A program made the position numbers and the translations under genes. Below, piece by piece: positions 1 through 64,000 of a DNA stretch of 64,000 nucleotides (its first letter is position 1; each line of letters opens with the position of its first letter). The notes beneath the pieces are model-generated. The model saw only the letters and a list, made by a program, of their open reading frames with translations. It made no database searches and was not told the origin of the DNA. The stretch lies in contig JAIPJC010000002.1 in the NCBI GenBank assembly GCA_021734345.1, forward strand, positions 1-64,000, read 5' to 3'. The DNA comes from Kiritimatiellales bacterium. Its GTDB lineage: Bacteria > Verrucomicrobiota > Kiritimatiellia > Kiritimatiellales > Pontiellaceae.

Positions 1-825
1 GGCGATCTCGATCGCGACAGCGTCGTGCGCGCTAGCGCGCTGATCGTCGCCGCGGAAATCGCGGAGATCGAAGGCAGCCGCGATCTCAACGTTCGCCTTA
101 ATCTTTGCACCGCCATCAGCGAGGTTTGGCTCGACGAGCTGTTCCCGGACGACATGGAAGAGAAGGTCGAGGCGGTATTCGATCCGGTCTTGAAGCGCGT
201 GGTTTCCAAGCAGTGGAAATCGTTCCGCGGACTTGAGTTGCATGCGCGGATGGTGCAGGAGGTCGATCCGCAGCAGGCGGCGGAAATCATGGCCGAGGAG
301 GTGTTGTCCGGTCGGCTTGAACTGCTGAAGTGGGACGAGCAGGTGGAAAACTGGATTGCGCGCGTCAATTGTTTGGCGGCGGGGTGTCCCGACTATGGAA
401 TTCCATTCATCGACGCAGAAGCGCGGCGCGCCATGGTGCAGGAGATCTGCCTCGGAGCCGTCTGCAAGCGCGACCTGAAAGACCGGTCGGTATGGAAGGT
501 GGTCAAGTCGTGGCTGTCGCCCGTGCAGTTGGAGATGGTGGAGAAGCAGGCGCCGGAGCGGATACAGCTGCCGAGCGGGATCAGCGCCAAGGTGCGCTAC
601 GAAGCGGACCAGCCGCCCGTGGTTTCGGCGACGATCCAAAAGCTCTACGGACTGGAAGAGGTTCCAAGGATTGGATTCGGCCGGATCCCGGTGGTGGTCG
701 AAGCGCTCGCTCCGAACCAGCGGCCCCAGCAAAAGACGCAGGACATGAAATCGTTCTGGGCCAACACCTATCCGGTGCTGAAGAAGGAGTTGAAGGGACG
801 CTATCCCAAGCATGACTGGCGCTAA
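1..825 (+). CDS. hrpB: ATP-dependent helicase HrpB, C-terminal part (5' truncated by window edge)
   Basis: Reading frame is open to base 1; C-terminus LAPNQRPQQKTQDMKSFWANTYPVLKKELKGRYPKHDWR is the typical HrpB tail. Confidence 0.88.
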   Translation, partial: GDLDRDSVVRASALIVAAEIAEIEGSRDLNVRLNLCTAISEVWLDELFPDDMEEKVEAVFDPVLKRVVSKQWKSFRGLELHARMVQEVDPQQAAEIMAEEVLSGRLELLKWDEQVENWIARVNCLAAGCPDYGIPFIDAEARRAMVQEICLGAVCKRDLKDRSVWKVVKSWLSPVQLEMVEKQAPERIQLPSGISAKVRYEADQPPVVSATIQKLYGLEEVPRIGFGRIPVVVEALAPNQRPQQKTQDMKSFWANTYPVLKKELKGRYPKHDWR

Positions 826-964
826 AACAGAACCGCTTGCCGAGAATGTACAAGGATGGGCGGTAGTTCTACAAGACGGCGGGCATTAATCATGTAATGT
901 GCTGTACGACTGTTGGTCCACGTTTCGTCCATTGGAGGACTTGATACAACCCGGAGAGTACCGC

Positions 965-2347
965 ATGAGAATGATTTCGAACCCATCCCGCCGTGGCGTA
1001 CTGGCCGCCGGGGCCGCCCTTGCCGCCTTCAACCTTGTTCCCGGATCCGTTCTGGCGCAGGCCGCGAACAAGAAGAAACAACAGGAAGACCTTCCGCAGC
1101 TGCCGCCAAGCGAACGACTCAATCTTGGGTTTGTGGGAGCCGGGGGAAAGGGCTCGCAGAATATCCGCGGATGTTCGGCGCACAATATCTCTGCGCTATG
1201 CGACGTGGATGCGGTTCGGGCGGCGGATATATTCAATAAACATCCAACGGCCAAGCGGTTCGACGATTGGCGCGTTTTTCTCGACAAGGAAGCGAAGAAC
1301 CTCGACGCGGTGGTGGTGTCAACACCCGACCACAACCATGCGATCGTAACCATGGCGGCGATGCAGCTGGGCTTGCCCGTCTACTGCGAAAAGCCGCTCA
1401 CCCGCACTATTTCCGAAGCACGCGCCTTGGCGGAGTATGCGCGCAAAAACAAGATTGTCACCCAGATGGGCAACCAGGGTCATGCTACCGAAGGCGCCCG
1501 CATGACGAACGAGTGGATCCAGTCCGGCCTGCTGGGCGAAATCCGCGAAGTGCATTGCTGGACCAATCGGCCTATCTGGCCGCAAGGCATCGTCCGCCCG
1601 GCGGCGGAGCCGGTTCCTTCCACGATGAACTGGGACGTGTGGCTCGGCCCGGCGCCGCAGGCTCCGTACAACCACGAGATCGCCCCGTTCAATTGGCGTG
1701 GGTTCTGGGACTATGGCGCAGGCGCGCTGGGCGACATGGGCGCGCACATCATGGATCATCCGGTGTGGGCGCTCGGTCTCGGCGCTCCGTTGGGCGTGGA
1801 GGCAGAGTTCGAACGTGCCAATCCCGCCAGTGCAAAGGACTCCTTCCCCGTCTCCACGATCATCACCTACCAGTTCGCGGCGCGCGGCAAACTGCCTCCG
1901 GTGACCTTGAAATGGTACGATGGAAAAAACCTGCCGCCGCGACCGGAGGCGTTGGAGGCGGAACGCACTATACCCGGCAGCGGAGTCATCTACTATGGCA
2001 GCAAGCATTGCATGATGCACAGCAGCCATGGCGGAACGCCGCGTATTTTCCCGGAAGTGGAAATGCAGGAAGTCGCCAAGGGCGGACTGCTCCCGCCCAA
2101 AACCATTACGCGCTCTCCGGGGCACTACGAGGAATGGCTCCAGGCGGTGAAGGACAAGGATTACGAAGGGACGAAGTCGAAGTTCGACTATTCCGGACCG
2201 TTGACCGAGACCATCCTGCTCGGTTGCGTCGCCACGCGTGTTGGATCAGGCATCAAACTTGCGTGGGACAGCGCAAGCATGAAGACTAACAACGATCTCG
2301 CCAACCGGTATGTCCACCACGACTACCGCAAGGGCTGGTCGTTATAG
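965..2347 (+). CDS. Gfo/Idh/MocA family oxidoreductase with Tat-like signal
   Basis: SRRGVLAAGAALAAF Tat-like leader, LGFVGAGGKGSQNIRGC, VVVSTPDHNHAIVTMAAMQLGLPVYCEKPLTR. Confidence 0.9.
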   Translation: MRMISNPSRRGVLAAGAALAAFNLVPGSVLAQAANKKKQQEDLPQLPPSERLNLGFVGAGGKGSQNIRGCSAHNISALCDVDAVRAADIFNKHPTAKRFDDWRVFLDKEAKNLDAVVVSTPDHNHAIVTMAAMQLGLPVYCEKPLTRTISEARALAEYARKNKIVTQMGNQGHATEGARMTNEWIQSGLLGEIREVHCWTNRPIWPQGIVRPAAEPVPSTMNWDVWLGPAPQAPYNHEIAPFNWRGFWDYGAGALGDMGAHIMDHPVWALGLGAPLGVEAEFERANPASAKDSFPVSTIITYQFAARGKLPPVTLKWYDGKNLPPRPEALEAERTIPGSGVIYYGSKHCMMHSSHGGTPRIFPEVEMQEVAKGGLLPPKTITRSPGHYEEWLQAVKDKDYEGTKSKFDYSGPLTETILLGCVATRVGSGIKLAWDSASMKTNNDLANRYVHHDYRKGWSL

Positions 2348-3571
2348 CGATGGATCGGGAATCGGGGTCTCGCTCCCGGTTCGTCGTTCGGGGCATACGC
2401 CGATAATTTCGGGAACGGCGCCGCCGGCGCGGATCACCTGGATGCAGTCGCCGATTCTCAAATCCATCGCCCGGATATGCGCGAGATTGTGCAGCGTTGC
2501 GTTCTGAGTCGTGGCTCCTTGAAGTTCGACCGGTTCAAAGCGGGCGATGGGGGTTGATTTTCCGGTGGCACCGCGCGCCCAATCGACGCCCAGCAACCGG
2601 GTCTCCACTGGCCTGTCCTTGTATTTCCTGGCCAATGCGCCGTGCGGATGGTGCGCGGTTGCCCCGAGGTGTTCAAAGGCCGCGCGGTCATCCAGTTTAA
2701 TGACGACTCCATCGGTCGGAAACAGAAAGCCCGCCCGCTGTTGGTTCAGTGCGGCGACGGTCGAGAGCACGTCGGATGCGGCCACGGTGCGGCTCTCGAT
2801 GGTTGGCAGTCCGACGGATTCCAATAGAGCCAGGGCTTCGGTGTGCGTGGCGGGCATCGGTTCGGTGGCGAGCACGTCAAACAGCTGGATGGCGAGTCCG
2901 CGGTTGGCGATTTCGGCGTAGTCGGACAGGTTGAGCGTTCCAGCCGCGGTGTTGCGCGGGCTTTTAAGTGGAGACTGCCCGGTTTCGGCCCGCCGCCGGT
3001 TGAGGGCCTCGAACGCGGGGAAGGGAAGCAGTACCTCGCCGCGCACGTCGAGTTGTGCGGGGGCATTGGTCAGCGCAACGGGCACGACTCCGCTGGCGAG
3101 AATGGCCGATGTGACATCCACGCCCGTTTTTCCATCGCCTCGGGTGGCGGCCTGCACGAGCAAGCCATCGCAATAGCTCAACACGACCGTCAGGCCGTCG
3201 ATCTTGGGTTCGACGCAGTAGAGGAGGTTGGTGCCGCAGTTTTCGAGGAAGGTTTCGACGGCCTCGTCGGTATAGGCTTTCTGAAGGCTCAGGATCGGGA
3301 TGGCGTGGACAACGTGATTCGATGGTTCAGAAGGTGGCGCTCCGACCGGGGATGCGGAGGCCAGTTCGGGATACTCCGCCGCGAGTCGGTCATATTGGGA
3401 GCGCAGGGCATCGTACGCCGCATCGCTCATGAGCGACGAATGATGGTTGTAGTAGGCCTCGTCGGCCTGCCGCAGAATCAGCCGCAGGTTGTCGGCCTGC
3501 TGTACGAAGGAGAGCGGCGCGGCGGAGCACGACAGATGGACGACGATAAAAAACAAGAGCACGTTGCGCAT
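2342..3571 (-). CDS. LigB-like NAD+-dependent DNA ligase (adenylation + OB domains only) with signal peptide
   Basis: Hydrophobic N-terminus MRNVLLFFIVVHLSCSAAP; EPKIDGLTVVL catalytic Lys motif, TRGDGKTGVDVT, RGEV, DGVVIKLD; ends after the OB region with no Zn-finger/HhH/BRCT. Confidence 0.85.
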   Translation of the reverse strand: MRNVLLFFIVVHLSCSAAPLSFVQQADNLRLILRQADEAYYNHHSSLMSDAAYDALRSQYDRLAAEYPELASASPVGAPPSEPSNHVVHAIPILSLQKAYTDEAVETFLENCGTNLLYCVEPKIDGLTVVLSYCDGLLVQAATRGDGKTGVDVTSAILASGVVPVALTNAPAQLDVRGEVLLPFPAFEALNRRRAETGQSPLKSPRNTAAGTLNLSDYAEIANRGLAIQLFDVLATEPMPATHTEALALLESVGLPTIESRTVAASDVLSTVAALNQQRAGFLFPTDGVVIKLDDRAAFEHLGATAHHPHGALARKYKDRPVETRLLGVDWARGATGKSTPIARFEPVELQGATTQNATLHNLAHIRAMDLRIGDCIQVIRAGGAVPEIIGVCPERRTGSETPIPDPSL

Positions 3572-3658
3572 GGCTGAATGTTCCTTTTTAATTTAACGAA
3601 TAAAAAGAAAGTATTCAGTAAGGCGAGATTTGTAAACGATTGTTTTCCGCTGAAAAAG

Positions 3659-4957
3659 CTAGAAGCTGTAGCGTACGCCGAGGTTGACGTTGCTGTCGTT
3701 TTGGAACTGGCCGAAGAAGGTGTAGTCGTGTTCGCCGAGGAAAATGTTTCCGTTGGCGGTAAGTGTCCAGTGGTCGGACAGTTTATAGGTCGCGGCGGGG
3801 CGCAGGTAGGCGTCTTGGTCGCTGGGCGAGTAGAAGGTGAAAAGGCTGAGTACCAGGTTTTGGTTCATCAGCATCTGCGTCAGGCGCAAGGTGAGTACAT
3901 GGCGGAATTCATCGCGCGCGGTGCCGGGAGGAACGCCCGCCTCGTACTTCCCGTGATCCATCATCCATTCGACGTAGTACTGTGCGCCCGCTGAAAGGTT
4001 TTTCACCACTTCGCGCTCGTAGCCGGTCAGGAAACGGGCTTCCGAATTGGGGACATACGGATTGGTTCCGCTTGTGTCTTCGCGCGAATCGTAGTAGCCC
4101 GCCTCGGCATTGACGAGGCCGCTTCCGAGCGCGCCCTGCACGCTGGCGCCATAGACGTCGAGGCGAGGGAAATAGTTGTTGCCCGTGCCCGGATCAAACC
4201 CGGTCGGGCTTTTCCAGAAGCCGTGGTAGGCATAGAGCGCCGCCTCGTAGCTGAGGATCGGCCGGTAGAAGCGTGCAGAGATTTCATCGTCCTTGAACCA
4301 ATCGTCGCGGCGGTTGGCATCGACCGGTTGATTCTGCCCGACAAGGGATGTTCCGTTCCAGTAGGAAACGCGGCGACCGTCGACGTAGCGGTCGGCATCC
4401 ATGCGCGGGGTATAGGCAATGTCGAAGCTGCCGATGCTCGGAAAAAAGCTGGCGAAGACCGCATCCGACGGAGCCTTCAGATATTCCTCGTCGCGTCCGA
4501 GCAGGAACGAGTTCCAATCCTTGGGAAACAGGTCGTTGATGAACAGCAGGTCGCCCGTTCCCCAGGTGAGGATCTGGCGGCCGATCTTCAAGTCGGAGCT
4601 GGTTGCCGGGGAAAAGAGCACGTTGAGTTCGCGCAGGTCGGCAAAGCCGTCGCCATTCTCCAGATCGACGTTGCCGCGGTCGGTGGCGAGATCGTCGTAG
4701 ACGAAGTCGGTACGCGCGTTGAACTCGCCCCAGTCGAAGTAGGTCTTCGAATCGAGTTGGAGGCGCAGTTCCGTCAGGCTCCGGTCGTCCTCGTGCGGAT
4801 CGTTCTGCGTTCGAACCCCCGCGCGTCCATCGACGAAGCCGTGCAGCTCGGTATCTGCCGCATGTGCTCCTGTTGTCAGGAGCAATGCGGACAGAAGGCT
4901 ATAGCCCATAGGCTTTAGGCTTTGGGTCGTTTCTTTCAAGCGGGTTTTCATGATCAA
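3659..4957 (-). CDS. Outer-membrane beta-barrel / porin-like protein (DUF1302-like)
   Basis: Signal peptide, alternating amphipathic strands, C-terminal NLGVRYSF ending in F; sits downstream of a LolA-like gene and an MMPL transporter. Confidence 0.7.
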   Translation of the reverse strand: MIMKTRLKETTQSLKPMGYSLLSALLLTTGAHAADTELHGFVDGRAGVRTQNDPHEDDRSLTELRLQLDSKTYFDWGEFNARTDFVYDDLATDRGNVDLENGDGFADLRELNVLFSPATSSDLKIGRQILTWGTGDLLFINDLFPKDWNSFLLGRDEEYLKAPSDAVFASFFPSIGSFDIAYTPRMDADRYVDGRRVSYWNGTSLVGQNQPVDANRRDDWFKDDEISARFYRPILSYEAALYAYHGFWKSPTGFDPGTGNNYFPRLDVYGASVQGALGSGLVNAEAGYYDSREDTSGTNPYVPNSEARFLTGYEREVVKNLSAGAQYYVEWMMDHGKYEAGVPPGTARDEFRHVLTLRLTQMLMNQNLVLSLFTFYSPSDQDAYLRPAATYKLSDHWTLTANGNIFLGEHDYTFFGQFQNDSNVNLGVRYSF

Positions 4958-4991
4958 TCCTCCCTAAAGCCCAAGGCCTAAAGTCCATAGC

Positions 4992-5774
4992 CTATTTCGT
5001 TACTTCGCGCGGCGGCCTTCTCAGGAAGCGTTCGGTGAAGATGTTTTCGTCGAGGCCGATGTTGTATTCGATGTTGTTGAACGTGTTGACCGTGGAGCCG
5101 CCGGTGTTGAGGTCTTTCACGACGGATTCGGTCACGGTCGGGAAGCCCTGTATGGTTTCAACCTTGGTGGCCTCGACGGTGCGGTAGAGCTTGCCGTTCT
5201 TGTCGAAGTATTCCGCTGCGCGCGGCAGGAACGTATCCTTGTCGATCTTGACGGTGTAGGTCGAAAACTCGACGTCGCCGGGTTTCTTCGGCGTGTTCTT
5301 TACGACATACTGCGTGCCGGTGGTTTCAACCAGCTCGTGCGTGTCTTCGTTCAGGTTTCGGCCGGAAACGTCTTCATAGACGAAGTCGGAGCCGACGAAC
5401 GACGTGCGCTTGTCGCCGGGCGCGATGCTGCGTTTGAGGTTGAGCGCCGGCAGCCACATCCAGCGGCTGTCGTCCTTGCCTTCCGCCACTTCCTTCCAGA
5501 CGAGGAAGACCTGCTTGTAGAGGTCGGCGGGTTCCTTGAAGTAGACGTAGAACTTCTGGCTTCCGCCTTCGGTGTTCATGCGCAACAGCGCAAACTTGCG
5601 CGTCCGGGTGGAGCCGCTCTTGTCGATAATGTTCATCTCGACCTCGGCGCGGCCGTCCTTGCCGGCATAATACGCCGCCGTGTTGGCCTTGTTTACGATT
5701 TCGTCCACGGAGAGTTCTGCAAAACTGCTCGCGGCCAATCCCAGCAGTACGGATGTCATGATTGTTTTCTTCAT
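4992..5774 (-). CDS. Outer membrane lipoprotein-sorting protein (LolA-like)
   Basis: MKKTIMTSVLLGLAASSFA signal, then VEMNIIDKSGSTRTRKFALLRM ... FVGSDFVYEDVSGRN typical of this family. Confidence 0.82.
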   Translation of the reverse strand: MKKTIMTSVLLGLAASSFAELSVDEIVNKANTAAYYAGKDGRAEVEMNIIDKSGSTRTRKFALLRMNTEGGSQKFYVYFKEPADLYKQVFLVWKEVAEGKDDSRWMWLPALNLKRSIAPGDKRTSFVGSDFVYEDVSGRNLNEDTHELVETTGTQYVVKNTPKKPGDVEFSTYTVKIDKDTFLPRAAEYFDKNGKLYRTVEATKVETIQGFPTVTESVVKDLNTGGSTVNTFNNIEYNIGLDENIFTERFLRRPPREVTK

Positions 5775-5776
5775 TT

Positions 5777-8707
5777 CTAGTCCTCCTTCGAGACTTCGGG
5801 TTTGAACAAATATTTCTTCAATGCGGTGATGAGCGCGGCGAGAATGAACAGGGTGGCGAGCCACGACACCGCCATGATGGTGGCGAGGAAGAAGCCAACG
5901 GTCTTGTAGGGCACGAGCGGCGCGAACAGCAGCGGCGTGAAGCCGATTGAGATAATGATCGCGTTGCGGCTGATCGCGATTGCCGGCTCCTGGAACATGA
6001 ACGGAATGGCTTCCTTCCAGCTGCCATGTTGCTTGGTCAGCTCCTTCGCCCGTTCAAGGAAGTGGATCGCAAAGTCGACGCTCAAGCCCAGTGTCAGCGA
6101 GGAGAGCACGGCAACGGGCATGTCGTAGTCCTTGCCGACGAGGCCGATCAATCCGTAGATGAAGGTGATCGTGACGCTCAGCGGAATCATGGCCAGCAGG
6201 CCATAAAGCGGCGAGCGGAACAGCACCATCATCATGATCAGCACGACGACGAAGCTGCTCAGCAGCGAGTTCATCATGCCGGCGACCATCTTGTCCTGCC
6301 ACACGACGTTGAGATAGGTCAGCCCCGCCCAGCCGACATCGAGCTTGGTCGGAGCGGGATTCTCCTCCATCCATTTTTCGGTGGCGGCGACCACGGCTTC
6401 CATGTCGGTGTTGTCGCCACTCTTCAACTGGATCCAGAGGTTCACTTCGTTGTAGTCCTTGGTGACGAGGTGGAAGAGGCTGTCCTTCTTCTTCATGCCT
6501 TCAAGCTGGGAGAAGACCTGCGCCACGGCGGACGGGTTTGGTGAAATGGCGTAGAATGCACGGTTGCGTTCCATCGGCGCTTCGGCGGAATAGTTGAGCT
6601 CATAGTTGGCCTTCTTGAGCGCGTCGACGGCGGAACTGGTTTTTCCAACGGTTGGAATTTCCTTGAGGAACGCCTGCAGCTTGCCGACATACGCCAGCAT
6701 CTCCGGCTGCTTGAAGGCGGGCGCATTGGCGTTGGCGCGCATCTCGAACAGGAAGTCGACAAAGGAGAGCGCGCTGTTTTCGTCGATGATCGACAGGGCC
6801 TTGTCTTGCAGATCCGCGCCTTCCAGATTTTGGAAGCCGAGCATCCGTTCGGCAAAGGTTTTGCGCGAGGCCTCGTCGCCCTTTTCGGCGATGGCCGCGG
6901 CCAGTTTTTCGTAGGTCAGGCCTGCGGGGTCGAGATAGTTGATGGCATCGCCTAGGCTGTTCCATGTGCCGGAAACGGTTGCGTCCAGCACGGCGGCTTG
7001 ATCGGTCAGCTGGGCGTAGCAACGGTCTTCATCCTTAGGGTCTGCGGAGTCGAGCAGTGACAGGAACTTTCCCGTCGCCACCGGCTGGGTTGCGCCAAAC
7101 CGTGCAAGGGCGGCGGTGCGCATGGTGGCGATCTGTTCGGCGCAGGTGGACAGCTGGATCTGCTCCGGCTTGAGCGTGAGGTAGGCGGTATAGGTTCCGG
7201 CAAAGTGGTCGTTGAGCACGCGGTCGGCCACGCGGATGCGGTGGTTCTGCGTAAACCATTTGACCGGGTTGTCGTTGACCTTGATCGTCGAGATGCCAAA
7301 GGCCGAGAGGGCGATGATGAACAGGGTGAAGGCGAGGATCAGTTTCCAGCGGCGATAGGAAACGCGGCCGAAGCTGCCGAGCACGTGGCCGAGCATCCCG
7401 TGGCTGTGCGTTTCGGCTTCCGGCTTGAGCTGGTCGAGCATCTTGGTGCGGACGAAGAGCATGATGTAGGCGGGGATAAACGTCATCGTCAGCACCCATG
7501 CCAGCGCGACGCCGAAGGCGACGTGCAGGCCGAACACCTTTACCGGCGGGATCGGCGTCGTGGCCAGCGAGGCAAAGCCGGCGATGGTCGTGAGCGAGGT
7601 GTAGAGCATCGGCATGAAGAGGTGCCCGATGATGTGCTTGATGGTTTTCGCCTTGTCGCGGTAGATGTGGTAGCTGTCGAAAAACTCGCTGAGAATATGC
7701 ACGGAGTCGGCCACCGAGATCGGCATCAGGAAGATGGCGATCATGGAGCTCATGATGTGTACCTTGAACCCGAGCCCGATCAGCAGGCCCATGGTGGCGA
7801 CGACACTGATGATGGCAACGATCATCGGCGCAATGATCAGCGAGATGCGACGGAAGAAGAAGAGTAGCAGCAGGAAGATCGCCAGTCCGGCCAGCGGCGC
7901 GGAGGTGGCCATCTGTACGAGCATTTCGACGCCGAAGGTATCCTGCGCCACCGGCTGGCCGGTGATGTACACCTGATCGCCGCCGCTCCATTCCCCGGTC
8001 AGGTTTTCGACGAGGTTGGCCACGTTGTAGGAGTAGGTTTTTGCACGGATTGGAATATAGAGGGCGATCGCCTTGCCGTCCTCCGAAACGAGCGTGCCCT
8101 TGTAGAGCGGGTTGTTCATCGCGTCGTCGCGAACCACCATCGCCTCTTCGCGCGTTCGCGGCGCATGCTCCATTAGATACTCGATCTTCAGCTGCCCGTG
8201 GTCGGCCTGCTTGATGTTGTCGACGACGCTCGGACTGATGATTTCCTTGGCGATGATCGCGGAGGTGCCGTCGGCATCGAACAGGCGGTTGACGTCGTTG
8301 CTAAAAACCTTGGCGAGCGCGCGCTTCCATGCACTGGAGGGCTCCAGTTGCGGTGCGAATGGCTTGCCGTCGCGATCCACCTCCGGTAGTCCTGCGGAAT
8401 TCCGGTGAAGGCTGACCAGCTCCTTGGTGAGGGCGTCGATCCGGCCGAGGGTGTCGACGTTGAAGATCCCGTCGGCGTTCTTGTCGTTGACGATGCGGAG
8501 GATGACGAAGTCGTAGAGGTTGTACTTGGCCTTGACCTGGTTGTGGAAGACACGGATGTATTCATCCTCCGCGAGCATGTTTTCCGGATCGTTGTCGAAG
8601 GAAACCTTTGGGAACTGCGCGCCGAAAAAAACCGTGATCGCCACGGACAGAATCATGATGATCCACGGGAACCGGACGCTGAAACTGGTCATTCTAAGTC
8701 GTTTCAT
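5777..8707 (-). CDS. MMPL/RND-family efflux transporter
   Basis: 976 aa, two TM blocks, IFLMPISVADSVHILSEFFD and LTLGLSVDFAIHFLERAKE motifs. Confidence 0.9.
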   Translation of the reverse strand: MKRLRMTSFSVRFPWIIMILSVAITVFFGAQFPKVSFDNDPENMLAEDEYIRVFHNQVKAKYNLYDFVILRIVNDKNADGIFNVDTLGRIDALTKELVSLHRNSAGLPEVDRDGKPFAPQLEPSSAWKRALAKVFSNDVNRLFDADGTSAIIAKEIISPSVVDNIKQADHGQLKIEYLMEHAPRTREEAMVVRDDAMNNPLYKGTLVSEDGKAIALYIPIRAKTYSYNVANLVENLTGEWSGGDQVYITGQPVAQDTFGVEMLVQMATSAPLAGLAIFLLLLFFFRRISLIIAPMIVAIISVVATMGLLIGLGFKVHIMSSMIAIFLMPISVADSVHILSEFFDSYHIYRDKAKTIKHIIGHLFMPMLYTSLTTIAGFASLATTPIPPVKVFGLHVAFGVALAWVLTMTFIPAYIMLFVRTKMLDQLKPEAETHSHGMLGHVLGSFGRVSYRRWKLILAFTLFIIALSAFGISTIKVNDNPVKWFTQNHRIRVADRVLNDHFAGTYTAYLTLKPEQIQLSTCAEQIATMRTAALARFGATQPVATGKFLSLLDSADPKDEDRCYAQLTDQAAVLDATVSGTWNSLGDAINYLDPAGLTYEKLAAAIAEKGDEASRKTFAERMLGFQNLEGADLQDKALSIIDENSALSFVDFLFEMRANANAPAFKQPEMLAYVGKLQAFLKEIPTVGKTSSAVDALKKANYELNYSAEAPMERNRAFYAISPNPSAVAQVFSQLEGMKKKDSLFHLVTKDYNEVNLWIQLKSGDNTDMEAVVAATEKWMEENPAPTKLDVGWAGLTYLNVVWQDKMVAGMMNSLLSSFVVVLIMMMVLFRSPLYGLLAMIPLSVTITFIYGLIGLVGKDYDMPVAVLSSLTLGLSVDFAIHFLERAKELTKQHGSWKEAIPFMFQEPAIAISRNAIIISIGFTPLLFAPLVPYKTVGFFLATIMAVSWLATLFILAALITALKKYLFKPEVSKED

Positions 8708-8760
8708 GAATATCTCCTCGGGGGAACGTAAACCCTTATAAATTCATACGGAATAAATGT

Positions 8761-9093
8761 CTATCGATTGTTTTCACAGCACGAGCAAATGCAGTTGAGC
8801 AAGGCAATGGGGCGGTGGTCGGCGATCGAATACCAAACCGCTTTGCCGCGCCGTTCGGTTTTCAGCAATCCAACGCGGCGCATGTGGTTAAGGTGCTGCG
8901 AGGTGGCCGATTGGGCGAGACCAAGATATTCGGAAATGTCGCACACCGGCAGCTCGTCGGCCGTGTTGAGCAGATCAACGATCCGCAGCCGCGCCGGATG
9001 CGCCAGCGTCCGCAACATATCCGCCGCCTGGCCGACCGCTTCCGGCGCCATCTTTTCGAGTGAGCAATTCAAAACTTTTGCTTTCATGGCCAT
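8761..9093 (-). CDS. ArsR-family transcriptional regulator
   Basis: LAHPARLRIVDLLNTADELPVCDISEYLGLAQSATSQHLNHMRRVGLL winged helix; C-terminal CICSCCENNR. Start chosen inside the longer ORF (8761..9105) because the extra codons overlap a palindrome. Confidence 0.88.
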   Translation of the reverse strand: MAMKAKVLNCSLEKMAPEAVGQAADMLRTLAHPARLRIVDLLNTADELPVCDISEYLGLAQSATSQHLNHMRRVGLLKTERRGKAVWYSIADHRPIALLNCICSCCENNR

Positions 9094-9095
9094 CA

Positions 9096-9119
9096 ACATA
9101 TTCAAATATTTGAATATGT
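9096..9119. promoter_or_regulatory. Perfect 24-bp palindrome, candidate ArsR operator
   Basis: ACATATTCAAATATTTGAATATGT, immediately upstream of the ArsR start; a TTGACA lies at its edge on the minus strand. Confidence 0.7.
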
Positions 9120-9213
9120 CAACACGTTAAAACATAAAATATTTCTAATGTTGCGTGCCGGGGTGGCCCGTCCTAGGTTTGCGACTCGATGCTTGGAATC
9201 CTGCCTGCGGTGT

Positions 9214-9238
9214 GACGAAACCATCGGGTCGGGTGTAG
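9214..9238 (+). promoter_or_regulatory. Candidate ECF promoter, copy 1 (sigma autoregulation)
   Basis: TGTGACGAAACC-N11-TGTAG; same layout as the three copies downstream. Confidence 0.5.
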
Positions 9239-9243
9239 TACAG

Positions 9244-9777
9244 ATGGACATGGCCATGGAAGAACGGACAGACCAGGAGCTGGTGCAAGGCGCGCTGGAT
9301 GGAAACAGGTACGCTTTTGCGGAGCTGGTCCGGCGGCATCAGGATGCGGTGTTCGGCTTGGCCGTGAGCATGACGCGCAACCGGGAGGACGCGGCGGACA
9401 TGGCACAGGATGCATTTATACGGGCGTACAACAAGCTGGGGCAGTACAATCCGGACCATGCCTTCAAATCGTGGATACTGCGCATCTGCGCCAACCTCAC
9501 GAAAAACATGTTCCGCTCGCGGATGTTGCGGCGCAGCGCGGAGGAAAAGCACCTGAAAGAGACTGAAATTGCGGGTGAAGCGGTAGAACCCGACTTCCAT
9601 GCCTTGGAAGCGGCGCTGGCGCAGCTTCCGCCGAAACTGGGTGCGCCGTTGCGGCTGAAGCATATGGAAGGACTGTCGTACGACGAGATTGCGAAGGTGC
9701 TTGGCATCGGCGTGAGCGCGGCGAAGATGCGGACCATGCGCGCGCGCAACCAGTTGTTGGAGATCTTGCAGCCATGA
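9244..9777 (+). CDS. ECF-type RNA polymerase sigma factor
   Basis: DRYAFAELVRRHQDAVF-like sigma-2, DAADMAQDAFIRAY, GLSYDEIAKVLGIGVSAAKMRTMRARNQL sigma-4. Start could also be 9250 or 9256. Confidence 0.9.
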   Translation: MDMAMEERTDQELVQGALDGNRYAFAELVRRHQDAVFGLAVSMTRNREDAADMAQDAFIRAYNKLGQYNPDHAFKSWILRICANLTKNMFRSRMLRRSAEEKHLKETEIAGEAVEPDFHALEAALAQLPPKLGAPLRLKHMEGLSYDEIAKVLGIGVSAAKMRTMRARNQLLEILQP

Positions 9778-10286
9778 AAAATGAAAAACAGTTGATCGGG
9801 CAGTTGGAACGGCACCGGACTCCGGCGCCGGAGGGTTTCGCGGATCGGGTGATGGAGGCGCTGCCGCATCGCCGGACAAAACGCGCGATGGAATTTTGGC
9901 CGACGCACGGACGGTGGATCGCCCCGGCCTTTGCCGGAGCGGTGGCGGCATTGTTGGTGGTCTTTGCGGTCGGGCATTTCAACCAACCAGCGGTGGCGCA
10001 GCCGCAGGTGGCGTTCCATTTCGAGTTGCATGCGCCGGGGGCAGATCGCGTGGAGTTGCTGGGGACGTTCAACAATTGGAAGTCGGGGGACATTGTCTTG
10101 AACGGTCCCGATGCGTCGGGGCACTGGACGGCGGACGTGATGTTGCCGGAAGGGCGGCATGAATATGTTTTCCTGGTGGATGGCGAACGCTGGGTGGCCG
10201 ACCCGAAGGCGGCGACGCACCGGCCGGATGGTTTCGGCCGCGTGAATACGGTGATCAAGGTTTATGATGATGACAACAATGCATAG
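9774..10286 (+). CDS. Anti-sigma-like membrane protein with extracytoplasmic CBM48/glycogen-binding-like domain
   Basis: ATGA overlap with sigma gene; short N-terminus, one TM, then VELLGTFNNWKSGDIVLNGPDASGHWTADVMLPEGRHEYVFLVDGERWVADP. Confidence 0.8.
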   Translation: MKNEKQLIGQLERHRTPAPEGFADRVMEALPHRRTKRAMEFWPTHGRWIAPAFAGAVAALLVVFAVGHFNQPAVAQPQVAFHFELHAPGADRVELLGTFNNWKSGDIVLNGPDASGHWTADVMLPEGRHEYVFLVDGERWVADPKAATHRPDGFGRVNTVIKVYDDDNNA

Positions 10287-10953
10287 AATGGTCTTGGCTG
10301 GATTGCTGTTCTGCGGCACGGCGTGGACGGACGATTCCAAGGATTGGAAGGCGCTGCGGGAGAAGAACCTTAAGCTTGGTCTGGATACCGAGCGGGTCGA
10401 CCAGACGTTGGGCCAATGCCGCAAGAACGGGATCACGGCGCAAGAGGCCGAAGCGCTGCTTGGCCCGGTTTGTGCCGCCAAGGCCGAAGCGCTGCCGACC
10501 GAATGCATCTTCGTTAAAATTGAAGAAGGATTGGCGAAACAGGTGGATGCGCCCAGAGTGGCCGTGGCGGCCGAAGCCCGTTTGGATTGCCTGCGCCGAG
10601 CCGGACGAATGGTTTCGAATGTTCGCTGCGGTCGTGGCGGCGACCAGCAGCATCTGGTCATGCATACGTGCATGGCGCTGGAAAGCGGACTGCCCGACGC
10701 GGTGCTGCAAGAACTTTTCAATCGACCCGCAGGCTTCCGCTATGGACGCCTCATCCATGTAGTCGAGGCGGGTGAGACGTTGCAGTTGGCCGGACTTGAG
10801 CCGCAGCAAACCTTGCATATCATGAACGATTGCCTCGACCGCGATCTCGACCGCGCCGAACTCATGCGCGCCGTTGATTTTATTATAGCGGAGCACGCCA
10901 ATGGTCGCGATTTCCAGTCGATCCACGATGACCTTTGGATCCATTCCGACTAA
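10264..10953 (+). CDS. Hypothetical exported protein
   Basis: Overlaps the end of the CBM48 gene; N-terminal hydrophobic leader. Confidence 0.65.
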   Translation: MMMTTMHRMVLAGLLFCGTAWTDDSKDWKALREKNLKLGLDTERVDQTLGQCRKNGITAQEAEALLGPVCAAKAEALPTECIFVKIEEGLAKQVDAPRVAVAAEARLDCLRRAGRMVSNVRCGRGGDQQHLVMHTCMALESGLPDAVLQELFNRPAGFRYGRLIHVVEAGETLQLAGLEPQQTLHIMNDCLDRDLDRAELMRAVDFIIAEHANGRDFQSIHDDLWIHSD

Positions 10954-10981
10954 TCCGGTTTGTCCTTTCGCCTTCCCATGT

Positions 10982-11007
10982 GACGAATCTGCCTGTCCGG
11001 GGTGTAC
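10982..11007 (+). promoter_or_regulatory. Candidate ECF promoter, copy 2
   Basis: TGTGACGAATC-N12-TGTAC upstream of the 11049 CDS. Confidence 0.55.
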
Positions 11008-11048
11008 AGCCTACCGAACAGGGGAAACCAAACAACAGGAGGTCTAGA

Positions 11049-11294
11049 ATGAAGATAGGATACATCATGGCCATCGTGGCGGGCATTGCTCTCTCAGCAG
11101 CAATGGCAGAAGCCAAGGGTGGGAATGGCAGTGGCAACGGCGGCGGCAAAGGCGACCAATCCCGGACACAGGAACGCCGGCAGGATTGCGTGCAAGACTG
11201 CACTCAAAGTGGACCGCAGGACAAGACGCAGACCCAGCAGCGCCAAAAAGACCAGACCAAAACACAAGCCCGGGATGGCTCTTGTAGCAGATAG
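11049..11294 (+). CDS. Small secreted Cys/Gln/Lys-rich protein, paralogue 1
   Basis: AGGAGG RBS; MKIGYIMAIVAGIALSAAMAEA leader; ends TKTQARDGSCSR. Confidence 0.75.
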   Translation: MKIGYIMAIVAGIALSAAMAEAKGGNGSGNGGGKGDQSRTQERRQDCVQDCTQSGPQDKTQTQQRQKDQTKTQARDGSCSR

Positions 11295-11340
11295 CGATTG
11301 GTGCATGCCGATATGGGATGCGGCCGCCCTGCTTAAATGC

Positions 11341-11365
11341 GACGAAGCCGCAGATCCGTGTGTAT
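11341..11365 (+). promoter_or_regulatory. Candidate ECF promoter, copy 3
   Basis: TGCGACGAAGCC-N11-TGTAT upstream of the 11409 CDS. Confidence 0.5.
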
Positions 11366-11408
11366 GGCCGGTGTAGAGAGGGGAACAACAACCAAGGAGA
11401 AAAGGAAA

Positions 11409-11651
11409 ATGAAGATAAAACTGATCATGACAATCGTGGCAGGCATCGCGCTAACAACCATCTTGGTCCAAGCCCAAGGTAGTGGCACTTGCGACCGGGT
11501 CTGCAAGAAGGATTGCATTGCCGCTACGGCTTGCGATCAGCAATGCAAGCAAGACTGCACGAAAGGTAAGCAGCAGGCTCGCGACCAGGACAAGAGTGGC
11601 TCCCAGGATCAGACGAAAGCAAAGGCTCGCGACGGTTCATGCGGTAAATGA
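11409..11651 (+). CDS. Small secreted Cys-rich protein, paralogue 2
   Basis: MKIKLIMTIVAGIALTTILVQAQ leader; CDRVCKKDC...CDQQCKQDC; ends TKAKARDGSCGK. Confidence 0.75.
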   Translation: MKIKLIMTIVAGIALTTILVQAQGSGTCDRVCKKDCIAATACDQQCKQDCTKGKQQARDQDKSGSQDQTKAKARDGSCGK

Positions 11652-11675
11652 TGAACGCCGCATGTCGATGAGGAG

Positions 11676-11703
11676 GGGAACGTGTTCGCGTTCCCTTTTT
11701 TTT
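11676..11703 (+). terminator. Intrinsic terminator
   Basis: GGGAACG-tgttcg-CGTTCCC followed by T8. Confidence 0.8.
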
Positions 11704-11711
11704 GTCGATGT

Positions 11712-11736
11712 GACGCATCCCTTGCCGCGCGTGTAC
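11712..11736 (+). promoter_or_regulatory. Candidate ECF promoter, copy 4
   Basis: TGTGACGCATCC-N11-TGTAC, followed by GGGGAATCATAACCAAG resembling the leaders after copies 2 and 3. Confidence 0.5.
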
Positions 11737-11810
11737 TACCGGAAATAGGGGAATCATAACCAAGCAGGACGCCATCCTGGGTCGCTAAGTCAATCTCGAG
11801 GGAGGAAGTT

Positions 11811-11838
11811 CCAGCCATTGGAATTTTCCAATGGTTGG
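11811..11838. repeat. Inverted repeat CCAGCCATTGGAA-TT-TTCCAATGGTTGG
   Basis: 13-bp arms with one mismatch, adjacent to the 11835 CDS start. Confidence 0.7.
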
Positions 11839-12107
11839 AACGATTCATGAAACCGCTTATGTACAAGCAGAGGCCAGCCTTTCCCGCACTCGTAGGTGCG
11901 GGTGCCAGTTTGTTGGCGGGATTGTTTTGCTTCGCCATGATTTACCGGCGCGTGGAGAGCGGTGAGATCGGTTCTGAAAAATTGACCGCGCTCATTCTCG
12001 TGTCGATTGCAACCTCCGGCATCTTTCTCATCGCCGCCTTCGCCCGCTACCAGTTTATCCACCTCTGGAAAAAGCCTTCCCGGCATCCATCTGGCAGGCG
12101 CAAATAG
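11835..12107 (+). CDS. Small membrane protein, two predicted TM segments
   Basis: AGASLLAGLFCFAMIYRR and LTALILVSIATSGIFLIAAFARY; alternative start 11847. Confidence 0.55.
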   Translation: MERFMKPLMYKQRPAFPALVGAGASLLAGLFCFAMIYRRVESGEIGSEKLTALILVSIATSGIFLIAAFARYQFIHLWKKPSRHPSGRRK

Positions 12108-12362
12108 GTTTCGTGGCGGGTGCGATATTTCGTTGGCCAAATTATTTTTTGGGGATCCGTAAATCCTTATTATATACTACGGGTTTGAGTTGCCTCTCCT
12201 GGGAATCCTTCCAGCATTGAACGGCGAAAAAAATAGTGAGTTTTCGCCATGTATATTTGTTTTCGTGTTTGGAGTCGTCTTGCGGTAGTGATTGAAATAT
12301 AGTGGTTTACAAATTATATGTCCGTGCTAGATTCTGCCCGCCTATATAAAGAGGAGGGCTTG

Positions 12363-14927
12363 ATGAAACTGTGGTTTGTCGTGTTGGGATTCGTCGTTTC
12401 GTTGTTTTTTTCGGCACCGGTGCATGCGGCCGAGTGGCAGGTCTTGGGTGGAAACGACCTCGGCATGCACTGCATGGACGGCCTCGATTTTTCGGTCTTC
12501 TCGATTCTTCCGCCCTACAACACGTTCCACGTCCAGGTCATCCACAACGGGCGGCTGGTAACCACCAACACCGGACTCGTGGTCACCTACGAAGCGGTGG
12601 CCGATCCCGACGGATCGATCAATACAACGACGGCCAACAAGGTCAACTTCTGGGAAAACGTCGCCGACATGTTTGGCGGGCAGCCACCGGACGATACCGG
12701 TCTGGCCGGGTTTGCCATGCCGGGCATCGCCAATATTCCGCAGCATATGGAATTCCACGGCGACCAAAACTGGTTCACCGGCGAAGGCGTTCCGATCTCG
12801 CCGTTCGACGATGCAGGCAAAGTGAACTACTACCCGATGATGAAAATCGTGGTGCGCGATTCCATTGGAACCCTCCTGACCTCGACCAAGATCGTGCTGC
12901 CGGTTTCCGATGAGATGACCTGCTCCGCCTGCCATCTCTCCGGCAGCGACGGTGCCGCCATGCCGCTCGTCGGCTGGCGCTGGCATCCGGATCATGCCAA
13001 GGACATCAAGCTCAACATTCTGCGGCTGCACGACGAAAAGCAGGCGGGCAATCCGGCTTATTTCCAATCGCTGGCAGGCCAGGGCTACAATACCAACGGT
13101 CTCTACCAAGCCGTGGTCGTCGATGGCACCGCCATCCTCTGTGCGCGCTGCCACCAGTCGAATGCGCTGCCCGTCACCTCCGATACGAACACCGTGACGG
13201 CCCTGACCCATGTGATGCATTCCCATCATGGTCAGGTGGTCGATCCGGCGAACGGCATGATTCTCGACGACTCCAACAACCGCGACTCCTGCTATCGATG
13301 CCATCCCGGCTCATCCACCCGCTGCCTCCGCGGGGCGATGGGCGCGGCGGGGGCCGCCGATGGCGGCCTCGCCATCGGGTGCCAGAGCTGCCACGGCACG
13401 ATGAGTTCCGTCGGCGAGGTTTCGCGCAACGGTTGGTTCGAAGAACCGAAGTGCCAAAGCTGCCATACCGGTACGGCCCTCAACCACAACCCCGGCCCGA
13501 TCCGCTTTTTGACGGTGTTTGAACCGAACGGAACAGAGCGTGTGGCGGTGAACAACACCTTTGCGCATCCAACAAACATGCTTTACCGCTTCTCCACCGG
13601 ACACAGCGCAATGCAGTGCTCGGCCTGCCACGGTTCGCCGCACGCGATCTTCCCTTCGTCGCATGCGAACGACAACATCCGGAATATCGACATGCAGGGG
13701 CACAAGGGAACGGTCGTTGAATGCCTCGCCTGCCACACATCGCAACCGCTAACCTTCAACGGCGGCCCGCACGGAATGCATCCGGTTGGCGATACGCCTT
13801 TTGCCGTCAAGCGCGACGGCTTTCCGGAAACATGGTTCCATGGCCAAGTCCACGACAACGGCATCGGTACCGCGTCATGCAGGAACTGCCACGGCACAGA
13901 CTACACAGGTACCGTGCTCTCGCGTTCGCAGGCCGACCGCACCATAGTGGTCGGATCCGGCATGGGTACAAAGCATTTCTGGCGCGGCTACCAGATTGGC
14001 TGCTACACCTGCCACAACGGACCGAGCTCGGAATCGGCCAACACCGTGCCCGCGGCGATCGTGGTTTCGACCAACGCATCGACCACGGCGAACGTGCCGG
14101 TGGCCATTCCGCTGGTGACGGACAAAGGCACGCTGCGGATCGTGTCGCAGGCGCAGAACGGAACCGTCGGCCTGTCGGGTTCGACCGCCACCTACTATCC
14201 GTTCTTCAACTTTGTAGGAACGGACACATTCACCTTTGCGGCGTGGGACGGCAAGAAGGACTCCAACCTCGGAACCGTTACGGTGACTGTTGGCGAAGGT
14301 GCCTGCATGCTCGTTTGCGAATCGCTTGTTCCCGCGAATGCCGCATCGCACACGGCGTTGCCGTTCTGGGCGAACGCCTTTGTGTCCAACTGCACCGACC
14401 AGATTTCCTATGCATGGAACTTTGGCGATGGCGGAAGTTCGACCAACGCGCTGGCGCAACACGCCTATGGCATAAACGGCAGCTATGGTTGGAGCATCGT
14501 CGCGTCCGCCGCCGGGTTGTCCGTCACCAATTCCGGAACCATCGTGGTTGGCCATGTGCAGCTCGACTCCGACGGCGATGGCATCGAGGACGACTGGGAA
14601 TGGATCAACTTCCAATCCTTGGATGTAGCCCATGCAACCTCCGACTTCGACATGGATGGACAAACGGACCTGTCCGAGTATCTGTCGGGAACAGGGCCAA
14701 AGGACGCGACCTCCAAGCTTGCCATCAACGAACTCTCGGCTGGAAAGATCATCCACTGGGCCAGCTCGCCGAACCGGATCTATTCGGTCAACGCCACCAC
14801 CTCGCTGGTATCGGTCGCCTTTTCGCCGTTGGCGACGGGCATTCCTGCAACCCCGCCGGAAAACACCTACACCGACCTGACCGCAACGGCAGAGTCGGCG
14901 CAGTTCTACCGGATCGATCTGGAGTAA
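12363..14927 (+). CDS. Secreted multihaem c-type cytochrome with Ig/PKD-like region and Asp-rich C-terminal module
   Basis: Signal peptide; nine CXXCH motifs counted (CSACH, CARCH, CYRCH, CQSCH, CQSCH, CSACH, CLACH, CRNCH, CYTCH); ISYAWNFGDGGSS...QHAYG PKD-like; DSDGDGIEDDWE. Confidence 0.85.
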   Translation: MKLWFVVLGFVVSLFFSAPVHAAEWQVLGGNDLGMHCMDGLDFSVFSILPPYNTFHVQVIHNGRLVTTNTGLVVTYEAVADPDGSINTTTANKVNFWENVADMFGGQPPDDTGLAGFAMPGIANIPQHMEFHGDQNWFTGEGVPISPFDDAGKVNYYPMMKIVVRDSIGTLLTSTKIVLPVSDEMTCSACHLSGSDGAAMPLVGWRWHPDHAKDIKLNILRLHDEKQAGNPAYFQSLAGQGYNTNGLYQAVVVDGTAILCARCHQSNALPVTSDTNTVTALTHVMHSHHGQVVDPANGMILDDSNNRDSCYRCHPGSSTRCLRGAMGAAGAADGGLAIGCQSCHGTMSSVGEVSRNGWFEEPKCQSCHTGTALNHNPGPIRFLTVFEPNGTERVAVNNTFAHPTNMLYRFSTGHSAMQCSACHGSPHAIFPSSHANDNIRNIDMQGHKGTVVECLACHTSQPLTFNGGPHGMHPVGDTPFAVKRDGFPETWFHGQVHDNGIGTASCRNCHGTDYTGTVLSRSQADRTIVVGSGMGTKHFWRGYQIGCYTCHNGPSSESANTVPAAIVVSTNASTTANVPVAIPLVTDKGTLRIVSQAQNGTVGLSGSTATYYPFFNFVGTDTFTFAAWDGKKDSNLGTVTVTVGEGACMLVCESLVPANAASHTALPFWANAFVSNCTDQISYAWNFGDGGSSTNALAQHAYGINGSYGWSIVASAAGLSVTNSGTIVVGHVQLDSDGDGIEDDWEWINFQSLDVAHATSDFDMDGQTDLSEYLSGTGPKDATSKLAINELSAGKIIHWASSPNRIYSVNATTSLVSVAFSPLATGIPATPPENTYTDLTATAESAQFYRIDLE

Positions 14928-14954
14928 TCCAACCCGGCCAAGGACTGATCAGAG

Positions 14955-14981
14955 GCCATACCGCCGATCCGGCGGTATGGC
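14955..14981. repeat. Strong hairpin downstream of the cytochrome (possible terminator without T-tract)
   Basis: GCCATACCGCCG-atc-CGGCGGTATGGC. Confidence 0.6.
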
Positions 14982-15064
14982 AGTTGCGTGTCGTTTTCCA
15001 TTCAAGGCAAAATCCTTCAGTTTACCCGGTTTATTATGGATAAATCTATTCGGGTTCCTCTAGT

Positions 15065-16438
15065 ATGCGGGTCGTGAAACGAAAGGTTGGCATGAGGGTG
15101 GTGTGGGTATTGCGTATGCGGGCTGCCGCGGCATGCGGCATGGTGTTGATTTCCGGTTTTCTTGCGGGCTGCGTGTCGGCAAGAGCGACGGATCATGAAA
15201 GCAAGGTTGTTGAAATGATTGAGGATCAGAATGGCGTCTTCCAGTTGAGGGTTGATGGAAAACCTTTCTATGTGAAGGGGGTTGCCGGTACGACCGGACT
15301 GGAGCGTGCGGCGGCACGCGGGGCCAATTCGTTCCGTACCTGGGGAATCGAAGACATCGAACAGCGAGTCGAAGGCAAACCGCTGCTGGACTACGCCTAC
15401 GGTCTGGGGATGCGTGCCGCCGTTGGCCTTTGGGTGGAACACGAGCGGCATGGTTTCAGCTATCAAAACAAAGACCAGATCGCGCAGCAACGCGCTCGCA
15501 TCCGTGCGAGCGTCGCGGCCTACAAAAACCATCCCGGTGTGCTGGTCTGGGGGCTGGGCAACGAAATGGAGGGACTCGATTACACGGAGGAGCATGAGTA
15601 TATCTGGGACGAGCTCAACGAGCTGGCCAGGATGGTAAAGGAAGAGGATCCCAACCATCCCGTCATGACCGTGATCGCATTGCCGCTTGAGCGGAAGATC
15701 CGCGATATCCAGACGCACTATCCGGAGCTGGATATTCTGGGAATCAACGCGTACGGCGGGGCGATCACGATTCCAGACACCTTGCGCGCGGAAAAGTGGA
15801 GCCGTCCCGTGATGCTTACGGAGTTCGGCCCGCGCGGACAGTGGGAAGTGGGCAAGACCTCGTGGGGAGCGCCCGTCGAACCAACCAGTACGGAAAAGGC
15901 CGCCCTTTATCTCAATGCCTATGATGCCGTGCGGAATGGCACGGGAGGCTTGTTCCTCGGGTCATACACGTTTTTCTGGGGCAGCAAGCACGAGGCGACG
16001 CCCACGTGGTATGGCATGTTCCTTGAGTCCGGAGAAAAAGTCGCCTCCGTCGATGTCATGACGGAGGTCTGGACCGGGGTGCGGCCGGAGAATCGTTGCC
16101 CGGTCATTTCTTCCATCAAGTGGAGTGCGGCGCAAAGCACAGTATCCACCGGTTCCGTCCAGCGGGCCAAGGTCGTGGCGACCGATCCTGAAAACGACGC
16201 GATGGAATTTGAATGGGTGGTGATGGCGGAGAACTCCGAATACAAGCCGGGCGGGGACAAGGAGGAAAGTCCTCCCACCATACCGGGTTTGATTCTGGAA
16301 AATGGACAGGGCCGGGTGGTGTTCAAGGCTCCGCCGACGCCCGGGGCGTATCGTCTCTATGTGTATGTCCGGGATGGGAATGGCAGTGCGGCCACGGCCA
16401 ACACCCCGTTTCTGGTGGAACACGCCGCTAGTCGGTGA
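15065..16438 (+). CDS. GH2-type TIM-barrel glycosidase-like lipoprotein
   Basis: Lipobox-like ISGFLAGC; WGLGNEMEG acid/base-like and MLTEFGPRG nucleophile-like motifs. Confidence 0.75.
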   Translation: MRVVKRKVGMRVVWVLRMRAAAACGMVLISGFLAGCVSARATDHESKVVEMIEDQNGVFQLRVDGKPFYVKGVAGTTGLERAAARGANSFRTWGIEDIEQRVEGKPLLDYAYGLGMRAAVGLWVEHERHGFSYQNKDQIAQQRARIRASVAAYKNHPGVLVWGLGNEMEGLDYTEEHEYIWDELNELARMVKEEDPNHPVMTVIALPLERKIRDIQTHYPELDILGINAYGGAITIPDTLRAEKWSRPVMLTEFGPRGQWEVGKTSWGAPVEPTSTEKAALYLNAYDAVRNGTGGLFLGSYTFFWGSKHEATPTWYGMFLESGEKVASVDVMTEVWTGVRPENRCPVISSIKWSAAQSTVSTGSVQRAKVVATDPENDAMEFEWVVMAENSEYKPGGDKEESPPTIPGLILENGQGRVVFKAPPTPGAYRLYVYVRDGNGSAATANTPFLVEHAASR

Positions 16439-17465
16439 GCGAAGGAACCCGGTCGGGCAGGCGCGTGGAACCGCCCTGTACGAAGCTGGATTGGAATTCT
16501 ACAACGTTCGAGGCTCCGGCGAGATTTTCCTTCCGGGCTTCGAGCAGGTCCCATGCGGCATGGCACATCTTGTCGTATGGATAGACGACGGTGGTGAGCC
16601 GGGGGTTCATGTAGTCGCCTTCCGGCAACCCGTCGAATCCGGACACGGCGACGTCGGGAACGTTGTATCCGGAATCCTGCACGGCACGCTGGACGCCGAT
16701 GGCGAGTTCGTCGTTGTAGCAGAAAAAGGCCTGGGGCGGTTTGTGCGCCGCGAGGTGTTCCCGTACGGTCGAATAGGCCGCGCCGCGGCTTCTTTCCGGC
16801 ACCACCAGTTCCACCGGCTTCCGCCCGATCCTTTTCATGTGGTCGAGATAGAGGCGGTAGCGCTCGTTGATGTAGTGGAGCGCCTTTTCGTCGGAGACAA
16901 ACACGATGTCGGTGCGCCGGTCTTCGGAGAAGTGGTTCAGGATCGCGGCGATGGCCGCTTGGTGGTCGGAATAGACGGAGTCGATCCCGTCAACCTTTTC
17001 GCCGATATACACCACGGGTTTTTCGAGATGGATTTTCCGTTCCGTCAGAAAGGCCGCCAGCTTTTTGCTGTAGCACAGGATGTAGGCGTCGCACGGCCAG
17101 TGGATCAGCCGCTCCATGAACTCATCCGCGTTTTCGTCTTCGTTGAAGTTGGCGGTGACGATCGGGGTCAGGTGCGCGTCGAAGGCGATCTGCTGGAAGT
17201 GGGCGAGGAAGCGGGAAAAGAACGGATCGTTGATGTAGGGCACGACGATGTTGATCATGCCGGTCTTGCCGGTGGAGAGTGCCTGCGCCAGCGGGTTGGG
17301 CTTGTAGCCCATCTTTGCGGCCATATTTTTGACGCGTTGGCGGGTGGGTTCGGAGATGACGATGTCGTAGCGGTCGTTCAGCGAAAACACGGCGGTTGCC
17401 TTGGAGACGCCCACGGCATTCGCCACATCGATCACGCGCACTCTTTTTGAACCACCCGTCGCCAT
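16428..17465 (-). CDS. LacI-family transcriptional regulator
   Basis: RVIDVANAVGVSKATAVFSLNDRYDIVISEPTRQRVKNMAAKMGYKPNPLAQALSTGKT. Confidence 0.93.
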   Translation of the reverse strand: MATGGSKRVRVIDVANAVGVSKATAVFSLNDRYDIVISEPTRQRVKNMAAKMGYKPNPLAQALSTGKTGMINIVVPYINDPFFSRFLAHFQQIAFDAHLTPIVTANFNEDENADEFMERLIHWPCDAYILCYSKKLAAFLTERKIHLEKPVVYIGEKVDGIDSVYSDHQAAIAAILNHFSEDRRTDIVFVSDEKALHYINERYRLYLDHMKRIGRKPVELVVPERSRGAAYSTVREHLAAHKPPQAFFCYNDELAIGVQRAVQDSGYNVPDVAVSGFDGLPEGDYMNPRLTTVVYPYDKMCHAAWDLLEARKENLAGASNVVEFQSSFVQGGSTRLPDRVPSLTD

Positions 17466-17563
17466 CCCGTTCTCCGCATCAGTTTATGCACACCATTGCA
17501 CCATTTGCGGGGCGAGAGTAGTGGGCAGTTTGCGGATAGGCAAGAAAACGTTCTGTCGAGGGA

Positions 17564-20500
17564 CTAGCCTTCCCGCAGGTCGCCGGGGTTCAGGCCCACC
17601 CGGATTTCCTTCACGTTTCCATCGCGGGAAAATACGGAGGAGCTCCACGCTTCGGTCAAGGATGTGTCCGCGAAAGAGAGCGTTGTTCCGTCGCGAGTCA
17701 CAAGATCCAGCGTATTTTGCGCGCCCGTCAGCATATAGACCACCGGAGTTTGGCAGAAGGTGAAGGCCAGCTCGCCCGGCTGGAGCTGGAGGCATTGCTT
17801 CTTGCCGTGCACGTCGTAGAAACAGAACGAAGCGGGTTCGGAAAGGAATTCGCTCCGGCGGAGCAGGCGGGGTACAAACCGCAACGTTCCGTTTTGGATC
17901 GCAACGCCCAGCTCGCCAAAGCGCGTCAGGATTTCCTCCTTGACCTGGCCGGTCATGCCGGGCTGCCTGGCACCGCCGCGGGCGGGGGTGTGCGAATAGG
18001 GATCGGTCGGGAACGCGCCGTATTCCTGCGGGGTCTTGTTGAAGCCGAGTCCCTGCCGGATGCGGTAGTAGCAGTCGGCCAGCTTGTCGAACTCCGCAGT
18101 CGCAGCGTTATGAAGGCAGGTCTCCTGCGCGGCCAGCAACAACTTGGACACCATGTGCCAGTAGGTGCATCCAAGGCCTTCGTAGCCAAACATGGTTCCG
18201 CTACGTCCGGTAAACTCGGCGTGTTTGAACACCTGCTCGTAAAGATCGATGATGCCGTCGCGTTCCGCGTTGACCAGCGAGCCGAACCGCGGATCTTTTT
18301 TCAACAGCTGCAACGCTTTGTCCACCCGGTCGGCGGTCGCGAGTTCCGGCTGGAAACGCACGGTGCCGGACCGGTCGCTGACAACCAATTGCTGGTCGCG
18401 TTGCTCAACCAACGCGGTGAGCAACGGGGATTGCCCGACCCGATCTGCGGGGATGATGCCTTTGTCGAGGAAGCTAGGCAACGTGCGGTTGGGATAGAGG
18501 ATGTAGGTGTCGAGGTCGGGGCGGTACAGGGCGCTCTTCTGCAAAGCAAGCAGCAACGTTTCGGATTCCTTGGCGGACAAGAGGCCGGTGCCGAGCACGG
18601 CCACTTGTCCTTCCAGCATCTTGTATAGGTTGCGGACTTCGAAGCGGGTGTGCTGCGGATCGTACTGCAATACATTGTAGCTGTGGTACAGGCCGTCGTT
18701 GCGCCGGGCGATCCGGATGGAGGCGTCTAGCCATGCGATGCCGTGTGCGCAAAAAACCTCAACCTCCTGTAGTCGCAGCGGTGCCTTTTCAAAGGCGGAT
18801 GCTGCGTATACTTGTGCGCGGAACCGGCTTCCGGCTTCCGCCAGTTGAAGCGAGATCTCCGCCCGCTTGCCCGGATCCTTTCCTGCCGCGTCCATATCGC
18901 CATTCGAAGCGACCAGAATGTGCTGAATGAATTGAAACAGCTCGGCCACCGGCGCGCTTATCGCGCTGTCTTGTTCGCCGCAGTTTTTCAACAGCGGTTG
19001 AAGGAAGGCGAGATGGCGGCGCAATTGGCAGACGGTAACCATCGAGAGGCCGTATCCAACCAGTGCGTTGTTGGCATCGTTCCACTCCGGACGTTGCGTA
19101 TTCAACCAAATGCCGCCGCCGGGAACAAAGTTGGTTAGCTTGACGAGTACAGGAACCAGCAGTTTTTCCAGGAACGAAATCCGGTACGGCTCGCCGCTGG
19201 CATCATGCCGCAACGTGGCGTCGCTTCCGTTGGCATTCCATTGCGCGCGAAGCCGGTCGCTCTTTTCCTTGTCGAAGGTGATGGTGTCCCGCGGGTTTTC
19301 CAGGATTTGTTCGAGCGGGGCGATTTGGTAGGGGACGTCCGCATAGACGAAGCGCTCGGCTCCAAGCCAGCCGCACAGCGACCCCGGGAAAAAGGCTTCC
19401 TGCCACTCCAGCAACTTGGTCAGGTAGACGATCTGGTGGTCGCCCCAGTAGCCAATGCCCGCCCACGGATCGTTGGGGTCGGGCTCTTCCCAATCGAGCC
19501 CCTTGTCGGTGATGCGGTAGGGGTTGTAGCCATCCATGGTGGAGGCGTTCACAAACTTGGCGATCATGTGTTCGAGGAAGCGGGGATAGCTCAAGGCCAA
19601 GGCTTCCCAGTTTTGGAAAATGTCCCGCCAGTTTCCCTGGTAGGCGAAGCGCGGGCTCCCATCCGGCTGGCGGACCATGATGCGGAACTTGTTCCATGGG
19701 CGGCTGGGATCGCCGTGGCGGCGACTGAAGGTCAGCGGCAGGAATTCTTTCAGCAGGCGCTCCATCACCGGATCGTCGACGGCCTCCACCTGCGCTTGCA
19801 GTTCGGCGTACGGCAACCATCCATCAAGCCGTTCGAGCAAGCCGGCGTGGCGGGTGGCGGCAGCCTGGTTGGAGTGGCGGACAAAGTCGGCAAAATCGGC
19901 GGCGGGAAAATCGTAGTTTTGCAACGGAGTCCCACCCCGCATCATGTTGTAGGTGACGTTGGCGCAGTGGTGCGCATCGAGTATGCTGTCGCTGGTCTTC
20001 TGCCACGCATCGCAGTTGGAGAGCAGGTGCAGGATATAGTCGTTGCCGGCATCCATGTCTTGCGTCAATTGCTCGACGACCGCTTCCGGATCGGCGGAAA
20101 GCTCCTGATGGAGGTTCGCGATTTCCGATCCGCCGCGCGGCCCGTCGATGACCATCGTCCACGACAGGTTTTCGCCGGGTTCCAGCGTGATGTCGGTGTG
20201 TAGGAAATAGCCGCCGCGTTCGCCGCGCTGCTCCAGTTGGGTTTCCAGACAAATACCTTCACGAAAATGTTTTGGTGCCGCATCGGAAAGCAGGATCTGC
20301 GCGCCGGGCAGTCCGGTTGACCAGACGGTGTTAGCCTTTAGGCTTTCGAGCGGAATGGGTTGGTCGATGATGCCGGCGCTGAGCGCATAGATGCCGATGC
20401 GCGAGGTTTCGAGCAGTTCGTTTTTCCGGTATGCCTGCGACAGGCAGCTGAACTGTGCCTGCATGACGGTTCCAACGCCGGGCGGCATTAGATCCCGCAA

Positions 20501-21010
20501 TCCGTCCAAGAGTGAAAAGGAAATCTTTTGGGATCCTTTGTTTTGAATGGATGCCTGCCGCACAAGGCCGAAGCGGTTTGAGATCCGCCAGCTGTAGGAG
20601 AAGGAAAGACCGAGGTCTTTCCGATCTTCGCCGAACCGCAGGATGTTTCCGGGGACGCTCTTGTCGAGGTGGCGGCTGTCCGCTGGATCCAGTTGCGCGT
20701 GCGGGCTGAAGGGCTCCCATATTTCGTCGGTCTCCAGCCGGATGAGCGTGACGGGGCCGGTGATGCCGTAGCTGTCGTGGATCTTGTCGACGGTGTAGTA
20801 GGGGAAGAAGGCTTCCTCCGGGCTGCCGCGTCCGGCGCTGAGCGCGCCGGTGCTGGAAATAAACGCCCAGACATCGGAATCACTCGTCAGCGAAACAAAA
20901 AAAGGATCCATCTCCTCCAAATGGAGAATGCTCAGGTAGTCATTGCCATTGGTGGTCTTGATCAGGTTCTGCTGCTTCTTTTTGCAGCTTGGATTTACCG
21001 GTCGGTCCAT
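17564..21010 (-). CDS. Large (1148 aa) putative carbohydrate-active protein, family not assigned
   Basis: Single long ORF with Trp/aromatic-rich motifs (YQGNWRDIFQNWEALALSYP, GIGYWGDHQIVYLTKLLEW, RPEWNDANNALVGYGLSMVT) in a transporter/sulfatase gene block. Confidence 0.65.
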   Translation of the reverse strand: MDRPVNPSCKKKQQNLIKTTNGNDYLSILHLEEMDPFFVSLTSDSDVWAFISSTGALSAGRGSPEEAFFPYYTVDKIHDSYGITGPVTLIRLETDEIWEPFSPHAQLDPADSRHLDKSVPGNILRFGEDRKDLGLSFSYSWRISNRFGLVRQASIQNKGSQKISFSLLDGLRDLMPPGVGTVMQAQFSCLSQAYRKNELLETSRIGIYALSAGIIDQPIPLESLKANTVWSTGLPGAQILLSDAAPKHFREGICLETQLEQRGERGGYFLHTDITLEPGENLSWTMVIDGPRGGSEIANLHQELSADPEAVVEQLTQDMDAGNDYILHLLSNCDAWQKTSDSILDAHHCANVTYNMMRGGTPLQNYDFPAADFADFVRHSNQAAATRHAGLLERLDGWLPYAELQAQVEAVDDPVMERLLKEFLPLTFSRRHGDPSRPWNKFRIMVRQPDGSPRFAYQGNWRDIFQNWEALALSYPRFLEHMIAKFVNASTMDGYNPYRITDKGLDWEEPDPNDPWAGIGYWGDHQIVYLTKLLEWQEAFFPGSLCGWLGAERFVYADVPYQIAPLEQILENPRDTITFDKEKSDRLRAQWNANGSDATLRHDASGEPYRISFLEKLLVPVLVKLTNFVPGGGIWLNTQRPEWNDANNALVGYGLSMVTVCQLRRHLAFLQPLLKNCGEQDSAISAPVAELFQFIQHILVASNGDMDAAGKDPGKRAEISLQLAEAGSRFRAQVYAASAFEKAPLRLQEVEVFCAHGIAWLDASIRIARRNDGLYHSYNVLQYDPQHTRFEVRNLYKMLEGQVAVLGTGLLSAKESETLLLALQKSALYRPDLDTYILYPNRTLPSFLDKGIIPADRVGQSPLLTALVEQRDQQLVVSDRSGTVRFQPELATADRVDKALQLLKKDPRFGSLVNAERDGIIDLYEQVFKHAEFTGRSGTMFGYEGLGCTYWHMVSKLLLAAQETCLHNAATAEFDKLADCYYRIRQGLGFNKTPQEYGAFPTDPYSHTPARGGARQPGMTGQVKEEILTRFGELGVAIQNGTLRFVPRLLRRSEFLSEPASFCFYDVHGKKQCLQLQPGELAFTFCQTPVVYMLTGAQNTLDLVTRDGTTLSFADTSLTEAWSSSVFSRDGNVKEIRVGLNPGDLREG

Positions 21011-21045
21011 AACGAATTTACATCCTTTTTAACAGTTGAGAGAGG

Positions 21046-22488
21046 TTAGTCTGCGGGCGGAACGGATCCGCGCCGTTGTTCCAGGGCGAGACGAATGCCG
21101 TGGGCTTTTTCCTCTGTGATTGAAAATGTTGCGATAACCAGAATGGCGAGGAGCGAGGTGGCCGTGGGGATCAGCACGTCGAAAATCCGCATCAGAAAAA
21201 ACGTGGTTCCGGTCTGGTTTCCACTGAGATCGACCTTGAAGCCGGTCGCGTTGAGCAGGACGCCGGAAATGGCGAACGCCATCGCCATGCCGAGTTTGAC
21301 CACCCACCAGAAAATGGAGCCGAACATGCCTTCGCGCCGCTCTCCGGTTTCCAGTTCATCCAAGTCGCAGACGTCCGCGATCATGGAACCCATGAGCGTG
21401 AAGAGCGCACCCATGCCGAAGGAAATGAGCGGGGCGGGGAGCAGCATGAGGAACGGGTGGCTGGGGTTGTAGCAGGGCCATTTCAGCAGGGAGCCGACCA
21501 TGGTGATGGCGGCGGAGATGATGAATATTTTCTTCTTCCCCATTTTTTTTGAAAGGAAGGTCACGAGGGGGATGACCAGAAAGACGGTGATGGAGGAGAG
21601 CGTTCCAAAGAGGCCCATGTATTTTGCGCCGAGATCCTGGTTGCCGCCGCAGACATAGAATATGCCGATGTACGAACCGAAGCTACCGACCAGCATGATT
21701 CCGTTGAATAGGAAAAACGTGGCGGCGCACAACTTAAGGAAGGGGCGGCATTTGATTGTGATGATGAACGCTGTGATGAATTCGCCCATGACGCGACCCA
21801 GGCTTTTTTTCTCGCGCTTGGCGACCACAAGATCCTTGTAGCGTTCCTTGCAGAAGATGGCGGGGATAACGCCGAGGATCGCGACGAGTACGCCGAGTAT
21901 AATCGCCAACGCGCGAACCCCCTGGATGCTGTCCGTGAACCAGCGGTCGTTCTCCATGATGGCATACAGCCACGGGACGACAAAGAAACCGATCTGCCCC
22001 ATGAAATTGCTGACGCCCTGCAGGCGTGTGCGCTCGTGATAGTCCGGCGTCATTTCGTAGCCGAAGGCAACCCACGGCGTGGCGAAGACAGTGTAGGCCA
22101 GGTAGAACAGGAGCGAGCCAACGAGGAACGCCCATGCATAGAACGAATCCGAATGCCCCCGCGGCAGCTGCCACATCATGGCGAATATGATCCCGACCAG
22201 GATGGCTCCCCAGAATATATACGGTCGGCGGCGCCCGAAGCGGGATGTCGTGTTGTCGGAAATATAGCCCATCAACGGATCGGTGAGCGCATCCGTCAGG
22301 CGCGGGATGGCGAGCAGGAGTCCGATCAGGGCGGGGTTGAGGCCGTAGCCAATGTTGAGCACGATCGACATGTAGCCAAGCGCGGCCCCGAGGATGTTGT
22401 TGGCGACCGCGCCGCTACCGTAGGCAATCTTTTGCCCAAAACGGATACGGTCGGCCGGAGCCGTTTCGTAATGGGCAGGTTTGCTCAA
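21046..22488 (-). CDS. MFS sugar transporter, GPH (glycoside-pentoside-hexuronide) family
   Basis: FGQKIAYGSGAVANNILGAALGY, RLTDALTDPLMGYISDNTTSRFGRRRPYIFWG; start proposed at TTG 22488 overlapping the sulfatase stop; ORF extends to 22581. Confidence 0.85.
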   Translation of the reverse strand: MSKPAHYETAPADRIRFGQKIAYGSGAVANNILGAALGYMSIVLNIGYGLNPALIGLLLAIPRLTDALTDPLMGYISDNTTSRFGRRRPYIFWGAILVGIIFAMMWQLPRGHSDSFYAWAFLVGSLLFYLAYTVFATPWVAFGYEMTPDYHERTRLQGVSNFMGQIGFFVVPWLYAIMENDRWFTDSIQGVRALAIILGVLVAILGVIPAIFCKERYKDLVVAKREKKSLGRVMGEFITAFIITIKCRPFLKLCAATFFLFNGIMLVGSFGSYIGIFYVCGGNQDLGAKYMGLFGTLSSITVFLVIPLVTFLSKKMGKKKIFIISAAITMVGSLLKWPCYNPSHPFLMLLPAPLISFGMGALFTLMGSMIADVCDLDELETGERREGMFGSIFWWVVKLGMAMAFAISGVLLNATGFKVDLSGNQTGTTFFLMRIFDVLIPTATSLLAILVIATFSITEEKAHGIRLALEQRRGSVPPAD

Positions 22489-24206
22489 CGGGATTCTCCG
22501 CGCTGTTTTGCAAGCGTCATTTGATGGCGGTGGTAGTTGAGTACGCCCTTGAAGGCGGGGTTGGTCGCCAGGTTTTTCCATTCAAGGGGATCGTTCTGGT
22601 GGTCGTATAGTTCTTCCTGCCCGCCTTTGGTCCGGATGTAGCGGTATTTTTTCGAGCGAACCGAATAGTGGAAATCTTCCGGATTCATCTTCTCGATAAA
22701 CGGGGATTGGCCGGGATGGGGCTTGCCTGAGATTTCGCTTAGTGCGACGGCTGGGCCGGCCCATTCCGTGAAATCCGGATTTTCCAGCAAGGGGCGCAGG
22801 CTGGTTCCCGCCAGAGAAAACTCCGCATCGTTGGCGTAGGGATCTTCGTGGATGGCGGCATAATCGAGGAAGGTCGGGTAGAGGTCGATCAGCGAAACGG
22901 GCTGGTCGCAGGATTTACCTTTAGGGATTCCGGGGCCAGCCGCGATGAGCGGAATGTTGGCGGACTCTTCCCACAGCGTGTTCTTGTGCATGTATTCCTT
23001 CTGGCCCATGTGGTAGCCGTTGTCGCTGGTTACAACGACGAGCGTATTGCTGGCGTACGGGCTGTTTTCCAAGGCGGTCAATACTTTGCCAATCTGGTCG
23101 TCGACAAAGGCGACGTTGGCCAGATACGCCTGGATCCAATCCTTCCAGCGGTTCCTTCCGTCGCCGTTACAATTATCGCGATTGGTCACGTGGTCGAACT
23201 TGATGTAGCCCCACGCACGGTTCGGCGCGTCCCGCAGGAGTTCCGGGACGACATCGGCGAGATCGTTTTCAATGACGGGCGGCAGCTCAATGGATTCCAG
23301 CGGGAATAGGTCGAAGTATTTCTTCGGCGCATACATGGGGGTATGCGGACGATTCATGCCCACTGAAATAATGAAAGGTTCCTTGACGGTTCCGCCCAGC
23401 AGATCCTTTGTCCATTCGGCGTTCTGCTCGTCCGGCATCGGATCGCGATCCTCGTCGTTGACATACCGGAAGGGGACGTGCAGCTTCCCGTCCAGATCGA
23501 TGAACCATCCCTTTGCGCCAGCCACGCCGTTGCTTGGGTCGGCGTGGATTTCGGGAATGTCGGAGAGGGGTGCATAGGCCGAATCGTGGGTGAATGTTGC
23601 CGGAAGATTCGGGTGGACGGATGCCCAGCCCCAATCCGACCGGGCTTCCTTGCTTCCATCCCACGGCCAAGGACCCCAGTTGGTGAGGTGTCCGTAGTGG
23701 TTGCTGCCATCCGCCCAGGTAAAGGCATCCTTTTTTTCCGAGTGGTTGTGGAAGATTTTTCCGGTGCCGTAGACTTTGTAGCCGTGTTCCTTCATGAAAT
23801 CCATGTAGGTTACGGCCCGGGCCGAATTCGGCAGTTTGTCCCAGCCGATAAAGACATATTCATTGACGCCGAGGGTATGCGGGTACAGCCCGGTGGTCAG
23901 GCTGTAGCGCGACGGCGCGCATAGGGGAGCGTTGGCTTGCGCATTGATGAACGAGACGCCGTGGCTGGCGAGCTTGTCAAGGTTGGGGGTTTTGGCTTGC
24001 GGCAGGGCGTTGGCTCCGGTGACCAGATTGTTCAGATCGTCGCAGATAATAAAAAGAATGTTCATTTTCTGGGCGGGTTGTGTGGATTCCGCTGCGGGCG
24101 CGGTTGGACTTAAGCCGCACGACAGTAGCAAGGGGATGAGTATGCAAAATAGCCTTGGCTGTTTTTTTGCGAGCTGTGTTTTAAAGCGTTGCGTGCCTGG
24201 TTTCAT
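22485..24206 (-). CDS. Sulfatase (iduronate-2-sulfatase-like, Cys type)
   Basis: NILFIICDDLNN, LCAPSRYSLTTGLYPHTLG, TSDNGYHMGQKEYMHKNTLWEES. Confidence 0.92.
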   Translation of the reverse strand: MKPGTQRFKTQLAKKQPRLFCILIPLLLSCGLSPTAPAAESTQPAQKMNILFIICDDLNNLVTGANALPQAKTPNLDKLASHGVSFINAQANAPLCAPSRYSLTTGLYPHTLGVNEYVFIGWDKLPNSARAVTYMDFMKEHGYKVYGTGKIFHNHSEKKDAFTWADGSNHYGHLTNWGPWPWDGSKEARSDWGWASVHPNLPATFTHDSAYAPLSDIPEIHADPSNGVAGAKGWFIDLDGKLHVPFRYVNDEDRDPMPDEQNAEWTKDLLGGTVKEPFIISVGMNRPHTPMYAPKKYFDLFPLESIELPPVIENDLADVVPELLRDAPNRAWGYIKFDHVTNRDNCNGDGRNRWKDWIQAYLANVAFVDDQIGKVLTALENSPYASNTLVVVTSDNGYHMGQKEYMHKNTLWEESANIPLIAAGPGIPKGKSCDQPVSLIDLYPTFLDYAAIHEDPYANDAEFSLAGTSLRPLLENPDFTEWAGPAVALSEISGKPHPGQSPFIEKMNPEDFHYSVRSKKYRYIRTKGGQEELYDHQNDPLEWKNLATNPAFKGVLNYHRHQMTLAKQRGESR

Positions 24207-24419
24207 CAGATGGTCCTCCTGCTCGTATAATTTAGATAACCCGGAATAGTAAGGAATATACTAGGATTATGCCCGGGCATGTCAAGTGTCGATTCCAGTC
24301 AACGGAGGATTCATCTCAAACACGGCATGGAGGATTCCCGGCGACGTTGAATATAGCGTTGACAGGAAAATAACCCGAGATATTAATGCAGTGGTGAGGC
24401 ATCGGCACAGGGGAAAAAT

Positions 24420-25283
24420 ATGCAAAACAGGATTGTGAAAGTTTTAATGTGGTTTGCCATATCGGGGTGCTGTTGTTTCGCCATCGATTCCGTTGCCGCC
24501 AAGACTCAAAAGAGCATTGCCAAAATTCTGGGTGAATATCCCGGGCTCGGCGAAAAACTTGGCGCCTCGTGGTATTACAATTGGAGAGGATCCCCCGGCG
24601 AAGCCGCCCCGTTGGGCATGGAATTCGTTCCGATGGTTTGGGGAGGAAAAAAGGGAACCGACGGCCTGATGGATGCAGACCACGTGCGTGCCCAGATCAG
24701 GAAGGTTTTGGCGGAAAACCCCGGCTGCAAGAACCTCCTTTCGTTCAACGAGCCCAACGCGGCCAAGCAATCCAACCTGTCGGTGCGGCAGGTATTGGAG
24801 GTGTGGCCGGTGTTTGAGCAGGAATTGAAAGGGAGAAGCATTCGGCTGGGCAGTCCCGGTGTCGCCGGGATCGATTCCGACTGGCTCCATGAATTCATGG
24901 AAGAAGCCATTAAGCGCGGCTACAAGGTTGATTTCCTGTGCGTACATCGGCGAGTGGACTTCAGGAACAATCCGGTGGATACGGTACTGGATGAATGCCG
25001 CGCCCTTTATGGAAAATATAAAAAACCGATCTGGATTACCGAACTGGAACTGGTTGGCAAGGGGGTGACGGAGCGGGACGTTATTCGTTTCTATCAGCAG
25101 CTGGCCGATCAGTTGGAACACGATTCTTCGATCAACGACATGATCGAACGCTACGCCGTCGCCTATGCGCCGCCGGACACCACTATCGACTATAAAATCG
25201 TTGCGCGCCCCTGCAACGCAGATGGGACGCTAACTGGTTTCGGGCGCGCATTTCAGAAACTACATACAAATCGAAATAGGTAG
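24420..25283 (+). CDS. GH128-type glycosyl hydrolase catalytic core (Asl1-like)
   Basis: NLLSFNEPNAAKQSNLSV, LGSPGVAG, VDFLCVHRR, IWITELELVG. Confidence 0.82.
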   Translation: MQNRIVKVLMWFAISGCCCFAIDSVAAKTQKSIAKILGEYPGLGEKLGASWYYNWRGSPGEAAPLGMEFVPMVWGGKKGTDGLMDADHVRAQIRKVLAENPGCKNLLSFNEPNAAKQSNLSVRQVLEVWPVFEQELKGRSIRLGSPGVAGIDSDWLHEFMEEAIKRGYKVDFLCVHRRVDFRNNPVDTVLDECRALYGKYKKPIWITELELVGKGVTERDVIRFYQQLADQLEHDSSINDMIERYAVAYAPPDTTIDYKIVARPCNADGTLTGFGRAFQKLHTNRNR

Positions 25284-25358
25284 AATATATTTGATAACCT
25301 GGGTTAGTATTGATATATGCATCATGTTGTAGGATGAACGACAGCAAAAGAGGGCCAG

Positions 25359-27257
25359 ATGCATATGCATAAAACAGTGATATTATTCGGTGCAGTCTTG
25401 GCCTTGTTCAGCAGCCATGCGTCGGCGGCAGTCCTTGCCGTGGAAGACACGACGGCTTCAGTTGGCAATGGGCTTTATTACGCTGCCAACAACGGACTAA
25501 ATCCCGAAACCGGCACAAAATTCTATGGGTTCAGCACGGCTTTAATCGCTGGATATCGCACAGGAGTGTCGTATGTCCGGTTTTCCGAATTGGGGTTGGG
25601 AGCCACGGTGCAGTCCGGCACCTATCGCTTGGTGATGCGCGTGGCCAGCAACGGGCAGCAGGATTGGCCGGGCGTGCGAGACATGACCGTGCGGGACAGT
25701 GGCTCCGGTTATGGATGCGGCTTTTTCACTACAGTCGGCAGCGGTGGGTCGGGTCTTGCCGCTGACGGAAGAACCACCTTGAACAACATGGTGGACTTCA
25801 ACCATACCCCCGGGGTGGCCTATGTGGCGGACGGCTCTTTTCTTGCCATGCCCGATCCGTTGCCTTTGGGCGACAACGGGATGGCGCAGGATACATGGTA
25901 TAGCGTGACCTCGACGTGGACGATTGCGCAAAGCAGCAGCGTCGTCGGCACGGATCCGTTTTTCGGCATGGGCCTTGAGATTGGCAACGGTTCAGGCGGT
26001 TCCGTCTACATCGATGACAGCACGTTGACATTCACTTCCGCCGATACCCTGTATGCGGCCTGGGCGACCAATTATCCCGGGGCGGGCGCGGCTACCAACC
26101 TGACCGACAATCCGGACGGGGACGCCCTCGACAATCTGGCTGAATATGCACTCGGCGGCGATCCGTCCGATGGCGGCGACCTTGGCCACGTTCCAACCTT
26201 TGGAGCCACGGTATACGGCGGCACCAACGGGTTCGATTTTATCTATGCGAAACACAGCGATGCCGCAACCCGCGGGCTTACCTACTATCTCGAACAATCC
26301 TCGAATCTGGTTTCCAATATCTGGAGCAACGGCAACTACAGTATCGTTGGCTCCAACGCGTTGGATGGCTCCTTTGATTCCGTTACCAACCGCATGGCGA
26401 TCGGCGCGCCCGATGCGCAGTTCACGCGGTTACAGGTGGCGTACACTCCGGGAGTCCCCGATCCCTTTACTGCCAAAACACAAAAGAGCCTCGCTAAAAT
26501 CCTGGGGGAAAATCTGGAGCTGGGTTCGTTGACGGGAGCCAGGTGGTACTACAACTGGGGCAGGGCTCCCGGAACCAATGCTCCGCCCAATCTTGAATTT
26601 GTTCCCATGATCTGGGGTGCGCCTAAAAATCCCAACGGCTCGATCAATGAAAGCCAGCTGAGCCTTAATATCCAGGAGGCATTGACCAATACTCCCGATT
26701 GCCAAAACCTGCTGGCATTCAATGAGCCCGACAATACCGGCCAGGCCAACCTATCGGTAGCACAGGTCTTGAGCGTATGGCCCGTTTTTGAACAGGAGCT
26801 GGCTGGAACAGGCGTCCGTCTTGGCAGTCCGGCCGTGTCGGGCATTGCGTCCACTTGGCTCGATGATTTCATGGCCGGGGCGAGCAATCTCAACTACCGG
26901 GTCGATTTCATTTGTGTGCACCGGCGTGTGGATTTCAGGAACACTCCGGTGGATACGGTGCTGGGTGAATGCCAAGCGCTTTATGCGAAGTACCACAAGC
27001 CCATCTGGATTACCGAACTTGAGCTGACGGGCACGGGATTGACGGAAGCCGATGTGATTAGTGTTTGGCAGGAGTTTGCCGATCGGTTGGAAAACGATCC
27101 GACAGTCGAGGGAATGATCGAGCGCTATGCCTTTGCCTATGCGCCGCCGAATACCACGACCGATTACAAGATCGTCGCGCGACCCTACGATACGGATGGA
27201 ACGCTGACCGATTTCGGGCGCGTTTTCCAACGGTTGCACGAACCGGTTGGACCATGA
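25359..27257 (+). CDS. Multidomain secreted protein: PEP-CTERM-type N-domain + Asp-rich linker module + GH128-type catalytic domain
   Basis: N-domain resembles the 28765 CDS, middle resembles the C-terminus of the 29574 CDS, C-domain resembles the 24420 CDS (FNEPDNTGQANLSV, VDFICVHRRVDFRN, IWITELELTG). Confidence 0.85.
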   Translation: MHMHKTVILFGAVLALFSSHASAAVLAVEDTTASVGNGLYYAANNGLNPETGTKFYGFSTALIAGYRTGVSYVRFSELGLGATVQSGTYRLVMRVASNGQQDWPGVRDMTVRDSGSGYGCGFFTTVGSGGSGLAADGRTTLNNMVDFNHTPGVAYVADGSFLAMPDPLPLGDNGMAQDTWYSVTSTWTIAQSSSVVGTDPFFGMGLEIGNGSGGSVYIDDSTLTFTSADTLYAAWATNYPGAGAATNLTDNPDGDALDNLAEYALGGDPSDGGDLGHVPTFGATVYGGTNGFDFIYAKHSDAATRGLTYYLEQSSNLVSNIWSNGNYSIVGSNALDGSFDSVTNRMAIGAPDAQFTRLQVAYTPGVPDPFTAKTQKSLAKILGENLELGSLTGARWYYNWGRAPGTNAPPNLEFVPMIWGAPKNPNGSINESQLSLNIQEALTNTPDCQNLLAFNEPDNTGQANLSVAQVLSVWPVFEQELAGTGVRLGSPAVSGIASTWLDDFMAGASNLNYRVDFICVHRRVDFRNTPVDTVLGECQALYAKYHKPIWITELELTGTGLTEADVISVWQEFADRLENDPTVEGMIERYAFAYAPPNTTTDYKIVARPYDTDGTLTDFGRVFQRLHEPVGP

Positions 27258-27291
27258 ATCGGGTCATTCTTCCAGAAAGGCGGAACGGGAT

Positions 27292-28599
27292 ATGAAAAAT
27301 CTTATTTTAGCGGCGGCAATCGGATGGGCGGCGGCGTGTGTTGCGGAGACGCCGGTCAAGCCGAATGTGCTCGTCATCTATATCGACGACATGGGCTGGG
27401 CGCAACCCAGCTGCTACGGTGGCAAGCTGGCGCCCACGCCGCATATCGACGCCGTGGCCAGGCAGGGTATCCGCTTCACCAACGGTTATGTTTCCGCGCC
27501 GGTCTGCGGTCCTAGCCGGATTGGTTTGATGACAGGTCGCTACCAGCAGCACACCGGACACGATGCAAACGCCACCCCGAAGCAAATCGGCAACGGGATG
27601 GATCTGCGCGAAGTGACCTTTGCCCAACGGATGAAGGCCGTCGGCTACACAACGGGCATTGTCGGCAAGTGGCACCTCGGCGCGGGCAAGGAGTTTCTAC
27701 CGGCTTCGCGTGGTTTCGACTTTTCATACGGAACGGTCGGCAACCCCGCCGACTACCAGGACGGCACCCGGTTCTATCGCGGATTGGAACTCGTCAACGA
27801 CCCGCCCGGTTTTCCGGTAACGGCACCGGTCTACCGCGACGAAGCCATTCGTTTCATCGAGACGAACCAGAAAAATCCGTGGTTCCTCTACTTGGCGTTG
27901 AACTCCGTGCACGGTCCGGTCGTGGCGAGCGAGGCCATGCTGAAGCGGTTCGACCAGCTTCCAAAAAACGAGCAGGCCTACGCCGCAATGATCACGGAAG
28001 CCGATGACGTCATTGGCGACGTGTTGGCGGAAATCACAAAACTCAATCTGGATGAAAACACGCTTATCTTTCTTCTCAGCGATAACGGCGGCGCATCCCC
28101 GCTGGCCGAAATGGGCGGACTCAGCGGGAAAAAATGGCTGGTCTGGGAAGGGGGCATCCGCGTTTCGTGGATGGCGGCGTGGAAGGGGCATATCCCGGCC
28201 GGCCGCGTTTCGGACGAGCCGGTCATCCAACTCGACATTCTTCCCACCGCGTTGGCCGCAGCCGGAGTGGAATCGCAACCGGAATGGAAACTCGATGGCG
28301 TGGACATCCTGCCGCTACTCGAAGGCCGGGTGGAAAAACTCGAACCGCGCACGCTCTATTGGCGCTTCGGGGTGCAATACGCCGTGCGCCAGGGCGACTG
28401 GAAAATCGTCAAGGCGGGGGTCAATCTGCCGCCGATGCTGATCAATCTGGCAAAAAATCCCGAGGAAGATTCCGATCTCACGGCGCAGTATCCCGAAAAA
28501 AAATCGGAACTGCAGAGCAAGTGGGATCAATGGAACGCCACCATGCCGCCGCCGCGCTGGACCGACTATCGCTGGAACAATAAAGAATCCGCGAAATAG
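27292..28599 (+). CDS. Sulfatase (Cys type)
   Basis: NVLVIYIDDMGWAQPSCYGG, VCGPSRIGLMTGRYQQHTG, GIVGKWHLG, LLSDNGG. Confidence 0.93.
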   Translation: MKNLILAAAIGWAAACVAETPVKPNVLVIYIDDMGWAQPSCYGGKLAPTPHIDAVARQGIRFTNGYVSAPVCGPSRIGLMTGRYQQHTGHDANATPKQIGNGMDLREVTFAQRMKAVGYTTGIVGKWHLGAGKEFLPASRGFDFSYGTVGNPADYQDGTRFYRGLELVNDPPGFPVTAPVYRDEAIRFIETNQKNPWFLYLALNSVHGPVVASEAMLKRFDQLPKNEQAYAAMITEADDVIGDVLAEITKLNLDENTLIFLLSDNGGASPLAEMGGLSGKKWLVWEGGIRVSWMAAWKGHIPAGRVSDEPVIQLDILPTALAAAGVESQPEWKLDGVDILPLLEGRVEKLEPRTLYWRFGVQYAVRQGDWKIVKAGVNLPPMLINLAKNPEEDSDLTAQYPEKKSELQSKWDQWNATMPPPRWTDYRWNNKESAK

Positions 28600-28764
28600 C
28601 GCCCGCACCTGTAGTCAAAAGAACCAGATCACCCGAAAATATTTTTTAAAAATCTCTTGATTACCCGGGTTAGTATGAATATATTGCGGAAAAACAGAAA
28701 AGGCGTCGGGGCGGATGTATGGGTACAACGCGGCAGAAACGAACGCTTACAAGAAAAAGGAGAA

Positions 28765-29529
28765 ATGCAGATGAAAAAAAATAAAACACTCGCATGGTGC
28801 ATGGTGGCCATGATGATTGCCGGCTATGCTTCCGCAGCGCTTATGGCGATTGGGAGCACCCCGGAATTTGGATCGGGGGTTAACTATGCAGCTGCAAACA
28901 ATGGACTGGCACCTGAGTCAGGTGGCGACATGTTTGGTTTTTCCTTCGCTCCAACAAGGGCAGGTGTGACATATGTTCCCTTTTCTAGTCTGGGGGTGAG
29001 TAATCAAAGTGGATCGGCAATGACCACATTGGAGGCGGGAACGTATCAAATGGTTTTGCGCGTGGCCAGCAATGGGCAGAATCCCTGGTTGGGAATCATG
29101 GAGACTAAAGACGTAGGTGGTTTCATGGGGGGGTTCATGCTGACTGATCCTTCGTTGGCGGCTGCCGGAGCGGATGCGGTGGATCTAATGTTTGCCTTCA
29201 ATGCAACCAATAATGTGTCCTATGCCGCCGACACGTCCATTGTTTCAACGGGCACATGGGATGCCACGCAATTAAAAACAGTTGGAAACTCGATGTATCA
29301 AGACACTTGGTATAGCGTGACCAACACATGGACTGTTGCAGCTGGCAGCTCGGTTATTGGTTCGGATCCATGGGTCGGAGTGGGCTTTAAGATTCTCCCG
29401 GATTCCAACGGTGCATATTTCTTTGACGACGGCACGTTGACATACGCCATCCCCGAACCGGCAACGCTCGGTCTCGTAGGCATCACCAGCTTGGCGATTC
29501 TATTCCTCCGCCGGGTTGCATCCATCTAA
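28765..29529 (+). CDS. PEP-CTERM sorting-domain protein
   Basis: RBS AAGGAG; signal peptide; C-terminus IPEPATLGLVGITSLAILFLRRVASI. Confidence 0.88.
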   Translation: MQMKKNKTLAWCMVAMMIAGYASAALMAIGSTPEFGSGVNYAAANNGLAPESGGDMFGFSFAPTRAGVTYVPFSSLGVSNQSGSAMTTLEAGTYQMVLRVASNGQNPWLGIMETKDVGGFMGGFMLTDPSLAAAGADAVDLMFAFNATNNVSYAADTSIVSTGTWDATQLKTVGNSMYQDTWYSVTNTWTVAAGSSVIGSDPWVGVGFKILPDSNGAYFFDDGTLTYAIPEPATLGLVGITSLAILFLRRVASI

Positions 29530-29573
29530 TGCGCGGAATCAGGAATTAACGTTTCAGCAAAAGGGAGAACACA

Positions 29574-30665
29574 ATGAAAAACAAAACACAGGTAGGTCTA
29601 CTTGCAGCAATATGTTTGCTCGCCGCAGCGTCGGCGCAGTCCGTCACGTTGTTCTATGATGATTTCTCATCGTGGCTCGTGGGCGATGCGGACGGGAAGG
29701 TTGTTCCCGCCACGGGTCTAGACAACGCCTTGTCGAACACCAACGTTTGGTACATCAACCAGTCGGGGGTCTTCTTTGCATCCACCGGTGCCACGGTTAC
29801 CGCAAATGGAGGTGTGCCTCCATCGGATAGTTCCAATGGAGCCGCGCTGCGAGTTGGCTTCTGGAGCCAACCGAATTACGGCAGGTCCGCCGGCATCAAC
29901 ACCGGCTTGGCTTATGATGCAAACTCCAATTACACGTTCTCGTGCGCGGCAAAGGTTCTGGAAATGAACGGGAATACAAACGAGGATGCGACGGCGTTTG
30001 GGCAAATCAACATTCTGTTCGGCTACTACGATACAAACAATGCATTCGTCTCGTTCAACAACAGTAGCATAACCAACGTGGGAGCAACGGAGTGGGCCAC
30101 CAACACCGTGACACTCTATGGTGGGAGGGTGCGCGAGGCGGCCAGGGGGAAACCCATTATCCTGCGGGTTTCACGCGCGAATTTTGTGAATTCGACGAAC
30201 TATATCACGTGGGTCGACTGGGTCCGGCTCGATGCGGTAAATCCATACGCCGAATATACGGGAGGCTTCAGCCTTGCTGGAACCAATGCGGCCATGACGG
30301 CCGATGCGGACGGCGACGGCGTTGACAACATGACCGAATGGGCCACTGGCGGCGATCCCACCAACTCGGCCAATACCGGCCTTTTTGGATCGGCGTTTAT
30401 GGTCGATGTGAGCGGAACCAACCGCTTTGCCTATGTCACGCCTCGGCAGGTCGATTATTGGGCAAACGGGGTCGACTATTATCTGGAAAGGAACACCGAC
30501 CTCGTTTCAGGAACATGGACCAATGCAGGGTCATGGATTGCGGGCGTAAACGCTGGCGGGTTCAATGCGGATTTTGATGCCGTCACGAACTATGTTGGTG
30601 GCGTGGAAAGCAACAATACGCAGTTCGTGCGCCTGCGGGTCTCGCATCCCAACTATATTCCATAA
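29574..30665 (+). CDS. Exported protein with Asp-rich C-terminal module
   Basis: Signal MKNKTQVGLLAAICLLAAASAQS; ADADGDGVDNMTEWATGGDP; ends NNTQFVRLRVSHPNYIP. Confidence 0.75.
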   Translation: MKNKTQVGLLAAICLLAAASAQSVTLFYDDFSSWLVGDADGKVVPATGLDNALSNTNVWYINQSGVFFASTGATVTANGGVPPSDSSNGAALRVGFWSQPNYGRSAGINTGLAYDANSNYTFSCAAKVLEMNGNTNEDATAFGQINILFGYYDTNNAFVSFNNSSITNVGATEWATNTVTLYGGRVREAARGKPIILRVSRANFVNSTNYITWVDWVRLDAVNPYAEYTGGFSLAGTNAAMTADADGDGVDNMTEWATGGDPTNSANTGLFGSAFMVDVSGTNRFAYVTPRQVDYWANGVDYYLERNTDLVSGTWTNAGSWIAGVNAGGFNADFDAVTNYVGGVESNNTQFVRLRVSHPNYIP

Positions 30666-30698
30666 AGTTGGATAAGAGCACCGTAGGGAAAGTTGTAG

Positions 30699-30724
30699 CC
30701 GGGGTCGATGACCCCGGTTTTTTT
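30699..30724 (+). terminator. Intrinsic terminator
   Basis: CCGGGGTC-gat-GACCCCGG followed by T7. Confidence 0.85.
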
Positions 30725-30750
30725 GTGCGGACTCCCTCTGAATGGCGGAA

Positions 30751-31920
30751 TCAAAGCCCGTAGGCTTTGATGAAGCGCTCGGCGTCGAAGTGTTCGGCGA
30801 ATAGCTTTACGATCTGCTGGTGCTTCGTTTTGTCGTAGAGCTGGAGCTTGGTGTCGTTGAAGCACTTGTAGAGCGTCTTGTCGGCGTCGGCGGTATCCTG
30901 CTTGACGGCGATGGTGGGGATTCCGCTCTTGCCGAGCCATCCCAGGGCATCGGCATCGGGCATCTTCTCGGTGGCACAGGTGAGGATGATGCCGCCGATC
31001 TTTTCATCAACGGGCAGGGTGTCGTTGAACGCGATGATGCGTTTTAGGCGCGTATGGGATCCCGCGCTGATGACGGCGATGTCGCGGGGGCGCAGGTGCT
31101 CTTCGGGAGCAAAAACATTCGATCCTTGCGAGACAATCTTGATCTTGCGGCACGCCTGGTGCCACGCGCTTCCGCACGGCCCCTTGATGGTGCGATGGTC
31201 CTTGAAGCTTTTCTGAATCAGCTGCATCGAAGGATTGTTGAGGTATTTTACCGTCGGCATGTAGCCGAAGACCTTGAGTTTCGGACTCCATTCCGGGAAC
31301 AGGCGGGCGAGGGAGTTTTCGTTGATCACCTCGCGCATCGCATCCACCTTGTCGGGCAGCACCTTGTTGAACAGCACGCCTGCCATCTTGTTGTGCTTGT
31401 GCTTGAAATAGGAAAGGTCGACTTCCAGTTCGTCAAGCGTGCGGCCGATTCCCCCGCCGACGAGATAGAGGATCTTTGCATTGAGCAATTTTGCGACGCG
31501 CGCGTTCGACATGCCGATCACCGAGCCGACCCCGGGATGTCCGGTACCTTCCGCAATCACCAGTTTCTTTCCGGCAAAGTGCTCCATCGTCTTGTGGACG
31601 GATTGCTCGAACGCGGCGGTGCGTTCCTTGGGGTTATTGCTCTGGATGTATTCCCGCGTAACGCCGTCGACCACCCGTACAGGCGAAAGGATGCCCATAT
31701 CCGGCATGTCGAGTTTGGTGAAGCCCTTGACGATCCGCACGTCCTTGTCGATGCGCTCGCCGTTGGGTAGCCGGACCATTTCCTGTCCGACGGGTTTGAA
31801 GTAGCCCATGTCCGCTGGATCGATATGGTTGCAAAGGGCGGAAATGATGCCGAGGCTGGTGACGGTCTTTCCGGCGTGCTGGCGTTCGCCGGCGATGAAA
31901 ACTACGGTTGGTTTACCCAT
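30751..31920 (-). CDS. AAA/P-loop protein, BioD-like N-domain with DRTGG-like C-region (phosphotransacetylase N-terminal-like)
   Basis: VVFIAGERQHAGKTVTSLGII P-loop, GYFKPVGQE, LVIAEGTGHPGVGSVIGMSNA. Confidence 0.75.
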   Translation of the reverse strand: MGKPTVVFIAGERQHAGKTVTSLGIISALCNHIDPADMGYFKPVGQEMVRLPNGERIDKDVRIVKGFTKLDMPDMGILSPVRVVDGVTREYIQSNNPKERTAAFEQSVHKTMEHFAGKKLVIAEGTGHPGVGSVIGMSNARVAKLLNAKILYLVGGGIGRTLDELEVDLSYFKHKHNKMAGVLFNKVLPDKVDAMREVINENSLARLFPEWSPKLKVFGYMPTVKYLNNPSMQLIQKSFKDHRTIKGPCGSAWHQACRKIKIVSQGSNVFAPEEHLRPRDIAVISAGSHTRLKRIIAFNDTLPVDEKIGGIILTCATEKMPDADALGWLGKSGIPTIAVKQDTADADKTLYKCFNDTKLQLYDKTKHQQIVKLFAEHFDAERFIKAYGL

Positions 31921-32020
31921 GGGGATTCTCCGGTTTAATTTTTAAGTACTGGGGGCATTCCAACAGAAGATCGTGGAGTACGCAACGGAATCATTCCGGC
32001 TTGAAGAAGTACTTTTGCGC

Positions 32021-32785
32021 CTAGTGTTTTCTCGACTGGATGCGGTAGGCCTTCGGCGTGGTCTTCAAGTGCCGGGCAAAGAAGCGGGTCATGGCGCTTT
32101 GGTCGTAGAAGCCGGTCGCCGTGGCGATTTCGGCAATGGTCTTTGCCGTGTAGGTCAGCTCGCGGCAGGCTTTCTGGATCCGGTATTGTATAATGTGCTG
32201 GGTTGGGGAAAGGCCGAAGAGATGCTTGAAATGCCGGTTGAACTGGCTCGTGGACATGGTTGCCTTCTTGGCCAGTTCCGCAATCGTGATCCGCTCGCCG
32301 TAGTGTTCGACAATATGGTCGAATACAGCCACGAAGCGGTCATAGGGTTCGAAGATGACCTTGGCTTTCTTGACGTCCCGGGCAATGCCGGCGATCCCGG
32401 CAACGGAGCCATCCTTTCTGTGCAATGGAATCTTGGAGGTGATAAACCAGTTGACCGTGCCATCGGCGGCCTGGTTCAGCTCGTTGATATCGACCAGCTT
32501 TTTATCGGACTGCATGATGCGCTGGTCGTCTTGCACATATTTTTCGGCCAATTCCTTCGGGCAGATATCCCAGGTCGATTTTCCAATCAATTCCGCTGGA
32601 TCCTCGAAACCCATCCGGTGGGCGAAATGCCGGTTGGCGGCCACGATGGTGCTTTCGCTGTCCTTAACAAAAACATGCGTATCGGGTAGATACTCGAACA
32701 ATTGGAGCAGTTCGGACGTGCTGTCCAATTCTTCAAAAAACGAGGTGTTGCGGTTTTCCACCTTTGAACTCTCGGTCCTGGTCAT
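32021..32785 (-). CDS. PAS-domain AraC-family transcriptional regulator
   Basis: DTHVFVKDSESTIVAANRHFAHRMGF PAS; ITIAELAKKATMSTSQFNRHFKHLFGLSPTQHIIQYRIQKAC AraC HTH. Confidence 0.9.
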   Translation of the reverse strand: MTRTESSKVENRNTSFFEELDSTSELLQLFEYLPDTHVFVKDSESTIVAANRHFAHRMGFEDPAELIGKSTWDICPKELAEKYVQDDQRIMQSDKKLVDINELNQAADGTVNWFITSKIPLHRKDGSVAGIAGIARDVKKAKVIFEPYDRFVAVFDHIVEHYGERITIAELAKKATMSTSQFNRHFKHLFGLSPTQHIIQYRIQKACRELTYTAKTIAEIATATGFYDQSAMTRFFARHLKTTPKAYRIQSRKH

Positions 32786-32910
32786 TTGCCGGTCTCCTGC
32801 GGGCGCATGCTCAACGCGTTCGGAAAGTACAAAAAAACGGCTAGAAAGACCAATACTGTTTTCCATGAATGGCCGACTATGCATCCAGTCAAAAACGGGT
32901 GCGTGTTGAT

Positions 32911-33987
32911 ATGAATCGAACTTGGAGAATCGCAGGAATCAATTTTGCCCACATGCACATGGGGGATTTGCTTCGGAACGTGCAGGAACATCCGCGTGCC
33001 GAAATCGTGGGGATCTGCGATGAACGGCGCGAAAGCATGGACGCCGCCATCAAGGCCCTGTCCATTGATGAAGGCAAGGTCTTCGCCGACTACCGCGACT
33101 GCATCGAAAAAACCAAGCCGGATATTGTCATACTCTGCCCACCTACGGCGGAACATGCCTTGTGGGTCGAACGCGTTGCGCCTTTCGGCGTGCATGTATT
33201 CGTCGAGAAGCCGTTTGCCGCTTCGACCGCCGATGCCGACCGGATGATCGCCGCCGTGGCGCGCGCTGGAACGCGACTGCTCATCAATTGGCCGCTGCGG
33301 TGGGTCGAAAGCCATGTCACCACCCACCGGGTTATCCGCGAAGGGCTGATTGGCGAGGTTGTCGAAGTGCATTACTACGACGGCAACCGCGGGCCGCTCT
33401 ACCACGGTGCGGACAAGATCGAGCTCGCGCCCACTCCCGAACAGAAGCGGCAAAGCTGGTGGTACAAGCAAGCCGCGGGAGGCGGATCGCTGCGCGACTA
33501 TCTGGGCTATGGCGTGACGCTCGGCACCTGGTTCAACGGCGGCAAGAAACCGGTGGAAGTCACCACGGTCGCGGGCGGTACGCCGGGCCTGGAGGTGGAT
33601 GAGCATAGCATCACGGTGGCGCGCTACGCAGATGGGCTATCCAAGTTTGAAACGCGGTGGGGCACCTTTACGGATCCGTGGACCCATCAACCGCAACCCA
33701 AGTGCGGTTTCGTCGTGCGCGGAACCAAAGGAACCATCGGTTCCTATGACTATGCGCCTACCATCCGGATCCAGACCGCCGCGAAACCCGAAGGCTATGA
33801 CCTTCCGGTCGATCCGCTGCCCGCAGAGGCGTGCAACGGTATTGCCTATTTGATCCAATGCCTGGAAAACGATCTTCCGATCGAAGGGCCGTTGTCGCCG
33901 GCGATCGCGCGCATCGGGCAGCAGATCGTCGACACCGCCATTCTGAGCGCCGAGCGCAAGGCGACCCAACTATTGGTGGAAGGGTAG
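32911..33987 (+). CDS. Gfo/Idh/MocA family oxidoreductase
   Basis: WRIAGINFAHMHMGDL, DIVILCPPTAEHALWVERVAPFGVHVFVEKPFAAS. Confidence 0.9.
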   Translation: MNRTWRIAGINFAHMHMGDLLRNVQEHPRAEIVGICDERRESMDAAIKALSIDEGKVFADYRDCIEKTKPDIVILCPPTAEHALWVERVAPFGVHVFVEKPFAASTADADRMIAAVARAGTRLLINWPLRWVESHVTTHRVIREGLIGEVVEVHYYDGNRGPLYHGADKIELAPTPEQKRQSWWYKQAAGGGSLRDYLGYGVTLGTWFNGGKKPVEVTTVAGGTPGLEVDEHSITVARYADGLSKFETRWGTFTDPWTHQPQPKCGFVVRGTKGTIGSYDYAPTIRIQTAAKPEGYDLPVDPLPAEACNGIAYLIQCLENDLPIEGPLSPAIARIGQQIVDTAILSAERKATQLLVEG

Positions 33988-33991
33988 GATC

Positions 33992-35158
33992 ATGGGAAAG
34001 AACAGGAAAGATGACCGTTCGTTGCAAGCGTCGAAAGCCGCGGATGCGCCCGCACCGGATTTGCCATGCCAACCGCCCGTGCCGAAAACCTACCGACCAA
34101 GAATTGGGCTCGTGGGCTGTGGCGGCATAGCGCGCACGCACCTCGAAGCATACCGCAAATACGGCTACGAAGTGGTGGTCTTGTGCGATCCGAACCAAGT
34201 TGTCGTCGATGGGCTGCGCACCACCTACTATCCCGAGGCGGCGGTCTATGCGGATGCCGGGAAACTGTTCGCCCGCGCGGATGTCGATGTGGTGGACATC
34301 GCCACCCATCCGGACATCCGCATTCCGCTCATTCGCGCGGCGCTGGAAAATGGAAAGCATGTCCTCAGCCAGAAACCCTTCGTAACCGATCTGGCGAAAG
34401 GCCGCCGGTTGATTGCATTGGCGGAACGCAAGGGACTCAAGTTGGCCGTCAACCAGAATGGACGATGGGCGCCCTACTTCAGCTATCTCCGGCAGGTCGT
34501 AAAGGCGGGGTTGCTCGGAGAGGTTGTTTCGATGGATGTCCACATTGCCTGGGATCATTCATGGATCAAGGGCACGGCCTTTGAGAACAACCGGCACATT
34601 GTGCTCTACGATTTCGGCATCCACTGGTTTGACATGGTGGCCTGCGTATTCGGCGACCGACCGGTCCATGATGTACATGCCTGCGTGGGCAAGGTCCGTG
34701 GACAAACCCTTGCACCACCCATGAGCGCCCACGCCACCATCCGGTACGATGGCGGCATGGCCTCGTTGGCTTTCCATGGCAACACGCGGTTTGATCCCGC
34801 GGAGAGCACCGTGGTGACCGGCACCAAGGGCGTCTTCCGTAGTTCCGGTGCGGTTTGCGGCAACGATGCCGTTACGCTGACCACGGATGCTGGGCGGAGC
34901 ACGGTCGGGTTGGCAGGGCAGTGGTTTCCGGATGGTTTTGCCGGGGCGATGGGCGAACTGCTCTGCGCGATCGAAGAGGATCGCGAGCCGGAAAACAGCG
35001 CCCGTGCAAACCTCCAGAGCCTTGAACTTTGCTTTGCGGCGCTGGCGAGTGCCGACTCGGGGAAGCCGGTTGCCGTCGGAAGCATTCAAGCCACCCCTGA
35101 TCTATACATTGAAAAAGCAACAGCAATTAACCTAGGAGATCGATATGAAACAGAATAG
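33992..35158 (+). CDS. Gfo/Idh/MocA family oxidoreductase
   Basis: RIGLVGCGGIARTHLEAYRKYGYEVVVLCD, VDIATHPDIRIPLIRAALENGKHVLSQKPF. Confidence 0.92.
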   Translation: MGKNRKDDRSLQASKAADAPAPDLPCQPPVPKTYRPRIGLVGCGGIARTHLEAYRKYGYEVVVLCDPNQVVVDGLRTTYYPEAAVYADAGKLFARADVDVVDIATHPDIRIPLIRAALENGKHVLSQKPFVTDLAKGRRLIALAERKGLKLAVNQNGRWAPYFSYLRQVVKAGLLGEVVSMDVHIAWDHSWIKGTAFENNRHIVLYDFGIHWFDMVACVFGDRPVHDVHACVGKVRGQTLAPPMSAHATIRYDGGMASLAFHGNTRFDPAESTVVTGTKGVFRSSGAVCGNDAVTLTTDAGRSTVGLAGQWFPDGFAGAMGELLCAIEEDREPENSARANLQSLELCFAALASADSGKPVAVGSIQATPDLYIEKATAINLGDRYETE

Positions 35159-36446
35159 AGCATCGTTTATGAAACGGACCGGCGTCGCGCTAGGAGCCTC
35201 GTTCGCCGTTCCGACCATCATCCCGTCCCGCGTGCTGGGCCAAAGCGCCCCCTCCAAAAAAATCACCCTCGGCTTTATCGGCCTTGGCGGTCAAGGCACG
35301 GGCAACCTGAGAATGTTCCTCAACTACGGGGACATGCAAGTCATCACCCTCTGCGATGCCTATCTCGGCCGGGCCGAAGCCGCGCGCAAGCTCGTCGAAG
35401 AAACCCTTGGCACCACCGGCTACAAGGTCGAGCAGGATTTCCGGACCGTGCTGGCCGATCCCACCATCGATGCCGTCGTCATCTCCACCCAGGACAGCTG
35501 GCATGTCCCCATGTCCATCATGGCCCTTGAAGCCGGGAAGCACGTGTTCTGCGAAAAGCCCACCCTCTGCATCGAGCAAGGGCAACAGCTCGTCGCGGCC
35601 GCAAAAAAAGCAGGCAAGGTTTATCAGGTCGGCATAGAAGACCGCTCGATGATCCACTTCCACAAGATGGTTGAATGGGCGAGAAACGGCGCCCTCGGTA
35701 CGCTCCGCCGCATTGAGGTCCAGCTCCCCGGCGGGAAGGACAATCTCCTTGAAGCAGAAGTTCCGGTTCCCGCCGACCTCGACTGGAATCTCTGGCAGGG
35801 GCCGGCTGCGTGGCATTCCTTCACCGAAAACCGCACCAAGATCCACTACTGGCGCTACATCCACGACTATAGCAAAGGTTCGCTTCTCGACTGGGGAACC
35901 CATCTGGTGGACACGGCCCAGCTCGCGGCCAACGCGCCCGGCATCTGCCCCGTTGAAGTCTCGGGGACTGGCTACATCCCCGAAGGACACCTCTCCGATG
36001 TTCCCCTCACGTTCGACCTGCTCTACCGCTATTCCAACGGCGTTGAAATGCAGGTGAAATCCGCCGGCAGACCCGCCGACTCCAACATGGCAACACTCCG
36101 GTTCGAAGGCGACAAGGGCTGGATTGCCCGCAACGGATTCAATGCCGGACTTGAAGCGAGCGATCCGGCGATTCTGCAAATCCGCTATGCACCCGGAGAA
36201 TCCTGCTACGGGAAGCTCCCGCCCCGCGAGCAGCGCGACTTCCTGGACGCCATTGAAACCGGCAGCAAAACCACCTACACCGCCGAAGACATGCACCTTC
36301 TATCCACCACCCTCCACATGGGGGTCATTGCCGCCACCCTCAACCGGAAGATGGAATGGGACAACAAAAAGCAGCAGTTTATCAACGATGCCGAAGCCAA
36401 CAAGCTCTGCAAGGCTCCCGAACCCCGCATCTGGCAAAAAGCATGA
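35145..36446 (+). CDS. Gfo/Idh/MocA family oxidoreductase, exported (Tat-like leader)
   Basis: SFMKRTGVALGASFAVPTIIPSRVLG leader; LGFIGLGGQGTGNLRMF; MALEAGKHVFCEKPT. Confidence 0.9.
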   Translation: MKQNRASFMKRTGVALGASFAVPTIIPSRVLGQSAPSKKITLGFIGLGGQGTGNLRMFLNYGDMQVITLCDAYLGRAEAARKLVEETLGTTGYKVEQDFRTVLADPTIDAVVISTQDSWHVPMSIMALEAGKHVFCEKPTLCIEQGQQLVAAAKKAGKVYQVGIEDRSMIHFHKMVEWARNGALGTLRRIEVQLPGGKDNLLEAEVPVPADLDWNLWQGPAAWHSFTENRTKIHYWRYIHDYSKGSLLDWGTHLVDTAQLAANAPGICPVEVSGTGYIPEGHLSDVPLTFDLLYRYSNGVEMQVKSAGRPADSNMATLRFEGDKGWIARNGFNAGLEASDPAILQIRYAPGESCYGKLPPREQRDFLDAIETGSKTTYTAEDMHLLSTTLHMGVIAATLNRKMEWDNKKQQFINDAEANKLCKAPEPRIWQKA

Positions 36447-37246
36447 TTGCAAAAACAGCCATCGCCACCATCCTGCTATCCGGGCTCGCCGCTTTTGCGG
36501 AAGAGCCCGGATTCCACCAATTCAGATTCACGGAGAAACAGGATTCTAAAATCCGCCCCGGTGAGCGTTGGTGCGTGCACGACGAGACCCGCCCCCTGCC
36601 ACCCCGTGTACGGCCTCCCGCCTATACCGGCGAACAGGGAGCCTTGCCCCCCTCCGATGCGATCCCGCTTTTTAACGGAACCGCGCTCGATGCCTTCGCC
36701 GACTGTTCCTGGACCATAAAGGATGGAATCGCCACCATGCCCGACTCCAAAGGCACGGTTGACACCAGGCAGGAGTTCGGAAGTTGCCAGCTTCACGCGG
36801 AATTCCTTATTCCGCCTCCTTTGCCCAAGCAGCCCACATGCAACATGGGCAACAGTGGCTTCCTCTTCATGGGTCAATACGAATTGCAGGTCTTCGATTC
36901 CTACTCGTGTAGAATCTACGCCGACGGCTCCTCCGGCGCCATCTACGGCCAGACGCCGCCCTTGGTGAATGTCAGCCGCAGACCCGGTGAATGGCAATCG
37001 GTCGACATCATCTTCGAAGCCCCCGAATTTGAAGAAGGAAAACTCGTCAAGCCGGCCTACATCACCGCCTTCCTTAATGGCGTTCTCATCCAGAACCACG
37101 TCGAAATCGAGGGCCCTACCAGCGGGCAATCACTTCCCTACAAGGCGCATCCCGCCAAAATGCCGCTTCGCATCCAAGGGCATGGCAGCGCCATCTCCTT
37201 TCGAAACATCTGGATTCGCGAACTGGTGGGAGGGCAAAAGTTTTAA
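36443..37246 (+). CDS. DUF1080 (3-keto-disaccharide hydrolase-like) protein
   Basis: ATGA overlap with previous gene; IPLFNGTALDAF, GNSGFLFMGQYELQVFDSY, GSAISFRNIWIREL. Confidence 0.85.
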   Translation: MIAKTAIATILLSGLAAFAEEPGFHQFRFTEKQDSKIRPGERWCVHDETRPLPPRVRPPAYTGEQGALPPSDAIPLFNGTALDAFADCSWTIKDGIATMPDSKGTVDTRQEFGSCQLHAEFLIPPPLPKQPTCNMGNSGFLFMGQYELQVFDSYSCRIYADGSSGAIYGQTPPLVNVSRRPGEWQSVDIIFEAPEFEEGKLVKPAYITAFLNGVLIQNHVEIEGPTSGQSLPYKAHPAKMPLRIQGHGSAISFRNIWIRELVGGQKF

Positions 37247-39018
37247 GAAACCGTCCGGGACGTCCCATGTTCCTCGCCGCTGCGCTCGGTGGAGAAAGCC
37301 ACCTTCTGTAGATTGATGGCATCGACGGGGCAAGCCAGAAGACAGGCGCCGCAACGGATGCATTCATCCTGGTTGATCCAGATCATATTCATTTCGCGCA
37401 TCGAATCGGCAACGTCCCATGAAACGATGCAGCCTTCGGCGTCGTGGCGCAGCTCCTTGAGCATGAGGATGCATTCGGGCCGCGGCTTGGCCTTGAGGCA
37501 CCAGTCGCACTTGATGCACTTGTCCTGATCGATCTCGAACTTGAAGTTGCAGCGGTAGCATCGCTTGGCCTCTTCCTGCGCGGTGGCGGCATCGTAGCCG
37601 GTTTCCACTTCGTTCGGGAGCCCGCGTCCGGTCAGGGGAAGCGTAGGCATGGGCTGGCGTTCGAGCTCATCCATTGCGCGGGTACGGCCGATGGCCGTTG
37701 CATTTTCGACCACCACGACATCCTTCATTTGCGCGCGACCCATCAGGAATCGATCCACCTCGGTCACGACGCCCTTGGCATGGGCAATGGCCTCGATAAG
37801 CGAGGTCGCGCCCTGGGCAAAATCGCCGGCCATGAAAATATTTTCGCTGTCTTCCATGGAGGGGAATCCCGCCGCATTTTCCGTCCACGCCATATCGGGA
37901 AACTGGCCGGTGGCGAGCAGGACGGAGTCGGCCGGGATGTCGAATTCCTCTTTGGTTCCCGTTCGGACAAAACGCATTCCAACCAGTTTTCCGTCCTCGC
38001 CAAGATAGGCGACCGGCGTGGCGTGGCATTCGAGCGGGACTCCCTCGTTGCCCAGCTCCTCCAGTTCGCCGGGCGTGACGCGCATTTCGTCCTTGGAGCG
38101 GCGGTAGAACACCTTGAGTATCCAGTCGTCGGACAGCTCGGCGGTCTGCGCTCCGAGCCGCCGGGCGGTGCGCGCGCAGTCCATGGCTGTAAAGCCGCCG
38201 CCGACCACGATGGCGCGTTTCCCAATGTGGCTCCGTCCGGTTTCGTTGACCTCCAACAGGAAGTCGAGCCCATGACGGATGCCCTTGAGGTCATGGCCGG
38301 GAATATTCAGCAGATTCGGGCGCAGGGTGCCGGCGGCCATGACCACGGCGTCGGATTGTGCGATCAACGTCTCGAGCGCAAGGTCTTTTCCAATCTCGGT
38401 GTTGCAAATCAACTCGACTCCAAGGGCGGCGATTTGCCGTATTTCGCGGGCAATGATTTCGCGCGGCAGGCGGAATGCGGGAATGCCTTGGTTGAGCATG
38501 CCGCCTGGCCGGTTGTGCTTTTCGTAGACGGTAACCGTATGGCCGAGCAACGTGAGGTTGCGTGCCACCGTCAGTCCGGCGACGCCGGAGCCGATGACGG
38601 CCACGCGTTTCCCCGTGCATGGAAACCACGGTTCGAGCAACACGGGGACCTGGTTCTTGAAGTCGGCGGCGGAGCGTTTGGAGAAGCAGATGGCGACGGG
38701 TTGGCCGAGGCCGTCGTAGCCATGGCGGCAGGCGGGTTCGCACGGGCGCGAGCCGACTCGGCCGAGGACGGCGGGGAAGACGTTGTCGCGCAGATTGATT
38801 TGGTAGGCGGTATCCGGATCGCCGTCGGCGATGGCGGCGAGGTAGGCCGGGATATCGGTGCCGGCGGGGCAGGCCTTTTGGCAGGGGACGCTGGTTTCCA
38901 GCCACTGGAAGTCCTTCGCCGCCGAGCAGGTTCCCGGGCGCACCCAGAGTTCTGCCTTTGACGAATGCGGCCGCACGGGGGGTACAAACAGGGACTTGAT
39001 TTGTTTTGTAAAATCCAT
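37243..39018 (-). CDS. FAD/NAD(P)-binding oxidoreductase, GltD-like, with 4Fe-4S ferredoxin motifs
   Basis: VAVIGSGVAGLTVARNLTLLGHTVTVYEK; CIRCGACLLACPVDAI; CIKCDWCLKAKPRPEC. Confidence 0.88.
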   Translation of the reverse strand: MDFTKQIKSLFVPPVRPHSSKAELWVRPGTCSAAKDFQWLETSVPCQKACPAGTDIPAYLAAIADGDPDTAYQINLRDNVFPAVLGRVGSRPCEPACRHGYDGLGQPVAICFSKRSAADFKNQVPVLLEPWFPCTGKRVAVIGSGVAGLTVARNLTLLGHTVTVYEKHNRPGGMLNQGIPAFRLPREIIAREIRQIAALGVELICNTEIGKDLALETLIAQSDAVVMAAGTLRPNLLNIPGHDLKGIRHGLDFLLEVNETGRSHIGKRAIVVGGGFTAMDCARTARRLGAQTAELSDDWILKVFYRRSKDEMRVTPGELEELGNEGVPLECHATPVAYLGEDGKLVGMRFVRTGTKEEFDIPADSVLLATGQFPDMAWTENAAGFPSMEDSENIFMAGDFAQGATSLIEAIAHAKGVVTEVDRFLMGRAQMKDVVVVENATAIGRTRAMDELERQPMPTLPLTGRGLPNEVETGYDAATAQEEAKRCYRCNFKFEIDQDKCIKCDWCLKAKPRPECILMLKELRHDAEGCIVSWDVADSMREMNMIWINQDECIRCGACLLACPVDAINLQKVAFSTERSGEEHGTSRTVS

Positions 39019-39152
39019 CGTCCAAGATGATAGCCAGCGAAGGGATGAATGCGAGTACTTTAGATGAGATCTTAATAGAGGACGGTCGGTCGGCCAAAAT
39101 AATCGGCGTGCGGTGTTGAGATGCTGTGCGGGCGTCTGCTAATAACGAACCC

Positions 39153-39644
39153 ATGAGCACGAACGAACTTAGCGCCAGCCAGGAAGACTATCTGGAGACC
39201 ATCTTCTTCCTCTCGCGGGAGGAGGGAAAGGCCCGCCCGAAGGAGATCGCCAAGCGCATGAAGGTGCGTGCGGCTTCCGTGACGGGGGCGCTCAAGGCAT
39301 TGGCGGAAAAGGATCTGATCAACTACGAGCCGTATGCTTCTGTCACGCTGACCGATGCGGGGCGGGAGGTGGCCGGGCGGATCGCTGTAAAGCATGAAGC
39401 CTTGCTGCACTTCTTCATGCAGGTGTTGGGTCTTGAATGCGCCGAGGCCGAGGAGTTTGCCTGCACGATGGAGCATGCGATTCCCGACCACATCCTCAAG
39501 CGGCTGGTCCGGTTTGCCGAATACACCGAAAAGTGCCCCAGCTTCACGGCCAGCTGGCTGGATGATGCCGAAGCCTATTTCTGCAAGGCGCAAAACCTCG
39601 ATGCGCAACGCTGCGAAACGTGCCGCCTGTCCAATCCCGCCTAG
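39153..39644 (+). CDS. DtxR/MntR-family metal-dependent regulator
   Basis: LSASQEDYLETIFFLSREEGKARPKEIAKRMKVRAASVTGALKALAEKDLINYEPYASVTLTDAGREVA. Confidence 0.92.
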   Translation: MSTNELSASQEDYLETIFFLSREEGKARPKEIAKRMKVRAASVTGALKALAEKDLINYEPYASVTLTDAGREVAGRIAVKHEALLHFFMQVLGLECAEAEEFACTMEHAIPDHILKRLVRFAEYTEKCPSFTASWLDDAEAYFCKAQNLDAQRCETCRLSNPA

Positions 39645-39727
39645 GCGAAAATCCCAGTGAATTCCAATCTTATTGGTGCATTTGCCCGAATGTTAGGCAC
39701 ACCATAAAATTGCCAAATTGGGTTGAC

Positions 39728-39752
39728 CTAGTTTAGATAATGTCTAAATTAG
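39728..39752. promoter_or_regulatory. Candidate DtxR-family operator upstream of feo genes
   Basis: CTAGTTTAGA-taatg-TCTAAATTAG, 10-bp arms with 9/10 match. Confidence 0.5.
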
Positions 39753-39781
39753 CCGGACTTTTTAGCAAGGAATGGGCCGTC

Positions 39782-39973
39782 ATGGCGGATTGTCACGAAG
39801 AGGTGAAAAAGCGGATCAACGCATTGTACAACATGCTTGTCGAGCATGAGGGGTTCGGCGAAATGCAGATCGACTTCAAGATCCTTAAAAAAGGGCAAAA
39901 GGAAGTCATCATCCGCTGTGGCAAGCAATACCGGTATGTCGTCGACAGCGCGCAGCGCTGTTTGAGGGACTGA
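39782..39973 (+). CDS. Small hypothetical protein
   Basis: MADCHEEVKKRINALYNML...; ORF extends to 39740 but that start lies inside the dyad. Confidence 0.5.
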   Translation: MADCHEEVKKRINALYNMLVEHEGFGEMQIDFKILKKGQKEVIIRCGKQYRYVVDSAQRCLRD

Positions 39974-40009
39974 GGCAAACAGGATTTTCGAAGGTGTTGA
40001 AAGGCAAGG

Positions 40010-40237
40010 ATGAAGCTTAAGGAATTAAAGGTCGGGGAGATCGGCACGGTGGTGGGGTTCAGCACGACGGATCCTGCCTATCGACAGAAATTGCTCCGGA
40101 TGGGGTTGACCCGCAACGCGGATTTCACGGTGGTGCGCAAGGCGCCCTTCGGTGGTCCCATCGAGATCGAAGTGAAGAGCTTCCGGCTGGTGCTGCGCAG
40201 CAACGAGGCCGACGCCTTGGAGGTCGAAAAGAAATGA
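40010..40237 (+). CDS. feoA: Ferrous iron transport protein A
   Basis: MKLKELKVGEIGTVVGFSTTDPAYRQKLLRMGLTRNADFTVVRKAPFGGPIEIEV. Confidence 0.93.
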   Translation: MKLKELKVGEIGTVVGFSTTDPAYRQKLLRMGLTRNADFTVVRKAPFGGPIEIEVKSFRLVLRSNEADALEVEKK

Positions 40238-42528
40238 AGGAACTGAAGATTGCCTTGGCCGGCAACCCCAACTGCGGCAAGACCACGGTCTTCAATGCAC
40301 TGACCGGTGCGCGCCAGCAGGTCGGCAATTGGCCGGGGGTGACGGTCGAGCGCGTCATGGGCGAATACGCCCATGGCGGCAGCAACGTCGACGTGACCGA
40401 TTTGCCGGGCATCTATTCCTTTTCCGCGCTCTCGCCCGACGAGGAGGTGGCGCGCAAGCATATCCTGTTCGACACGCCGGACGTGGTGGTCAACGTGATC
40501 GACGCCTCCAACCTCGAACGCAATCTCTACCTGACCACCCAGCTGCTCGAAATGCACGTGCCGGTCGTCGTTGCGCTTAACATGATGGACATCGCCAAGC
40601 AGCGTGGCATCCGCATCGGGATCGAGCATCTGGCCAAGCACCTCGGCTGCCCGGTCATCCCCATCGTCGCTTCCCGCAAGAAGGGGATCGACGAACTGCG
40701 CGAGGCGATCGAGCAAATCAGCAGCACGCACCACCGGCCAGGGACGCGGGTCGAATACGAAAAAGACATCGAAAAGGTGCTTCAATCCTTGGAAATCAGC
40801 CTCGGCGATGTGGCACTCAGCAAGAAGGTTTCCGCCCGCTGGCTGGCGGTCAAGCTGCTCGAAAAAGACGAGCTGGCCATGGAGCTCATCGGTGCCGACA
40901 AGGCGCTGCTTCCCGATCTGGCAGACCAGCTCAGGAAGGTTGAACGCATCGTCGGCGAAGATACCGACATGATCATTGCCGACGGCCGCTACGGCTTCAT
41001 CCACGGCCTCGCGCTCGACGTTACCGCCGGTAGCGACAAGATGCGCAAAACCTTTTCCGATGCCGTCGACAAGGTGGTGCTCAATCGTTTTCTCGGCTTT
41101 CCGGTCTTCTTCGGGGTCATGTATCTCGTCTTCGCCCTCACCATCAACGTGGGCGGGCCGTTCATCGATTTCTTCGACGGGCTTTGCGGAACCATCTTCG
41201 TGGATGGCTTCGGTTCGCTGCTCGCCTCCCTGCACTTCCCCGACTGGGCGGTGGCGATTCTGGCGGAAGGAATCGGTGGCGGCATCCAGACGGTATCGAC
41301 CTTCATTCCACCGATCTTCTTCATTTTCCTCAGCCTGTCGTTCCTGGAGGATTCCGGCTACATGTCGCGCGCGGCCTTCGTGATGGATCACTTCCTGCGC
41401 ACCATCGGATTGCCCGGCAAGGCGTTCATCCCGATGCTCGTCGGCTTCGGTTGCAATGTCCCCGGCATCATGGCCACGCGCACCTTGGAGAGTAAACGCG
41501 ACCGCATCCTGGCCATCCTGATGAATCCGTTCATGTCGTGCGGCGCGCGCCTGCCGGTCTACACCCTCTTTGCCGCGGCCTTCTTTCCGCAGAGTGGCGG
41601 CATCGTGATCTTTGCCATCTACCTCATCGGCATCGCGCTGGCCGTCATGACCGGCCTGCTGTTCAAGAACACCCTGCTGCGCGGCGAGGTCACCAGCTTC
41701 GTGATGGAGCTGCCGCCGTATCACCTGCCGACCTTCAGCGGCGTGATGTACCACACCTGGCACCGCCTCAGCTCCTTCCTCATCAAGGCGGGCAAAGTGA
41801 TCCTGCTGATCGTCGCCGTGCTCGGCTTCCTCAACTCGATGGGAACCGATGGCTCGTTCGGCCACAACAACTCGAAAGACTCCGCGCTCAGCGCCATGAG
41901 CCGCGCCGTGACTCCGGTCTTCCGGCCCATGGGCATCCGCGACGAAAACTGGCCCGCGACCGTCGGGCTCTTCACCGGCATCTTCGCCAAGGAAGCCGTC
42001 GTTGGAACGCTCGCTTCGATCTACGCCCAGATGGAAACCAAGGAGATGGTCGTCAGTGAAGTGCCCATCAAAAAATTCGATTTCTGGCAGGGCATATCCG
42101 ATTCCTTCGCGGTCATCCCGGCCGGGTTCAAAGGTTTCTTCGACCAGCTCGCCGACCCGCTCGGCTTGCGCAGTGCGCTGGTGGCCGTGAAAGATACCGA
42201 CCGGTCGTCCTACGCCACCATGGTGGGACGTTTCGGCGAGCACGGCTCCAAGGCCGCCTTTGCCTATCTGCTCTTTATCCTGATCTACTCCCCGTGCGTC
42301 GCTGCCCTCGCCGCGATCTACCGCGAGATCGGCCTGCGCTGGATGCTCTTTGCCGTGAGCTATCTGACGACCCTGGCGTGGGTCATCTCCACCGCCTACT
42401 ACCAGATCGCCACCTTCACCGTCCATCCGTCCTCCTCCACCGGATGGCTCGGGCTCTGCGCAGCCATCCTGATTACCTTCTACATCGGCCTGCGGATGGC
42501 CGGAAACAAAGCCGTAAGGGCAGGATAA
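40234..42528 (+). CDS. feoB: Ferrous iron transport protein B (GTPase permease)
   Basis: ALAGNPNCGKTTVFNALTGARQQVGNWPGVTVER, DLPGIYSFSALSPDE; ATGA overlap with feoA. Confidence 0.97.
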   Translation: MKELKIALAGNPNCGKTTVFNALTGARQQVGNWPGVTVERVMGEYAHGGSNVDVTDLPGIYSFSALSPDEEVARKHILFDTPDVVVNVIDASNLERNLYLTTQLLEMHVPVVVALNMMDIAKQRGIRIGIEHLAKHLGCPVIPIVASRKKGIDELREAIEQISSTHHRPGTRVEYEKDIEKVLQSLEISLGDVALSKKVSARWLAVKLLEKDELAMELIGADKALLPDLADQLRKVERIVGEDTDMIIADGRYGFIHGLALDVTAGSDKMRKTFSDAVDKVVLNRFLGFPVFFGVMYLVFALTINVGGPFIDFFDGLCGTIFVDGFGSLLASLHFPDWAVAILAEGIGGGIQTVSTFIPPIFFIFLSLSFLEDSGYMSRAAFVMDHFLRTIGLPGKAFIPMLVGFGCNVPGIMATRTLESKRDRILAILMNPFMSCGARLPVYTLFAAAFFPQSGGIVIFAIYLIGIALAVMTGLLFKNTLLRGEVTSFVMELPPYHLPTFSGVMYHTWHRLSSFLIKAGKVILLIVAVLGFLNSMGTDGSFGHNNSKDSALSAMSRAVTPVFRPMGIRDENWPATVGLFTGIFAKEAVVGTLASIYAQMETKEMVVSEVPIKKFDFWQGISDSFAVIPAGFKGFFDQLADPLGLRSALVAVKDTDRSSYATMVGRFGEHGSKAAFAYLLFILIYSPCVAALAAIYREIGLRWMLFAVSYLTTLAWVISTAYYQIATFTVHPSSSTGWLGLCAAILITFYIGLRMAGNKAVRAG

Positions 42529-42536
42529 AAATGAAA

Positions 42537-42670
42537 CCACCGAATACACAGAGCCGCAACCAAAGATTTTACCAACGAATGAATAAAAACTACGAATGGA
42601 CTTCCTTCCCTTGGTTTTTTTAATTCGTAGTTTTTATTCATTCGCTGGTCATATTCCCGTGTATTCGGTG
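42537..42670. repeat. Nested long inverted repeat between feoB and feoC
   Basis: Inner 22-bp perfect arms CGAATGAATAAAAACTACGAAT (42576-42597) / ATTCGTAGTTTTTATTCATTCG (42623-42644); outer 12-bp arms CACCGAATACAC / GTGTATTCGGTG. Confidence 0.9.
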
Positions 42671-42689
42671 TATTCTTCGGTTAATTGAA

Positions 42690-42905
42690 ATGCTTACTTC
42701 AATCGTTAAACTACTACAGGACCGCGGCGCGCTTTCCGTTCAGGAAATCAGCCTCGCGCTCGGCATCGAATCGAGCGCCCTGCATCCCATGCTCGAGATG
42801 CTCGTGCAGAAAGGGAAACTCCTGAAAGTCGATCTTCCCTGCAATACCGGTTGCGCCGGCGGTTGCTCCAAATCCGACACCATGACGTTCTACAAACCCT
42901 CCTAG
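42690..42905 (+). CDS. feoC: FeoC-like winged-helix protein
   Basis: VKLLQDRGALSVQEISLALGIESSALHPMLEMLVQKGKL ... CNTGCAGGC; downstream of feoB. Confidence 0.78.
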   Translation: MLTSIVKLLQDRGALSVQEISLALGIESSALHPMLEMLVQKGKLLKVDLPCNTGCAGGCSKSDTMTFYKPS

Positions 42906-42926
42906 CGAAGCTTTTTTTCCAAAGTC

Positions 42927-45797
42927 CTAGAATTGCTCCGCCGTGAGAATGAAGAAAAGCTTTTGTTCCGGATCCAGTCCCGGCGGCAGGCCGAGGGTGC
43001 GCACGGCATAGTGGGCGTCGGTGTTGTCCGTGGTTTCCGTGACGATGGTGGGGGCAAGCTCGGTCCATTCCGCGCGGGGGGTGGAAAGGTCGCTGCTGTA
43101 GAAAATGCGGTAGTGGAGCCCGGCGGCGGCGAACGCTTGAAGCTGGCGCTGAAGCAGCCGGATCTGTCCCGGGCCGTCGGCTTGGATCAGCAGGGATTTC
43201 GATGGATGGTCGGCGGTTGCGGGGTCGGTGCCCCATGCCCATTCCGCCCAGTTGACCGTTCCGTCGCCGTCGGGGTCGGCATCGCGGTCGGTGTCCGAAC
43301 CGGAGAGTCCTTTATCGAGCGCATAGGCGGCGGCCTGCGCGTTGCCGAGCGGCAGCGTCCGGACGATGAGGTTGTCCATTTCCGCATAGCCGCTGGTATG
43401 GGCGCTTAGGCCCAGGTAGTTGGCATCGGTGGAATCCCAGGCGAAGGAATTGGTGATGACAGCGGTACCATTGAAGTAAACCGTAACGTTCACCGGCTCG
43501 CCCGCACCGAATCCGCTGGAGAGTGCGAAGGCGGCCAGCAGGGTTCCGTTGGTTGCGCCGACAATTACGTCACCCGCCAGAACGCCGTTTTTCGACAGCT
43601 TCACATGGCCGGCCAGATCAAGCTCCACAAAGCAGTCGGCCGTATCGCTGCGGAAATTCCCGGGCTGGCCGATGTCCGCGCCGCCGGCCGCCTCGGCCTG
43701 GGTCAGTCCGACGCCGAAGCCGACGTACCGGCCTGAAAGTCCGCTGGTGTTGGAATTGATTTCGTTGATGGCCAGTTCGACGCTGAATCCGCCAGCATCG
43801 ATAATATCCTGCCCGTTGAAATCCATCATCAATCCGGTTTCGGACATGCCACTGCTTGAGATGGCCAGCCGCAGCCGGTTGGTTACGACCTTCGTCCGGG
43901 AGGCACCGTATCCTTCGAAATAGGTGGCGTTGATCGGTTCAAGATCCCTGCCGGCATACGTGCCGGAGATGCCGTCGCGCGCAGCATCGATATCGTCGGC
44001 GTCAGGCCGGTCAAAGGTATCGTAGAACAACTCGGTGCCCAGCGGCATGGCGAATGTGGATGGGCTGGCCGCTGTCGTGCCGAGCAATCGGTTGGCGTTG
44101 AGTCCGGTCTGGCTGTTCACCCAGGCGTTGAACGCGTCAACCATCTCCGCCAGTAGATCCGTATGGTAGAACGCGAGGTTGTTCATTTCGGAAGGATCAA
44201 CCTCCATGTTGTACAGCTCCAGTGTATGGGCCGGCAAATCGGTGCCGCCCATCGAGAACCGCTTGGTCACCAGCTTCCACTTTCCGCGGAACATGGCGCG
44301 GTTGCGTTCGTGCTCGATGAACAGATCGTGTTCGGCCGGGGCCCCGCCTTGCAGTACAGGCTTCAGGCTTGTACCTTGCAGTGGCGCAACGGCGTACCCG
44401 GCAGGATTTGCCGCCGGGTAATTGATTCCGGTGATGTCGAGAATGGTGGCCATGATGTCCATGGCGTGGCCGCGCGCATCGGTCCAGCTCCCTTTGACGC
44501 TATCGGACATTCCGGCGGGCCAGTGCATAATCATCGGGGTGCGGCAGCCGCCTTCGTGAGTGTGGTGCTTGAAGAAGCGCAACGGCGTGTTGCTGACGTT
44601 GGCCCAGGCGCCCCCCAGTTGCAATTTGGGTTCGCCGGTCAACCCCATTTCCGCGAGCCGGGTGCCGGTCAGCGGAAAATCATTGGTGTAAACCGATCCG
44701 TTGACCGTGCCGCCTTCGACGCCGCCTTCATAGTTTCCGCCGTTGTCGGAGAGGAAAAAAATCAGCGTGTTGTCCAGTTCGTCGGCGGCTTCGAGACGTG
44801 CAACGATGCGGCCCAGATCCCAGTCCATCCGGTGCACCATCGCCGCATAGACCGCCATGCGCCGGGCTAGGTCGTTCTGCTCGGCAACGGGCAGCGAGTT
44901 CCATGCCGGGATGGCCGGGCCGGTGTTCGGCTGGTAGCTCATCGGGGAGAGCCGGTGTTCCGGGCCGATGACGCCCTGGGCGAGCTGCCGCCCATACCGG
45001 AGCTGCCGCGTCATATCCCAGCCGACTTCGTAGCGGAAGAAGTCCACGTCATTGGTTGTTGCCGGATCCTGCCCGATGTCGGTGTAGAGGTCGGTGATGT
45101 CCTTCGGAGCTTCCAGATACCAATGGGGGGCGTTGAAGGCCTGATAGATGAAAAACGGTGCTCCGTCTCCCTTGCCGAAATGGTAGTCGAGATATTTGAG
45201 GGTGTAGTCCGTGTATGCATCGGTCGTATAGAACGTGCCCGGAGCATAGTCGATCGGGCTGAGTTCTCCGTTGCCGGAGACGAATCCGTAGGTTGCGCCG
45301 TCAGCCCAGTAATCTGTTTGGTTTCCATCCGCGTCAACTCCCGGACCGAAAGCCTGCCCGAACCCCCGGCTGATCGGGTCGCGCCCGTCGGCTTTAACGC
45401 CCAAATGCCATTTTCCGGCGAAATAAGAGCGATAGCCGTTGGCATCAAGAATTTCGGGAATGGTCGCGTTGTTATCAATCCTCAGCGGCGGCAGGCTGGC
45501 GCTTGGATCAATGCCGCAGGTCTGCATGTGCAGCCCGGTCATCAATGCCGCGCGGGTCGGGGAGCAGCGGGCCTCGTTGTAGAAATGGCGGAAACGCAGG
45601 CCATTCGCGGCCAGCGTGTCGAGCGTGGGCGTGTGGATTTCGCTGCCATAGGGGGCGATGTCGGACCAGCCTAGGTCGTCCACGAGCACCACTAGAATGT
45701 TCGGACGGTTGGATGCAGCTGACGGATCCGCGCTGATGCCTAGCGCCAGGCCGAGCAGGAGCAGTGAACGAACATTGGCTGAGGAGAAAGCAGACAT
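42927..45797 (-). CDS. Large sulfatase (Cys type) with C-terminal lectin-like and Asp-rich modules
   Basis: NILVVLVDDLGWSDIAPYGSEIHTPTLD, CSPTRAALMTG, FAGKWHLG, FLSDNGG; C-terminal DADPDGDGTVNWAEWAWGTDP. Confidence 0.92.
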   Translation of the reverse strand: MSAFSSANVRSLLLLGLALGISADPSAASNRPNILVVLVDDLGWSDIAPYGSEIHTPTLDTLAANGLRFRHFYNEARCSPTRAALMTGLHMQTCGIDPSASLPPLRIDNNATIPEILDANGYRSYFAGKWHLGVKADGRDPISRGFGQAFGPGVDADGNQTDYWADGATYGFVSGNGELSPIDYAPGTFYTTDAYTDYTLKYLDYHFGKGDGAPFFIYQAFNAPHWYLEAPKDITDLYTDIGQDPATTNDVDFFRYEVGWDMTRQLRYGRQLAQGVIGPEHRLSPMSYQPNTGPAIPAWNSLPVAEQNDLARRMAVYAAMVHRMDWDLGRIVARLEAADELDNTLIFFLSDNGGNYEGGVEGGTVNGSVYTNDFPLTGTRLAEMGLTGEPKLQLGGAWANVSNTPLRFFKHHTHEGGCRTPMIMHWPAGMSDSVKGSWTDARGHAMDIMATILDITGINYPAANPAGYAVAPLQGTSLKPVLQGGAPAEHDLFIEHERNRAMFRGKWKLVTKRFSMGGTDLPAHTLELYNMEVDPSEMNNLAFYHTDLLAEMVDAFNAWVNSQTGLNANRLLGTTAASPSTFAMPLGTELFYDTFDRPDADDIDAARDGISGTYAGRDLEPINATYFEGYGASRTKVVTNRLRLAISSSGMSETGLMMDFNGQDIIDAGGFSVELAINEINSNTSGLSGRYVGFGVGLTQAEAAGGADIGQPGNFRSDTADCFVELDLAGHVKLSKNGVLAGDVIVGATNGTLLAAFALSSGFGAGEPVNVTVYFNGTAVITNSFAWDSTDANYLGLSAHTSGYAEMDNLIVRTLPLGNAQAAAYALDKGLSGSDTDRDADPDGDGTVNWAEWAWGTDPATADHPSKSLLIQADGPGQIRLLQRQLQAFAAAGLHYRIFYSSDLSTPRAEWTELAPTIVTETTDNTDAHYAVRTLGLPPGLDPEQKLFFILTAEQF

Positions 45798-46192
45798 TCC
45801 GGTTTAAAGTCCCTTTTTAAACAGAACCCAGATTACAGGGCGGCCATCTCGATTGCAATGGAGCGTTGTGGTTCGAAATCTGACGGATGCCCCGACTTAT
45901 CCGTTCTACGGGAGGCATCGACCAGTCGGGTTTGGCATTCCATGGACATGGGAGGTTGACGGAGTAGAATAAACGCCTAATTATGAAATTCAGGTGAATC
46001 GGCGAAGCCAATAGCGAGCGATGAGGAAATCGGATAGTATGAAAAAAGAACAACCAGTGCATTGTTCCATGGTCGCGTTGGGGTTGAAAGAGCTGGATGC
46101 ACGAATCGATGGGTTCCTCAAAGCTGCACAAGCTGTCGTGTTCGGTCCAAACCCGGCCTACACCGAAAAACTAGGCGAGCTGCCGTACCGTT

Positions 46193-47782
46193 ATGAAAAA
46201 GAATAATACCGCTTCCCTTTTCGTACTCCTGATGGGAATTGCGCTGCTCATGCAAGATGCATCCGGGCAGACGAAGACGGTGCGTCCCAATATTCTGTTC
46301 GCCATTGCGGATGACTGGGGCTTTGGCCATGCGGGAGCCTACGGTTGTCCATGGGTGAAGACTCCGGCATTTGACCGTGTCGCCCAAGACGGAATATTGT
46401 TTTTAAACGCCTATACGCCCAATGCCAAGTGCGCGCCGTCGCGGGCCTGCATTCTCACGGGACGCAACTCTTGGCAACTCAAGGCGGCTGGCAACCATAT
46501 GGCGTTTTTCCCGCCGGAGTTTACAACCTATTCCGAGGCGCTCGGCAGCAACGGCTACTTTGTCGGCATGACGGCCAAAGGCTGGGCGCCGGGTGTGGCC
46601 GTAACCACGGCCGGGAAACCGCGTCAACCGGCCGGGAAATCTTTTAACGCCCGCACTGCATCGCCGCCCACGGACGACATAAACCGCAACGATTACGCCG
46701 CCAACTTTGCCGACTTCCTGGATGCCGCCCCGACGAACAAGCCGTGGTGCTTCTGGTACGGCAGCACCGAGCCGCATCGCGGTTATGAATACGGCAGCGG
46801 GGTCGCCAAGGGCGGCAAGAATCCCTCGGACATCGACCGCGTACCGGCTTGCTGGCCGGACAATGAAACGGTTCGCAACGACCTGCTCGACTATGCTTTC
46901 GAGACGGAGCATTTCGATCTCCATCTGGGGCGGATGCTGGCCGAGTTGGAGAAGCGCGGACAGCTCGGCAACACGTTGGTGGTTGTAACGTCCGACAACG
47001 GCATGCCGTTCCCCCGCATCAAGGGCAACGGATATGAAATGTCCAATCACCTTCCGCTGGCGATCATGTGGCAACGCGGCATGACCGCTCCGGGCCGCGT
47101 TGTCAGCGACTATGTCAGCTTCATTGATTTCGCGCCGACGTTCATCGAAGTCGCGGGCGTGCAGTGGTCGGATACTGGCATGGCTCCGGCGACGGGGTGT
47201 AGCCTGACCGATATTTTGTATTCAAAAAAATCCGGTTGTGTAAATCCAGCGCGCGACCATGTCCTGATCGGCAAAGAGCGCCATGATGTGGGCCGTCCGC
47301 ATGATCAGGGCTATCCGATCCGCGGCATCGTCAAAGACAGCTGGCTTTACCTGCGCAACTTCGAGCCGTCGCGCTGGCCCGCAGGCAATCCGGAGACCGG
47401 CTACCTCAACACTGACGGCGGTGCGACCAAGACATTCATTTTAGACGCACACCGCAAAGACGCGAACGATCCCTACTGGGCGCTGTGCTTCGGCAAGCGT
47501 CCGGAGGAGGAGCTCTACAACATTCGGAAAGATCCCGACTGCTTGGACAATCTCGTCGCGAATCCTGAAGTCCGGATACGCAAAGAACAGCTTCAGCAAC
47601 AGCTTTTCAATGAACTCAAGCAGCAGGAAGATCCCCGCATGTCCGGAAATGGAAGCTTCTTCGAAGCCGAGCCGTATTCCGACGCTTTGCGCCGCGGTTT
47701 CTACGAACGCTTCATGAGCGGCGAGAAAATCAAGACACCTTGGGTCAATGATTCCGACTTCGAAATCCCGCCCCTGAAATAG
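46193..47782 (+). CDS. Sulfatase (Cys type)
   Basis: [57 protein letters not shown]. Confidence 0.92.
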
Positions 47783-47837
47783 GCCCTTCGACTCAAGATT
47801 CCTGCGACACTCCGCGCGCACCGAACGCGGCTGATCA

Positions 47838-48992
47838 CTATCTTGAATACTGCGCAGGCTCGCGGTAGGTGGCATCCCAGTTCTTGAAGACCGGTTCGAG
47901 ACCCTTGGCGCGCAGCATGTCGCAGAATTCGGGAATGTTGCGCTCGTCGCTGATCTCGAACTGCTCGGTCGATTCTTCGGTGCCTTCGCTATATCCGCCG
48001 ACGGTGGTTTTGCTCGCGATGCTCATTTTGGAGATGCCGAGTCCGGCCATGCCGTCGCGGACGCGGCCCGGCTCGCGGGTCGAGAGCACCAGCGGGATTT
48101 CCGGCAGGCAGATGCGCAGCGCAAAAATAAACTGCGCCATCATTTTTTCGTCGACCGGATGGTCGGCACTGAAGCCGCCCAGCTGCGGACGGATGCGCGG
48201 GAAGGAAATGGATAAGCCGGCCTGCCAGTAGTTTTTCAGCAAATACTTGGCGTGGCGGTAGACGCAAAGCAGGTCGAAGCACGGATCGGCCAATCCGAGC
48301 AAGGCTCCGATGCCGACGGTGCGCATGCCGCCGCGCAGCGCGCGGTCCGGTGCATCGAGACGTTTGAAAAAGTCGCGCTTGTCGCCCCAGCGGTGCATCT
48401 TTTCGTAGACGACCTGGTCATAGGTTTCCTGGTAGAGCGTCACGCCCGTGCAACCGGCCTCGGCCAGCGTGCGGTATTCGGCTTCCTCCATCGGGAAGAC
48501 TTCGATGTTTACGTTGTGGATATACTCGGCCGCGATGGCGATGCAGTTGCGCAGGTAGGGCACGTCGGCTTCGGGCATGCGCTCGCCGGTCAGCAGCACC
48601 AGCTCTTCGAAATGCATCGCCTTGATGGCTCCCATCTCGCGGCGCAGCCCGGCTTCGTCGAGCACCGCCCGTTTGGCGCGGCGGTCGCCGGCGATGCCGC
48701 AGTAGAGGCAGCCGCCGTTGCAGAAGTTCGACAGGTAGAGCGGGGTATAGAGCGCGATCGTCTGGCCAAAGTGGCGGCGCGTGATCGCCTGCGCCCGTTG
48801 CGCCATGAGTTCGATAAATTCGCCCGCCGCCGGAGAAAGCATCAGCGCCATCTCCCGTTCCCCCGGATTCTCCGAGAGGATCGCCGATTGGATGGCGCGC
48901 GCATCCGAACTTCCAGTCATTGGAAGCCACTGCGTTGGGTCGAGCCAGTCGGGGAGGGGGGCAGGATTCAGGTTGCAGGATGCAGGATTCAT
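47838..48992 (-). CDS. thiH: 2-iminoacetate synthase ThiH (radical SAM)
   Basis: YLSNFCNGGCLYCGIAGDRR radical-SAM Cys motif; downstream of thiSG. Confidence 0.92.
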   Translation of the reverse strand: MNPASCNLNPAPLPDWLDPTQWLPMTGSSDARAIQSAILSENPGEREMALMLSPAAGEFIELMAQRAQAITRRHFGQTIALYTPLYLSNFCNGGCLYCGIAGDRRAKRAVLDEAGLRREMGAIKAMHFEELVLLTGERMPEADVPYLRNCIAIAAEYIHNVNIEVFPMEEAEYRTLAEAGCTGVTLYQETYDQVVYEKMHRWGDKRDFFKRLDAPDRALRGGMRTVGIGALLGLADPCFDLLCVYRHAKYLLKNYWQAGLSISFPRIRPQLGGFSADHPVDEKMMAQFIFALRICLPEIPLVLSTREPGRVRDGMAGLGISKMSIASKTTVGGYSEGTEESTEQFEISDERNIPEFCDMLRAKGLEPVFKNWDATYREPAQYSR

Positions 48993-49366
48993 GATTTTGA
49001 GGTGAGGTGTTGTTTTTCTACGGCTTGGATGAAGTGGTTGAGTTTTCGTCCCAATGTCATGGTTTGTTCAACGAACGGGTCAGTCGATGAACTGAGATCT
49101 GGGTGGCAGTCTTGAATGTATTTCAACCATTCGAGGGTTTCGTCGCAGGACGAATGTGCATAAATCAGGAACTTTACAAAATCAGCCTTGTACCTTCTTC
49201 GTCCATATCCTTCGACGATATTGGCTGAAATGGATTTAGAAGCCCGTCTTAGCTGGCTTCCGATTTCATAGGTTTCATGCTTTGGCAGTTGCAGGGTGAG
49301 TTTATGGATGCTTACTCCAAGCTCATGGGCAAGCTTGTAAACATCAAGATCGGCATATGAACTCAT
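48989..49366 (-). CDS. Four-helix-bundle protein (23S rRNA intervening-sequence / S23 family)
   Basis: YADLDVYKLAHELGVSIHKLT...GSQLRRASKSISANIVEGYGRRRYKADFVKFLIYAHSSCDETLEWL. Confidence 0.92.
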   Translation of the reverse strand: MSSYADLDVYKLAHELGVSIHKLTLQLPKHETYEIGSQLRRASKSISANIVEGYGRRRYKADFVKFLIYAHSSCDETLEWLKYIQDCHPDLSSSTDPFVEQTMTLGRKLNHFIQAVEKQHLTSKS

Positions 49367-49400
49367 GGTCTCCTCCTCTCCAAGCATCTTGCAACCTGCA

Positions 49401-50186
49401 TCATGAATCGCCATTCGACAGAAACGAAGTGAGTGGCGAACTGGCTACCGCGACTTCGCTGGTGGGCATGAGGCCGGCGAGGCGGGCGGCGCGGCCGGCT
49501 TCGACGCCGGTCTTGAAAGCGGCGGCCATGGCGGCGGGGTGGGCGGCGGCGGCGATGGCGCTGTTGACCAGTACGGCGTCGCAACCCATCTCCATCGCGC
49601 AGGCGGCTTCGGACGGTGCGCGCAGGCCGGCGTCGACGATGACGGGAACGTTGGCGTCGCGGATGATGATCTTGATCATCCCGGCGGTGGAGAGCCCCTT
49701 GCCGGTGCCGATGGCCGCGCCGAGCGGCATGACCGCCGCGCAGCCAACGTCTTCGAGCCGTTTCGCCAGCACCGGGTCGGCCGGAATGTAGGGCAGCACG
49801 ATGAAGCCTTGCTTAACGAGCTCGATGGCGGCTTCGTAGGTTTCGATGGCGTCGGGCAGGAGGTGGTGCGGGTTCGGGTGGATTTCGAGTTTCACGATCG
49901 GACTCTTGCTCAGTTCGCGACCGAGCATGGCGGCGCGGATGGCCTCCTTGGCATTCATCGCCCCCGAGGTGTTGGGCATAAGCCGCACGTTCTTGAGCTC
50001 GGCGAGCGGGCCATATAGATCATCCTCGGCCTGGTCGCGGTTGAAGCGTCGCAACGCCACGGTTACCAGCTCGGTACCCGAAGCCTTGACGGACTCGATC
50101 ATCGCCTTGGTGCTTGAAAATTTTCCGGTTCCCAGAAACAGGCGTGAACCAAACTCCTGTCCGCCGATTTGTAAAATATCCGACAT
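49401..50186 (-). CDS. thiG: Thiazole synthase ThiG
   Basis: [70 protein letters not shown]. Confidence 0.95.
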
Positions 50187-50187
50187 G

Positions 50188-50388
50188 CTATCCGCCTCCC
50201 ACGAAGACGAGCATTTCGACTTCGTCGTTTTCATTCAGTGTAGTGGTTTTCCAGTCATTGGACGGTACCACGTTGCCGTTGACCATCAGCGCGGTATGCG
50301 CCTGGTTTGCGCCGAGTTCGCCAAGCAGGGCTTCGACCGTTCCCGCGCCGCGGTGCTCGTGTGTTTCGCCATTCACCGTTAATCTCAT
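50188..50388 (-). CDS. thiS: Sulfur carrier protein ThiS
   Basis: 66 aa ending [10 protein letters not shown]; directly upstream of thiG. Confidence 0.92.
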
Positions 50389-50401
50389 GGTCGTTCTCCA
50401 A

Positions 50402-50434
50402 CAAAAAAAGCGCTCCGAACCTTCGGAGCGCTTG
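50402..50434 (-). terminator. Intrinsic terminator between TPP riboswitch and thiS
   Basis: Minus-strand AGCGCTCCGAA-gg-TTCGGAGCGCT followed by T-tract. Confidence 0.85.
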
Positions 50435-50447
50435 AAACCAATTCAAA

Positions 50448-50531
50448 CTCTCCCTTGCGCCGGCATGATCCGGATCAGGTTCAACGGGTATGATCTCAGC
50501 ACGTTCCATACATTGGATCGGCACCCCGGGT
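50448..50531 (-). ncRNA. TPP riboswitch (THI element)
   Basis: Minus strand: ACCCGGGGTGCC...CTGAGATCATACCCGTTGAACCTGATCCGGATCATGCCGGCGCAAGGGAGA. Confidence 0.95.
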
Positions 50532-50667
50532 TACTGGGTTCAGAGGTTGCCAGCGCAGGGGGTTGAAGTAAAGCGGGAAGCCGCGAAAAGACCGGCTCCA
50601 AAAAATGCTTTTTTGTTATTGCGGCGGAAGGGCGTTTTGCTATGGTGCGTCCTCGTTTTTACCACGC

Positions 50668-50743
50668 GACCCCATCGTCTAGTGGCCTAGGACTCCAGGT
50701 TTTCATCCTGGCAACACGGGTTCGAGTCCCGTTGGGGTCGCCA
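50668..50743 (+). tRNA. tRNA-Glu (anticodon TTC), copy 1
   Basis: GACCCCA/TGGGGTC acceptor stem, CCAGG-TTTTCAT-CCTGG anticodon arm, GTTCGAGTC T-arm, encoded CCA. Confidence 0.95.
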
Positions 50744-50769
50744 TTTTTTTGTGTCGGTAAAACGCCTAT

Positions 50770-50845
50770 GACCCCATCGTCTAGTGGCCTAGGACTCCAG
50801 GTTTTCATCCTGGCAACACGGGTTCGAGTCCCGTTGGGGTCGCCA
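50770..50845 (+). tRNA. tRNA-Glu (anticodon TTC), copy 2
   Basis: Identical 76-nt sequence to copy 1. Confidence 0.95.
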
Positions 50846-50862
50846 CTTCTCCAAGCAACGAC

Positions 50863-52452
50863 TTATCCGCAGGTGATGCCTTCCCACAAGATCCACGGGC
50901 CGCCGCAACCGGCTTCGACGCCTTCCTTGTGGTATTTTCCGCAGCCGCCCCATTTGTTGTGCGGTTCGCCCTGGTCGGGCGTGCCGTCGGCCTCGATGGT
51001 GCTCTTGGCGATGATGGAGTTCAATAGGCGCGGCACCGGGTCGGAGAGTTCGACGTGTCCGCCTTGCGGGCCGAGAAAGAGCTTGCCGGTGCGCTTGCCG
51101 TCCTTCACCTCTTCGAGATATTCCGTTCCGGCGGTCAGTCCCATGCCTTTTGGATCCTCCATGCCGCCGTGCGCGTGCTCGGCGATGTAGCCATTGCCGC
51201 AGAGCGCGGCCAGCTCGTCGAGGGTTTTGTCGCCGGCGGTAAAGTAGGTGTTGGTCTGGCGCGGCATGAGCGGGCGTTTCCAGCTTTCGCGCTTGCCGTT
51301 GGACTGGCGCGGCGCGGGGCCGTTGATGTCGCCGACGAGCGAGGAAATCAGATCGTTCATGGGCGAGGAGAGTATGCCTTGGTCGAGGATGGTCTGCGGC
51401 CGGGCAATGAAGCCTTCGTCGTCGAAGAAGTGCGTGCCATTCACGCCCCACGGGGTGTGGCCCATCGCAAAGACGCCCGCGTTGTTGATGATCGTCGCCT
51501 GCTGGTTGCCGACGAGTGTTCCCTTTTTACGAAGTCCCGGCGCGCAGCTGCGGCCCAGCCGGCAGGTATCGCCTTCCTGGGTGTGGCCGAACGCTTCGTG
51601 GGCGATGACGCCGGTCACGTCGGGGCCGGTGATGATCCGGTAGCGGCCGGGCTGGATGTGCGGCGCGTTTTCAAGTTTGATGGCGGTTTCGATGAGGTCG
51701 GCAATCACGGCATCGTCGATAGAGTTGGCCGCTTCGGCCCCGGCCATGCCGCCGATAATGTTGCGGATGGTTTTGCCCTTCGGCGTGACGGCGTAGAGGT
51801 AGTACAGGCTGGAGAAGAGGGATTGCGACATCATGCGCGTCCGGTCCACAAACAGGCGGCTCTTGACTTTGCGGCGGATCATGGTTCCGGCCGATGCGAG
51901 CTGGTCGCCGCCAGCCTTTTCAATCGCCTCTTTCAAATCGCGCGAGCGTTGCGTGGTTTCGGCCTTGCTTCGCGATTCCGAAAGCGACGGATCGTAGGCG
52001 CTGCCAAAGTGCACCGGCGTTTCCGGCGTTGGCAGTGCGCCGTTGCCGGCGGCCAGAATCTGTGCGCGCACCGGTTCGGCGAAGGCATCCAACGGCTCGT
52101 CGCTCCATCCCAGTGGCGTATAGACCGCCGGTGCCGGGTGCCGGTCGAGGTAGGCGAGGGCTTCCTGCCGCAGCGTTTCCGCTTCGTTCAGCAACTGGGC
52201 TTCGTCGAAGAAGTTGGTGGCATATTCAAAATTGCGGTGGCCCGCCAGAATACGCAGCACCAGCCCGCGGTCGACGGTCATGCTGCTGGCTTCGGTGCGG
52301 CTGACGTTGCTTTGAAACTGGTCGAGATCTTCCAACGCGGCAAAGGCGTAGAGACGGTCTTCCGCTCCGGCTTCCATCGCGGCCACCAGTTTTTTCAGCA
52401 GCGGGAAAAAGGAACGGAGTTCGTCTTTCAAGGGATAGGGTATCGTGTTCAT
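50863..52452 (-). CDS. TldD/PmbA-family metalloprotease (TldD-like)
   Basis: ITGPDVTGVIAHEAFGHTQEGD (HExxxH) and TldD-like C-terminus. Confidence 0.88.
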   Translation of the reverse strand: MNTIPYPLKDELRSFFPLLKKLVAAMEAGAEDRLYAFAALEDLDQFQSNVSRTEASSMTVDRGLVLRILAGHRNFEYATNFFDEAQLLNEAETLRQEALAYLDRHPAPAVYTPLGWSDEPLDAFAEPVRAQILAAGNGALPTPETPVHFGSAYDPSLSESRSKAETTQRSRDLKEAIEKAGGDQLASAGTMIRRKVKSRLFVDRTRMMSQSLFSSLYYLYAVTPKGKTIRNIIGGMAGAEAANSIDDAVIADLIETAIKLENAPHIQPGRYRIITGPDVTGVIAHEAFGHTQEGDTCRLGRSCAPGLRKKGTLVGNQQATIINNAGVFAMGHTPWGVNGTHFFDDEGFIARPQTILDQGILSSPMNDLISSLVGDINGPAPRQSNGKRESWKRPLMPRQTNTYFTAGDKTLDELAALCGNGYIAEHAHGGMEDPKGMGLTAGTEYLEEVKDGKRTGKLFLGPQGGHVELSDPVPRLLNSIIAKSTIEADGTPDQGEPHNKWGGCGKYHKEGVEAGCGGPWILWEGITCG

Positions 52453-53831
52453 GCGCAGTCTCCTTTGGTTTGGCCGGCAATGCTGACGCCGCGCGTGATG
52501 AATAGGGCGTCGGGGCCGCGGTAGCCCAGCGCCGCCGCGTAGCTGTTTGCGGGCGAGCTGACGGTTCCGGTCGTCGATGAAAACCGGCATCCGGTAAAGT
52601 TTTCCTTCAGGTTGCCGGAAACAACGCCGCCCTTGACCAGGGTAACGCGGCCATCCGCTGCAACATGGCGGCCCAGTTTGATTTCCGAACTCCACGTCAG
52701 TTTTTGGGAATCGATCAGCAGCGATGAAAATTTGATCACCTCGATATAGTCCGAGCCCTTGAGCGACTCCGCCGTCAGCGTTCCGGTTGCCACCACCAGG
52801 TTTCCACCCAGTCCGTTCGGTTCGAGCCCCAGGTATTGGCCGAAGCGGTTTCCAATAATGCGATCAACCACCCGGTTGTTTTCAACCAGTGCACCGGAGC
52901 GTGCGGGCAATCCGTCAATGGCATACGCGCTGGAGAGCGCCATGCAGGGCAGGGTCGGATCGAGCCGTAGCTGGAGCGGATCGCCATCGCCGCCGCCGAA
53001 TGCATCGCCCGGTTTCAGGAACGGGAGCTTGAGATATTCGTTCATGCAGTTGAGTTGCTTCACCACGGCGTCCAGCATTTGGGAGAGCGCCTCCTTGTCG
53101 ATCAGAATGGATGCCGCGTCCGAGGTATCGGGTTCTTCGCTGTCACCCAGCACCGACACCTGCAGCGCGCAGCGTTCGACAAAGCCCTTCACATCCAGAT
53201 CCGCGACGGATACCGACGTATCGTGCTCATGCACTTCCTTGTCGTTTTCGCCACCGGCGCGTTCCATCGCTGCCTCCAGATAGACGTCGCTCTGTTCGAC
53301 GTCGTAGGCAAGCCCTTCGGAATTGATGAGCGTGCTGATGCTGTAGTTGAGGAAAAGCTCGGCCGAGTTCAACCTGCAACCTTCCGTGGCGGCGAAGGCC
53401 TCGGTGAATTGCCGCTCGATCGATTCGATCACGGCGGCCGGATTATCGCGTATCTCCGGATCGCATGTTTCCACCGGTGCGGGCGGCGTGGCCGGCGGAC
53501 CGGCCAGCTTCCATGTCTGGTTCTTGCTGCAACGCGATAGCTCGATCGCTTCCGCCAACTGCGCGTCGACCGGTCGGAACGGCACTAGATCGATGGACGC
53601 CGTGCCCACGCTATTGGCGTCCGCCATCGGGCAGTAGACCGACAACTGATAGGCGTCGCCATTTACCCGGCGGCTCTGGTGGCACGTCAGCGATGCGCCA
53701 TCGGGTGCGGCATACAAGCGCTGGTGGCTCCGCGAAGCCGTCGCCTTCAGGCTCCATCCCTGCAATGTCCCCGCTCCGGCCAGGGCCGCGAGTTGCCGGG
53801 TGACTTCCGATATGAAATTGCTCTGATCCAT
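52449..53831 (-). CDS. TldD/PmbA-family partner protein (PmbA-like)
   Basis: Paired by 4-nt overlap with the TldD-like gene; VERCALQVSVLGDSEEPDTS... and C-terminal LGRHVAADGRVTLVKGGVVSGNLKENF. Confidence 0.8.
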   Translation of the reverse strand: MDQSNFISEVTRQLAALAGAGTLQGWSLKATASRSHQRLYAAPDGASLTCHQSRRVNGDAYQLSVYCPMADANSVGTASIDLVPFRPVDAQLAEAIELSRCSKNQTWKLAGPPATPPAPVETCDPEIRDNPAAVIESIERQFTEAFAATEGCRLNSAELFLNYSISTLINSEGLAYDVEQSDVYLEAAMERAGGENDKEVHEHDTSVSVADLDVKGFVERCALQVSVLGDSEEPDTSDAASILIDKEALSQMLDAVVKQLNCMNEYLKLPFLKPGDAFGGGDGDPLQLRLDPTLPCMALSSAYAIDGLPARSGALVENNRVVDRIIGNRFGQYLGLEPNGLGGNLVVATGTLTAESLKGSDYIEVIKFSSLLIDSQKLTWSSEIKLGRHVAADGRVTLVKGGVVSGNLKENFTGCRFSSTTGTVSSPANSYAAALGYRGPDALFITRGVSIAGQTKGDCA

Positions 53832-54025
53832 GGGGTCTCCTAAAAAGTTGCCGCACGATGCCCGTCCCGGAATCCGTTGTCCAAGAAAAATGGGAGCCGA
53901 GTTTCGGCGATGTATCGGGAAAGTTTGACAGAATGGTTTGGGACAGAATAATTGCCCGCATTGAATGGGAATTATTCTGTCCATCATGGTTTTGTTAAAA
54001 TCAATCTGGGGAAAGGTGCCGAAAC

Positions 54026-54679
54026 ATGGCGTGTAGACACATTGTTTGGGATTGGAACGGGACGCTGTGGGACGACACCTGGCTGTGCGTCGAGATCAAC
54101 AACCACATGCTGCAACGGCGCGGGTTGGCAGGAATCACGCCGGAGATCTATCGCGACCGGCTCTGCTTTCCGGTGACGGACTACTACAGCCAAATCGGCT
54201 TTGATTACGAAAAGGATCCCTACAAAACCCTGGCCGAGGAGTTCATCGAAGAATACGAGCGCCGCCGCTTCGAATGCGCCCTGCAGCCCGGTGCCCGGGA
54301 ACTGATCCAATCGCTGCAGGACCGGAAAATCCCCCAGGCGGTCCTCTCGGCCTATCAGCACGACACCCTTTTGCAGGCCGTCGACCATTTCGGCCTGACG
54401 GACTTCTTCGCGGACATCATCGGCCTCGACGACATCTACGCCGCCGGCAAGGTCGAGAACGGCAGGAAATACATCGCCGGCCTCGATCTCGCCCCCGAAA
54501 ATGTCCTGTTCATTGGCGACACCATCCACGACTTCGACGTGGCGCAGGCCATGGGCGTCGACTGCGTGCTCGTCGCCAACGGCCACAACAGCCGCTCGCG
54601 GCTGGAAGAATGCGGCGTACCCGTCTTCGATTCGATCGACGAAATGAAGAAATTCGTGGTTGCGCCTTCGGGCGGTTGA
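54026..54679 (+). CDS. HAD-family hydrolase (phosphoglycolate phosphatase-like)
   Basis: HIVWDWNGTLWDDTWL; VLSAYQHDTLL; VLFIGDTIHDFDVAQAMGVDCVLVANGHNS. Confidence 0.9.
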   Translation: MACRHIVWDWNGTLWDDTWLCVEINNHMLQRRGLAGITPEIYRDRLCFPVTDYYSQIGFDYEKDPYKTLAEEFIEEYERRRFECALQPGARELIQSLQDRKIPQAVLSAYQHDTLLQAVDHFGLTDFFADIIGLDDIYAAGKVENGRKYIAGLDLAPENVLFIGDTIHDFDVAQAMGVDCVLVANGHNSRSRLEECGVPVFDSIDEMKKFVVAPSGG

Positions 54680-54839
54680 GGGGGCGACCGCCATGTCGTC
54701 CCAAGGCCGGGACAGGGCCCGGCCCGCCATCGCCGCAACCCCGCCTCTTCCGACTGAAATGCTTTGTCCATCCGTTGTTAAACGGCTAAAGTCTCGAACC
54801 AATATAGGTTTTGCGAAGTTCTTGGGGATCAGGGTGTTT

Positions 54840-55241
54840 ATGAAGTTTTCGGAAGTAGCGGAAAATGTGAAGCAATTGGCGGATAATCCTCCGCCGAAGG
54901 ACGAGTTTATCTTTGAACTGCTGCTGGCGTATGGCTCGCCGAAGGCGACGATTTCACGGCTAAAGGCCGGTCAGCTGAATCTTGCGAAAACGCCGTGCGA
55001 CGTTCTGCTAAAAAAGAAGGTGTGGTTCCGACCGGTCAACGTACCGCAGGCGTCTCGCTTGCTTAATGTACCGCAGGCGTCCCGCCTGCCCGGTGGAACG
55101 GAAAGCCCGCAGAATGCGGGCGGTACGGAACCCGTAATTGAAGAAGCCATCGAGCTGATCATTTCCGGCGAAATTCTAAACTATCAGTATGATGCTGAGA
55201 CGAAGCTCATCAAAAGGAAAATGAAGAGGATAAGTACATGA
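54840..55241 (+). CDS. Small protein resembling an N-terminal specificity/HTH-like segment of type II restriction-methylase proteins; carries in-frame palindromic repeat
   Basis: DEFIFELLLAYGSPKATISRLKAGQLNLAK followed by NVPQASRLLNVPQASRLPGGTESPQNAGGTE encoded by repeats. Confidence 0.5.
   Translation: MKFSEVAENVKQLADNPPPKDEFIFELLLAYGSPKATISRLKAGQLNLAKTPCDVLLKKKVWFRPVNVPQASRLLNVPQASRLPGGTESPQNAGGTEPVIEEAIELIISGEILNYQYDAETKLIKRKMKRIST
55041..55126. repeat. REP-like palindromic repeat inserted in frame in a CDS
   Basis: GTACCGCAGGCGTCTCGCTTGC TTAAT GTACCGCAGGCGTCCCGCCTGC ... GCCCGC-agaat-GCGGGC GGTAC. Confidence 0.85.
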
Positions 55242-55852
55242 GCCAGATTCGTGAGCAATTGGGAAAAATCAATGCTGTGCTGACTTCCATCTGTGATTGG
55301 GATGAGTTCTTTGAGAATCAGAGAGATGAGCTGCTATTTTCTCAAGAAGTAATTGATGAGTACGAGGAAGAAGAGTTGCTTCCAGAAGAAATTGACATGG
55401 ACTTCCCCGGTGAAGTAGACCGCACAACGATTGAGACCAAAGAGTTGCAGGAACTATATGATGATATCCTGTCCATCGATTGCTCCAACCCAAGTTGCAT
55501 CAAAACAAAGCTGAGGCGTTACTATATTGTTGAAATCTCCGGCTCCACACGCGATTTCTTTCCGGAAGAATCTATAGATATCCATCATACTGTGGCTCCG
55601 GGAGTAAGCATGGGGGTGGTCAGCAACTCAATCATCGTTGGCCTTGCCGCTACAAAACTTGGTGAATATGACAGTGATTACTGGGGCACCATCTCTCAAT
55701 ACTATGCTGTAGAGATCATCTATGACAGCGAGGAGCGCATTCTCCCTAGGGATGAAGAACAAAAAATTCTGTTCGCCATGGCCATGATCTGGGAGGCGTG
55801 GCGGGATGCGGTTCAATCGGCAACGGTGGGGAACTTGAAAACCGGGAATTGA
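55238..55852 (+). CDS. Hypothetical protein, overlapping partner of 54840 CDS
   Basis: ATGA overlap with upstream CDS; 204-aa ORF, no family recognised. Confidence 0.65.
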   Translation: MSQIREQLGKINAVLTSICDWDEFFENQRDELLFSQEVIDEYEEEELLPEEIDMDFPGEVDRTTIETKELQELYDDILSIDCSNPSCIKTKLRRYYIVEISGSTRDFFPEESIDIHHTVAPGVSMGVVSNSIIVGLAATKLGEYDSDYWGTISQYYAVEIIYDSEERILPRDEEQKILFAMAMIWEAWRDAVQSATVGNLKTGN

Positions 55853-55883
55853 CAGATTTATACATTTGGCTATATTGCCAAAT
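55848..55883 (+). promoter_or_regulatory. Sigma-70 promoter with ArsR-type operator over the -10
   Basis: TTGACA-N17-TATATT; ATTTGGC-tatatt-GCCAAAT dyad centred on the -10. Confidence 0.75.
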
Positions 55884-55902
55884 ATAAATTGGAGGGCAGG
55901 CG

Positions 55903-56223
55903 ATGACGGGCAAGGAAAAAGTCCAATACGAGGCAAAGGCGCGGATCCTGAAGGCGCTGGCGCATCCGGTGCGGCTATGGATGGCGGAGCAGCTGGCCGG
56001 CGGCGAGCGGTGCGTGTGCGAGTTTGTGGACGTGCTGGATCTGGACTTCTCGACGGTCTCGAAGCATCTTTCCGTGCTCAAGCAGGCCGGGATTGTGGCG
56101 GACGACAAGCGCGGCAAGCAGGTGTTCTACAGTCTGCGGGTGCCGTGCATCCTCAATTTCATGCATTGCGTTGAAGAGGTGATCCAAAACAATTCGGCTC
56201 GGCAGGCGGAATTAGCAAAATAA
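55903..56223 (+). CDS. ArsR-family transcriptional regulator
   Basis: LKALAHPVRLWMAEQLAGGERCVCEFVDVLDLDFSTVSKHLSVLKQAGIV (CVC metal-binding type). Confidence 0.93.
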   Translation: MTGKEKVQYEAKARILKALAHPVRLWMAEQLAGGERCVCEFVDVLDLDFSTVSKHLSVLKQAGIVADDKRGKQVFYSLRVPCILNFMHCVEEVIQNNSARQAELAK

Positions 56224-56285
56224 AATTTGAACGTTGTTTGGCCATTATGTCAAATGACCATGCATAAGTGCTGAAAGGAGAACCC

Positions 56286-57587
56286 ATGTTTTGGAAGAAC
56301 GAGTGGAAAAAGTTGGCGGTGATCGTGGCGGTGTTTCTGGGCTGCTTCTATCTACCGGTGGGTCATGCGCGGTTCGACAACGCCGTGCTGGAAGCCTTTC
56401 ATCTGGTGAAGTGGTATGCCCGCGAACATGTGCTGCTCTGCCTGATCCCCGCCTTTTTCATTGCGGGCGCGATTGCGGTGTTTGTCAGCCAGGCTTCGGT
56501 GATGAAATATCTCGGGGCGAAGGCGAAGAAGGTGGTGGCCTACGGCGTTGCGGCGGTTTCGGGCACCATTCTGGCGGTCTGCTCCTGCACGGTGCTGCCG
56601 CTGTTTGCCGGTATCTATCGCATGGGGGCCGGTCTCGGTCCCGCGACGGCGTTCCTCTACTCCGGCCCGGCGATCAACGTGCTGGCCATTGCGCTCACCG
56701 CCCGCGTTCTGGGAATTCAACTAGGCGTAGCGCGTGCCGTTGGTGCCATGGCGTTCAGCATCATCATCGGTCTGCTAATGCATTTTATTTTCCGCAAGGA
56801 GGAGCAGGAAAAGGCCGCCGCGCAAATGGCCATGCCGGACGAGGAGGTCAAGCGTCCGCTCTGGCAGAACGGCCTCTATTTCTTTTCGATGGTTGCCATC
56901 CTGGTCTTCGCCAACTGGGGCAAACCGGATGTAGCCGCCGGACTTTGGGCGGCTGTTTATTCGACGAAATGGATCGTCACCTCCGTCTTTGCCGTCGCGC
57001 TGGGCGTGATGCTGGTGCTCTGGTTCGGCATCAAATGGTGGAAGGTGGCGCTGACCGCGCTGCCGACGGCGGCTCTCGCCGTCGCCTTTCCAGAACAGCC
57101 GATGGTCGCCTTCGCGGCGGCGGTGGTCGGACTTTCGGCCTTTACGAGCACCGACAAGGGCGAAGCGGGCGAATGGTTTTCCTCGTCGTGGGGCTTTGCC
57201 AAGCAGATCCTGCCGCTGCTGCTGATCGGCGTACTGGTGGCCGGGGCGCTGCTCGGGCGCGTCGGCCATGAAGGGCTGATCCCGTCGGAATGGGTGGGAA
57301 CCGCGGTCGGCGGCAACTCGCTGCGCGCCAACTTCATCGCCTCGTTCGCCGGCGCGTTCATGTATTTCGCGACGCTCACCGAAGTGCCGATTCTGCAAGG
57401 TCTGATCGGCAACGGCATGGGTCAGGGCCCCGCGCTCGCGCTGCTGCTGGCCGGCCCGGCGCTCAGCCTGCCGAACATGCTCGTCATCCGCAGTGTGCTC
57501 GGCACCAAAAAGACCGTGGTTTTCGTTTCGCTCGTGATCGTCATGGCCACGTTCAGCGGCATGGTTTTCGGCGTATTCTTTCATTGA
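56286..57587 (+). CDS. Permease of the ArsP/PF03773 type
   Basis: VSGTILAVCSCTVLPLFAGIYRMGAGLGPATAFLYSGPAINVLAI; multiple TM segments. Confidence 0.88.
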   Translation: MFWKNEWKKLAVIVAVFLGCFYLPVGHARFDNAVLEAFHLVKWYAREHVLLCLIPAFFIAGAIAVFVSQASVMKYLGAKAKKVVAYGVAAVSGTILAVCSCTVLPLFAGIYRMGAGLGPATAFLYSGPAINVLAIALTARVLGIQLGVARAVGAMAFSIIIGLLMHFIFRKEEQEKAAAQMAMPDEEVKRPLWQNGLYFFSMVAILVFANWGKPDVAAGLWAAVYSTKWIVTSVFAVALGVMLVLWFGIKWWKVALTALPTAALAVAFPEQPMVAFAAAVVGLSAFTSTDKGEAGEWFSSSWGFAKQILPLLLIGVLVAGALLGRVGHEGLIPSEWVGTAVGGNSLRANFIASFAGAFMYFATLTEVPILQGLIGNGMGQGPALALLLAGPALSLPNMLVIRSVLGTKKTVVFVSLVIVMATFSGMVFGVFFH

Positions 57588-57623
57588 ACAAGAGGAAGGA
57601 GCAGTCAACCAAAGGAGCAAACC

Positions 57624-58397
57624 ATGAAGACATTCGATAGCATCGGATTCGTCGGCGGAGGTCGGGCAACGCGGTTCCTGCTCGAAGGCTGGAAGGCCGC
57701 CGGACCATTGTCCGGAAACATCCATGTGGCGGATTGCAATGCGCAGGTGCTCGATGCGCTCGCGGCCGATTTCCAGGGTATTGCCCGCGCAACCACCGCG
57801 CAGGCGTCCGGCTGCGAACTCGTCGTACTGGCGGTGCATCCGCCCGTGATGAAGGCGGCCATGGAAACCGTCAGATCCCACCTCGGACGTGCGGCGGTGG
57901 TGCTTTCGCTCGCCCCGAAGTTCACGGCGGCGGCCATCGCCGCCGCGCTGGGCACGGAGCGCATCGTGCGCATGATTCCCAACGCGCCTTCCTCGATTGG
58001 AAAAGGCTTCAATCCCGTTGCCTACGCCGCCGGCGTGGGCGCGGATGCAAAGACGGCACTGCGTGGACTCTTCGCCCCTTGGGGCGACGCGCCCGAGGTG
58101 CCTGAAGCCGATCTCGAAGCCTACGCCATCCTTTCCGCCATGGGGCCGACCTACCTGTGGTTCCAGTGGCAGGCGCTGCGCGAACTTGCGGCGGATTTCG
58201 GGCTCGGCGCGGCCGATGCCGACCGTGCGATCCTGCACATGGTCAATGGCTCCGCCGAATGCCTGCTGGCCGCCGGTCGCGATCCCGGCAAGGTGATGGA
58301 CATGGTACCGGTCAAGCCGCTCAAGGACGACGAGGCGGTGATTGTGGAAGCCTACCGCACCAAACTCACCGGACTTTACGCAAAAATAAAACCCTAA
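57624..58397 (+). CDS. Pyrroline-5-carboxylate reductase-like NAD(P)-binding protein
   Basis: IGFVGGGRATRFLLEGW Rossmann; ELVVLAVHPPVMKAAM; IVRMIPNAPSSIGKG. Confidence 0.78.
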   Translation: MKTFDSIGFVGGGRATRFLLEGWKAAGPLSGNIHVADCNAQVLDALAADFQGIARATTAQASGCELVVLAVHPPVMKAAMETVRSHLGRAAVVLSLAPKFTAAAIAAALGTERIVRMIPNAPSSIGKGFNPVAYAAGVGADAKTALRGLFAPWGDAPEVPEADLEAYAILSAMGPTYLWFQWQALRELAADFGLGAADADRAILHMVNGSAECLLAAGRDPGKVMDMVPVKPLKDDEAVIVEAYRTKLTGLYAKIKP

Positions 58398-58416
58398 ACA
58401 TCAACGAGGAAAAACA

Positions 58417-58647
58417 ATGAAGATACAGATTCTGGGCACGGGGTGCCCGAAGTGCAAACAGCTCATGCAGCACGCCGAAGAGGCGGTCAAGGCTGCCGGA
58501 ATCGACGCAAGGATCGAAAAGGTCGAGCAGATCAACGAGATCATGAAGTTCGGGGTGATGATGACGCCCGCGCTGGTGATCGACGGCGAAGTCAAGTCGG
58601 TTGGCAAGGTGCTTTCGCCCGAAGCGATCCGGGGGATGCTGCAATGA
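58417..58647 (+). CDS. Small thioredoxin-like (redox-active disulfide) protein
   Basis: MKIQILGTGCPKCKQLMQHAEEAVKAAG; GVMMTPALVIDGEV. Confidence 0.93.
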   Translation: MKIQILGTGCPKCKQLMQHAEEAVKAAGIDARIEKVEQINEIMKFGVMMTPALVIDGEVKSVGKVLSPEAIRGMLQ

Positions 58648-59144
58648 AGCTGTGGCAGAAACTGCTGGCGGTCGCCGTGCTGGTTGGCGCGGTGGTTTTC
58701 GTGGTCGAGGTCAAGAACAAGAAGGGCGATTCCTGCTGCGCCGGCGGCGTCTGCACGCTGCCGCCTTCCGCCACCTCCGCCGCCGCGGAACCTGCCGGAT
58801 TGGTGGTCGCGGCCCGGCCGATGCCGAAGCTGGTCGATCTGGGCGCGGGCAAGTGCGTTCCGTGCAAGATGATGAAGCCGACGCTCGAGGATCTCAAGGC
58901 CAACTATGCCGACCGCTTCGAGACGGTCTTCATCGATGTCTGGGAAAACGAGGGAGCGGGGGAGCAGTACGGCATCCGCGTCATCCCGACCCAGATCTTC
59001 TACGACACCGATGGGAAGGAACTCTTCCGCCACGAAGGGTTTTTCTCCAAAGAGGACATCCTCGCCAAGTGGGAAGAACTTGGATACGGCTTCGCCGAAC
59101 CGCAGAATGACGAACAAGAAATTTCGAATATCGAAGGTGACTGA
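58644..59144 (+). CDS. Membrane-anchored thioredoxin-family protein
   Basis: N-terminal TM, CCAGGVC, GAGKCVPCKMMKPTLEDL, IRVIPTQIFYDTDGKELFRHEG. Confidence 0.9.
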   Translation: MKLWQKLLAVAVLVGAVVFVVEVKNKKGDSCCAGGVCTLPPSATSAAAEPAGLVVAARPMPKLVDLGAGKCVPCKMMKPTLEDLKANYADRFETVFIDVWENEGAGEQYGIRVIPTQIFYDTDGKELFRHEGFFSKEDILAKWEELGYGFAEPQNDEQEISNIEGD

Positions 59145-59146
59145 AA

Positions 59147-59845
59147 ATGGAAGAGTTGTTCACCAGTCTGACCCGCGCCGTTGAGGGTGCGCCGCTGATC
59201 GCACTGAGCGCGGCCTTCATCTGGGGCGTTCTGAGCATCGTGCTCAGTCCCTGCCACTTGGCCAGCATTCCGCTGATCGTCGGCTTCATCGACGAGCAGG
59301 GGCGCATCTCCACCAGACGCGCCTTCTTTATCGCGCTACTCTTTTCGCTCGGCATCCTCGCCACCATTGCGCTGGTCGGTATCGTCACCGCGCTGGCGGG
59401 GCGGATGATGGGCGACGTGGGCCGGTACGGGAACTATGTGATCGCGCTGATCTTCTTCGCCATCGGCCTGCATTTGCTTGGCGTCATTCCCATGCCCGGT
59501 AGCGGGCCGGGCCAGGTGAGGATGAAGAAGCGCGGGCCGCTGGCGGCATTCATCCTTGGCCTGGTGTTCGGCATCGCGCTCGGACCGTGCACCTTCGCCT
59601 ACATGGCGCCGATGCTCGCCATCGTCTTCAAGGCCGGCGCGGAGCGGTCAGTCTATGCGGGCAGCCTCCTGCTGCTCTACGGCGTTGGCCACTGCGCCGT
59701 CATCGTGCTCGCCGGTACCTTCACCGAAGTCGTCCAGCGCTACCTGAACTGGAACGAAAAATCGAAGGGCGCGCTGGTGCTCAAAAAAGTCTGCGGCCTT
59801 CTCGTCCTGCTCGGCGGGCTCTACATGGTCTACACGGCTCCGTGA
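59147..59845 (+). CDS. CcdA/DsbD-like (ArsG-type) transmembrane protein
   Basis: LSIVLSPCHLASIPLIVGFI, LGLVFGIALGPCTFAYMAPML; about six TM segments. Confidence 0.85.
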   Translation: MEELFTSLTRAVEGAPLIALSAAFIWGVLSIVLSPCHLASIPLIVGFIDEQGRISTRRAFFIALLFSLGILATIALVGIVTALAGRMMGDVGRYGNYVIALIFFAIGLHLLGVIPMPGSGPGQVRMKKRGPLAAFILGLVFGIALGPCTFAYMAPMLAIVFKAGAERSVYAGSLLLLYGVGHCAVIVLAGTFTEVVQRYLNWNEKSKGALVLKKVCGLLVLLGGLYMVYTAP

Positions 59846-59897
59846 GCAGGATTCCGGTTCCGCGGAAGTGCCGGCCGGAAAAAACGGGACAAATGGT

Positions 59898-59927
59898 TTG
59901 ACACTTAGCTAATCGACTAAATATAAA
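59898..59927 (+). promoter_or_regulatory. Sigma-70 promoter for the second ArsR gene
   Basis: TTGACA, about 17 nt, ATATAAA; TTAG...CTAA repeats in the spacer. Confidence 0.5.
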
Positions 59928-59933
59928 GGCGGC

Positions 59934-60293
59934 ATGAAACCAACCGTGGATGTCCTGAAAGCCCTCGCCGACCGCAACCGCCTGCGGGTGGTGGCCGCCC
60001 TCATGCGGCAAGAGGAGTTGTGTGCCTGCCAGTTGGTCGAGCTGCTGCGGGTGACCGGCGCGACGGCGTCGCGCCACATGGAGCTGCTGATCCGCGCCGG
60101 GCTGGTCAATGGCCGGAAAGAGGGGCGCTGGGTCTACTACCGTCTCGAAGCGGATTTCCCGGAACTGCTTTTCCAGTGGTTGGAGGGAGCCCTCCGGGCC
60201 GAGGCGGAGATCAAGGACGATGGGCGGAAGTTGGACAAGATCGTGGCTTGCCTGCCGCAGGAGCTGTGCCGCAAGCAGCGCACTAAACAATAG
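59934..60293 (+). CDS. arsR: ArsR-family transcriptional regulator
   Basis: LKALADRNRLRVVAALMRQEELCACQLVELLRVTGATASRHMELLIRAGLVNGRKEGRWVYYRL. Confidence 0.93.
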   Translation: MKPTVDVLKALADRNRLRVVAALMRQEELCACQLVELLRVTGATASRHMELLIRAGLVNGRKEGRWVYYRLEADFPELLFQWLEGALRAEAEIKDDGRKLDKIVACLPQELCRKQRTKQ

Positions 60294-60303
60294 GAAAAAC
60301 AAC

Positions 60304-60747
60304 ATGGATGAGAAACTGAAGATACTGTTCCTGTGCACCGGCAACTCATGCCGCAGCCAGATGGCCGAAGGTTGGACGCGCGCGCTGAAGGGCGATGTGG
60401 TCGAAGCCTATTCGGCGGGGATCGAAACCCACGGCCTCAACCCCAATGCCGTCAAGGTGATGGCCGAGGCGGGCGTGGACATTTCCGGCCACAAGTCCGA
60501 GAACGTCGCGGATCTGCTCCATATTCCGTTCGACTATGTCGTGACGGTATGCGGCCACGCCAACGAGCATTGCCCGTTCTTTCCCGGCAAGGCCAAAATC
60601 GTCCACGTCGGCTTCGACGATCCGCCGAAACTCGCCCGCGAACTGGCGGCTCGGGGAAAGTCCGAAGATGAGCAGCTCGACTGCTACCGTAAAGTCCGCG
60701 ATGAGATCAGGGCGTTTGTCGAAACACTGCCGGGCAGTCTGGTTTGA
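60304..60747 (+). CDS. arsC: Arsenate reductase, LMW-PTPase/thioredoxin-coupled type
   Basis: ILFLCTGNSCRSQMAEGWTRAL; YVVTVCGHANEHCPFFPG. Confidence 0.93.
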   Translation: MDEKLKILFLCTGNSCRSQMAEGWTRALKGDVVEAYSAGIETHGLNPNAVKVMAEAGVDISGHKSENVADLLHIPFDYVVTVCGHANEHCPFFPGKAKIVHVGFDDPPKLARELAARGKSEDEQLDCYRKVRDEIRAFVETLPGSLV

Positions 60748-60791
60748 AAAGGAAGCAATTGAATCAACCAAGCGCAAAAGGAGTCTTGTTT

Positions 60792-61745
60792 ATGAGGAAT
60801 GAAATCAAAGTATTTGACCCGCCAATGTGCTGTTCGAGCGGAGTGTGCGGAACCAGCGTCGATACGGAGCTGGTACGGTTTGCCGGCGATCTGGAGTTTC
60901 TAAAGAAGAACGGCGTTGCCGTGCGGCGGTACAACCTCTCTTCCGAACCGGCGGCATTTGTCGCGGAAACCATCGTGAAGGAAACGCTGGCGAAAGACGG
61001 AAACGACTGTCTTCCGCTGGTGATGGTGAACGGAAAAATCGTCGGCAAAGGAAGCTACCCGGCGCGGGCGGAACTGCTGAAACAGGTCGGCCTGGAAGCC
61101 CCTTCCGCGGAACCGGCTCAACCGGCGTTTTCAGATTGCGGACCGGGCTGTGACTGCAACGGCGCTCCTGCCGGGGCAAAAAAACTCAAGAAGCTGGTCG
61201 GCTCGGCGGTGCTGGTTGCCGCGCTCTGTATTCTTGGGGTTAAACTTGCGCGGGCACAATCGGAGAAGCAACCCGATGCCTCGGCGGCGACCCCGCCGCC
61301 GGCCTTTGCGGTTGCAGCGCTATCTGCGCCCGAACCGGCACCGGTGGTTGCGGAGGCGAACAAGGAATTTCAAAAGCTGAATGCACTGAGCGAATTGAAC
61401 ACGGTGGCCATCCAGCAGGATGCCGTGCTGGTCTTTGTTCCAAACGCTGGAAACGATGCCATGGCACCCGCCACCGAATCGGCCATGCAGGCCGCGCAAA
61501 AGACGCTTAAACGCAGTGAGCTGGAGCTCGGATTATACACGCTGGATCGTGTGGCGGCCGACTATCCAATGATTTCCGCCCAAACCGCCACCCCGGCGAT
61601 TCTGGTTATGGCCAAAGGACGCGGAATGTCGGTGGTTCCGGCGGATGCGGCCGAATCGAAAATCCTGCAGGCGTTCATGTCTGCTTCGAGCGCCGGAGGC
61701 TGCGGGTCGGGCGGGTGCGGGCCATCGGCGGCAGGATGCAACTAG
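60792..61745 (+). CDS. ArsD-TM-thioredoxin-like fusion protein with Cys/Gly-rich tail
   Basis: IKVFDPPMCCSSGVCGTSVDTELVRFAGDLEFLKKNGVAVRRYNLSSEPAAF (ArsD); VGSAVLVAALCILGVKLARA TM; C-terminal VFVPNAGN...TPAILVMAKGR; tail GGCGSGGCGPSAAGCN. Confidence 0.88.
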   Translation: MRNEIKVFDPPMCCSSGVCGTSVDTELVRFAGDLEFLKKNGVAVRRYNLSSEPAAFVAETIVKETLAKDGNDCLPLVMVNGKIVGKGSYPARAELLKQVGLEAPSAEPAQPAFSDCGPGCDCNGAPAGAKKLKKLVGSAVLVAALCILGVKLARAQSEKQPDASAATPPPAFAVAALSAPEPAPVVAEANKEFQKLNALSELNTVAIQQDAVLVFVPNAGNDAMAPATESAMQAAQKTLKRSELELGLYTLDRVAADYPMISAQTATPAILVMAKGRGMSVVPADAAESKILQAFMSASSAGGCGSGGCGPSAAGCN

Positions 61746-61761
61746 GCGAAAAGGAAATAAC

Positions 61762-62457
61762 ATGCTCGAATCGATAACCAACTCGCTTCAAAACGTTGCG
61801 GACCATCCGCTGGGGCTGCTGTTCGCGCTGCTGCTCGGCGTGGTCAGCGCGGCCACCAGCGCCTGCTGCACCCTGCCCGCGCTGGGTGTACTGGTCGGCT
61901 ATTCCGGTTCGCAGCAAAGCGGCACTAAAAAAACCGCGATTCAAACGGTATTGATTTTCACGCTGGGCATTGTTTTGTCGTTGATGTTTATCGGCGCGAT
62001 CGCCGGGTTTGTTGGCCAGACGGCGCAGTTTGCGCTGGGCAAATACTGGAAGCTGTTTGCGGGCATGGCCGCCATTTTTCTCGGCCTCGCTTCAACCAAC
62101 CTGCTGCCCTTCAAGCTCTCCTTTGGCACCTTTGCCGGCGTGCGCGAAAAAGCGGGCCGCTACGGGGTTCTGGTTTCCGGTCTGCTGCTGGGCGGCATTG
62201 TCGCCGCCAGTTCGCTGCCGTGCAATCCGGGTATCTTTATCGTCATCGGCGCATCGATTCTTCAAGGGAAAATTGTTTGGGCGATTTGCATGCTGGCGAT
62301 GTTTGCCATCGGCTTCAGCCTGCCGCTCGGCGCGGTTCTGCTGGGCATTTCCCTCACAAAAGTCAGCTTTGCCGCCAAGGGATTTGATACGGCGGTTCGC
62401 TGGATCGCCGGCACGGTGCTGATTCTTGCGGGATTCTATATTTTGCTTGGATTTTAA
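61762..62457 (+). CDS. CcdA-like transmembrane protein, second copy in island
   Basis: GVVSAATSACCTLPALGVLVGYSG; ASSLPCNPGIFIVIGASIL; about six TM segments. Confidence 0.82.
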   Translation: MLESITNSLQNVADHPLGLLFALLLGVVSAATSACCTLPALGVLVGYSGSQQSGTKKTAIQTVLIFTLGIVLSLMFIGAIAGFVGQTAQFALGKYWKLFAGMAAIFLGLASTNLLPFKLSFGTFAGVREKAGRYGVLVSGLLLGGIVAASSLPCNPGIFIVIGASILQGKIVWAICMLAMFAIGFSLPLGAVLLGISLTKVSFAAKGFDTAVRWIAGTVLILAGFYILLGF

Positions 62458-62479
62458 CAACAACGGAAGAAACACGACC

Positions 62480-64000
62480 ATGAAGAAGCTTATTGAGGAA
62501 GCGCCCAGATTTCTGTTTTTCACCGGAAAAGGCGGCGTCGGTAAAACCTCGATGGCCTGCACAACGGCGGTCGGCCTGGCCGACCGGGGCAAAAAGGTTC
62601 TGCTGATCAGCACCGATCCCGCCTCCAATCTGGACGAGGTGCTCGAAACGCCGCTCGCTTCAACACCTGTTCCGGTCAACGGAGTCGAGGGGCTCTTTGC
62701 CATGAATATCAATCCGATCCAGGCGGCGGCGGAATACCGCGAGCGCATGGTCGGCCCATACCGAGGCGTACTGCCCGATGCCTCGATCCAGCAGATGGAA
62801 GAACAGCTCTCCGGTGCCTGCACGGTCGAAATCGCCGGCTTCAACGAATTCTCGAAATTCGTCGGCGATGAACAGACCGGCGCGGGCTACGACCATATCG
62901 TGCTCGACACCGCGCCGACCGGCCACACGTTGCGCCTGCTCAATCTGCCCGCCGCCTGGAGCGATTTTATCGCCGACAACAAAACCGGCAGCTCCTGCCT
63001 CGGCCCGCTGGCCGGGCTGGCCGAACAGCACAAGCTGTTTGAAAAAGTCATCGCATCGCTGAAGAACCCCGAAAAAACCCGGCTGGTCCTGGTCGCCCGC
63101 GCCGATGCCATGAGCCTCAAGGAAGCTGCCCGCGCCGCCGCCGAACTCGGTGCGCAGGGCATGAACAATCAATGCCTGATCGTCAACGGACTCTTTCTCA
63201 ACGACTCGGACGATCCCGTCGCCAAGGCCTTCGGTGCGCAAACCCGGATGATGCTCGAACAGATTCCGGCGGCCTTGAAAAAGCTGCCAATTTACCGGGT
63301 GCCGTTCCGCGCCGCCGGAATCATGGGACTGGCCGCCCTGCGCAGCGTCAGCCGCGACGAACCCGAAGCCGCCCCGGAATCAACGCCCGCCAGCCTGTCG
63401 TTGGATTTCCCTGCTTTGCAGGAGTGGGATCGATTTCTCGACGGACTCGCCGCAGCGGGCAAAGGCGTAATCCTGACGCTCGGCAAAGGCGGAGTCGGCA
63501 AAACCACCATGGCCGCGCTGATCGCATCCGAGCTGGCGCAACGCGGACATTCCGTTCTGCTCTCCACCACCGATCCGGCGGCGCACATTGCCGACGCATT
63601 GGGAAAGGCACATCAAAACATCGAGGTCGCCCGCATCGATCCCAAAGCCGAAACCACGCGCTATGTCGAAAACGTGCTGGCCAAAAACCGGGATATCCTA
63701 TCGCCCGAAAACATGGAGCTTCTCGAAGAGGAAATGCGCTCTCCCTGCATCGAAGAGATTGCCGTCTTCCAGGCGTTTGCCGAAACCGTGGCGCGCGGCA
63801 CGGAGCAGTTCATTGTCCTCGACACCGCGCCGACCGGCCACACCCTGCTGCTGCTCGACTCCACGCAGGCCTACCACAAGGAAGTCTCCCGCTCATCGGA
63901 AGATCTGCCCGAAGCCGTCAAGGAACTGCTGCCGCGCATCCGCGACCCGCATTTCACCCGCATGTTGATTGTTACGCTCCCCGAAGCCACTCCCGTGCAT
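62480..64000 (+). CDS. arsA: Arsenite-transporting ATPase ArsA (3' truncated by window edge)
   Basis: FLFFTGKGGVGKTSMACTTAVGLADRGKKVLLISTDPASNLDEV and second P-loop LTLGKGGVGKTTMAALIASEL; LDTAPTGHTLRLL; open to base 64000, absent from ORF track. Confidence 0.95.
   Translation, partial: MKKLIEEAPRFLFFTGKGGVGKTSMACTTAVGLADRGKKVLLISTDPASNLDEVLETPLASTPVPVNGVEGLFAMNINPIQAAAEYRERMVGPYRGVLPDASIQQMEEQLSGACTVEIAGFNEFSKFVGDEQTGAGYDHIVLDTAPTGHTLRLLNLPAAWSDFIADNKTGSSCLGPLAGLAEQHKLFEKVIASLKNPEKTRLVLVARADAMSLKEAARAAAELGAQGMNNQCLIVNGLFLNDSDDPVAKAFGAQTRMMLEQIPAALKKLPIYRVPFRAAGIMGLAALRSVSRDEPEAAPESTPASLSLDFPALQEWDRFLDGLAAAGKGVILTLGKGGVGKTTMAALIASELAQRGHSVLLSTTDPAAHIADALGKAHQNIEVARIDPKAETTRYVENVLAKNRDILSPENMELLEEEMRSPCIEEIAVFQAFAETVARGTEQFIVLDTAPTGHTLLLLDSTQAYHKEVSRSSEDLPEAVKELLPRIRDPHFTRMLIVTLPEATPVH

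Follow-up and report, generated by a model that had tools for sequence, protein, structure and literature searches.

The window, which is the whole 64,000-nucleotide stretch of DNA that we analysed, contains an arsenic-resistance (ars) cluster in the order ArsR, ArsP-like permease, pyrroline-5-carboxylate-reductase-like gene, ArsE-family protein, membrane thioredoxin, CcdA1, and a second ArsR. After the second ArsR come ArsC, a gene joining ArsD to a C-terminal half of an unnamed family (Cdom), CcdA2, and ArsA; past the window end, ArsA is followed on the contig (L031) by ACR3 and another ArsC. The features of the neighbourhood are listed below.

56286 to 57587, forward strand: ArsP-like permease (PF03773, 1.4e-73).
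58417 to 58647, forward strand: MTH895/ArsE-family thioredoxin-like protein (TIGR00412, over the cut-off).
58644 to 59144, forward strand: membrane-anchored thioredoxin with a CVPC active site (Pfam thioredoxin, 1.9e-12).
59147 to 59845, forward strand: CcdA1, DsbD_TM family (PF02683, 1.9e-12).
59934 to 60293, forward strand: ArsR-type regulator (NF033788, over the cut-off).
60304 to 60747, forward strand: ArsC, arsenate reductase of the LMW-PTP type (TIGR02691, 8.7e-44, below the curated cut-off; Pfam LMWPc).
61762 to 62457, forward strand: CcdA2, six-TM CcdA/DsbD-like protein with CC35-36 and C154 (pairing with Cdom, Pfam matches in relatives, cysteines in 30/30).
62480 to 64000, forward strand: ArsA ATPase, continuing past the window end (TIGR04291, over the cut-off).

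The sequence-only reading had placed two CcdA-like proteins and thioredoxins around the fusion, and both pairs were found: CcdA1 with CcdA2, and the ArsE-family protein with the CVPC thioredoxin. The pyrroline-5-carboxylate-reductase-like gene (57624-58397 in the window) lies near the membrane thioredoxin and CcdA1, and was also seen in ars clusters at L032 949-1839 and L045 2-508.

The fusion gene (60792-61745, forward strand) is one intact ORF of 317 aa, running from the ATG at 60792 to the stop at 61745 without an internal stop, and a Shine-Dalgarno-like AAAGGAG lies shortly 5' of the ATG. The order in the protein is ArsD, CGPGCDC, one TM helix, a flexible stretch, a thioredoxin fold, and a three-Cys tail, the sequence after the fold being GGCGSGGCGPSAAGCN.

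60792 to 61100, forward strand: ArsD domain, residues 1-103, As(III)-binding Cys 13/14/19 (PF06953 1e-39, NF033727, PDB 3mwh/3ktb/3kgk).
61137 to 61157, forward strand: CGPGCDC trithiol motif, residues 116-122 (CGxxCxC kept across Cdom relatives).
61194 to 61250, forward strand: single TM helix, residues 135-153 (Kyte-Doolittle 2.34; AF2 helix).
61371 to 61691, forward strand: thioredoxin-fold domain, residues ~194-300 (AF2, Foldseek, conservation).
61698 to 61742, forward strand: Cys tail GCGSGGCGPSAAGCN, Cys 304/309/316 (conservation among 37 aligned members).

Thus the four parts earlier read from the letters (ArsD, TM segment, thioredoxin-like region, and Cys tail) are all present in one ORF, and the joining of ArsD to a TM anchor there agrees with the predicted membrane tethering of ArsD.

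The fusion was searched in 289 genomes of the phylum, and the full-length form was found in two congeners, G160 and G248, at 52-53% identity over the full length; the C-terminal half alone matched many more of these genomes. A Cdom profile (alignment A1) was then run on the window's class (346 genomes) and on another class (198 genomes). From these searches, 37 Cdom genes were collected, mostly stand-alone, and two more ArsD-Cdom fusions were found in G610, which belongs to another class. A scan of genome contigs with the whole fusion as the query returned mostly ArsD matches and one Cdom record, and a search of plasmids found no Cdom.

These relatives bear on the reading of the fusion as an artefact of gene calling or assembly. 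The window's assembly is fragmented (176 contigs), which would favour an artefact; however, the same fusion recurs in four further genes, spread over three genomes, and a Met searched for in the ArsD-TM linker was not found, so there is no start codon there. In addition, both halves are under purifying selection: between G160 and G248, the dN/dS of ArsD is 0.11 and that of the thioredoxin domain with its tail 0.16, whereas the linker value of 0.80 comes from very few changes. The artefact reading was therefore rejected as having a negligible probability, and the frameshift or assembly error raised as a danger by the sequence-only reading was not borne out.

The ArsD half is well defined. It matches Pfam ArsD (PF06953) over residues 3-122 (1e-39) and NCBIfam ArsD (NF033727) with 117.9 bits against a cut-off of 90. 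The only convincing sequence matches in the PDB were three ArsD crystal structures (3mwh, 3ktb, and 3kgk; 1.6e-24 to 1.4e-22). C13, C14, and C19 align with the As(III) site of 3mwh, and all three cysteines are kept. In ArsD, Cys12, Cys13, and Cys18 form the As(III) site, which is used for transfer to ArsA (PMC12607644). The window protein resembles this metallochaperone in the whole domain, the CC...C As(III) site, and an ArsA gene in the same operon, here two genes downstream, but it adds a TM anchor and, after it, a domain that is probably extracytoplasmic. Known ArsD proteins are soluble and have about 110-120 aa; with the fusion, this chaperone would gain a membrane-spanning version.

No Pfam or NCBIfam family describing Cdom was found. 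The AF2 model of the thioredoxin domain has a pLDDT of about 90 and the order beta-alpha-beta-alpha-beta-alpha-beta-beta-alpha, and a Foldseek search with it returned thioredoxins and PDI domains (best E 3.6e-4, target TM about 0.6). The absence of a thioredoxin-like fold, which would have undone the first description, was thus not observed, and the residue at the cis-Pro position, Pro268, never varies among 37 aligned members. However, the thioredoxin likeness holds for the fold and not for the active site: a CXXC was found in the fold of 0/37 members, and VPNAGNDAM occupies the loop position in the window protein. The conserved cysteines flank the fold. Nearly all 37 relatives carry two sets of three Cys, one ahead of the TM and one in the tail, with the fold between nearly Cys-free; the first two tail Cys occur in 37/37 aligned members and the third in 35/37, and the last one stands at or adjoining the second-to-last position.

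Possible relationships of Cdom to other proteins were tried and rejected. The identity with ArsF failed, with no match to NF040494 or other NCBIfam models and an hhalign probability of 0.1%, and a relationship with the neighbouring thioredoxin had no profile support. Weak profile matches with only the CGCGC stretch and the TM (Sel1-like repeat proteins and TM thioredoxins) were attributed to composition and discounted. The Sel1-like repeat proteins (L098, L100-L103) have a CGCGCG start and a TM helix, and resemble Cdom in the N-terminal anchor only.

We infer that ArsD and the CGxxCxC motif are cytoplasmic and that the thioredoxin fold and tail are periplasmic. This C-out topology is supported by the basic residues before the TM helix (KKLKK on its N-terminal side) and by a lipoprotein form of Cdom in G289 (L115 9121-9903, reverse strand). 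In the latter, the domain and its Cys tail come after a lipobox-like GLFSGC, which suggests that the domain lies outside the cytoplasm. Neither CcdA2 nor ars genes were seen near this lipoprotein-like Cdom in L115.

Cdom is genetically coupled to CcdA2, which is the next gene after 33/37 Cdom genes, a count that includes one case with a small ORF call between and one with a split CcdA2; nearly all of these pairs lie in ars clusters. C35, C36, and C154 of CcdA2 are kept in 30/30 sequences, with Cys in both halves of the protein and the CC pair in TM1; CcdA1 and ArsG also have Cys at the two sites, but only one per site. Among 15 aligned CcdA2 members, nine match Pfam DsbD_2 (best 4.9e-11) and seven match DsbD_TM (best 3.6e-13). 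The window CcdA2 itself has no Pfam DsbD match, but it is 45-75% identical to the aligned members. In profile comparisons, CcdA2 aligns with both CcdA1 and ArsG (profile-profile E to ArsG of about 1e-8 to 1e-10), although the window protein did not match NCBIfam ArsG (NF040495). No match to the NCBIfam or Pfam Mer families was found for CcdA2, the CC motif in TM1 being all that it shares with MerT. With a pLDDT of 50, its AF2 model was too poor to place CC and C154 relative to each other. Together, Cdom and CcdA2 make up a two-gene module, apparently undescribed so far, that turns up repeatedly in ars and mercury-methylation clusters within one bacterial phylum.

Fused and unfused genes from the order are mixed together in the ArsD tree, and G610 falls in another part of it. 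A single clade of fusions was weakly rejected by the ArsD tree (p-AU 0.042) and not by the Cdom tree (p-AU 0.30). Two or more separate fusion events are likely. An ArsC-Cdom fusion of 381 aa was also found once, in G052 (L038 7490-8635), with CcdA2 next. Judging from these gene arrangements, ArsD would be only one of several cargo domains joined to Cdom, ArsC being another and HgcB possibly a third.

Three-thiol coordination is preferred by As(III), and four trithiol sets are present: in ArsD, before the TM of Cdom, in the Cdom tail, and in CcdA2. A thiol hand-off path was inferred from this match. The fusion product may be a membrane-anchored metallochaperone relay passing As(III) or another thiophilic metal by thiol hand-off, a tentative reading to which we give somewhat less than an even chance. 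ArsD would collect As(III) on Cys13/14/19, and the tether would hold it at the membrane beside ArsA/ACR3 and CcdA2. Thiol exchange would then hand the As(III) on to CGxxCxC, next to the CC...C site of CcdA2, and finally to the periplasmic tail, the thioredoxin fold providing a docking platform rather than redox catalysis. The cargo could instead be Hg(II), Sb(III), or a methylated arsenical. The ArsD fusions in two classes, the ArsC fusion, and the profile match of CcdA2 to ArsG were counted for this relay; ArsG has been called an organoarsenical efflux transporter (PMC9144182). The kept ArsD cysteines, the pairing of Cdom with CcdA2, the signs of C-out topology, and the purifying selection on both halves were likewise taken in its favour. 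Against it, ACR3 and ArsP already supply export in the same clusters, which would leave one more exporter superfluous unless it handles another substrate. Electron transfer is also the classical role of the CcdA family, and the Cys-rich tails could be redox-active too.

A rival reading is an electron relay, in which CcdA2 would move electrons across the membrane from a cytoplasmic thioredoxin to the Cdom Cys tail, and the tail would reduce a periplasmic target or keep thiols reduced under arsenic stress. The matches of CcdA2 relatives to CcdA/DsbD families and the thioredoxins encoded upstream of the fusion agree with it, and the accessible text of PMC2963123 proposes a redox system for the CcdA, thioredoxin, and redox-disulfide proteins of ars operons. 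The ArsC-Cdom fusion fits as well, since ArsC depends on thioredoxin; however, ArsC is cytoplasmic, and the joining to a metallochaperone would be unexpected for an electron path. Moreover, the kept Cys sets are threes, not pairs. We consider the electron relay rather improbable but worth weighing; the trithiol hand-off is favoured over it because of the missing CXXC (0/37), the three-Cys sets, and the MerT-like CC plus C154 of CcdA2. A relay of As(III) or reducing power across the membrane had been suggested at the outset; the As(III) version is compatible with the anatomy, while the reducing-power version is less supported, given a fold with no CXXC in any of the 37 members.

A simple tether was also considered, whereby Cdom only anchors ArsD (or ArsC) near ArsA/ACR3, its Cys clusters buffer metalloid, and CcdA2 has an unrelated job. 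The adjoining ArsA and ACR3 genes and the use of several cargo domains would fit, but Cdom is mostly stand-alone and nearly always paired with CcdA2 (33/37), and the tail, being probably outside the cytoplasm, cannot serve ArsA there; a pure tether is accordingly quite unlikely. Returning to the trithiol hand-off, the Cdom-CcdA2 module probably has a part in carrying thiol-binding poisons to the membrane or through it, as far as the genes and their cysteines indicate. The relay would be a concrete candidate for As(III) membrane hand-off beyond ArsA/ArsB/ACR3.

We compared the module with known systems. Like ArsE-ArsF-ArsG, it has a thioredoxin-fold protein with an N-terminal TM followed by a CcdA-like permease; unlike ArsF, Cdom has Cys tails and lacks both CXXC and profile similarity (hhalign 0.1%), and unlike ArsG, CcdA2 has an extra vicinal Cys and no NCBIfam ArsG match. 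An ArsE-Cys-rich stretch-TM-ArsF fusion, parallel to ArsD-Cdom, was observed in G083/G561 (L096 1171-2025, L097). Shared with MerP/MerT uptake are two adjacent Cys in TM1, a thiol partner that may be extracytoplasmic, and the logic of thiol hand-off, whereas CcdA2 is a six-TM CcdA-family relative and Cdom a thioredoxin fold. MerT and MerE depend on a Cys pair in TM1 for Hg(II) transport (PMC5715351), a precedent counted for the trithiol hand-off. As in CcdA/DsbD with a TlpA/CcmG-type partner, a CcdA-family membrane protein adjoins a membrane-anchored thioredoxin-fold protein, but Cdom has no CXXC and CcdA2 has CC in TM1 instead of a single Cys. The combination of CcdA with thioredoxins also occurs in ars operons that encode redox-disulfide protein 2, and neither an ArsD fusion nor a Cys-tailed domain is described in the accessible text of PMC2963123.

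The Cdom-CcdA2 pair lies close to hgcAB in about nine relatives. HgcA beside the pair scored 409 bits (cut-off 275) and HgcB 112.8 (cut-off 99). We observed hgcA-hgcB within a few genes of Cdom-CcdA2, inside ars clusters, in L037, L040, L043, L036, L045, L109, L114, L117, and L123, the order in L043 being ArsR-HgcA-HgcB-Cdom-CcdA2-P-type ATPase-ArsC-ACR3. Within the window's class, HgcA was over the cut-off in 26 genomes, Cdom was found in 25, and both in 10, against 1.9 expected (Fisher p 1.5e-6, a value that ignores the relatedness of the genomes). In G163 and G574, which are of different classes, the HgcB frame continues into Cdom with no stop codon between them (L037 8348-9712, reverse strand; L123 1548-3176, forward strand). 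A Shine-Dalgarno-like sequence and an ATG precede Cdom inside these frames; therefore, HgcB-Cdom may be a fusion or two products. According to the accessible text of PMC7438021, hgcAB can adjoin ars genes, and that text makes no mention of the Cdom-CcdA2 pair.

In the window genome, which is about 85% complete, no HgcA match was found. Mercury methylation does not therefore explain the window gene and is a clue to the module only. Cdom-CcdA2 could be an undescribed translocation module for thiophilic metal(loid)s with swappable cytoplasmic cargo (ArsD, ArsC, or HgcB), common to arsenic-resistance and mercury-methylation clusters, and might couple HgcAB to Hg(II) or methylmercury movement; this wider reading is speculative and, on balance, unlikely. 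The analysis defines an unnamed two-gene module that also occurs beside hgcAB, and a module handling both mercury and arsenic would be a mechanistic link between the two systems. As a separate observation, ArsA and ArsC form a single ORF of ~750 aa in two genomes (L036 4379-6625, reverse strand; L109 12021-14273).
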